From Deltaproteobacteria bacterium (GTDB lineage Bacteria > Desulfobacterota > Desulfomonilia > Desulfomonilales > Desulfomonilaceae): DNA of 36,815 nucleotides. The DNA lies in assembly GCA_021777225.1 (NCBI GenBank), contig JAJYDQ010000040.1, forward strand, positions 1-36,815. The letters run 5' to 3'. This document shows positions 1 through 36,815 of this stretch, one piece after another. The notes below the pieces were generated by a model. The model searched no databases and was not told where the DNA came from. It worked only from the letters and a program-made list of their open reading frames with translations. A program made the position numbers and the translations under genes. The first letter of the stretch is position 1; every line of letters begins with the position of its first letter.

Positions 1-102
1 GGAAGATTGATTCAGGCGTCCCAGGTTTTCCCAACCCCTATGATACCCATGGGTCTCGCCATAATAGCCCTAATTGTGGCGGCTACCTTCGGACACGCCT
101 AA
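1..102 (+). CDS. C-terminal end of an unidentified membrane protein (partial)
   Basis: The first 33 codons of the window read open in frame 1 and stop at TAA 100-102. The peptide has a polar start, then a proline-rich turn and one hydrophobic stretch (IIALIVAATFG, residues 21-31) ending in HA. That is what the last transmembrane helix of an integral membrane protein looks like. The start lies outside the window, so family and function cannot be assigned. The following 273 bases separate it from serA, so it probably ends an upstream transcription unit. A chance open frame is possible because only 102 bases are visible. Confidence 0.45.
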   Translation, partial: GRLIQASQVFPTPMIPMGLAIIALIVAATFGHA

Positions 103-148
103 TCACTGATTTCACTATATTTGACCGTTCCAGGATTTTGACTGGTTC

Positions 149-177
149 TTGACATGTCCTGATGTTATTGGTAACAA
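149..177 (+). promoter_or_regulatory. candidate sigma-70 promoter upstream of serA
   Basis: A perfect -35 box TTGACA (149-154) is followed after 17 bases by TAACAA (172-177), a poor -10 match. The site lies about 200 bases before the serA start and would give a long leader. The -35 and the spacing are good and the -10 is weak, so this is a tentative call. Nothing else definite was found in 103-375. Confidence 0.3.
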
Positions 178-375
178 CAAGCGGAGCGTCGTGACTGACT
201 CATCGATCCTTATCATTAAACCGCAGATTCGTGCTTACGGAACGGCCAAATTCAGCATTCGAGAGTCCTAATTTGTGGACAAGCCGTATGTGTGAAATTG
301 GGCGTCTAACCTTTGGGCTGGCGTTTAATATTGTGGCCGTCCTGTAACATTTCATAACAAGGGAGGTATGTCCTC

Positions 376-1956
376 GTGAAAGTTCTTGTATCAGACAATC
401 TATCTGAACTAGGTGTTCAAATTTTCAGGGACGCGCCAGGCATCGAAGTAGATGTAAAAGTTGGCCTAAGCCCCGAAGAACTTATCGCGACCATCCCGGA
501 CTACCACGGATTGGTTGTTCGTGGAGCCACCAAGGTAACCGCCCAAGTAATCGCTGCCGCCGACAACATGAAGGTGGTGGGTCGCGCTGGGACAGGCCTT
601 GATAACGTGGATATCCGTGCGGCCTCTAAACGCGGAATTGTTGTTATGAATACTCCCGGTGGTAACAGTGTAACCACAGCCGAACACACGGTCTCGATGA
701 TGATGTCTCTGGTCCGAAACATACCCCAGGCTAACGCGTCCATGAAGCAAGGCAAATGGGAAAAGAAGAAATTCTCGGGATCTGAGATTTTTAATAAGGT
801 CCTAGGGGTTGTTGGGCTCGGGAAAATTGGGGCAATTGTAGCTGACAGGGCCATGGGACTGGGAATGAAGGTAATAGCTTATGATCCATTTCTGTCTGTT
901 GATCAGGCAAAACAAATGGGTATTAAACTTGGATCCCTGGATGAAGTCTTCAAGGAATCGGACTTTATTACCTTTCATGTTCCACTTACTGATGAAACTC
1001 GTGGTTTGGTAAACGCTAAGAATATCGCAAAAATGAAGAACGGTGTCAGAATCGTGAACTGTTCGCGTGGCCCAGTCGTGAACGAGGAAGATCTTGCAGA
1101 CGCCATTGAGTCCGGCAAGGTCGCAGGCGCGGCGCTCGATGTATATATGCAGGAGCCTCCCGGCCTGACACGGCTGATTCAACTCGATCGAGTCATATGT
1201 ACCCCACATTTAGGGGCTTCAACCCGGGAAGCGCAGGACAATGTCGCTATCGCTGTCGCAAATCAAATCCGAGACTATCTTCTGGATGGTACCATTCAGA
1301 ACGCCGTTAACGCGCCTGCTGTCTCCGGTGAAGCTCTTGAAAATCTCAAACCTTATCTGGAGCTGGGGCAACGCTTAGGCCTGTTTTTGGGATCCCTGGT
1401 TCAAACTGGAATTAAAACTGTCGAAGCCCAGTATTCAGGCGCTGTGCTTGATATGGAGCTTAAGCCAATTACAACTTGTTTCTTGACCGGACTGCTAACA
1501 CCTATAATGATGGATGATGTCAATCAGGTGAATGCTCCAATGGTGGCTGAGGAAAGAGGCATACTCGTCTCAGAGACAAAAGTGAGCCGATCAGAGAATT
1601 TTATTTCTCTATTGCGCTTCAAAGTCGTCACTCAGAATCGCGAGCACGTCGTCGAGGGAACTCTTTTCGGTAAATCTGAACCACGAATGGTAAGATATGG
1701 CCATTTTCGAGGAGAATTCGACGTGTCTGGCGAACTGATTCTGATCCACGGCATGGATCAGCCTGGGCTAATTGGTCAGGTTGGAGCCACGTTGGGAAAT
1801 CATGGAATCAATATTTCTCATTTCCAATTCGCGCGTTATCAGCCCGGTGGAGAAGCGCTACTCTTTCTCACAACGGACACTAAGGCCGGTGATGACGTGC
1901 TGAATGACCTTCAAGCCGTGAGTCACGTAGTGTCGGTTCGACGTATTACAATCTAA
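376..1956 (+). CDS. serA: D-3-phosphoglycerate dehydrogenase
   Basis: This enzyme oxidises 3-phosphoglycerate to 3-phosphohydroxypyruvate with NAD+, the first committed step of serine synthesis, in the cytoplasm. At 526 residues it matches the long, ACT-containing bacterial type. The N-terminal substrate domain carries VVRGATKVT (residues 47-55). The Rossmann motif GLGKIG is at 147-152. The catalytic trio of the 2-hydroxyacid dehydrogenase family is visible as R231 (CSRGPVVNE), E260 (QEPP) and H278 (TPHLGAST). An intervening domain follows, and a C-terminal ACT domain begins near 452 (LILIHGMDQPGLIG), which in this family senses serine. The start is GTG at 376 with GGGAGG at 361-366, nine bases upstream; the ATG at 368 is out of frame and stops at once. 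Serine feeds one-carbon units to folate, which fits folD downstream. Confidence 0.97.
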   Translation: MKVLVSDNLSELGVQIFRDAPGIEVDVKVGLSPEELIATIPDYHGLVVRGATKVTAQVIAAADNMKVVGRAGTGLDNVDIRAASKRGIVVMNTPGGNSVTTAEHTVSMMMSLVRNIPQANASMKQGKWEKKKFSGSEIFNKVLGVVGLGKIGAIVADRAMGLGMKVIAYDPFLSVDQAKQMGIKLGSLDEVFKESDFITFHVPLTDETRGLVNAKNIAKMKNGVRIVNCSRGPVVNEEDLADAIESGKVAGAALDVYMQEPPGLTRLIQLDRVICTPHLGASTREAQDNVAIAVANQIRDYLLDGTIQNAVNAPAVSGEALENLKPYLELGQRLGLFLGSLVQTGIKTVEAQYSGAVLDMELKPITTCFLTGLLTPIMMDDVNQVNAPMVAEERGILVSETKVSRSENFISLLRFKVVTQNREHVVEGTLFGKSEPRMVRYGHFRGEFDVSGELILIHGMDQPGLIGQVGATLGNHGINISHFQFARYQPGGEALLFLTTDTKAGDDVLNDLQAVSHVVSVRRITI

Positions 1957-2057
1957 CGGGACGAATTTTGGATTGATCTGCCAGTCTTTGTTTCTGAGAA
2001 CGCTGCGCAGTCCAGATTGTTAAGGGATGGTCCCAATAATCGTTATAGGTCCATAAA

Positions 2058-2702
2058 ATGTTGACAGTCAAAGACCTTAATAGGTTAGATTTACCCAAAC
2101 AGGACAACTATGAAAGGGCCCTGGCGATTGGGCTTGAAAAATTCTCCAGAAAGAATCCTGATTGGATAGCTGAAAATGCTGGGGCTTCAATTTGCGATGG
2201 AAATCTGGTTATACCCCATCTGAACATGAACATCTTTTTGAACCTTGAGTCCAAGAAATTCACAATATCTGAAACCGGTGAGGAAGCCCCTATTTGGCTA
2301 TCCATACTCTGTATGCATTATTTGAATTCCGCTGAGGGTAGAAAACCAACGGGAAAGCTTAAACATTTTCGAGAATTCAAGGATGGGACGTTTTATGAAC
2401 CAGCTTTCAATCGACGGACAAAGGAGATCCTGATAGCCGTCTTTGGCCGGGATCCTTCTCCAATGATAGAAGCCGGCCAAACTCTCAATGGGAAGCGTCT
2501 TGATAGTGGTGACGCCGCCATTGAGCTTCCATATTTCCCCTTTGTTCCGATTACTTGTGTGGTTTGGAAGGGAGACGAAGAATTCCCTCCAGAAGCTACG
2601 GTGTTGTTCGATGAGACGGCCGGATTCTATTTTAGCGCTGAAGATATGGCGGTCGCCGCCCAGATGGCCGTCCTGGAATTGATGCGACGCGCTAAACGAT
2701 AA
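2058..2702 (+). CDS. DUF3786 domain protein
   Basis: This 214-residue soluble protein has no signal peptide or membrane segment. The C-terminal half reads PYFPFVPITCVVWKGDEEFPPE and then VLFDETAGFYF, the pattern I associate with the DUF3786 family. That family occurs in anaerobes that use corrinoid and carbon monoxide dehydrogenase/acetyl-CoA synthase chemistry, often near those genes. Its biochemical role is not established. An ATG start at 2058 has only a weak AGG ribosome site. It lies 101 bases after serA and 67 bases before a CooC-type ATPase, on the same strand, which supports a link to C1 metabolism or nickel/corrinoid protein assembly. The family call is from recognised sequence pattern; the functional link is inference. 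Confidence 0.75.
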   Translation: MLTVKDLNRLDLPKQDNYERALAIGLEKFSRKNPDWIAENAGASICDGNLVIPHLNMNIFLNLESKKFTISETGEEAPIWLSILCMHYLNSAEGRKPTGKLKHFREFKDGTFYEPAFNRRTKEILIAVFGRDPSPMIEAGQTLNGKRLDSGDAAIELPYFPFVPITCVVWKGDEEFPPEATVLFDETAGFYFSAEDMAVAAQMAVLELMRRAKR

Positions 2703-2769
2703 ATCACAATTGTGTTCGATTTTTATTCTCAGAATTGTCTAATTTTCTCCAATTGGCTTTGAGGTTACC

Positions 2770-3540
2770 ATGAAAATTGCGGTGTCAGGTAAAGGAGGAG
2801 TAGGCAAGACCACTTTAAGCAGCCTACTGGCCCGGTACTGGGCAAGAAAGGGTTTTCGGGTCTTGGCCGTTGACGCTGATCCGGACGCAAACCTTGGGTC
2901 CGCTTTAGGGATTGATACGTCAGGTATAACCCCTATCGCCAAAATGGAAGATCTTATTTACGAACGTACAGAGAGCAAAAAGGGCACCGTCGGGGGATTT
3001 TTTAAAATGAATCCAAAGGTGGATGATTTGCCAGAAGCTCTTGGGCGCGAAAAAGATGGCGTAAGATTGCTCATAATGGGTACCGTAAAAAAGGGCGGCG
3101 GCGGCTGCATTTGTCCGGAAAGCGTTCTGCTAAAAGCGCTGATCAGCCACTTGGTACTTTACGAAAAAGATCTTGTTATCATGGATATGGAAGCCGGCAT
3201 TGAACATTTGGGCCGCGGTACCGCACAGGGGGTAGATAGTCTTCTAATAGTAGTGGAACCTGGTCAAAGGAGCATCGAAACAGCGTCAAAAGTTCGGGAT
3301 CTCACTCGGGATATCGGGCTGACGAGAATCGCAGCGGTCGGTAGTAAGGTACGCAACAAGGAACAGGAAGAATTTCTGAAGGAAAACCTGGGAGAAATTC
3401 CTTTAATTGGTATTATCCCATTCTCCGAGGAAATTGCTCAAGCGGATCTCGAAAACCGCCCACCTTCGCTCGACGACCCGGCGCTATTCCCGGCAATTGA
3501 AAAAATAGCTTCCACTATTGAAAGTAATTCGGGAAAATAG
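2770..3540 (+). CDS. cooC: CooC-type nickel-insertion ATPase for carbon monoxide dehydrogenase
   Basis: This is a MinD/SIMIBI-class P-loop ATPase of 256 residues, the normal CooC length. The deviant Walker A motif GKGGVGKT spans residues 7-14, and VDADPDANL (34-42) is the following switch. The diagnostic CooC feature is a Cys-X-Cys pair, here C113 and C115 in GGGCICPE, which in characterised CooC binds Ni(II) or Zn(II) across the dimer. MDMEAGIEHLGRGT carries the second switch. Such ATPases load nickel into the C-cluster of carbon monoxide dehydrogenase. The ATG at 2770 has GAGG five to six bases upstream. No CODH gene is in the window. A second, clearly different CooC lies at 22450-23220. 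The ATPase family is certain; the exact client enzyme is inferred. Confidence 0.88.
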   Translation: MKIAVSGKGGVGKTTLSSLLARYWARKGFRVLAVDADPDANLGSALGIDTSGITPIAKMEDLIYERTESKKGTVGGFFKMNPKVDDLPEALGREKDGVRLLIMGTVKKGGGGCICPESVLLKALISHLVLYEKDLVIMDMEAGIEHLGRGTAQGVDSLLIVVEPGQRSIETASKVRDLTRDIGLTRIAAVGSKVRNKEQEEFLKENLGEIPLIGIIPFSEEIAQADLENRPPSLDDPALFPAIEKIASTIESNSGK

Positions 3541-3610
3541 CAGACGCACATCCCGGTTGGATGTATATATTGCCAGGTTTGCCTAAGTTTATTTGGGGAA
3601 CGCTTTATCA

Positions 3611-3700
3611 TCGTCTATCCTTGTCCTGAGCGATAGACGACAATAATTCAGAATAGTTTTTGACCGGATAATTGTAGGCCGTGTGGTGGCAAACACGGCC
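3611..3700 (+). promoter_or_regulatory. structured leader upstream of folD (two strong hairpins)
   Basis: The 201-base gap before folD holds two perfect inverted repeats. The first pairs TCGTCTATC (3611-3619) with GATAGACGA (3632-3640) around a 12-base loop. The second pairs GGCCGTGT (3677-3684) with ACACGGCC (3693-3700) around an 8-base loop. The first could be a weak terminator of cooC, although the nearest T run is 16 bases away. The second sits 31 bases before the folD ribosome site and is not followed by T residues. Together they could form an RNA regulatory leader. I see none of the conserved bases of the ZTP or tetrahydrofolate riboswitches. Confidence 0.4.
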
Positions 3701-3741
3701 CCTGACGACCATATAAGCTAAAAAAATCCAAGGAGGATCGC

Positions 3742-4623
3742 ATGTCAGCCAAGATTATCAGCGGCAATGAAGTTTCTAAACAACTAAAGGACGAGATGAA
3801 GGAAGAAGTGGTCAAACTTAAAGCTCAGGGTTTGGAACCATGTCTGTCCGTTATACTGGTAGGTGAAGACCCGGCTTCAAAGGTGTACGTGCTTAATAAG
3901 AAAAAGGCATGCGAGTATATTGGGATCAAGTCCCTCGAAACCAGACTCCCTGCGACGACAACAACAGAAGAATTGCTAAAAGTCATAGAAGGCTACAACA
4001 ATGACAAGACCGTTCATGGTATTCTTTGTCAGTTGCCGTTGCCCAAACACATACCTGAAGCCAAAATCTTACGATCAATACTACCGGAAAAGGACGTCGA
4101 TTGTTTTCACCCATTTAACGTGGGGCTTATCAGTATTGGCGAAGTTAGGTTTCTTCCCTGTACGCCCGCCGGTGTCATTGAACTCATAAAAAGAGGCGGA
4201 TTTGAAACCGCAGGGAAAGATGTCGTCATCCTCGGCAGAAGCAATATTGTAGGAAGGCCTCTTTCCAACATGCTCGACCAGAGAGACATGAACGCTACTG
4301 TCACCATGTGTCACACAAAAACCAAAAACCTCAAGGAGCGTTGCGCAGCTGCTGACATAGTTATCGGCGCTATTGGCCGCCCTGAATACGTGAAAGCGGA
4401 TATGGTAAGAGAAGGCGCAGTTGTAATTGACGTCGGCATTAACAGAGTAGACGCCCCAGGGACCGAAAAGGGTTTCAAATTGGTCGGAGACGTTGCGTTT
4501 GACGAAGTTAAGGAAAAAGCGGCCGCAATCACCCCAGTTCCTGGCGGAGTCGGGCCTATGACCATAGCAATGCTAATGAAGAATACCCTGACAGCGGCGA
4601 AAGAGGCTTTTTTCAAAAAATAG
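3742..4623 (+). CDS. folD: bifunctional methylenetetrahydrofolate dehydrogenase / methenyltetrahydrofolate cyclohydrolase
   Basis: FolD interconverts 5,10-methylene-, 5,10-methenyl- and 10-formyl-tetrahydrofolate in the cytoplasm. In anaerobes it also serves the methyl branch of the Wood-Ljungdahl pathway. The 293-residue length is typical. The catalytic YxxxK is Y49...K53 (SKVYVLNKK); the substrate motif GILCQLPLPKHI follows near 94-105, then KDVDCFHPFNVG. The Rossmann segment VVILGRSNIVGRP precedes the cofactor region, and the C-terminal signature PGGVGPMTIAML is intact. The ATG has a strong AGGAGG about eight bases upstream (near 3731). It follows the DUF3786 and CooC genes on the same strand after a structured leader, which fits a C1-metabolism group. 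Confidence 0.96.
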   Translation: MSAKIISGNEVSKQLKDEMKEEVVKLKAQGLEPCLSVILVGEDPASKVYVLNKKKACEYIGIKSLETRLPATTTTEELLKVIEGYNNDKTVHGILCQLPLPKHIPEAKILRSILPEKDVDCFHPFNVGLISIGEVRFLPCTPAGVIELIKRGGFETAGKDVVILGRSNIVGRPLSNMLDQRDMNATVTMCHTKTKNLKERCAAADIVIGAIGRPEYVKADMVREGAVVIDVGINRVDAPGTEKGFKLVGDVAFDEVKEKAAAITPVPGGVGPMTIAMLMKNTLTAAKEAFFKK

Positions 4624-4774
4624 TCAATTTGCACGACCTAAAAAATACAACAAAGGGATGGAGGGCTCACACCAATTCGTTTTCCAACCCGCAAATTAAC
4701 GGTGGTCTATGAACGGGATTTCCTGTCATAACCCCTAAATGAAATGACATGAAGCCCGTCTATGCGGAGGATAT

Positions 4775-4815
4775 GATACAGGACAGGGCGGTTTACGGAC
4801 AACCTGTCCTGTATC
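4775..4815. repeat. 13-bp perfect inverted repeat between convergent folD and ribF
   Basis: GATACAGGACAGG (4775-4787) and CCTGTCCTGTATC (4803-4815) are exact reverse complements separated by 15 bases. They lie between the ends of two convergent genes, a natural place for a two-way transcription stop or mRNA 3'-end protection. Neither side has the T run of a classical intrinsic terminator. The stem is much longer than chance would give, so it is likely functional or part of an interspersed repeat family. The remaining sequence of the gap (4624-4774) shows nothing else definite. Confidence 0.6.
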
Positions 4816-4857
4816 TTCCAATAGCCGGTTTTAAATAAACAAGGCTTCTTCGAATTA

Positions 4858-5817
4858 TCAAGACCGTCGAACCGGTAATTTCAAGTTATTGGAATGGTGG
4901 TCAAGTACGACTTGGGCCTTCTCTACATCCTTAGCGATCTGGGATTTAAGTTCGTCAACTGAACCGAATGTGCGTTCAGGCCTCAATCGTTCGACGAAGA
5001 AAAGCTTTATGGTAGACCCGTAAAGTTGATCTGAGAAGTCGAGTAAGTGCGCTTCAAACGAAGTCTTACGATCATTAAACGTAGGGTTCCTTCCGATGTT
5101 CATAACCCCTTGATAGACCCGGTCCTGAAATTGGCAAAATACAGCATAGACACCATCAGGAGGTCTCAATTTTCTGTCCGGTTTTATGTTTGCCGTAGGA
5201 TAGCCCAACCCCTTGCCCCTGCTGTGCCCGTGTATGACATTGCCCTGAATAAAGAAAGGCCTTCCCAGCATTTCGTTGGCTTCGGAGATTCGGCCGCTTA
5301 AAAGAAGCTTGCGGATCAACGTCGAAGAGACAACCTCTCCCATGACCTTAACCGAAGGTACAATATGCACAGAAAAGCCAAGCTCTTGGCCCATCCTCTT
5401 CAATTGGGCAGGATTCCCGGACCTGCCACTACCGAACCGGTAATTCTCACCTACAAACAGATTCCTGATTGCCAATTCTTCGACAAGGGTGTTCTCAACG
5501 AAATCTTCCGGGGTTTGACGTGCAAATTCTTTCGTAAATTCTGCAAGGATTAGGACGTCAATGCCTAGAGACTCCAGCAGGTCAGCCTTTTCTTCAGCGG
5601 TTGTGATTTGGGGAATTTCCGGGGCCTGGTTCAAGACCACTCGGGGATGAGGATCGAATGTGTAAACTACGGCTTCCCGCCCTTTGTTGTGAGCGGCATC
5701 TACAGTTCTCTTGAGAATTTCCTGATGTCCTAAATGAACCCCGTCAAAATTTCCGAGAGCTACAGATGGTTTAGTAAAAGTCTGAAATATTTTTTCGCGA
5801 ACGCGAATGATTTCCAT
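4858..5817 (-). CDS. ribF: bifunctional riboflavin kinase / FAD synthetase
   Basis: RibF phosphorylates riboflavin to FMN and adenylates FMN to FAD, in the cytoplasm. The N-terminal nucleotidyltransferase domain starts with the signature SVALGNFDGVHLGHQ (about residues 18-32 from the ATG) and continues with VVYTFDPHP; STLIRKLL closes the FAD synthetase domain. The C-terminal flavokinase domain shows GKGLGYPTANI and PPDGVYAV, and then NIGRNPTF. Length (319) matches the family. I prefer ATG 5817; a TTG two codons earlier is open but less likely, and the ribosome site is weak (GGA). It follows the HIT and LapA-like genes after a 148-base gap, so it may be the last gene of that unit. Confidence 0.96.
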   Translation of the reverse strand: MEIIRVREKIFQTFTKPSVALGNFDGVHLGHQEILKRTVDAAHNKGREAVVYTFDPHPRVVLNQAPEIPQITTAEEKADLLESLGIDVLILAEFTKEFARQTPEDFVENTLVEELAIRNLFVGENYRFGSGRSGNPAQLKRMGQELGFSVHIVPSVKVMGEVVSSTLIRKLLLSGRISEANEMLGRPFFIQGNVIHGHSRGKGLGYPTANIKPDRKLRPPDGVYAVFCQFQDRVYQGVMNIGRNPTFNDRKTSFEAHLLDFSDQLYGSTIKLFFVERLRPERTFGSVDELKSQIAKDVEKAQVVLDHHSNNLKLPVRRS

Positions 5818-5965
5818 AGTCAATGTCCAACGCGTAAGGCCACCCTTATAAGGACCAATCCGGAATTCACACCTAAGAGGACCGTCGCTTCAGGAGTCCT
5901 CCTAGCCGCACATCATTGCGGAAAAAACCTGTTTGCCATCCTTAGCAAGAGGGAACTCAGATATC

Positions 5966-6379
5966 TTAAGCTTCAGATGAAAATCCGTCAGAGGGTTTGG
6001 ACTGGATCTCATTCGACAAATGTTCCAGTTCCGCGATTTTCGAATTCTTTTGCTCCAAATCATTTTGAAGTCGCTGATTTTCAGATTCCAAATCACCAAT
6101 TCTCTTGTTGAGACCCTTTACTTCGTCGAGATGTCCCCTGTCCGTCTTGATCATACGACGGCGTTCCCCTACCCATTTCAATTGAGTTATAAAGTCACCT
6201 ATCGCTGCTATGATTATGCCAAGGGAAACGCAAATAGTAACCAGTTCCCAGAATGCAAGTTTGATGGGCTCCTTAAGCCCAAAATAATTTATGCTGAGTT
6301 CAATATCCTTGTTTTTCATGAACAGCGAAATGATAAGTATGACGAAGGCTAGCTCAATTAGCCTCTTTATAAGTCTCAT
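5966..6379 (-). CDS. LapA-like (DUF1049) membrane protein with coiled coil
   Basis: This 137-residue protein has a hydrophobic helix at about 7-20, a second at about 42-65 (FWELVTICVSLGIIIAAIGDFI) and then a basic stretch and a long heptad-rich region (about 78-125) predicted to be a coiled coil. The two helices with KNKDIELSINYFG between them match the LapA/DUF1049 layout, found in proteins of envelope assembly such as the E. coli LapA-LapB pair. No LapB is present here. The ATG overlaps the TGA of the preceding HIT gene (ATGA, positions 6379-6376), and AGGAG lies five bases upstream, so the two are translationally coupled. The family call rests on topology and pattern; function is not proven. 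Confidence 0.72.
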   Translation of the reverse strand: MRLIKRLIELAFVILIISLFMKNKDIELSINYFGLKEPIKLAFWELVTICVSLGIIIAAIGDFITQLKWVGERRRMIKTDRGHLDEVKGLNKRIGDLESENQRLQNDLEQKNSKIAELEHLSNEIQSKPSDGFSSEA

Positions 6380-6891
6380 GACAACTCCTGTTCTTGTTTC
6401 TTTGGAAAAAGTTTATCAAACGCATGAGCAAGTTTCTCTCGTGTCCGCCTCAAATGTTCAGGGATCACCCGAACATCCGCCAGTACAGGCATGAGGTTTG
6501 TATCACCGGCCCACCGCGGCACAATGTGATAATGGACATGCTCAGCTATCCCTGCGCCAGCGATTATACCCAAATTTATTCCAATATTGAAACCATCCGG
6601 CCTCATGACCTTCTTTAAAGCCTGAACAGCCTTGCAAACTTCCTGAATCAGAAGACTGTTTTCATCAACGTCCAGATCGCATATCTCGGAGACATGTCGG
6701 TACGGAACAACCAACAAGTGGCCGTTATTGTACGGATATTTGTTCATTATAGTGTACGCCCCTACAGACCTGTGCACTATAAGGTTGTCCTCATCCAAAT
6801 CAGATTGGGGCTTGTCACAAAAAATACAGCCGGCTTCCTTCTCTGATCCAATTATGTAATCAATCCGCCACGGAGCCCAAATTCGTTCCAT
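6376..6891 (-). CDS. HIT-family nucleotide hydrolase/phosphorylase
   Basis: Histidine-triad proteins act on nucleotide phosphoesters or phosphoanhydrides. The triad is H118-V-H120-Y-H122 in AEHVHYHIVPRW, with H120 the expected nucleophile. An N-terminal pair C22 and C25 (GCIFCDKP) together with upstream histidines suggests a structural zinc site. MNKYPYNNGHLLVVPYRH (about 49-66) is the usual core strand region. At 171 residues it fits the longer bacterial HIT class related to Ap4A phosphorylase. Substrate cannot be told from sequence. It starts at ATG 6891 with a weak GAG site and overlaps the LapA-like gene by four bases. The 123 bases upstream (6892-7014) are AT-rich and hold no clear promoter. 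Confidence 0.92.
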   Translation of the reverse strand: MERIWAPWRIDYIIGSEKEAGCIFCDKPQSDLDEDNLIVHRSVGAYTIMNKYPYNNGHLLVVPYRHVSEICDLDVDENSLLIQEVCKAVQALKKVMRPDGFNIGINLGIIAGAGIAEHVHYHIVPRWAGDTNLMPVLADVRVIPEHLRRTREKLAHAFDKLFPKKQEQELS

Positions 6892-7014
6892 TTTATTTTA
6901 CTCAGTATCATCGAGCCGTTTGTGCGGCCTGCAACTTTTTTAAAAACTGTTTTTCATTCTTGTTAAACGCTTAAAATACACCAATCGCTATTTCTTTAAA
7001 AACTTTTTACAGCG

Positions 7015-7506
7015 CTAATGTGGTAGATTTATAATCTCCGCTTCGAATTCCGAACCCAGAATTTCTAAAATTCCCACCGTACATTCATTAAAATATATAT
7101 TGTGGGAAGCGGAACCGGGGTTGAACATCAGAACTCCTTTGACTTCTCCAAAAAAAGGAACGTGCGAATGACCATAAACTATCAGATCAGGAGGGCATTC
7201 TTCAAATCTGGACAAAATCCGTTCTTGCAACCCCTGTTTTGAACCCCAACCATGTATCAGACCAATTCTTTTTTTTTCAGCCTCGATTATTCTGACTTGA
7301 GGAATGGCTTCGACAATTTCGTAATCATCCATGTTGCCACAAACCGCAAGGGTTTCTCTTTCTTCCAGACGGTCCAGAACTTTCGCTGTAACGATGTCTC
7401 CCGCGTGCAAAATTATGTCTACGTCTTTAAATACGTTGTCCAGTATGTGGTCCAACACCTTGTCAGGAGACTTCATGTGGGTGTCGGACAAAACCCCAAT
7501 CCTCAT
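7015..7506 (-). CDS. YfcE/MJ0936-type metallophosphodiesterase
   Basis: This is a 163-residue calcineurin-like phosphoesterase. All metal-binding motifs are present: D8 and H10 (SDTH), D37 (HAGD), N58 and D60 (CGNMDD), H84 (GLIHGWG), and H112/H114 (YGHSH). Members of this small class hydrolyse phosphodiester bonds with Mn2+ or Ni2+; the natural substrate is usually unknown. No signal peptide is seen, so it is cytoplasmic. The ATG at 7506 lies 11 bases after the stop of the UPF0280 gene and uses a GAGG that overlaps that gene's end, so the two form an operon. Confidence 0.93.
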   Translation of the reverse strand: MRIGVLSDTHMKSPDKVLDHILDNVFKDVDIILHAGDIVTAKVLDRLEERETLAVCGNMDDYEIVEAIPQVRIIEAEKKRIGLIHGWGSKQGLQERILSRFEECPPDLIVYGHSHVPFFGEVKGVLMFNPGSASHNIYFNECTVGILEILGSEFEAEIINLPH

Positions 7507-7517
7507 TGAGAATAACC

Positions 7518-8264
7518 TCAGGAGTCAATTTCGTGCTGATCTTCTTTTACCGACACAAGAGAGAAAGCCCCTCCTACAACGATCTTGAAACCCGCTACAA
7601 TCACAAGTCCTCCTACATCAGAGTAGGCTTCGGCCCTGTTCAACGCAGATTTGAGCGATTCACCCGAAACTAGTCTCATTCCAAGATCCTTGGCAAAAGA
7701 CGCCGCCCAACCTGCGGACCGTGATAATACCGTAACAGCGTGTATGCCCCGACCAGGAACATATGTTGATATCCCAAAAATATTCTTGAATTTGTCGAGT
7801 CGCAATACCAGACGGTCATGAAAAGGAGAACCCTGGGAATGAAGATAAACATCCAGAGGATTGCTGGAATGGATAAAAGAATCGGCTCCGCTCGAAACAA
7901 TAACAGTATCGGACGCTGCCTCCAGGTCCCGACCAACAAAATCGGCCATCGCTCCACTCATGCAACTCATCGGGGCAACACCTGTGTTCCGGCTTGCCAG
8001 ATCGCAGTAACGAACTATTTCGGGGGCTGACGAGTAGATTTGAATCGGGGTTTGAGTTTCTCTCAAGGCTGGATGTTGTCTGAGATATTCCTCTATTTGA
8101 TAACGATAACGAAAAACTGATTCTTTAGCTTTTGCGGAAAGATCAGTCTTCGCTTGAACATGAATGTTCGTCTCACGGACATCCACGCTAAAACTCACGG
8201 AATTGGGTAGAGGAATCCGATTTCTGTAATCTTTTATCTCGTAAATGTTTTGAACGGCAGACAT
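7518..8264 (-). CDS. UPF0280 (ApbE-related) family protein
   Basis: The 248-residue protein carries the UPF0280 core: GVAPMSCMSGAMADFVGRD and then DTVIVSSGADSFI, followed by FGISTYVPGRGI. This family is structurally related to the flavin transferase ApbE and is common in methanogens and anaerobic bacteria, but its reaction is unknown. There is no signal peptide, so unlike ApbE it should be cytoplasmic. The usual ENGGD seen in relatives is SSGAD here. I prefer ATG 8264; a TTG four codons earlier (8276) is also open. It is the first gene of a two-gene unit with the phosphodiesterase downstream and is divergent from the radical SAM gene. Confidence 0.85.
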   Translation of the reverse strand: MSAVQNIYEIKDYRNRIPLPNSVSFSVDVRETNIHVQAKTDLSAKAKESVFRYRYQIEEYLRQHPALRETQTPIQIYSSAPEIVRYCDLASRNTGVAPMSCMSGAMADFVGRDLEAASDTVIVSSGADSFIHSSNPLDVYLHSQGSPFHDRLVLRLDKFKNIFGISTYVPGRGIHAVTVLSRSAGWAASFAKDLGMRLVSGESLKSALNRAEAYSDVGGLVIVAGFKIVVGGAFSLVSVKEDQHEIDS

Positions 8265-8446
8265 TAGGGTTTCCAAACTAAGATGGTTTACTGATTTATA
8301 GAGAAGCGTTTTACCTTGAACCGGGGAGATTGACCAGAATTAACACCAAATCCAATTTCCAATCATTCATGTACATTCAGGAAGCCTAATCCGCATTCCA
8401 ACCGAAGCCGACTTGCGAGGGATTATTAATGAGGCACGCGCCCGTG

Positions 8447-8465
8447 TCAAGGATAATTTCCTTGA
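8447..8465. promoter_or_regulatory. inverted repeat upstream of the radical SAM gene
   Basis: TCAAGGA (8447-8453) and TCCTTGA (8459-8465) are exact reverse complements with a 5-base spacer, placed about 50 bases before the start at 8514 in the divergent 249-base gap. Size and spacing resemble a dimeric repressor operator. No convincing -35/-10 pair is visible beside it, and the rest of 8265-8513 shows nothing definite. Confidence 0.35.
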
Positions 8466-8513
8466 TTCATCAGCCATCTAGAGACTCATTGTTCATATGC
8501 GCTGAATGGATAC

Positions 8514-10184
8514 ATGAGTAATGAGTTGCTGACTCCAGAGAATTTTGTTAATTTGAATAATATTCTTTTCCTGGATGGACTTATGCAAAGCCTTCTCGTA
8601 AATCCTGTATATTCGCAAACATTCTGGTCGTTTGACAAAGTTCTTAAAATGACTGGCAAAAAGGGCCTACTTCCTCCACTCGGACTCTTAACTCTCGCTT
8701 CCCTGCTCCCAAATGACTGGAATTTGGAGTTGGTAGATATGGTCTTTCAGGACATATCTGAAGCTCAGTGGGACCGATCTGACCTGGTTCTCATCTCAGG
8801 GATGACTGTTCAACAAAAGGGTATAGTGGAAGTTATCAAAGAGGCTAAAAGGCGCGGCAAGACTGTAGTCGTTGGTGGACCATGGTCTTTTCACGTACCT
8901 GAACAGGCTTTCGAGGCGGGCGCTGATCTCGTCGTGAAGGGCGAAGCTGAAGTCCTTATGAGCGAAATTCTTACGTGCATAAAGAAAAGGAATTTTGGAC
9001 ACATCATACAATCAGACGAACGGGCCGAAATGACGACAAGCCCCGTTCCACGGTTCGATTTGCTTGATATGAACGCCTATGTGGACATGGAGGTTCAGTT
9101 CACCCGAGGCTGTCCATTCAAGTGCGAATTTTGCGATGTCACAATGATGTTAGGTCGAAAAGTACGCGCCAAGAACCCTGAACAGATTATTCAGGAACTG
9201 GAACTCCTTTATAAACTCGGATGGCGACGTCTTGTTTTCTTTGTTGATGACAATTTCATCGGCAGCGTTCATAAAACGAAAGCCTTGCTGAAACAACTGA
9301 TCCCTTGGATGGAATCTAGAAATCGGCCTTTTAACTTTTATACCCAGGCGTCCGTAAACTTGGCCGCAGACGAAAAGCTGATGGAAGATATGTATGTGGC
9401 GGGCTTTAATAGGGTCTTCGTAGGTATTGAGACCCCGGACGAAGCGTGTCTCAAGGATGCCGGAAAACATCAGAATACGAACATCGACCTAAATGAGGTG
9501 TGCAGAAAAATTTCAAAGGCCGGGTTCCAGGTAATAGCCGGCGCCATCCTAGGTTTTGATGAAGAAACCAAGGGAGCTGGAGACCGTTTGATCAGCTTTG
9601 CGGAGAAGAACTATATTCCGGAATTATTTACTACCCTGCTCCAGGCAGGGCCCGGCACTGACCTCTGCGTCCGGCTTCAATCGGAAAATCGGCTACTGGA
9701 AATGAAGGAAGATCACATGAGCAATCAGACCGGTCTGGTTAACTTCGTACCTACCAGACCGCTCGAAGAGATAGCTAACGAATTCGTAGCCGTTTATGAC
9801 ACCTTGTATAAACCTGAGACTTACATTGCGAGAGCTTATAATCTCTTCGCCGAAATGGACCCTCCTCGATATAAAAAACCATTTAAAGCGCCATATTTAT
9901 GGGAATTGAGAGCCGCCGCCATAGCAATATTCAGAAATGGAGTGATTTACCCTACAAAAGGCTTGTTCTGGAAATATTTCTTAAAAGCGCTCTGGAACTT
10001 CCCGACACGTTTCGACAGATTCATTGTTTCGTTGATAGTTGCAGAACATTATTATGATTTCAAGAATAAGATTCATAAAGGTATCAAATCACAATTGAAG
10101 GAACTTTCACCGGAACTGAGAAATAATTGCTACAACAAGCTGGAAGGTACAACAGCATGCGCGCCGGCCTTGGGACAAAACTGA
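8514..10184 (+). CDS. B12-binding-domain radical SAM protein (DUF4070 type)
   Basis: This 556-residue protein has a cobalamin-binding-type Rossmann domain at about 24-160 (PPLGLLTLASLLP, then VLISGMTVQQKG and VVVGGPW), a radical SAM domain with the cluster motif C200-x3-C204-x2-C207 (RGCPFKCEFCD), and a C-terminal region like DUF4070. The classical DxHxxG cobalamin motif is absent, as is common in this class. The family includes the hopanoid C-2 methylase HpnP and many unassigned enzymes; the N-terminal TFWSF...PPLGLL pattern is shared with it. No hopanoid genes are nearby, so the substrate is unknown. Two starts are possible: ATG 8514, given here, or ATG 8583, which fits the usual family start better. 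Neither has a strong ribosome site. It is a single-gene unit. Confidence 0.88.
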   Translation: MSNELLTPENFVNLNNILFLDGLMQSLLVNPVYSQTFWSFDKVLKMTGKKGLLPPLGLLTLASLLPNDWNLELVDMVFQDISEAQWDRSDLVLISGMTVQQKGIVEVIKEAKRRGKTVVVGGPWSFHVPEQAFEAGADLVVKGEAEVLMSEILTCIKKRNFGHIIQSDERAEMTTSPVPRFDLLDMNAYVDMEVQFTRGCPFKCEFCDVTMMLGRKVRAKNPEQIIQELELLYKLGWRRLVFFVDDNFIGSVHKTKALLKQLIPWMESRNRPFNFYTQASVNLAADEKLMEDMYVAGFNRVFVGIETPDEACLKDAGKHQNTNIDLNEVCRKISKAGFQVIAGAILGFDEETKGAGDRLISFAEKNYIPELFTTLLQAGPGTDLCVRLQSENRLLEMKEDHMSNQTGLVNFVPTRPLEEIANEFVAVYDTLYKPETYIARAYNLFAEMDPPRYKKPFKAPYLWELRAAAIAIFRNGVIYPTKGLFWKYFLKALWNFPTRFDRFIVSLIVAEHYYDFKNKIHKGIKSQLKELSPELRNNCYNKLEGTTACAPALGQN

Positions 10185-10224
10185 GGACTGTCAATTCAGG
10201 CAGGTCACAGTCCAAATTGTTTTT
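10185..10224 (+). terminator. intrinsic terminator after the radical SAM gene
   Basis: GGACTGT (10185-10191) pairs exactly with ACAGTCC (10207-10213) around a 15-base loop, and AAATTG then a run of five T follows (10220-10224). It begins directly after the TGA stop. The loop is longer than usual and the T run is offset, so the strength is uncertain. Confidence 0.5.
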
Positions 10225-10232
10225 GAGAACCA

Positions 10233-11471
10233 TTACTTTTCGGATTCATTCCGTTCGCTCTTGGATCCTTCAGACACCAACTGTTTGAGATCATAGATCT
10301 TTATTTGGCTCCGCGATAACAGGAAGGCCAACCAGTCCGTCTTTTTCCTTTCCAGGACTATTAGTCTTTCACCAGAAAGACCCGGCAATGAATCAACTGA
10401 GAAATCAACTATCATGCCTTGGGCTTTTGGCGTGCTCCATCGCTGCTCCAATGCGTCACCATTCCACAAAAGTCCCATGATTCTACCTTCTTCGAACATC
10501 TTGGTCCTTGAAAGCATCCTCATAGTCCCAGAACTGTGCGAAATACATAGAACTTGGGCTGGCGCACCAGGGTTAGGGCACCACCAACGGATCCGCGGCC
10601 GTACATAAACCTGCTCTGTGGAAAGGTCTCTCGCCCTGTCTCTTAACTCCTCAGGGCCATACCACCTCAAGATTATATCAGAACCACCGTAGTAATCTTT
10701 AGACACATATATCCGTTTACCATCAGGATTGTAGACCCTCAAGTGATCGCTCTTGTCATAGACCGCAATCAATGGTTTTCGCTTACCCTCAAAGTCACCT
10801 ATGGTAAAACCAAAAATTGGTATTTTTAGTGGTACGCCGAACCTATCCCCTACCTCCAGTGATGAGCCTTTGTCTTCCATTCGATATATAGGTCCATCAT
10901 ACATCTGAGAAAGCCCTTTTCTTTGGCCTAGTAGAATAGGTCCATGTGTGGGGTAATCGATTACTCTAAGGAAGTAACCGACGTTTTCTATCGCCGGGGT
11001 AAGCTTCCCATTCTTATATTCCAGGACAAAAGAACTCACTGAACCCCTGTTCTGGGCTGTAACGTAGATCCTCGCGGGACCATCCTTCCGTACCTTGGCC
11101 ACGTCTAAAGCCTTTATTTCAAGACTGCCGGCTGAATATTCCGTTATAAGGCCCAACGTATTTTCAGAAAAGCGATACAGATATACGGTAGAAGGACTCG
11201 CTACTACGATCAGATTTTTCCCATTGCCCTCTACATCTCCTACACCTAGCCCTATGCCTAAAAGACTCAACTCCTCGCTTCGCCAGACCTTTTCGGAGGC
11301 ATTCTGTTTCTTTCCGGAATCCGCTGCTTCAGCCTTGGCGACGACCATATTAGGGGAAGCTGAAGTCGGTGTCGTCCCCACTGCGGAATCCGCTTTTGAA
11401 CTCAGCGCAAATCCGACCTGGACAAACAAAGCTACAAGAAGAAATGAAACTAGTCTTGCGAACAAAGCCAT
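10233..11471 (-). CDS. exported FG-GAP/VCBS-like repeat protein
   Basis: The protein (412 residues from ATG 11471) starts with a signal peptide (MALFARLVSFLLVALFVQVGFA), followed by a low-complexity Ala/Ser/Lys linker. Two blocks look like FG-GAP blades: LGVGDVEGNGKNLIVVAS followed by VYLYRF, and GFTIGDFEGKRKPLIAVYD followed by LRVYNPDGK. This suggests a beta-propeller in the periplasm or outside the cell. Two cysteines in WWCPNPGAPAQVLC could form a disulfide. The role is unknown; similar proteins are seen in Desulfobacterota and Geobacter relatives. GGAGG lies six bases before the ATG, which is better than the TTG four codons upstream. It lies 213 bases downstream of cysK on the same strand and is probably transcribed separately. 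Confidence 0.7.
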   Translation of the reverse strand: MALFARLVSFLLVALFVQVGFALSSKADSAVGTTPTSASPNMVVAKAEAADSGKKQNASEKVWRSEELSLLGIGLGVGDVEGNGKNLIVVASPSTVYLYRFSENTLGLITEYSAGSLEIKALDVAKVRKDGPARIYVTAQNRGSVSSFVLEYKNGKLTPAIENVGYFLRVIDYPTHGPILLGQRKGLSQMYDGPIYRMEDKGSSLEVGDRFGVPLKIPIFGFTIGDFEGKRKPLIAVYDKSDHLRVYNPDGKRIYVSKDYYGGSDIILRWYGPEELRDRARDLSTEQVYVRPRIRWWCPNPGAPAQVLCISHSSGTMRMLSRTKMFEEGRIMGLLWNGDALEQRWSTPKAQGMIVDFSVDSLPGLSGERLIVLERKKTDWLAFLLSRSQIKIYDLKQLVSEGSKSERNESEK

Positions 11472-11684
11472 AGTGACCTCCAATTAGACAGGGCCAAGGG
11501 AAAATATTCCAATATAGTGATCGTGTCTAGTAAAAGCTTTCCAAAAACCCTGAATGAGACATTGTAAATGACTTGGATCAAAATTCAAAGTGAACTATAA
11601 AAGGGTAAACAAGGCGGGACCGAGCAAATAGTTGAATTAAGCGGTGTGCCGTTTTAGTTAGTCGGCCTTTATCAAACTATTCGG

Positions 11685-12593
11685 CTAAAAAAATGACACA
11701 TACCTTTCTCCCGCGTCACAAATTATGGTGACGACAATTTTCTCCGCTCCACATTTTGACGACTGCTCCAAAGCTGCGCTATAGGCAGCGCCGGAAGACA
11801 GTCCGGCATAGATACCGTAACGAATCGCAAGGGTCCTGACAGCTTCCTCCGCTTGGTCATGTCCCACCCTGGCGACTTCATCTATAAGGCTTACATTCAA
11901 ATTTTTCGGTACAAAACCAGCCCCGATTCCAGCAAAGTTATGAGGTCCTGGGTTACCCCCACACAAGACCGCCGACTCCGCCGGCTCAACAGCTACTATC
12001 CTGACATTCTTGTTCTTTTCCCTGAGCGCCTCGCCTACTCCCGTAATCGTCCCACCAGTGCCGACACCCATGACAAATACATCCGGCGGTCGTTTTAGCT
12101 CCTTTAGAATTTCAGTAGCAGTAGTCAGCCTGTGAGCCTCGGGGTTCGCGGGGTTCTCGAATTGATTCAACATCCTGCATTCATGCCCATTTTTAGATAT
12201 TTCGTAGGCCTTGTCAATTGCTCCTCGCATTCCCGCTGAAGTCGGGGTGAAGACTATTTCCGCTCCATAAGCCGAGAGAAGTTGAACTCTTGCATGGTGT
12301 ACGGTCTCCGGCATTACGAGAGTCAACGCATATCCCTTGGCCGCGGCAATCGCAGCCAGGCTGATGGCCGTATTCCCGCATGAAGCCTCCACGAGCCGAC
12401 CACCTTGCGCCAAGAAGTCATCCTTTTCCATTGAATTGATAATGTTTAGACACATGCGGTCTTTGAGCGACCCGCCTGGATTAAGATGTTCCAACTTTGC
12501 CCAGATCTGGGCCCTCTTTTCATGGTCAGCGCCCCCTAGCCGAACCATGGGGGTCTTTCCTATACAATCCAATATATTGGAAACGTTTTGCAT
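11685..12593 (-). CDS. cysK: cysteine synthase family (O-acetylserine sulfhydrylase-like)
   Basis: This PLP enzyme of 302 residues belongs to the CysK/CysM/CBS fold type II group, which makes cysteine from O-acetyl- or O-phosphoserine and sulfide. The PLP lysine is K44 (NPGGSLKDR). The phosphate loop is GVGTGGTITG, and the C-terminal AGLSSGAA is present. The substrate loop, normally TSGNTG, reads S71-C72-G73-N74-T75-A76: the usual serine is cysteine and the last glycine is alanine. That could alter substrate preference. It starts 33 bases after the Rrf2 gene on the same strand, so the pair form an operon, probably sulfur- or cysteine-responsive. The family is certain; the exact acceptor is not. 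Confidence 0.88.
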   Translation of the reverse strand: MQNVSNILDCIGKTPMVRLGGADHEKRAQIWAKLEHLNPGGSLKDRMCLNIINSMEKDDFLAQGGRLVEASCGNTAISLAAIAAAKGYALTLVMPETVHHARVQLLSAYGAEIVFTPTSAGMRGAIDKAYEISKNGHECRMLNQFENPANPEAHRLTTATEILKELKRPPDVFVMGVGTGGTITGVGEALREKNKNVRIVAVEPAESAVLCGGNPGPHNFAGIGAGFVPKNLNVSLIDEVARVGHDQAEEAVRTLAIRYGIYAGLSSGAAYSAALEQSSKCGAEKIVVTIICDAGERYVSFF

Positions 12594-12626
12594 CTATTCG
12601 CTCGGACCTAATTTTTGTCGAAGACG

Positions 12627-13094
12627 CTAAATAAAGTACATGTATTTGTGATCCAATTCCCGTGAAAGTCCTTCTTTGCGCGCTATCGAGCAAAGATCAG
12701 CGATTGTAACTGAATTGTAATAATCTATCAGTATTTTCTGGGTCTGTTTCCAGACATGTCTTGTTACACAACCCTGGCAAACGTCGCAATTGCCGCGTTT
12801 GCATTCATCCTCGCCCAAACAACGAACCGGGACGATGGGGCCCTGCGCCGCCTGAATGATGTCGCCTACACTGATTTCTGATGGATCCTTGGCTAGCATG
12901 TATCCACCGCGAGGGCCTCTTCTGCTCTTCAGAAGCCCAGCTTTAAGAAGTTTATTAAAAATTTGTTCTAGATAACGCTGGGAAATTTTCTGACGTCTTG
13001 ATATATCCTTAATTTGAGTAGGCTCTCCTCCGCCATGGTAGGACACGTCAAACAGGGCGCGTACACCATATCGACTGGTTGTAGTAATTCGCAT
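12627..13094 (-). CDS. Rrf2-family transcription regulator with Fe-S-type cysteine cluster
   Basis: The 155-residue protein starts with the typical winged-helix sequence (RITTTSRYGVRALFDVSYH) and has the wing GGYMLAKDP. A cysteine-rich loop contains C92, C98, C103, C106, C109 and H113. IscR binds its 2Fe-2S cluster through C92, C98, C104 and H107, so a cluster is likely here, with extra cysteines. Rrf2 members sense Fe-S status, nitric oxide or cysteine supply (IscR, NsrR, CymR). The ATG at 13094 has GAGG seven bases upstream. Directly downstream is cysK, suggesting CymR-like control of cysteine synthesis. The upstream region holds a large palindrome suited to autoregulation. Confidence 0.9.
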   Translation of the reverse strand: MRITTTSRYGVRALFDVSYHGGGEPTQIKDISRRQKISQRYLEQIFNKLLKAGLLKSRRGPRGGYMLAKDPSEISVGDIIQAAQGPIVPVRCLGEDECKRGNCDVCQGCVTRHVWKQTQKILIDYYNSVTIADLCSIARKEGLSRELDHKYMYFI

Positions 13095-13136
13095 GTCTCA
13101 TCCTCGTAAAAAACCATTGGACTAAGAAGAATCTCC

Positions 13137-13172
13137 ACATCAATGGTTAATTAACTGTACTATTGATGTCAA
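13137..13172 (-). promoter_or_regulatory. palindromic operator with overlapping -35 box before the Rrf2-cysK unit
   Basis: ACATCAAT (13137-13144) and ATTGATGT (13162-13169) are exact reverse complements with a 17-base spacer. The spacer contains a second perfect palindrome, GTTAATTAAC (13146-13155). On the minus strand TTGACA (13172-13167) overlaps the outer arm; the -10 box at the right spacing is poor (TAACCA). It lies about 43 bases upstream of the Rrf2 start, an expected place for self-regulation by an Rrf2 dimer. Confidence 0.6.
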
Positions 13173-13358
13173 GATAATTCTCCATTTTCATACCAAAGCA
13201 TTCCTGTATAATTCATATCGGATTGCCCCAAAGCAGTTCAAATATTAAGACAGGATTTGTTCCGACCAAATAGAGTAAACCCTGACAAATCTCAAAATGT
13301 CATTTCCTACTGGGGCTACATCTAAAATTTCATTTCTAATTCATGACCAATCCCGTAC

Positions 13359-13386
13359 TTGACAATCTGCGTTAACAGTTTATCTA
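13359..13386 (+). promoter_or_regulatory. candidate promoter for the mS38-like/HExxH gene group
   Basis: TTGACA (13359-13364) is followed after 16 bases by TATCTA (13381-13386), a partial -10. It would start transcription about 105 bases before the small basic protein gene at 13499. The -35 is perfect and the -10 mediocre. Confidence 0.35.
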
Positions 13387-13498
13387 TTTATTGGATGTTA
13401 AAAATTATTTTGACCTCAATCTTTGTCGAAATAATGTGTTGTTGACAGTGACGCGGTGAAGTGGTAGTTGTATTGTTTTGAAATCTGGTGAGGTCAAA

Positions 13499-13588
13499 AT
13501 GGGTAGCATTATTAAGAAGAGAAGGAAGAAGATGCGCAAGCATAAACATAAAAAGCTTCGCGCTAAGCAGCGGCACAAGAACAAGTAG
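13499..13588 (+). CDS. AURKAIP1/COX24 (mS38-like) small basic protein
   Basis: A 29-residue ORF, MGSIIKKRRKKMRKHKHKK then LRAKQRHKNK, is extremely basic and matches the C-terminal COX24/AURKAIP1 domain of mitochondrial ribosomal protein mS38. Tiny bacterial proteins with this domain are known in several phyla and are thought to be small-subunit ribosomal proteins related to bS22-type peptides. The ATG at 13499 has GAGG (13490-13493) five bases upstream, a good site. The TAG at 13586-13588 lies 11 bases before the next gene, so the two are probably cotranscribed. The pattern match is clear; location on the ribosome is inference. Confidence 0.82.
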   Translation: MGSIIKKRRKKMRKHKHKKLRAKQRHKNK

Positions 13589-13599
13589 GTTAAGTTGAA

Positions 13600-14115
13600 A
13601 TGACCATAGAAGGCTTGTTTACCGAGTCCGATCGCTCTATCGTGGAAAGGGCGGCCCGCTTGGCCGAGGGTCTTGTCTTGCGTTATTTCAACTTAGCCTC
13701 CGATGACTGGGTAAAAAATCCATATTGTTTGCTGACATGGAAAGAGGCCTCGGGTTGTTTACGTGATACTAATGTATTCGCTCAAACCGTTCGTCTCGGG
13801 CCCAGAAAAAGGGGGAAGCCGCAACAATCGGTACACAATCCGAATCATTACGGGATACTACTTCAAGACCCAGCAATATTGAGGGCCCTACTTAGACCTC
13901 AGCGACATGATTTATGGACTCTGGGGCTGTTTGTGCTTACGCATGAACTTGTTCATATCGTCAGGTTCAGGAAGTTTGCAGTTGATTTCTGCGGAGCACA
14001 ACATGAGCGGGAAAAGGAAGAGGAACTCGTCCACGAGATCACTAAAGAAATGCTTGGCGGTGTCGAAAATATGGACAATTTGTTCAGTCTTTATGAATCC
14101 GGACCGACAATTTAA
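13600..14115 (+). CDS. uncharacterised HExxH putative zinc metalloprotease
   Basis: This 171-residue soluble protein has the zincin motif H115-E116-L-V-H119 in LTHELVHIVRF. It is followed about 16 residues later by the acidic and histidine-rich CGAQHEREKEEELVHEIT, which can supply the third ligand. The N-terminal half is not recognisable to me. There is no signal peptide or membrane segment, so it would act in the cytoplasm. It starts 11 bases after the mS38-like gene and is followed by an FmdB-type zinc ribbon gene. The motif is seen directly; proteolytic activity is inferred, and a non-peptidase metal hydrolase is possible. I do not recognise a named family. Confidence 0.7.
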   Translation: MTIEGLFTESDRSIVERAARLAEGLVLRYFNLASDDWVKNPYCLLTWKEASGCLRDTNVFAQTVRLGPRKRGKPQQSVHNPNHYGILLQDPAILRALLRPQRHDLWTLGLFVLTHELVHIVRFRKFAVDFCGAQHEREKEEELVHEITKEMLGGVENMDNLFSLYESGPTI

Positions 14116-14165
14116 CGTCTACAATTATATAGATGGAAGACGATACATCAGGAGGTTTTTTGATC

Positions 14166-14480
14166 ATGCCGATTTACGAATACCGTTGTGAAAAATGCGG
14201 GAAAGAATTTGAAGCTTGGCAGAGAATATCGGATGAACCAATTGAGAATTGCTCGGAATGTGGGGGCGCAGCCAGGAAATTAATATCGCAGTCTACCTTT
14301 GTGCTCAAAGGGTCAGGATGGTATGTAACCGACTATGGAAATCGGAGTTCAGCGGCGGCGGCTTCTAAAACGAATAGTTCATCCGGCAATTCGACAAGTG
14401 AGACAACTTCTGCTGATACTACAAACTCATCCACCACGTCGAGTGCTTCAACTACAGCTTCAGGTTCGACAGATTCTTGA
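14166..14480 (+). CDS. FmdB-family zinc ribbon protein with Ser/Thr-rich tail
   Basis: From ATG 14166 the protein has 104 residues. It begins [16 protein letters not shown], the FmdB zinc ribbon signature, with the second knuckle CSECGG; four cysteines would bind one zinc. The ribbon ends near residue 50 ([12 protein letters not shown]), and the rest is a low-complexity tail of Ser, Thr, Ala, Gly and Asn. The strong AGGAGG at about 14150-14155 is ten bases before this ATG, so an ATG at 14133 is rejected. FmdB was first linked to control of amidase genes, but its function in most bacteria is unknown. It lies 42 bases before the methylmalonyl-CoA epimerase gene. Confidence 0.9.
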
Positions 14481-14522
14481 TTTATATTGGGGTCAGAAAG
14501 CGCCTGAAAATCAGAGGTTCAT

Positions 14523-14930
14523 ATGAAAATCAAGAGAATAGCCCATCTTGGAGTAGCAGTACAAGACCTTGAATCAGCCATGAAGTTCTTCACTGATGGT
14601 TTACCTTTGGAAGTTACTCATACGGAAGACTTCCAAGGTATGAGGATAGCCTTCATACCTATTGGTGACAGCTCAGTCGAACTGCTCCAGGATGTATCGG
14701 GCGCTTCAGCTATTAAGAAATACGTGGACAAAAATGGTGATGGAATCCATCACATAGCCTACGAAGTTGAAGACATTAATGAGGCTATATCCGAGCTTAA
14801 AGCAAAAGGCATAAAACTAATAGATGAAACACCACGGCAGGGCGCGCATGGAATGTCAGTAGCGTTCATGCATCCGAAAGCCACCCATGGTATCCTGATG
14901 GAATTGGTTCAGCCTTCAGAAACGCATTAG
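14523..14930 (+). CDS. mce: methylmalonyl-CoA epimerase
   Basis: This vicinal-oxygen-chelate protein of 135 residues interconverts (S)- and (R)-methylmalonyl-CoA, linking the carboxylation step to the B12-dependent mutase. The expected metal ligands are visible: H8 (IAHLGVAV), H77 (GIHHIAYEV) and E127 (ILMELVQ). KKYVDKNGDGIHHIA is the family's internal signature. Length is typical. The ATG follows GAGG closely (CAGAGGTTCAT region). The mutase lies about 2 kb downstream on the same strand, with the biotin carrier between them, so the methylmalonyl-CoA pathway genes are grouped. An intrinsic terminator follows at 15018-15042. Confidence 0.94.
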   Translation: MKIKRIAHLGVAVQDLESAMKFFTDGLPLEVTHTEDFQGMRIAFIPIGDSSVELLQDVSGASAIKKYVDKNGDGIHHIAYEVEDINEAISELKAKGIKLIDETPRQGAHGMSVAFMHPKATHGILMELVQPSETH

Positions 14931-15017
14931 GACTCTTTCTGATATACGAAGTCTGGAATGCGCCGCGAAATGAGCTGCATGAGTCGTTCAGTGACCAACT
15001 GGGCCAAAAAATTGGCC

Positions 15018-15042
15018 GAGGCCACGAACTGGCTCTTTTTTT
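15018..15042 (+). terminator. intrinsic terminator after mce
   Basis: GAGGCCA (15018-15024) folds on TGGCTC (15030-15035) with one bulged G and a 5-base loop, followed at once by seven T (15036-15042). A second palindrome, GGCCAA/TTGGCC (15002-15007 and 15012-15017), lies directly upstream and may strengthen the stop. Confidence 0.75.
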
Positions 15043-15073
15043 ATTTGATTTGAAGGTGAAGGCACGTTTGCCT

Positions 15074-15103
15074 TTGCAATTTGAGCGTGTGTAATCGTAT
15101 ACT
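15074..15103 (+). promoter_or_regulatory. candidate promoter for the biotin carrier gene
   Basis: TTGCAA (15074-15079) and TATACT (15098-15103) are separated by 18 bases. Four of six bases match the -35 consensus and five of six the -10. The site falls just after the mce terminator and 90 bases before the biotin carrier start. The leader also contains an imperfect palindrome at 15128-15151 (AGGG and T run, mirrored by an A run and CCCT). Confidence 0.45.
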
Positions 15104-15192
15104 GCTCTTACAAATTTCTTGTTCTTCAGGGTATTTTTTCAAAAAATCCCTTTAAGTATGAAAACAAAAATAACGTCTTGGAGGTTATGGAC

Positions 15193-15405
15193 ATGGCCGA
15201 AGTTACTATGCCTATGAACGGAAAAGTCATAAACATATTGGTTAACGTAGGTGACGCTGTTCAGGAAGACGCTGAACTCGTTGTTATAGAAGCTATGAAG
15301 ATGGAGCTTCCTGTAGTTGCGACAGCAAACGGAACAGTGACAGAAATTAAAGCGAAAGTCGGAGAATCCTACCAGGTTGACGATGTTCTCGTAGTCATTG
15401 GTTAG
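15193..15405 (+). CDS. biotin carboxyl carrier protein (biotinyl domain)
   Basis: This 70-residue protein is a single biotinyl domain. The biotinylated lysine is K36 in EAMKME, and the hammerhead fold is shown by MPMNGKVINILVNVGDAV at the N-terminus and the mirror segment GTVTEIKAKVGESYQVDD. It carries CO2 between active sites of a biotin enzyme, most likely a methylmalonyl-CoA/propionyl-CoA/oxaloacetate carboxylase, decarboxylase or transcarboxylase given its neighbours. ATG 15193 has GGAGG (15180-15184) eight bases upstream; the ATG at 15187 is too close to that site. No carboxylase or transferase subunit is in the window, so its partners must be encoded elsewhere. Confidence 0.93.
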   Translation: MAEVTMPMNGKVINILVNVGDAVQEDAELVVIEAMKMELPVVATANGTVTEIKAKVGESYQVDDVLVVIG

Positions 15406-15475
15406 TAAAGACGCTAGATCACTTTATTTGGAATCTTTGATCTTAAAGGCGGCTTCCCGCATTGTTTGTTTTGCA

Positions 15476-15515
15476 GGATGACGGAGCGACGTTCCCTTGT
15501 GCCACCCCGTCATCC
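15476..15515. repeat. 9-bp perfect inverted repeat in the gap before the OYE-like gene
   Basis: GGATGACGG (15476-15484) and CCGTCATCC (15507-15515) are exact reverse complements around a 22-base loop, with no T run after them. It lies in the 277-base gap after the biotin carrier gene. It may be a processing hairpin or a degenerate interspersed repeat; the rest of 15406-15682 shows nothing definite. Confidence 0.45.
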
Positions 15516-15682
15516 AACATTGAAAATAGGCCGTTGTTGTCTGTCTTTGTGTTCAAGGGCGCACTGGATCGTGAGCCCAGACTTGCAGATAGCTCAGACA
15601 GTTAAAAAGCTTGCTTGATTTTTGTGATTGCTCACATTCTCCGTATAAACTTGTCAACTTTAGACTCTCGGGGGTCATTTCC

Positions 15683-16807
15683 ATGCCTCAACTATTCGAC
15701 AATTCATGTATAAAATCAATTGAACTAAGCAACAGGGCCGTCAGATCCGCCACCTGGACAGGAACTGGCGATGCAAAAGGCTTTGTAACTGATTTTACCC
15801 TGGATTTCTATGGTCGTCTTGCCCAGGGCGGCATCGGCCTAATTATAACCGGCTATCAATACATCCTTCCGAATGGGATCCAGTTACCTTTCATGATCGG
15901 AAACTACGACGACTCACAAGTTGTCGGGCTCAAAAAATTGGCGGACACAATACACGCGGCCAGTGGCAAGGTCGTCGGTCAAATTGTTCATACCGGATTC
16001 AGGGCCAATCCCAAGCTGTTCACTGTGGATGGAGACATTTGGGCCCCTTCCGAGGTGTCCGATCCCACTGTTAAACACCCGATCAAAGTAGTTACAAAGA
16101 ATGAAATTCTTGAACTGATACTAGCATACGCAAATGCAGCCAAACGTCTCAAGCAAGCGGGTTTTGACGGTGTTCAACTCCACGCCGCTCACGGTTATGG
16201 GATCAACCAGTTTCTAGCCCCATGCTGGAACACAAGAGGTGACAACTACGGTGGAAGTTTGACAAATCGTTACCGCTTTCTTGGTGAAACAATAGAGGCT
16301 GTCCGCGCGGCCATAGGCGATGATATGACTCTTATGATCAAACTTAACGGTGCGGATTTCGTCGAACACGGTTTAGAAATAGAAGAATCTTTGCAGATAG
16401 GCAAACGTTTGGCTGATGATGGAATAGACGCCATAGAGATAAGTGGCGGCAGCGCTTCTTCGGGTAAAAACCTCGGGCCTGTCAGGACGAAAATAGCGCA
16501 TGAAGAAGATGAAGCTTATTTCGCCGATATGGCCGGTCATTTTAAGGACAGGATTAAGGTCCCAATAATTGCTGTTGGGGGCTTCAGGTCGCCACATAAA
16601 ATCGACAAGATCCTTAACGAGGGCAAAGCCGACTACATATCCATGTCCAGGCCATTCATCAGAGAACCTGGTTTGTTGAATAGATGGCTTTCCGGTGATC
16701 TTTCACAGGCCTCTTGTATCTCGTGTAACGGTTGTTTTGAGACCGGACTCAAGGGTAAAGGAATTTCGTGCAAAATTGACCGGGAAAACATGGAATCCAA
16801 ACATTAA
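15683..16807 (+). CDS. Old Yellow Enzyme-family NADH:flavin oxidoreductase (2,4-dienoyl-CoA reductase-like)
   Basis: From ATG 15683 this is a 374-residue FMN TIM-barrel enzyme. The family signature LHAAHGYGINQFLAP (about 166-180), with H167 and H170, and the adjacent NYGGSLTNRYRF are intact. The C-terminus has C345-x2-C348-x2-C351-x11-C363, close to the Cx2Cx3Cx11C 4Fe-4S site of 2,4-dienoyl-CoA reductase, but no FAD/NADPH domain follows. It could reduce a C=C bond of an enoyl-CoA or another enone; the substrate is unknown. GGGGGT lies upstream of this ATG at a workable distance, and the family normally starts MPxLF. An upstream extension to 15611 is open but not family-like. It sits between biotin carrier and mutase genes and ends at an intrinsic terminator. 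Confidence 0.87.
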   Translation: MPQLFDNSCIKSIELSNRAVRSATWTGTGDAKGFVTDFTLDFYGRLAQGGIGLIITGYQYILPNGIQLPFMIGNYDDSQVVGLKKLADTIHAASGKVVGQIVHTGFRANPKLFTVDGDIWAPSEVSDPTVKHPIKVVTKNEILELILAYANAAKRLKQAGFDGVQLHAAHGYGINQFLAPCWNTRGDNYGGSLTNRYRFLGETIEAVRAAIGDDMTLMIKLNGADFVEHGLEIEESLQIGKRLADDGIDAIEISGGSASSGKNLGPVRTKIAHEEDEAYFADMAGHFKDRIKVPIIAVGGFRSPHKIDKILNEGKADYISMSRPFIREPGLLNRWLSGDLSQASCISCNGCFETGLKGKGISCKIDRENMESKH

Positions 16808-16821
16808 AACTAGCTTTAAAT

Positions 16822-16852
16822 GTCGGTCCTTGCTGCGGGGGGCCGACTTTCT
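16822..16852 (+). terminator. intrinsic terminator after the OYE-like gene
   Basis: GTCGGTCC (16822-16829) pairs with GGGCCGAC (16840-16847) using one G-U pair, around a 10-base loop, and TTTCTT follows. It lies 15 bases after the stop codon. Confidence 0.7.
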
Positions 16853-16938
16853 TACGAATATCGATGAGCATAATTGATTCAGTCCCTGTTAAGTCTTTTC
16901 GTCATTTCTAGAGACAAATCCCAAAAATGAGGTGCGCC

Positions 16939-18600
16939 GTGACTCAAGAATTCCAAGAAAAATGTCTCAAGTCGGAACAGAAGGTCAAGGAAAGCCTTGT
17001 CAAGCGTCCTGAACGCAAACAAGAATTTAACACGATTTCGGGGTTGCCCATAAAACGGGTTTACTGGCCTTGGGACACACCGGATTTCGATTTGGAAAAG
17101 GAGCTTGGTATTCCAGGGGCTTATCCTTTTACAAGAGGTGTCCAACCTAACATGTATCGGGGCCGATTTTGGACCATGAGACAATACGCTGGCTTTGGAA
17201 GCGCGGAGGAGACCAATACTCGGTTCAAGTATCTAATTGAACAGGGTCAGACGGGACTTTCGGTAGCTTTTGATCTCCCTACCCAAATTGGTTACAATTC
17301 AGACCATGAACTGGCCGCCGGCGAGGTTGGGAAAGTCGGAGTAGCTATTGATACCGTTGAAGATTTGAAGCTGCTTTTTAACGGAATAGATCTTGGAGTG
17401 GTCAGCACCTCTATGACGATCAACTCACCGGCTTCAATTCTACTGGCCATGTATATTGTAACGGCCGAAGAACAGGGATCCGATGTTGCAAAAATCCGAG
17501 GGACAATTCAGAATGACATCCTAAAAGAATATCCAGCCCGAGGTACTTACATTTTTCCTCCTCAACCATCCATGAGGATTATCACTGACATCTTCGCATT
17601 CTGTAACGAGCGCCTGCCTCAATGGAACACGATCAGCATCAGCGGTTACCATATCAGAGAAGCGGGTTCTACAGCGGTGCAGGAAGTCGCGTTCACCCTT
17701 GCCAACGGCATTGCCTATGTTGAGGCTGCAATTGAAGCCGGCATGAATGTCGATGCATTCGGTGAAAGATTGAGTTTCTTTTTTAACGCTCATCAGGATT
17801 TCTTTGAAGAAATCGCCAAGTTCAGGGCAGCCAGACGCATGTGGGCCAGGATCATGAAAGAACGTTTTGGAGCGACCAACCCCAAGGCCATGATGTTACG
17901 GTTTCACACTCAGACTGCAGGTTGTACACTTACAGCTCAACAACCTGAGAACAATGTGATCCGGGTCGCGTATCAAGCCTTATCCGCAGCGCTGGGTGGA
18001 ACCCAGTCCTTGCATACGAATTCCAGGGACGAGGCCTATGCGCTACCGTCTCAGGAATCAGTCCAGATCGCGTTGAGGACACAACAATTGGTAGCTTACG
18101 AAACTGGAGTGGCCGAGACTGTGGACCCCCTTGCAGGGTCCTATTATGTTGAATCTCTTACCAACGAAATTGAAAGACTGGCATTTGATTATATTAAGAA
18201 AATTGATGAAATGGGTGGGGCCGTAAGGGCAGTGGAATGTGGTTTCATTGAGCAGGAAATTCAGGATTCAGCCTATACATTTCAGAAAGCTTTCGAATCC
18301 GGAGAGCAGGTCATTGTAGGCGTCAACCGTTTTCAAACCGAAACCGCCCCTCCAAAGGGGCTTCTCAAGGTTGACCCTAAGGTACGTGAAATGCAGATCG
18401 AGAGATTGAAAAGGATTTATTCTGAACGAGATTCCTCGGCCGTTAGCCAGTCCCTCGACAGTCTAAAAAAGGCGGCTCAGGGGAACGACAACCTTATGCC
18501 TATAATTCTTGATGCGGTCCGAAAACGCGCTTCGCTCGGTGAAATTTGTGATGTGTTGCGTGGCGTTTTCGGAGAGTATTTGCACGCTTCACACTGCTAA
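16939..18600 (+). CDS. methylmalonyl-CoA mutase, catalytic part (no B12 domain)
   Basis: This enzyme rearranges (R)-methylmalonyl-CoA to succinyl-CoA. The 553 residues cover the substrate-binding TIM barrel and linker: [65 protein letters not shown] and [14 protein letters not shown]. The protein ends near [10 protein letters not shown], so the cobalamin-binding domain (DxHxxG) must be a separate gene, as in split mutases. It is not in the window, nor is the MeaB chaperone. Related acyl-CoA mutases for isobutyryl or ethylmalonyl substrates are possible; RQYAGFGSA with the conserved Tyr favours methylmalonyl-CoA. I prefer GTG 16939, because GAGG (16929-16932) is six bases upstream; the ATG four codons earlier (16927) lacks a site. 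Confidence 0.93.
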
Positions 18601-18748
18601 AGCTGTTACCGAAATTGTGTTGTCCGTGATTGACTTTAATTTTTAAATGGAAAGATTGCAGACGCTTATGCGGTCTGTTGCGCCTATTGCGCATTAGTAA
18701 TTAATTTAATAGAAGGTGAGTGACAAGACTGCCCGGAGTTCATATTTA

Positions 18749-20107
18749 ATGAAGAAATCAAAGTCTACGGAGACTGGTTCTTCTGAATCAGTCTCTATTT
18801 TGTTTGAAATCAAAGCATTTTTTACTTCTGTGAGGACTACTGTCTTTTTATTGTTCGCGATAGCGTTCGGCGCAATCCTGGGCACCATTATTCCTCAGGG
18901 GGAAACACTGGATCGTATAGCCATTTCTGGAAATCCTTTTTTATACAGACTTGCGTTGATCTTCGATATAAACAATGTCTTCCGGAGTTGGTGGTTTACC
19001 GTCCTGCTTACATTGCTAACCCTGAACATCCTGGGCTGCCTATTTCGGAGACTTCCTCTAATATTCCAGGATTGGCGCAGCAGGGACACCAAATCATCAT
19101 TTACATTGCATTTTAGGTCTATATTGGGGTCACAGGAACTGAAAGATAAACTTATGTCTGTTGGTCAGACCATCATGGGGTCGAGCCCCAAAGTTTCTGA
19201 AGCCCCAGATCAAACGCATTACTCTTGGGACAGGCAAAAAATTTATCTACTGGGTTTCCCATTGATTCATGTTGGAATCATTGTAATTCTCCTGGGAAGC
19301 ATGGTCGGGGCCTATTGGGGATTTAAGGGCCACGTCATGATCGCTGAGGGGGACTCTACCAACAAGTTCTCGCTTATACCTTCAAATGAAACACGAAAGA
19401 CGCCGTTTACGATCATTGTAGACAGCTTTAAACTTGTCAAATATCCTACGGGTGAGCCAAAAGAATTCCGAAGTGACGTTCGTTTGTCCCAGAATGGCAA
19501 GGACGTCGTTTCAGGGTCAATTTTAGTTAACCATCCGTTGACTTACGAAGGGATATCCTTGTTTCAGTCCGATTATCGGGTTGTTGGCATAAAAAACATC
19601 AAATTGTCGTTCAAAACAAAAGAAGGATCCAGTTCAGAAAAGGTATTCGACCCTCATCAGGAAATTGATATTCCCGGTGCCGACGCAAAGCTCAAGACAC
19701 TTAGTCTGGACCCAGGAACAATGGCGCAAGGGACCGGGATTCAGTTAAATATCATCGGAAACACAGACAAACCAAAACTAATAAGCATCTATCAGAAAGA
19801 CCAAAAAACCTTGGATATTAATGGTGTCCAGATAAGGTTTCTTGGGTTTACTCCACTGTATGCGACCGGCCTTCAGATCGGTTATGATCCTGGAGTTCGT
19901 GTCGTTTGGTTAGGGTGTTCCATGCTTGTCTTTGGCTTTATTTTAACCTTGTTTACGAACTTGCAGAAGCTTTCAATTGAACTCAATTCTTCCAAAACAG
20001 GAACCAATGTTACAATTTCAGGACGGAGTCGCAAGCTGCGCAAAGAGTTCAGACAAAAGGTTGAAGGCGAATTTCTTGGGATTAGCGAATTGGAAAAGCA
20101 GAATTGA
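18749..20107 (+). CDS. resB: cytochrome c biogenesis protein ResB/Ccs1
   Basis: ResB is the large periplasmic-domain partner of System II cytochrome c maturation, helping to deliver and attach haem to apocytochromes at the outer face of the inner membrane. Four membrane helices are visible: residues about 30-50 (TTVFLLFAIAFGAILGTIIP), 80-100 (WWFTVLLTLLTLNILGCLF), 168-190 (LGFPLIHVGIIVILLGSMVG) and near 390-412. A large soluble domain lies between the last two. ATG 18749 has GGAG ten bases upstream; a GTG at 18716 is also open but has no properly spaced site. The ccsA/resC partner starts 47 bases after its stop. The 148 bases after the mutase gene hold two small GC hairpins (about 18658-18696) without T runs. 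Confidence 0.93.
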   Translation: MKKSKSTETGSSESVSILFEIKAFFTSVRTTVFLLFAIAFGAILGTIIPQGETLDRIAISGNPFLYRLALIFDINNVFRSWWFTVLLTLLTLNILGCLFRRLPLIFQDWRSRDTKSSFTLHFRSILGSQELKDKLMSVGQTIMGSSPKVSEAPDQTHYSWDRQKIYLLGFPLIHVGIIVILLGSMVGAYWGFKGHVMIAEGDSTNKFSLIPSNETRKTPFTIIVDSFKLVKYPTGEPKEFRSDVRLSQNGKDVVSGSILVNHPLTYEGISLFQSDYRVVGIKNIKLSFKTKEGSSSEKVFDPHQEIDIPGADAKLKTLSLDPGTMAQGTGIQLNIIGNTDKPKLISIYQKDQKTLDINGVQIRFLGFTPLYATGLQIGYDPGVRVVWLGCSMLVFGFILTLFTNLQKLSIELNSSKTGTNVTISGRSRKLRKEFRQKVEGEFLGISELEKQN

Positions 20108-20154
20108 TACCCTTTTCTAAAAATTTCACGGTTTTCGCGGATTGGATTTAAAAT

Positions 20155-20973
20155 ATGGGAAACATTGAACTAAATACATATCTTGCGTTTGGGTATTTGC
20201 TTTGGATCATAGGCTACCTCATTACTTTTGTAGTAATTAGGGAACGGACTAGTTTGAGCAGGTTTTTCTGGCTGGCGTTAATTGTCCTCTGGATCCTTCA
20301 TACTGTATCAATTGGGTTGAGGTGGGTCGAGTCATATCAGTTGGGCATAGGACATGCTCCTCTTTCCAATTTGTATGAGTCACTCGTGTTCTTTTCATGG
20401 TCCGTGGCGTTGGCTTTAATCGTTGTGTGGCGAAGATTTGGGACTGATCTGGTCGCGCTTTTGGGAGTTCCTATTGTATTTCTCATCTTAGCTTCAACTT
20501 TTCTGATTGATCCGAGTATCAGGCCGCTCATCCCGGCACTGCAGTCCAACTGGCTGGTAGCTCATGTCTTTACGTGCTTTCTTGGGTACTCCGGTTTTGC
20601 GGTGTCCTTCGTCGCCGCATTGCTTTTACTTTTAGCCAAAAGCAGTGACAAAGCAGCCAACTTGTTGCCTCGAAAAGCTATTCTCGATGAAATTGTATAT
20701 CGATCGATCATGATTGGTTTTCCACTTTTAACTCTTGGAATTATTACCGGCGCGGCATGGGCGGAGCACGCATGGGGCACTTACTGGTCCTGGGACCCTA
20801 AAGAGACCTGGTCTCTGGTGACATGGCTCGTATATGCCGGTTTTTTGCACGCGAGACTGTCACGAGGTTGGTCCGGCGGCAGGACCGCATTGCTTTCTGT
20901 AATAGGTTTTTGCGCTGTCATGTTTACCTATTTCGGTGTAAATTACCTGCCTGGTCTTCATAGTTATTTCTAG
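20155..20973 (+). CDS. resC: cytochrome c biogenesis protein CcsA/ResC
   Basis: This 272-residue polytopic protein has about eight membrane helices and the haem-handling WWD motif in WGTYWSWDPKETWSLVTWLVY. Flanking histidines, including the one in AWAEHAWG and that in SNWLVAHVFT, are expected haem ligands. With ResB it forms the System II synthase that moves haem across the inner membrane and attaches it to CxxCH motifs. In other naming schemes it is CcsA or CcsB. The pair is adjacent and cotranscribed, implying the organism makes c-type cytochromes. nagZ follows 32 bases later and may share the transcript. Confidence 0.95.
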   Translation: MGNIELNTYLAFGYLLWIIGYLITFVVIRERTSLSRFFWLALIVLWILHTVSIGLRWVESYQLGIGHAPLSNLYESLVFFSWSVALALIVVWRRFGTDLVALLGVPIVFLILASTFLIDPSIRPLIPALQSNWLVAHVFTCFLGYSGFAVSFVAALLLLLAKSSDKAANLLPRKAILDEIVYRSIMIGFPLLTLGIITGAAWAEHAWGTYWSWDPKETWSLVTWLVYAGFLHARLSRGWSGGRTALLSVIGFCAVMFTYFGVNYLPGLHSYF

Positions 20974-21005
20974 GGCATTCATTCATCGTGGAGCTTTAAA
21001 TTTTA

Positions 21006-22067
21006 ATGCTGGAACGCGACTTTGGGCGCCTTTTTATGATCGGCTTTTATGGGACAGCTTTTTGCCCCGAGTTGCAGAATTTTCTTTTCGAAATCAACCC
21101 AGCCGGCGTCATACTGTTCAGCAGGAACATAATCGATCCTGAACAGGTAGCGCAGTTGAATTATTCCATTCAGAAGTTTGCGATAGAAAAGCTGGGGCGG
21201 CCGTTATTCATTGGAGTAGATCAGGAAAGTGGAAGGGTCGCCAGGCTCAGGGCGCCCTTTTCAGAGTTCCCTCCCGCAATGCTCATGGCAAGCTGCGAAT
21301 CCCCTGAAGAGACTATTCGGGAATACGCTGAAACAACTGCAAAAGAGTTAGCCGCAGTCGGATTTAACCTTGATTTCACTCCAGTGCTGGATGTCCTTGG
21401 TCAGGGGATAGACACCCACAATACAGTAATAGGTGACCGCTCATTTGGCCATGACCCAATGCTGGTCGGCAATCTGGGAACCATCCTTATTCGTACGATG
21501 AAATCCTTGGGCATTTTGACCTGTGGCAAGCATTTCCCTGGCCATGGAGGTATCGGAGTAGACTCCCACTTGGATTTACCTATTGATCCCAGGTCACAGG
21601 CACAAATCCTCGAGAGGGATGTTCACCCGTTTGTAGAAGCGATCGAAGCTGGAACCGAAATGATCATGACGGCCCATGTCAAGTTTTCATCGTTTGATGA
21701 AACCTATCCCGCTTCCCTGTCCCCTACCCTTATTAGGGGTTTGCTCAGACAGCAACTCAAGTTTCAGGGTCTCATACTTACAGACGATCTTGATATGGGC
21801 GCTATTTCAAAGCATTACAAGCCAAAAGAAGCTGCATTGCTGGCCTATCAGGCGGGAACAGATATCATATTGATTTGCAATTCTCCGGAAATAGCGTTTG
21901 ATGCCCGCCGGCATGTCTTTGAATCAACAATAGATAAACCACTGGCCAAACTACGGCTCGACCGATCCTTGGTCGCTTCTGAAGCCCTGTTCCCAAATCT
22001 GTACAGAGTTTATAGGTCCTTCGACCTAGCGAAAGTGAAAGTAAAATTGCTCGAGTCCGTTTCCTAA
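21006..22067 (+). CDS. nagZ: glycoside hydrolase family 3 beta-N-acetylhexosaminidase
   Basis: NagZ removes N-acetylglucosamine from muropeptides during peptidoglycan recycling. The 353-residue protein is a single GH3 barrel without signal peptide, as expected for the cytoplasmic enzyme. Key motifs are IGVDQESGRVARL (about 69-81), the catalytic KHFPGHG loop (175-181) with its histidine general acid/base, and LTDDLDMGAI (258-267), which contains the aspartate nucleophile. The ATG at 21006 has GGAG about 14 bases upstream, a poor distance. It lies just after resC on the same strand, a likely read-through arrangement. Confidence 0.93.
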   Translation: MLERDFGRLFMIGFYGTAFCPELQNFLFEINPAGVILFSRNIIDPEQVAQLNYSIQKFAIEKLGRPLFIGVDQESGRVARLRAPFSEFPPAMLMASCESPEETIREYAETTAKELAAVGFNLDFTPVLDVLGQGIDTHNTVIGDRSFGHDPMLVGNLGTILIRTMKSLGILTCGKHFPGHGGIGVDSHLDLPIDPRSQAQILERDVHPFVEAIEAGTEMIMTAHVKFSSFDETYPASLSPTLIRGLLRQQLKFQGLILTDDLDMGAISKHYKPKEAALLAYQAGTDIILICNSPEIAFDARRHVFESTIDKPLAKLRLDRSLVASEALFPNLYRVYRSFDLAKVKVKLLESVS

Positions 22068-22449
22068 CCCTAAGCTCCAAGACTAAGCGCGGGAAAAGCC
22101 TGAACAAGAAAAGTCATCTTCTTGGTCCCCATACTCGATCTTCCGATATTTACCGTTTAATGGTAAATATTTCAGAATTGCCAAAACCGAATTTCAATGT
22201 GAGGAAGATCTGTTAATCCATAACTGCATTTCCAGATCGCCGTTTTATCCAGGTGTAATTACCGCGCCGTACATCTGAAAACTCATCATGACATTTCAAG
22301 GTTTGACGCGACGAAAAATCTAGTGACCAAAAGGGACGCCCACCCTGCCGGAAAATAGATTTCTCGCTACGCTCGAAATGATATTGCTAGCGCCCTGTCA
22401 ATCCGAAGACGCTAAGCCAAAAACGAAATGCCTCCGTTGTCTCAGAGTT
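22068..22449. other. 382-base gap between convergent nagZ and cooC
   Basis: ATATTTACC (22146-22154) and GGTAAATAT (22162-22170) form a perfect 9-bp hairpin with a 7-base loop, a possible two-way transcription stop although no T run follows. At 22359-22379 the sequence ATTTCTCGCTACGCTCGAAAT resembles a type of short intergenic repeat I know from other bacterial genomes; no second copy was seen in this window. No gene is supported in the gap. Confidence 0.45.
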
Positions 22450-23220
22450 TCAACTTAGCACGTCTATATCCTGAAGCATCTTTCGGACGGCCTGATACGC
22501 TATGGATCCAGAAGGAATATCTACCAGCGGCTTTCCTTCAAGGTCGAGAGAGACCAATTCTTCATCATACGGGATCAGAGCCAAAGGCGTCGAAGGCAGG
22601 GCATCTATTTCCTCACGGGTAGTTTTAGGTAAATCAGCAAGCGTGCCCTGAACACGGCTCAGGACTATGTGCTGGTTGTGTATCCTGCCTTCCATTTCGT
22701 CAATCAACTGGTAAATCCGCCCGATCGTTCTCACACTTCTTGGGGACGGGTCAGATATGATGAACAGATGATCAACTTCTTCCTCCGTACGCCTTGATAG
22801 ATGTTCCATGCCTGCTTCGTTGTCGATTATGACGAACTTGTAGTTCGTGGTTAATCTGGATATGACATCACGAAGTATGTTGTTGGCCATACAGTAGCAA
22901 CCCGGTCCCTCCGGCCTACCCATGGAGAGGAAATCCAAATCTTTTGTTTCTTCAAGGTTAGCCTGGATCTGGTAGTCCATAAAACGGTCCCTGGTCATGC
23001 CTCCAGGAATGTCCTCGCCCAGCTTTCTGGCGTCTTCTCTTATGCATCCTACGCTTTTGGGTTCCCGTATTCCTAGGACTTCATGAAGGTTTGAGTTTGA
23101 ATCCGCATCAATGGCTAATAAAGGTCTCTGACCAGTATCTATAAGGTTTTTGATTATCAGTGATGTAATGGACGTTTTCCCTACGCCACCCTTCCCTGCA
23201 ACCGCAAGGGTTATTCCCAT
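22450..23220 (-). CDS. cooC: second CooC/AcsF-like maturation ATPase
   Basis: This 256-residue P-loop ATPase has the deviant Walker A AGKGGVGKTS (residues 8-17), IDADSNSNLHEVLG (37-50) and the Cys-X-Cys pair C108 and C110 in GRPEGPGCYC. The GPGCYC context is the form I associate with CooC/AcsF proteins that serve CODH/acetyl-CoA synthase, while the copy at 2770-3540 has GGGCIC. IIDNEAGMEHLSRRT is the second switch. The ATG has AAGGA seven bases upstream. It lies 29 bases after the short MetE-like gene and is the last gene of an acyP-chaN-like-metE-like-cooC run, which suggests that the MetE-like protein works with corrinoid or CODH/ACS chemistry. Confidence 0.9.
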   Translation of the reverse strand: MGITLAVAGKGGVGKTSITSLIIKNLIDTGQRPLLAIDADSNSNLHEVLGIREPKSVGCIREDARKLGEDIPGGMTRDRFMDYQIQANLEETKDLDFLSMGRPEGPGCYCMANNILRDVISRLTTNYKFVIIDNEAGMEHLSRRTEEEVDHLFIISDPSPRSVRTIGRIYQLIDEMEGRIHNQHIVLSRVQGTLADLPKTTREEIDALPSTPLALIPYDEELVSLDLEGKPLVDIPSGSIAYQAVRKMLQDIDVLS

Positions 23221-23249
23221 GTTAATTCCTTTCCAAGAAAATTATTGTG

Positions 23250-24332
23250 CTAGTCGTTAAAAATGTTTTCAAATTTCGTTTCGTCAATTTGAGATAGTAT
23301 CGTATAGACTTTTTCGGTTTCTTCGATAGTTAGGCTCGAACAACCGCATGCTGGGGAAATTATCATATGCCTAAGCAATAGTTCCCTGGTGATACCCTTT
23401 TCCTCCAACACGGATAAGCCTCTGCGAAGCCTCCAGAATGTTAAATCCGCAGATTCCTGATTTATTCTGGAATCATTAGGGACTGCGCCCCACGCCAGAA
23501 CACCGCCTCGAGCCAGGAAATTCGACAGTTGTTCAGGGTAGATCGCCAAAGACTCCAGATAATCCACAGCGTCAAAATTGATAATATCCACTGCTGTCTG
23601 CATCAGCAATGACCAGTCCGTGTTTCCGCAGCAATGGACCCCGGTGATCGCTCCCGCGGAAGACGCCATTGAGAAAACGTCGTTGAGAGATTCAATAACA
23701 TCTGAACTCGAAACTCCAAGGAACGCGGATGAACCATAAGCGCTTAAACTTGGTTCATCAAAAAACAATATTACATTTTCAGCGAAAGGCTTCAATTTTT
23801 CTACCAACCACATCGCCTTCAGCCCCATACCCTTTATCGCCACGTCCTTGAATATAGGATGATAAAATATGGGCTTGCCATGCTCATCGGTTACGGACAA
23901 AGCAAAGCTTAGAGGCCCTGTAACTTGCGCTTTAAGGAACGGGCGCTTAAAATGGTCCCCGATCAGCCGTTCGATAAACAACTTGATCCCAAGGCCATAG
24001 TCCTCACCTATTTTAAAAGCTTCGCTCCGTGACCCCTCAATAATTTCAAGATATTCTTCGTAAAATTTCTCCACTGCGCCAGAAGATTGATCGGATGTGT
24101 CAAAATAGTATTTGAGATTTTCCAAATCAACTTCGAAACCGGGAAGTTTTTCAGAATATTGAATCCACATCTGTTCGCGAGGATCGCGTCTCGACAGTTG
24201 AGGCAAATGAGGGGCTGTTTTCAGAGAATTAAGTATTAGGTTAACGGCAGCCTCCGCGTCGGTATGCGGCATACTGCCAATAGCTGTCGTAAGAAGTTTG
24301 GGAAGCGCCTTAGTCGTACTATTTCCTGCCAT
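23250..24332 (-). CDS. short MetE-like (UROD/methionine synthase II-fold) protein
   Basis: This 360-residue protein corresponds to only the C-terminal catalytic barrel of cobalamin-independent methionine synthase. It starts with LLTTAIGSMPHTDAEAA, the usual barrel opening. Candidate zinc ligands are H233 and C235 (GVHCCGN) and C329 (SPACGCSS), matching the HxC...C pattern of MetE. The N-terminal folate-binding domain is absent. Stand-alone cores of this type can take a methyl group from a corrinoid protein rather than methyl-folate. ATG 24332 has GGAG five bases upstream and lies 10 bases after the stop of the ChaN-like gene; a GTG at 24362 would overlap that gene. The next gene is cooC. Methionine synthesis is inferred; another zinc-dependent methyl transfer is possible. 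Confidence 0.78.
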   Translation of the reverse strand: MAGNSTTKALPKLLTTAIGSMPHTDAEAAVNLILNSLKTAPHLPQLSRRDPREQMWIQYSEKLPGFEVDLENLKYYFDTSDQSSGAVEKFYEEYLEIIEGSRSEAFKIGEDYGLGIKLFIERLIGDHFKRPFLKAQVTGPLSFALSVTDEHGKPIFYHPIFKDVAIKGMGLKAMWLVEKLKPFAENVILFFDEPSLSAYGSSAFLGVSSSDVIESLNDVFSMASSAGAITGVHCCGNTDWSLLMQTAVDIINFDAVDYLESLAIYPEQLSNFLARGGVLAWGAVPNDSRINQESADLTFWRLRRGLSVLEEKGITRELLLRHMIISPACGCSSLTIEETEKVYTILSQIDETKFENIFND

Positions 24333-24342
24333 TTTAGCTCCA

Positions 24343-25356
24343 TTAATTGCCATTTCCGACACTTTTCAGGTTGTTTTCCGCAACATTCCAGGAATCGGCG
24401 CTTTCATCCCCATCATTGGACTTTATGGGAATCACGCTCAAATAGTCGGCAATAGGTTTGTTTATGAATCTAACATCTTCGTGAGATATCTCTATATCGA
24501 TAGCCTGTTGTCTCTCCGCTTCAGAAAGCTCCATCTCTCCACTTTCAGAGGGCAAAATTATTCGGGAAGTTAGATCAATGCGCCTTTTCACTCTCTCAGG
24601 GATCCCAAACCCATAGTTCAGGTGTCCATTCCCGGCTATTACCAAAAGCAGCTTATCCTTTGTATCCGGTCTTTCTAGATATTTCGTTATGTTAGAGGCC
24701 ATTACGGCATCCCTCAAAGCCTGCGCAAAGATCACCCGATCCAAAGTTTTTCCCTGAAATGCTCGATGAACTTTGAGTCTCATTGACAGGAGTCTAGCAT
24801 AAAGTGGATTTATAGGTTCCACGTCAGGAGGCGCCAAAGATTTTTCCTCTTTAGATAAAGATTCCAATCCTCCCCGTGCCGCTTTGCGAACAATACCATT
24901 CGAAACATTCAAACAAACCACGGGAATTTCAAGATCTCGAGCCATGGTTAGAACAGACGAATAATCTATCAGATTCGTCCAACTGTCTTTGCCCAGGTTC
25001 TTCACCAAAACTGATACCGATTCAGTGGAAGACAACCAGCGATCAACGATTGGCTGCTGTTCCGATGTAAACATTTCCATAGCAAGTGATATTTTGGGAT
25101 TGCGCTGGACAAGTCCTCTTAAGATTTTGACCTGAAGTTCGTGGTGACGCGCTATGGTGTGGAATTCACCAACGTAGACTATCCGAACCGCGGACATGTC
25201 GTCGAGCGCAGTTTCGATGGAAACCGGTTCGCCAAGGAGCAAATCAACTATTATCGAGGGGCAAGACATAGATGCGCTACTCGCATTTGGTCCATATAAG
25301 CAAAAAGTCACGGTCCAAATGAGAAGAAAAATTATATTCAGGGTCCTATTAAACAC
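24343..25356 (-). CDS. ChaN-like (haem-binding uptake/TIKI fold) exported protein
   Basis: The protein carries the ChaN/TIKI signature YVGEFHTIARHHELQ, with the first GE/H pair at about residues 63-66, and the C-terminal AGNGHL. ChaN-like proteins bind haem in pathogens and are related to TIKI-type metalloproteases; here the ligand is unknown. A signal peptide (FNRTLNIIFLLIWTVTFCLY, about 2-21, cleavage after ASSA) puts it in the periplasm. I chose GTG 25356, which overlaps the acylphosphatase stop by eight bases and starts directly at the signal peptide; a TTG at 25398 would give a 50-base overlap and a worse leader. It is coupled to acyP upstream and the MetE-like gene downstream. Confidence 0.78.
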   Translation of the reverse strand: MFNRTLNIIFLLIWTVTFCLYGPNASSASMSCPSIIVDLLLGEPVSIETALDDMSAVRIVYVGEFHTIARHHELQVKILRGLVQRNPKISLAMEMFTSEQQPIVDRWLSSTESVSVLVKNLGKDSWTNLIDYSSVLTMARDLEIPVVCLNVSNGIVRKAARGGLESLSKEEKSLAPPDVEPINPLYARLLSMRLKVHRAFQGKTLDRVIFAQALRDAVMASNITKYLERPDTKDKLLLVIAGNGHLNYGFGIPERVKRRIDLTSRIILPSESGEMELSEAERQQAIDIEISHEDVRFINKPIADYLSVIPIKSNDGDESADSWNVAENNLKSVGNGN

Positions 25357-25654
25357 GCCAGGATTCCCAGCCGTCAAAGGTGATGTCAAAGTCTGCAAAT
25401 TCTCCGGTCGGTTTTTCTTCTACGATTACCAAATCATCGACTCTGCTTTGGGGGGCTCCTCTTTTTAACCACGCGAGCATCAAAGTCACACGCTCGGGAT
25501 CCCCTTCGACAACAGTTTCCACGGATCCGTCCGGCAAGTTCCTGACCCAGCCCACTACACCTATTTTCCGGGCGGCAGACCTTGAATAGGCCCGAAACGC
25601 GACTCCCTGTACCCTGCCAGTTACTATGACCCTTCGCCTTATCCTTGATGTCAT
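25349..25654 (-). CDS. acyP: acylphosphatase
   Basis: Acylphosphatase hydrolyses acyl phosphates such as acetyl or carbamoyl phosphate. From ATG 25654 it has 101 residues, the usual size. The family signature VTGRVQGVAFRAYSRSAARKIGVVGWVRNL (split here: VTGRVQGVAFRAY, GVVGWVRNL) contains the phosphate loop arginine and the catalytic asparagine. An upstream ATG at 25666 is also possible; longer starts run into ligA. A good promoter lies at 25691-25719, between ligA and this gene, which supports the short start. It begins a run of four overlapping or close genes ending with cooC. The family is clear; its physiological link to the neighbours is not. Confidence 0.93.
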   Translation of the reverse strand: MTSRIRRRVIVTGRVQGVAFRAYSRSAARKIGVVGWVRNLPDGSVETVVEGDPERVTLMLAWLKRGAPQSRVDDLVIVEEKPTGEFADFDITFDGWESWRV

Positions 25655-25690
25655 GTTAATAACCATGAACAGTAAGATTATGATTGTCCC

Positions 25691-25719
25691 ATTATAGGTT
25701 ATGACGTTACACGTTTCTA
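25691..25719 (-). promoter_or_regulatory. promoter of the acyP-chaN-like-metE-like-cooC group
   Basis: On the minus strand TAGAAA (25719-25714, four of six matches to -35) and a perfect TATAAT (25696-25691) are separated by 17 bases. Transcription would start near 25684, giving a leader of about 30 bases to the acyP ATG at 25654. It lies in the 88-base gap after ligA. Confidence 0.6.
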
Positions 25720-25742
25720 AACATTTTTTCAGGCTTTCCGTG

Positions 25743-27824
<2,082 letters not shown>

Positions 27825-27866
27825 TCATGTTAAAGTTGTCACAAAACAACAAAAAAACAACAATTA

Positions 27867-27891
27867 CCAAAAAAGGCCCAACTAGGGCCTT
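27867..27891 (-). terminator. intrinsic terminator of the liv-type operon
   Basis: On the minus strand AAGGCCC (27891-27885) pairs exactly with GGGCCTT (27879-27873) around a 5-base loop and runs into a tract of six T (27874-27869). It lies about 85 bases past the stop of the LEA14-like gene. A second perfect hairpin, TAACGGGC (27931-27938) with GCCCGTTA (27951-27958), sits between that stop and this terminator and may protect the mRNA end. Confidence 0.85.
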
Positions 27892-27976
27892 CTAATGGAA
27901 ACCCGCCTGCGGATTCCCATCAAACAAAGTTAACGGGCCAAATTACTCCAGCCCGTTAGCTACAACATGGATTAAT

Positions 27977-28567
27977 TTACTTCTTGGGCCACTTACCTGT
28001 GAATGTAACTCGTAGCTCTTTTCCTTTTTCATCCTTGAATAGGGCAGTGCCTGCTGTGACCTCAATGGGGAAGGAGAAGTCACCAACATTCTCCCACCAT
28101 TTTTTTACTATGGCACCGGCCGCCAGTTTTTTCTCCTGTAGCTTTTGCACATTTTCAGCGGCTACCATGAGGCTTGTGATTGTTGGCAGGGTTTCATTGG
28201 TGGTAACAACCTTAAGCTGATTTGTTTTACCTGCAGGTATCCAGCTATTTTCGTATGAAAAAGCGGTGTTCACTTCAAAGCCTTCGAAAGCTGTTGTAAA
28301 TGTTAACTCGTCTAGCATCACTGGAGTCTTGTTGGGGTTTTTTATATCGAAGATATAAGCCATGTTTAAAATGGCTCCTGACGGCAACTCTTTGCCGGGT
28401 TCCTTTTCGTTTTTATACCCAATTCTGGGTTTCACGAAGAAAGGCTGAATGCTTGCGACTTCAACTCTGTCCAGAGTGATCACAGGAGCTTCAAAAGCCA
28501 GGCACGCTGATACAAAAGCCAATGAAGTCAACAACGCCATAGCGAATAAAACTGCCCTTTTTTTCAT
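27977..28567 (-). CDS. exported LEA14-like (water-stress/hypersensitive-type) protein
   Basis: From ATG 28567, which has AGGAGG six bases upstream, the protein has 196 residues. It has a clear signal sequence (MKKRAVLFAMALLTSLAFVSAC). C22 sits in VSAC, so it may be a lipoprotein; cleavage after ACLA is the alternative. The mature part, especially MAYIFDIKNPNKTPVMLDELTF, resembles the LEA14/WHy immunoglobulin-like fold, in which short 'NPN' segments recur. Function is unknown. It is the last gene of the liv-type operon, 32 bases after livF and just before the terminator, so it may support the importer at the membrane. The fold call is from pattern only. Confidence 0.62.
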   Translation of the reverse strand: MKKRAVLFAMALLTSLAFVSACLAFEAPVITLDRVEVASIQPFFVKPRIGYKNEKEPGKELPSGAILNMAYIFDIKNPNKTPVMLDELTFTTAFEGFEVNTAFSYENSWIPAGKTNQLKVVTTNETLPTITSLMVAAENVQKLQEKKLAAGAIVKKWWENVGDFSFPIEVTAGTALFKDEKGKELRVTFTGKWPKK

Positions 28568-28599
28568 ATTCCCTCCTTTTGCCACCTTAAATGACATGG

Positions 28600-29406
28600 T
28601 TAAGAGAGCCATCGTTTTCTTCGTTTATAATGCTTCACGTCTCGGAAACTTTTTCGCCCCCCTACGTCTGTTAGTCCCAAATAGAAATCTCGAATGTCGG
28701 GGTTTTCCCTAAGTTTCTCAGAAGTATCATCCATTACAATTCTGCCATTTTCCATTACGTATGCGTACGGCGCGACAGTTAGGGCGAGTTTAACATTCTG
28801 TTCCACCAGGAGGATCGGGATCTTTTCCTCCCTGTTGAGCCGTTGAATGATCTCGAAGATTTCTTTGATAAGCAATGGCGCAAGTCCCATAGAAGGTTCA
28901 TCCAGAAGCATCAGCTTTGGCTGAGCCATCATTGCCCGTCCGATGACGCACATTTGCTGCTCCCCACCGCTGATAAATCCCGCCATTAGGTTTCGACGTT
29001 CCTTGAGTCGAGGGAAATAATGATAAACCATTTGAAGCCTTTCTTTAATACCTGTAGGCCGCAAATGCCCCCCAACAATCAGGTTCTCTTCAACAGTCAA
29101 GTGCTCGAAGACTCTTCTTCCCTCAATTATCTGGATAATACCCCTCTTGGCTATTTCTTCAGCCGCGAGTTTATGTATCCTATCACCCAGGAATTCTATA
29201 CTACCATCTGTAACTTCGCCCTCTTCATGGATTAGTAACCCTGAAATGGCCTTTAAGGTAGTACTTTTACCGGCCCCATTGGCACCCAGCAAGGCCACTA
29301 TGCCATCGTGCGGGACCTCTATCGAGACACCTTTGAGGACAAGTATGACTTCGTGATACCTGACTTCGATGTTGTTAATCTTCAAGATGCTGTTGTTCTC
29401 GGCCAC
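28600..29406 (-). CDS. livF: branched-chain-type ABC transporter ATP-binding protein LivF
   Basis: This 268-residue ATPase drives an importer of the branched-chain amino acid/amide type. Walker A is GANGAGKS (41-48), the signature is ISGGEQQM, and Walker B is LMLLDEP. VEQNVKLAL is the LivF-specific segment around the switch histidine region. The C-terminus has a basic extension (KSFRDVKHYKRRKRW) beyond the usual end. The start is GTG 29406 with GGGAG seven bases upstream. Between livK and livF a small hairpin (29463-29479, GGAGCGC/GCACTCC with a G-U pair) may reduce read-through so that binding protein is made in excess. It pairs with LivG at 34818-35618. Confidence 0.94.
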   Translation of the reverse strand: MAENNSILKINNIEVRYHEVILVLKGVSIEVPHDGIVALLGANGAGKSTTLKAISGLLIHEEGEVTDGSIEFLGDRIHKLAAEEIAKRGIIQIIEGRRVFEHLTVEENLIVGGHLRPTGIKERLQMVYHYFPRLKERRNLMAGFISGGEQQMCVIGRAMMAQPKLMLLDEPSMGLAPLLIKEIFEIIQRLNREEKIPILLVEQNVKLALTVAPYAYVMENGRIVMDDTSEKLRENPDIRDFYLGLTDVGGRKSFRDVKHYKRRKRWLS

Positions 29407-29491
29407 AACCGTCTCCCTTTTAAGCCATGCTGTCTCACCCGTTTAGGCGTGTCGTAAATTTTGGAGCGCATTGCACTCCCTAATCATGGGT

Positions 29492-30748
29492 CTACCAACC
29501 AAGCCATTTAGGCCATTGTTCTGGAAACTGTTCTTTCATGTTGATTTTTGCGAAAGGAATAATCTTCCCATCCTTAATTGTGTATAAACTAACCACTGGC
29601 GTTGGGCGATGGTCCTTATCAGTTATGGTATATGGTCCTGGTACACCAAGAGCATCTTTGGTGTCAAAAGGATACCAGTCTCTCAAGCTTTCCAGAGCAG
29701 CTTTCAAGGTGGGCCCATCGAGATTACCCTTCTTGTCGGCAATTTTTAAGCCTGCTGCGCCCAGTGATACCTTCAGCCAACCCTGCACAGTATGAATGTC
29801 CCGTTTGTCCATTGGAACTCCAGGATTTACCTTCTTGCAGTACTCCCGAACCTTGTCCATGTATGGAAAATTATCTTCCAGGAAGGCGCAGGGCGCTGGG
29901 ACTAGTGTGTTCTCTGCAGCTTTGCCGGCCATTCTGACGAGGTTTTTGTCAAGACCCCAAAGGTTAGTTATGTTATCAGCGTCAAATTTCAGCGCGTAAG
30001 AATCCTTAATGGCTGTTGCGACTGACATGGCGGTATTACCGTGCCACACCACATTGGCGCCTTCTTCTTTGGCGGCTAGGACTTGGCTCTTCGCGTCAAG
30101 AGCAGTCAGAGAAACGTCCTGATCTCTCGCGATTTCTATGCCCAGAAGTTTGGCTTGGTCCTTGATTGCCTTTATCGGAGCGCTGGCATATGGAGAGGCA
30201 AACATGTAAAAGCACACTAGTTTCGGTTTCTTGCCGGCTTCACGGGCGGCTTTCCATTTATCACTCTTCTTCCAGACATTTTCATACCAACCAGTGAGAC
30301 AACCTCTAGCACCGGTTGAATAGTCTGTGCTGTATACGAAATTGTAAGGCGTCTTGGCCGGATCGCACAAATGACCGGACATGGAGTCAGAGATCGTCAC
30401 CATCTTGTCCTTATTAACAGTTGGAGAAAGGGCTTCAGTGTCACCGGTTCCCCATTGCAGCAACAGTTTGATCTTGTCTTGATCTCTGAATCGCTTATAG
30501 ATGGTGATGGCCTCAGGAACTCTGTAACCATAATCGAATAGATGGAGTTTTATCTTCTTCCCATTTATTCCGCCATTGTCGTTGATGTAAGTCACGCACT
30601 CTCTTACCCCAAGAGCTGCATCCTTACCGACATCGGATGTTGCTCCAGTCAGGTCGTTGATCGAACCAACAGAAATCTCCTCCGCGGCAAAAGCCACCGA
30701 ACAAACCAACGTCAACGCTAATCCGAAAACAATAATAAGCTTACTCAT
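29492..30748 (-). CDS. livK: branched-chain-type ABC transporter substrate-binding protein
   Basis: This is a type I periplasmic binding protein of 418 residues with a clean signal peptide (MSKLIIVFGLALTLVCSVAFA, cleaved before AEEISV). The mature start VGSINDLTGATSDVG is the classic LivJ/LivK-family opening, and DYGYRVPEAITIYKRF follows. Ligands in this family include amino acids, amides, urea, aromatic acids and dicarboxylates; the long length and the acyl-CoA synthetase in the operon favour an organic acid over leucine, but this is inference. GGAGG lies about seven bases before the ATG. It follows livM after 105 bases. Confidence 0.93.
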   Translation of the reverse strand: MSKLIIVFGLALTLVCSVAFAAEEISVGSINDLTGATSDVGKDAALGVRECVTYINDNGGINGKKIKLHLFDYGYRVPEAITIYKRFRDQDKIKLLLQWGTGDTEALSPTVNKDKMVTISDSMSGHLCDPAKTPYNFVYSTDYSTGARGCLTGWYENVWKKSDKWKAAREAGKKPKLVCFYMFASPYASAPIKAIKDQAKLLGIEIARDQDVSLTALDAKSQVLAAKEEGANVVWHGNTAMSVATAIKDSYALKFDADNITNLWGLDKNLVRMAGKAAENTLVPAPCAFLEDNFPYMDKVREYCKKVNPGVPMDKRDIHTVQGWLKVSLGAAGLKIADKKGNLDGPTLKAALESLRDWYPFDTKDALGVPGPYTITDKDHRPTPVVSLYTIKDGKIIPFAKINMKEQFPEQWPKWLGW

Positions 30749-30853
30749 TCTTAACCTCCGCTTTGTTTTTCATCAGTCGTGAATGAAGTGTTTGCCTGCT
30801 AATGTGTCTATCTGTCTGAAGCACCTCCTTTCGGATAAACAGGTTGCAGGATT

Positions 30854-31972
30854 CTACTTACCGGTGTACGAAAATGGCCAAAGATTGAAATAGTTTTTTA
30901 ATTGCCAGTATCTATATGAAAGCCCATTGGGTTCATAGATGAGGAAAAAGATTATTGCCAAACCGAAAGCAGATTCTTTGAAGAAAATTATTTTGGTCGT
31001 AACCCATCCCAACTCAGGGTAAGAAGTCATTAAGAAATCACTAAGGGTAAGAACAGACATCTCCAGTAGTTTGAACACCATTACGACAAAAGCTGAACCG
31101 AATACAATTCCCTGTATGCTGCCTACTCCCCCGATGAGAATAATTCCCACCCACAACAAAGAATAGAACCATTCGTAGTTTTCGGGACTAACAAAAAACA
31201 GGGCGCTAATCCAAAAAGCCCCCGCTATGCCTGCAAAAAAGCCTGAAACAAAGAATGCCAGGAGCTTGTAGACTATTATGTTAACTCCCATTGTTTCTGC
31301 GGCTATATCATTGTCCCGTATAGCTATCCAGGCCCTGCCGATTTTAGATCTGAGCAAATTCCCCATAACTACAAGACAGACTATCACCAGGATGATTGAG
31401 AAATAATAGATTTTCTCATCACTGTCGATAACCCAAGGCCCAATTTTTATTATACCCGGGGGCAATGGAAAGGACTGCTCTCGACCGCCTATTTTACTCA
31501 ACTGCGTAATGACCAGTCGCAATGTTATCCACTGCGCCGCCATCGTTGTCATGATCAGGTAGAAGCCTTTGACTCGGGCGGAGGGCAGACCGAATAAAAC
31601 CGACCAAATACCAGCGGTAAAACCCGCGCAAACAATGCTGATCGGATAGACGATACCGGAATCGACCATAAACTGAGGCCAGGGAAGAAACAGCACCATC
31701 ATGGCGCTGGTATATCCTCCGACAGCGACGAACGCAGCGTGTCCCAGCGTTATCTGACCACAGTAACCTATCAGAAGCTGAACTCCCAAGGCGGCAAGAA
31801 TGTAATAGTTAATCGTATAAAGGACGCTCATCCACTGCGCGCCGACGATGTACGGGGCCGCCGCCAGCACAACAACCAACGCAATCATCTTGCCTTTTAT
31901 AAAATTTGTGCGCCACCATTTCTGATCATCCGCGTAGGACTCAAAATAGGTTCCACAAGGTAGATAGCTCAT
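30854..31972 (-). CDS. livM: branched-chain-type ABC transporter permease LivM
   Basis: LivM is one of the two membrane subunits of the importer. The 372-residue protein has about nine to ten hydrophobic helices. The family motif GYCGQITLGHAAFVAVGGYTSA (about 69-90; GQITLGHAAF as core) and the coupling segment SKIGRAWIAIRDNDIAAETMGV are present, as are GGVGSIQG and the LIYEPNGL end. It has a cytosolic N-terminal extension of about 28 residues before the first helix. The ATG is three bases after the livH stop, with AAGGG as ribosome site inside livH, so the two permeases are coupled. Confidence 0.95.
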   Translation of the reverse strand: MSYLPCGTYFESYADDQKWWRTNFIKGKMIALVVVLAAAPYIVGAQWMSVLYTINYYILAALGVQLLIGYCGQITLGHAAFVAVGGYTSAMMVLFLPWPQFMVDSGIVYPISIVCAGFTAGIWSVLFGLPSARVKGFYLIMTTMAAQWITLRLVITQLSKIGGREQSFPLPPGIIKIGPWVIDSDEKIYYFSIILVIVCLVVMGNLLRSKIGRAWIAIRDNDIAAETMGVNIIVYKLLAFFVSGFFAGIAGAFWISALFFVSPENYEWFYSLLWVGIILIGGVGSIQGIVFGSAFVVMVFKLLEMSVLTLSDFLMTSYPELGWVTTKIIFFKESAFGLAIIFFLIYEPNGLSYRYWQLKNYFNLWPFSYTGK

Positions 31973-31975
31973 TGG

Positions 31976-32878
31976 TTAAACCCTTTCTATGCGTTCCCAG
32001 CCCCAAAGGCCGTAAGGTTTGAACAGGAGAAAAATTACCATGAAAACAAACGGCGCTACTTCTTTGGACCCTGGGATAAAAGCCTCTCCGTACCCACCGG
32101 CCAAATTCTGCAATATACCTATCGTAATGCCTCCAACAATAGCCCCCGGCACAGAGTTCAAACCACCGAGCACCACTACCGGTAAAACCAGCAAACCAAG
32201 ACTGCTGACTGAATAGTTGAGACCATTTATGTTCGCCAGTAGTGTTCCTCCAACACCCGCGGCCATGAAAGCTATCGCCCAGGCAAGCGCATAAACAAAT
32301 TTAGCGCTTACTCCAAGAGATAGCGCGGCCATTTCATCATCCGCGCAGGCCTGCATGGACAAACCCCATCGAGTGTACTTAAAGAAACATATAAAAACGA
32401 CCATCAGAATCATGGCTGCAATGAAACTCCAAAGGTAGACGGCGCCGACAGCGATACCTCCGACTACAATGGGTTCTATGGAAAAAATCCTTGGTAGAAA
32501 GACCTGCGTGTCAGTGTCCCAAATCATAAATACCAGGCCCTTGAAAAAGAAAGACAGCCCAACTGTCACCATGATGACAGCGAGTATTGGTTGCCCTATC
32601 ATCTTCCTCAAGAAAATCCGCTCAGTAAGCAACCCCAGGATCAGTCCTACGAAGATTGTACCGATCAGGGCAAATATGAATGCGTAATTAACGGGCATAA
32701 TGGTCACGAATCTTTGATAGAAAGCCAGACAAACGTAACCTCCAATCATCGTCAACTCGCCCATCGCAAGGTTTAAGACCCCGGAACACTTGTAGATTAG
32801 CACCCAGCCCAACGCAACCAGAGCAAAGATAGAACCGAGCATTACCCCAGTAACTATTAATTGAAGAAAGAGTTCCAT
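31976..32878 (-). CDS. livH: branched-chain-type ABC transporter permease LivH
   Basis: LivH is the shorter permease, 300 residues with about eight hydrophobic helices. The N-terminus LIVTGVMLGSIFALVALG and the following CSGVLNLAMGELTMIGGY are the LivH signature, and the coupling helix reads RWGLSMQACADDEMAALSLGV. The C-terminal FKPYGLWG is typical. Its ATG directly abuts the TAA of the acyl-CoA synthetase gene with no base between them, so translation of the two is coupled. It works with LivM, LivF, LivG and the binding protein. Confidence 0.95.
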   Translation of the reverse strand: MELFLQLIVTGVMLGSIFALVALGWVLIYKCSGVLNLAMGELTMIGGYVCLAFYQRFVTIMPVNYAFIFALIGTIFVGLILGLLTERIFLRKMIGQPILAVIMVTVGLSFFFKGLVFMIWDTDTQVFLPRIFSIEPIVVGGIAVGAVYLWSFIAAMILMVVFICFFKYTRWGLSMQACADDEMAALSLGVSAKFVYALAWAIAFMAAGVGGTLLANINGLNYSVSSLGLLVLPVVVLGGLNSVPGAIVGGITIGILQNLAGGYGEAFIPGSKEVAPFVFMVIFLLFKPYGLWGWERIERV

Positions 32879-34834
32879 TTATTTGCCACTCCCTCCTTTA
32901 ACACTCTGAAGTCGAATGTCGGCTTTGATCTTCGAGACCCTGCCGTCTTCATATGTAATAGTCGTGTCCATGTGCATCATTTCTTTTTCGTCGTACATAG
33001 CCTCGATAATTTCCTTGTATCTATCTTCTACAAATGCTCGACGGATTTTCCTGGTTCTAGTCAGTTCGTCGTCATCAGCGTCAAATTCCTTGTAAAGATT
33101 GGCGAACCTGTGAATCTTGGCTGCTTCCGGGATGGATTTGTTAACTTCCAAGATGGCCCGCATGACCAAATCGTAGACTTGGGGAATCTGGCCCAATTCA
33201 GTGTAACTAGTGTAGTTTATCCCGTGGTCCTCAGCCCACTTTCCAACCGTGTTGTAATCGATACATACAATTGCGGTCACATACGGCCTTTTGTTACCAA
33301 CGATTAGAGCCTCTCTGATATAAGGGCTAAATTTAAGTCTGGCCTCAAGAAACTGCGGAGAAAATTTGCGGCCGTCGTTCAGGATCATTATGTCTTTGGA
33401 TCGGTCAAAGACCACCAGATGACCGTCCTCGTCTATGAATCCGGTATCGCCCGAGTAAAGCCATCCATCTATGAGAGCTTTTGCCGTTTCTTCCGGTGAT
33501 TTGTAATAACCAACAAAAACTGATGGACTTTTTGACAGAATTTCGTCATTTTCCCCTATTTTTATTTCTGTGTTAGGTATCGGTGTCCCGACAGTATCAA
33601 ATTTTATGTCGCCGTCTCGATGGACTACCGAAATTCCCGCTATTTCCGTTTGGCCGTAAATTTGTTTGAGATTAACTCCAATTGCGTGGAAAAAACGAAA
33701 ATGATCAGGTCCCATAGCTGCTCCACCCGTGTAGGCGTGCCGCACATGGCTTAATCCTAGCTGATCTCGTACCTTGGAAAACATGGTCCATTCCGCCAGC
33801 TTCCGCAAAATCTTCCATTGAAACGGCACGGGCTTCTTTTCAAATTCCAATTCGGCGGTATGATACCCTATCTTCATTGCAAGGGTGTAAAGATTGCGTT
33901 TTAACCACGTTGCGTCCAAGTGTTTGACCTGGACAGTTCTAGTGAACTGTTCATATAGTCTGGGGGGGGCGAACATGACGTGAGGACCAATTTCTCTCAC
34001 ATTGCTCTGTGCGGTTTCAGGCTCTTCAGGGAAGTTGATGGTATAACCGATCTGCAAACCGCACGAGATCGACATCATCTGTTCCCCGATCCATGCAAAC
34101 GGCAAATAAGAAACGAAATCGTCTTCCGGCAGGCAAGGATCAATCCTCATTAGGTTTTGACCCATTGTTAACATGTTGTAATGAGTTAATAGCGCGCCTT
34201 TAGGCAAGGACGTAGTCCCTGAAGTGTAAAAAAGCAGTGCAATATCGTCACCTTTCCCTTTGGAAACAAGTTCGTCAAAGAGATTGGGATCTTTAGCCAT
34301 GCGCTCTTTTCCGAGCCTCATGACTTCTTCGAGGCTTATTAACATGGGATCATCGTAATGGCGCATGCCTTTGGGATCATCCCAGATAATTTTCTTTAAT
34401 TTCGGGCATTCATCGCGTATGGCCAGGGCTTTGTCTACTTCTTCCTGACCTTCTGCGACATAAAATTTTGAATCCGAATGGTCGACAATGTACTTGACCT
34501 CGTCCATCAGACAATCCTGGAACAACCAAACTCCAATACCGCCCCCACACATCGCAGCCATTTCAGTCCAAAGGGCTTCGGGTCTGTTGTCGCCGATCAT
34601 GATGACTTTGTCACCTCTCTCAAGTCCAAGCGACACAAGTCCAAGGGTTATCTGTTTGACGTTTTCAAAGTATTGACTCCAGGTAACAGGGAGCCATACT
34701 CCATATTCTTTTTCTCTCATGGCGACTTTGGTGTCACCAAATTTTTTCGCCTGAGTTACAAAAAGCTTGGGTAAAGTAAGGTCTTTTGTAATTTCGATTT
34801 CACCTTTGAAACCCTGTTCATCTACGGCTGACAT
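32879..34834 (-). CDS. long-chain-type acyl-CoA synthetase (AMP-forming)
   Basis: This enzyme activates a carboxylic acid to its CoA thioester with ATP. From ATG 34834 it has 651 residues. The AMP-binding P-loop TSGTTSLPKG is at 204-213. YGQTE and the adenylate motif YSGDTGFIDEDGHLVVFDRSKD (core YSGDTG and DRSKD) are intact, as is the C-terminal lysine region. Overall layout resembles bacterial long-chain FadD15-like proteins; the real substrate may be a fatty, aromatic or branched acid. GGAGG lies just before the ATG, within the end of livG, and the genes overlap by 17 bases. It abuts livH, so it is a true member of the importer operon, suggesting capture of imported acid by CoA activation. 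Confidence 0.92.
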   Translation of the reverse strand: MSAVDEQGFKGEIEITKDLTLPKLFVTQAKKFGDTKVAMREKEYGVWLPVTWSQYFENVKQITLGLVSLGLERGDKVIMIGDNRPEALWTEMAAMCGGGIGVWLFQDCLMDEVKYIVDHSDSKFYVAEGQEEVDKALAIRDECPKLKKIIWDDPKGMRHYDDPMLISLEEVMRLGKERMAKDPNLFDELVSKGKGDDIALLFYTSGTTSLPKGALLTHYNMLTMGQNLMRIDPCLPEDDFVSYLPFAWIGEQMMSISCGLQIGYTINFPEEPETAQSNVREIGPHVMFAPPRLYEQFTRTVQVKHLDATWLKRNLYTLAMKIGYHTAELEFEKKPVPFQWKILRKLAEWTMFSKVRDQLGLSHVRHAYTGGAAMGPDHFRFFHAIGVNLKQIYGQTEIAGISVVHRDGDIKFDTVGTPIPNTEIKIGENDEILSKSPSVFVGYYKSPEETAKALIDGWLYSGDTGFIDEDGHLVVFDRSKDIMILNDGRKFSPQFLEARLKFSPYIREALIVGNKRPYVTAIVCIDYNTVGKWAEDHGINYTSYTELGQIPQVYDLVMRAILEVNKSIPEAAKIHRFANLYKEFDADDDELTRTRKIRRAFVEDRYKEIIEAMYDEKEMMHMDTTITYEDGRVSKIKADIRLQSVKGGSGK

Positions 34835-35618
34835 ACAGATCCTCCACCTCGCCGAGATAGGCCTTGATAACTTCAGGATTCTCCTGGATTTCCGCCGGCG
34901 TGCCATCAGCAATTTTCACCCCAAAATTCAATGCCATGACGCGATCCGACAGGTCCATGACCACACCCATGTCATGTTCGACCAGAACACATGTTATATT
35001 CCAACGCTTGTCTTCATTTATATCTATAATGAAGCGGGCCATATCCTCGACTTCTTCGAGGTTCAAACCGGCTAAAGGCTCGTCTAAGAGGATAAGCTCC
35101 GGTTTCACGGCTAAGGCCCTTGCTAATTCGATTCTCTTCTGAAGCCCATACGGAAGCATCCCGGTAACTTCGTTTCGGACCGCTTCAATTTCGAGAAGAT
35201 CGATGATCTCTTCTTCAATAAATTTTCTGGTTTCAATCTCTTCCCGGGACGTTTTTCCCCAGTAGCAACAAGAACTCAGCAGTCCGGACCTAAGATGTAG
35301 ATGTCGACCAAGACGGATATTGTCGAGGACAGTCATTCCGCCGAATAATTCTATCTTTTGAAACGTTCTCGATAAGCCCATAGAAGCGCGTCGATGCGGC
35401 GAATATTTGCTTATATTCACACCTTTGAAGAAAAGATCTCCCGTCTTAGGATGATACAAGCCGTTAACGCAGTTCATCATGCAGGTCTTACCAGCGCCAT
35501 TAGGGCCTATGATCGAGAAGATCTCTCCCCTATGCACCTGAAAGCTGACGTTGGTTAGAGCGGCCACTCCATGGAATGATAGAAAAATGTTCTTCGCCTC
35601 AAGTATGACTTCCGACAT
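34818..35618 (-). CDS. livG: branched-chain-type ABC transporter ATP-binding protein LivG
   Basis: LivG is the second ATPase of the importer, 266 residues. Walker A is GPNGAGKT (38-45), the signature region reads PYGLQKRIELARAL, and Walker B is LILLDEP. VEHDMGVVMDLSDRV is the LivG-type switch segment, and the usual long insertion with several charged residues follows the Q-loop (RTFQKIELFGGMTVLDN). It is the first gene of the operon, with AAGGGGA about seven bases before the ATG. Its promoter should lie in the region upstream (35619-36463) but no convincing minus-strand box pair was found. Confidence 0.95.
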   Translation of the reverse strand: MSEVILEAKNIFLSFHGVAALTNVSFQVHRGEIFSIIGPNGAGKTCMMNCVNGLYHPKTGDLFFKGVNISKYSPHRRASMGLSRTFQKIELFGGMTVLDNIRLGRHLHLRSGLLSSCCYWGKTSREEIETRKFIEEEIIDLLEIEAVRNEVTGMLPYGLQKRIELARALAVKPELILLDEPLAGLNLEEVEDMARFIIDINEDKRWNITCVLVEHDMGVVMDLSDRVMALNFGVKIADGTPAEIQENPEVIKAYLGEVEDLYVSRR

Positions 35619-35784
35619 TCAAATCCCCTTTGCGAATCGCATGAAACAAATTGAGCGTCTCGGCGACGGAACAAACTATTTTAGTAGCGGTAATCCAACA
35701 TTAAGCACGTATCCCCACCGAAATGGCAAGACGGGAACACCTGCGTGAAGATGAGAATTTTACTCTACCAAAAATAGCCGTTAC

Positions 35785-35803
35785 GATCAACTTAATGTTG
35801 ATC
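35785..35803. promoter_or_regulatory. palindrome upstream of livG
   Basis: GATCAAC (35785-35791) and GTTGATC (35797-35803) are exact reverse complements with a 5-base AT spacer, about 170 bases upstream of the livG start. The form suits a dimeric repressor or activator site for the importer operon. No bound protein can be named. Confidence 0.35.
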
Positions 35804-36274
35804 TGACGATTCGACGCGATATTTCGAGACTAAAGACCGTTTTTGAAATTAAAGAGACTGGGAAGAGTGGTTTCCCATGGCTCTGACAATTTGTCAAATT
35901 TATGTCATCAATCAAACGCGGATCACGCAAACGCGGAAAACCATGACCCGTTGTATTGAAATCAACAGCCACACCACTTAACTGATCTACGCTTGTTAGC
36001 GATAAGCCACAGCGATCAAAGACATTCATATGGTTAGATTTTAGATTAAATCGATGAGTCATTAATAAGCTAATCATGAAGAATCGGGAGTTGAAAAGTC
36101 AAGACGAAAAATGTTATAGAACACATGTTTTTGAATTTCATCCTGAACTTTCTTCTAGTTAGGCCATTATTTTTTTGTGATCAGGTTAGGTGATTTTGTC
36201 GTTTTGGTTCACAACTGGTCAAGTAACGGCCTATGACAACTCGAACCAAATTCTTTTGACCCATTGGCAAAAAT

Positions 36275-36292
36275 AGTTCACTATAATGAACT
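36275..36292 (+). promoter_or_regulatory. palindromic operator over a -10 box before the crotonase gene
   Basis: AGTTCA (36275-36280) and TGAACT (36287-36292) flank CTATAA, so the whole 18-mer is nearly symmetrical and contains a perfect -10 TATAAT (36282-36287). The best -35 (TTGACC, 36256-36261) is 20 bases away, longer than optimal, which would fit an activated or repressed promoter. It lies about 170 bases before the crotonase start. Confidence 0.45.
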
Positions 36293-36463
36293 GATTGTTC
36301 TCGGAAGTTTCGAAATTGTTCCGCATTGGCGGCATTAGCGATAAGCTGCTAATTTGGAATAACTTAAATTCTAGCCTTTACACAAGTAAGGCTAATAGAG
36401 TTTTACTGTTTTTGCAATCATGGATTTTCTCAGTCGCAATTCATCACCTATGGAGGAAAAAAC

Positions 36464-36815
36464 ATGGATGAAGAAAACGCCCTCGTAAAGGAATCACGAG
36501 ATGGCGTCCTGATTTTGACCATTAATCGCCCTAGCGCGTTGAACTGTTTCAACGTGCCACTCCTGGAAACTTTTCAATCTACAATAAATAGCCTGGCGTT
36601 TGATCGAACAGTCAAGGTTGTAATCATTACCGGATCAACAGAAGGAAAGAATTCCTTCAGCACTGGAGCCGATTTAAAAGAACGCGCCGGTATGGCACAG
36701 GATGAGGTCAGGCAATATATCAGGACAATTCGTGACCTCTTTACATCTGTGGAGGAATTCCCAAAGCCTGTAATTGCAGCTGTTAATGGCTATGCTTTTG
36801 GAGGGGGGTTAGAGC
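36464..36815 (+). CDS. enoyl-CoA hydratase/isomerase (crotonase) family protein, 3' end outside window
   Basis: The gene runs off the window after 117 codons. It begins MDEENALVKESRDGVLILTINRP-like, with the crotonase opening VLILTINRPSALN. The first oxyanion-hole segment is FSTGADLKERA, and the second begins at AVNGYAFGGGLE, where the window ends; the catalytic glutamates lie beyond. The sequence style (GSTEGKNSFSTGADLKE) resembles the AUH/enoyl-CoA hydratase branch. The ATG at 36464 has GGAGG (36452-36456) seven bases upstream. It is divergent from the importer/acyl-CoA synthetase operon and could act on the same CoA thioesters. The family is sure; hydratase versus isomerase or lyase cannot be decided. 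Confidence 0.92.
   Translation, partial: MDEENALVKESRDGVLILTINRPSALNCFNVPLLETFQSTINSLAFDRTVKVVIITGSTEGKNSFSTGADLKERAGMAQDEVRQYIRTIRDLFTSVEEFPKPVIAAVNGYAFGGGLE

Follow-up and report, generated by a model that had tools for sequence, protein, structure and literature searches.

Probable MesB-type methionine synthase encoded beside a CooC-type ATPase in a Wood-Ljungdahl family of Desulfobacterota

The stretch of DNA analysed here (the window, 36,815 nucleotides) comes from a genome of the Desulfomonilaceae, denoted below as the source family. It carries two adjacent genes, mesB and cooC, whose products appear to serve one pathway. With a probability of about 85%, mesB encodes a MesB-type methionine synthase fed most likely by the methylated corrinoid iron-sulfur protein (CFeSP), and the ATPase encoded by cooC is a maturase of CODH/ACS. 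The scheme that we infer covers the MesB reaction, the source of its methyl group, and the target of the ATPase. In it, His233, Cys235, Asp254, and Cys329 would hold a zinc ion that binds and activates the thiol of homocysteine. The thiol would then accept a methyl group from a methylated corrinoid protein, yielding methionine. The donor would most likely be the CFeSP AcsCD, with AcsE methylating it from methyl-THF or AcsB from acetyl-CoA. The neighbouring CooC/AcsF-type ATPase would mature the nickel sites of CODH/ACS, and the two genes would be adjacent because both serve the same pathway, rather than because the ATPase acts on MesB.

The enzyme family, its missing folate domain, and its link to CFeSP are already published. 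Family and link have been in print since 2020-2021 (PMC7005905, PMC7857596), the name MesB and the connection to CFeSP being due to Price et al. (PMC7857596). Novelty is therefore lower than suggested by an earlier note on this DNA, which did not name the family.

The mesB gene and its predicted zinc site

The gene mesB (positions 23250 to 24332, minus strand) starts with ATG and encodes a core methionine synthase of 360 aa. Its naming is based on the open reading frame, a fold resembling the catalytic half of MetE, and scores of 212-225 bits to MesB stand-ins from Dehalococcoidia (see below). An in-frame GTG at 24362 represents an alternative start that would add 10 residues (370 aa); residues are numbered here from the ATG. 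The predicted zinc ligands are His233 (codon at 23634-23636), Cys235 (23628-23630), Asp254 (23571-23573), and Cys329 (23346-23348), all read on the minus strand. His233 aligns by spacing with His215 of the Dehalococcoides mccartyi enzyme, both cysteines are assigned from alignment and conservation, and Asp254 takes a position held by Glu in MetE and by Asp in MesB. H233-x-C235, D254, and C329 are invariant among 26 aligned relatives, in agreement with the HxC...C zinc site predicted in the earlier note, and the protein probably binds zinc. Ser20 and Asp192 occupy the homocysteine-binding positions of MetE (positions from PMC7857596).

Pfam and NCBIfam scans gave no usable match for the protein itself; three of the 26 relatives match Meth_synt_2 weakly and one matches PF01208. 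A xylanase returned by the PDB sequence search was dismissed as a chance match, and the profile search returned nothing but repeat-protein matches, which were regarded as artefacts. As all these searches were uninformative, a comparison of structures was needed.

Fold and relationship to MetE

An AlphaFold2 model built with the 26 relatives reached a pLDDT of 92.7. Its best structural fit is the C-terminal half of MetE from T. maritima (1xdj, residues 386-733; Z 24.4, 3.4 Å, 298 aligned residues), and MetE C-terminal halves as a group fit at 3.3-3.4 Å and Z of about 24. The stand-alone MesD structure 3rpd follows at Z 24.1. Both the 360-aa length and the structure comparison show that the folate-binding half, i.e. 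the second half of a full-length two-barrel MetE, is missing, so that the earlier description of the protein as a MetE catalytic barrel without its folate half holds. Sequence alone indicates weak homology to MetE: when profiles were compared with those of four MetE catalytic halves, the probability was 54% (E 1.3e-4). The paired segments are KAQVTGP and KGMLTGP, the two DEP motifs, the two HxC motifs, and the final Cys of each. The window protein and the catalytic half of 1xdj are thus alike in fold, zinc ligands, and DEP motif, whereas MetE possesses a folate-binding N-terminal half and a Glu zinc ligand in place of Asp, and identity is about 17%. MesD (Shewanella) is likewise a stand-alone MetE core, but it belongs to aerobes and works with MesX (PMC7857596), while the window protein is found in anaerobe-type genomes with CODH/ACS.

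The model is also matched well, at Z 19-20, by URO-D proteins and by 4ay7, a methyltransferase of M. mazei. Together with the PF01208 match of one relative, this could suggest a URO-D/MtaA-type methyltransferase that exchanges methyl groups between a corrinoid protein and some thiol that is not homocysteine. Such an identity is given the barest chance, since the fit to MetE C-terminal halves is about 4 Z units higher, three relatives match Meth_synt_2, Ser20 and Asp192 stand at homocysteine-binding positions, and the gene complements MetH and MetE across genomes (see below). A grouping with URO-D proteins devoid of zinc ligands, which the earlier note had named as the outcome that would speak against its proposal, is not what the comparison returned: the ligands are conserved and MetE is the better fit.

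Assignment to the MesB family

The characterized reference of this family is the core-MetE of D. mccartyi (cbdbA481), a protein of 343 aa with the zinc ligands His215, Cys217, Asp236, and Cys312 and with His122, part of an HxxG motif, near the site (Deobald et al., PMC7005905). Criteria for a MesB include methylation of homocysteine from methylcobalamin and not from methyl-THF, and a phmmer score of 130 bits or more against D. mccartyi MesB, the published family limit. For the window protein, comparison with four Dehalococcoidia orthologues used as stand-ins gave 212-225 bits, whereas the limit of 130 refers to D. mccartyi MesB itself. These stand-ins were picked by the published D. mccartyi residue numbers and by a neighbouring metK gene. 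Many Dehalococcoidia homologues came up in a scan of named genomes, and several of them carry the zinc residues exactly at the D. mccartyi positions; one (L168) additionally possesses His122, within KGHVTGP. A number of these homologues are followed by metK some 4 kb downstream, in agreement with the D. mccartyi operon as described.

Counted from the His, the remaining zinc ligands of the window protein are spaced at +2, +21, and +96, versus +2, +21, and +97 in D. mccartyi MesB. In the tree, the window protein falls within the main MesB radiation beside members from acs operons (KSB1, Actinomycetota), at a weakly supported fork. A placement of the characterized MesB with the divergent paralogues of type 2 or type 3 was given up once residue positions and the tree had been compared. 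At the level of sequence, the window protein is orthologous to MesB by way of the Dehalococcoidia stand-ins, not of the D. mccartyi sequence itself. As in that family, it consists of the catalytic MetE half only, displays H-C-D(or E)-C ligands at nearly the same spacing, and occurs with AcsC/AcsD in the genome, generally with CODH/ACS and mostly without MetE or MetH. It differs from D. mccartyi MesB in its pairing with a CooC-type ATPase and in the HxxG motif, where the His is replaced by Gln (KAQVTGP), as in many Dehalococcoidia relatives.

Divergent paralogues were also observed. The source genome carries a type-2 copy (L031:6443-7468; G000:C68:12457-13437) that keeps the zinc ligands and has Val in place of the homocysteine-binding Ser of MetE and MesB. 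Many genomes carry type 2, which forms a separate clade on a long branch and may have a different substrate. A third type (L036, L047, L049, L246), again a separate clade, retains the zinc ligands, with DEP changed to LPE or QPE and the Ser replaced. A second MesB-like copy in another source-family genome (G007, L048:262-1371) has Glu at the second zinc ligand (HCEEN) and may be altered or inactive.

The CooC-type ATPase and the gene pair

The gene cooC (22450 to 23220, minus strand) lies 29 bases downstream of mesB on the same strand, and the two are presumably co-transcribed. It encodes a CooC/AcsF-type P-loop ATPase of 256 aa, probably a nickel maturase of CODH/ACS, as judged from its closest solved structure and from relatives beside acsC/acsD. 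That structure is CooC of Carboxydothermus hydrogenoformans (3kje; E 1.6e-18 over residues 4-232). The GPGCYC motif noticed earlier (residues 105-110, with Cys108-x-Cys110; 22891 to 22908, minus strand) is aligned with the CYC of 3kje, so that the CooC-type partner assumed at the outset is confirmed. The deviant P-loop GKGGVGKT, the CxC motif, a length of about 255 aa, and overall CooC similarity are shared with CooC/AcsF, and the relatives of the ATPase likewise adjoin acs genes; the difference is that in the source family it is paired with mesB.

Both genes are adjacent, with order and strand kept, in all 16 source-family genomes that have them on one contig, and the outer neighbours of the pair vary among genera. 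Upstream of mesB, on the same strand, a ChaN-type gene (PF04187) ends with its stop at 24343, a position kept only in the closest genera. As the pair is kept in these 16 genomes and relatives of mesB are present in 91 of the 148 searched (see below), neither the gene nor the pairing is a product of chance.

Outside the source family, 40 of 68 listed genomes carry the closest ATPase relatives no more than 12 kb from acsC/acsD, often at about 1 kb. Within it, the ATPase gene is never near the acs matches listed and stands beside mesB instead (16 genomes); the acs clusters of the source genome and of a second member (G010) contain no CooC of the tested types. A sister family shows the order fhs-cooC-mesB-cooC-cooS-acsB-acsC, two Clostridia show mesB-cooC-cooS-acsB or mesB-cooC-cooS, and two Elusimicrobia show mesB-cooC with a different CooC subfamily. 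In several phyla, mesB is located inside acs operons.

From this acs gene context, the paired ATPase probably inserts nickel into CODH/ACS. On a plain reading, mesB and cooC are both Wood-Ljungdahl genes that here lie outside the main cluster. As 16 genomes keep the pair strictly together, amid changing neighbours and away from the CODH/ACS cluster, there is room for a role of the ATPase on the methionine-synthase side, e.g. loading the MesB metal site or assisting in transfer or reactivation of the corrinoid. This is judged very unlikely; if true, an ATP-driven metal helper would be dedicated to methionine synthesis. Price et al. (PMC7857596) reported that mesB clusters with Wood-Ljungdahl genes. 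The word CooC is absent from the main text of that paper, which hence makes no mention there of a stable mesB-cooC pair. The lasting pair in the source family is a small addition to the published work on MesB.

A second CooC-type ATPase with a GGGGCIC motif is encoded in the window at 2770-3540 (plus strand), between a DUF3786 gene (2058-2702) and folD (3742-4623). DUF3786 directly precedes mesB in acs operons elsewhere (L045, L060, L109, L205) and, given this position, may be an overlooked Wood-Ljungdahl gene.

Gene content of the source family

The source genome (4.04 Mb, 97.6% complete) has no match to PF01717 (MetE) and none to PF02574 (MetH/BHMT). CooS, AcsB, AcsC, and AcsE are encoded by consecutive genes of contig C67, AcsD is encoded where contig C40 ends, and two MetF-type genes are present. 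The earlier note would have been contradicted by complete MetE or MetH in a genome without CODH/ACS; what was found is a full CODH/ACS set with neither MetE nor MetH. None of the 18 source-family genomes has a MetH/BHMT match or a PF01717 match above the cut-off. CdhD-type genes occur in all 18 and MesB in 17; the one genome without MesB is 82% complete. In this family mesB is not adjacent to acs genes. One member (G010; L191 from 7676, C1 about 287675-290975) combines a CooS and an AcsD-type (CdhD) match in a single frame of about 1100 aa that resembles an AcsD-CooS fusion, and CdhD matches fall in frames of 1100-1150 aa in other source-family genomes.

Distribution across 148 genomes

The earlier note had proposed a survey of co-occurrence with cooC and acs genes. 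It was carried out on the genomes of 148 relatives, whose counts are not phylogenetically independent. MesB-like genes, counted with the divergent paralogue types included (G044 and G121 have a type-2 copy only), occur in 91 of the 148 genomes and track CODH/ACS: 88 genomes have a MesB-like gene and a strong CdhD, three the MesB-like gene only, 11 CdhD only, and 46 neither (Fisher p 5e-24). ATPase relatives, for their part, stand beside acsC/acsD in many genomes.

The distribution is complementary to that of the known methionine synthases. A MesB-like gene is present in 72 of the 74 genomes lacking both MetH and MetE, and 55 of the 57 without MesB carry MetH or MetE (p 2.5e-21, 148 genomes). 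This lends independent genomic support to the proposal in the literature that many Wood-Ljungdahl anaerobes depend on MesB as their only methionine synthase, and it adds a bacterial family with MesB and without MetE or MetH. As the window protein has no Pfam or NCBIfam family name, genomes of this kind may be mistaken for those of methionine auxotrophs.

Two functions had been offered in the earlier note, a corrinoid-fed methionine synthase or an aid in CODH/ACS assembly. The absence of MetE and MetH beside a CODH/ACS set favours the first; the complementarity speaks against the second. An assembly or repair factor partnered by the CooC-type ATPase would account for the direct pairing in all 16 testable source-family genomes and for the acs-operon location elsewhere. 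However, of the 11 genomes that have CODH/ACS and lack MesB, 9 carry MetH or MetE, so that the gene behaves as a methionine synthase and not as a part of CODH/ACS. Residues of the zinc and homocysteine sites are kept, and the CooC partner by itself explains the link to assembly. A CODH/ACS accessory role of the MetE-like protein was dropped, as CODH/ACS genomes with MetH usually do without it, and it is regarded as highly improbable.

A MesB-type methionine synthase thus remains the preferred reading, and the alternative that bears on it concerns the donor. About 20 B12-binding matches were found in the source genome, several of them within frames of 216-259 aa, which matches the length of small corrinoid proteins from methyltransferase systems, so that CFeSP need not be the sole donor. 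The usual donor could then be another methylated corrinoid protein, from a methylamine, methoxyl, or similar methyltransferase system, as proposed for some paralogues by Price et al. (PMC7857596). This is considered unlikely, given CODH/ACS in 88 of the 91 genomes with a MesB-like gene and mesB inside acs operons of several phyla. One genome points the other way: G102 (1.5 Mb, 98% complete) has a MesB-like gene (L236; C2:144866-145849) and, among the matches listed, no CdhD, MetH, or MetE, and it is a candidate for MesB with another methyl donor.
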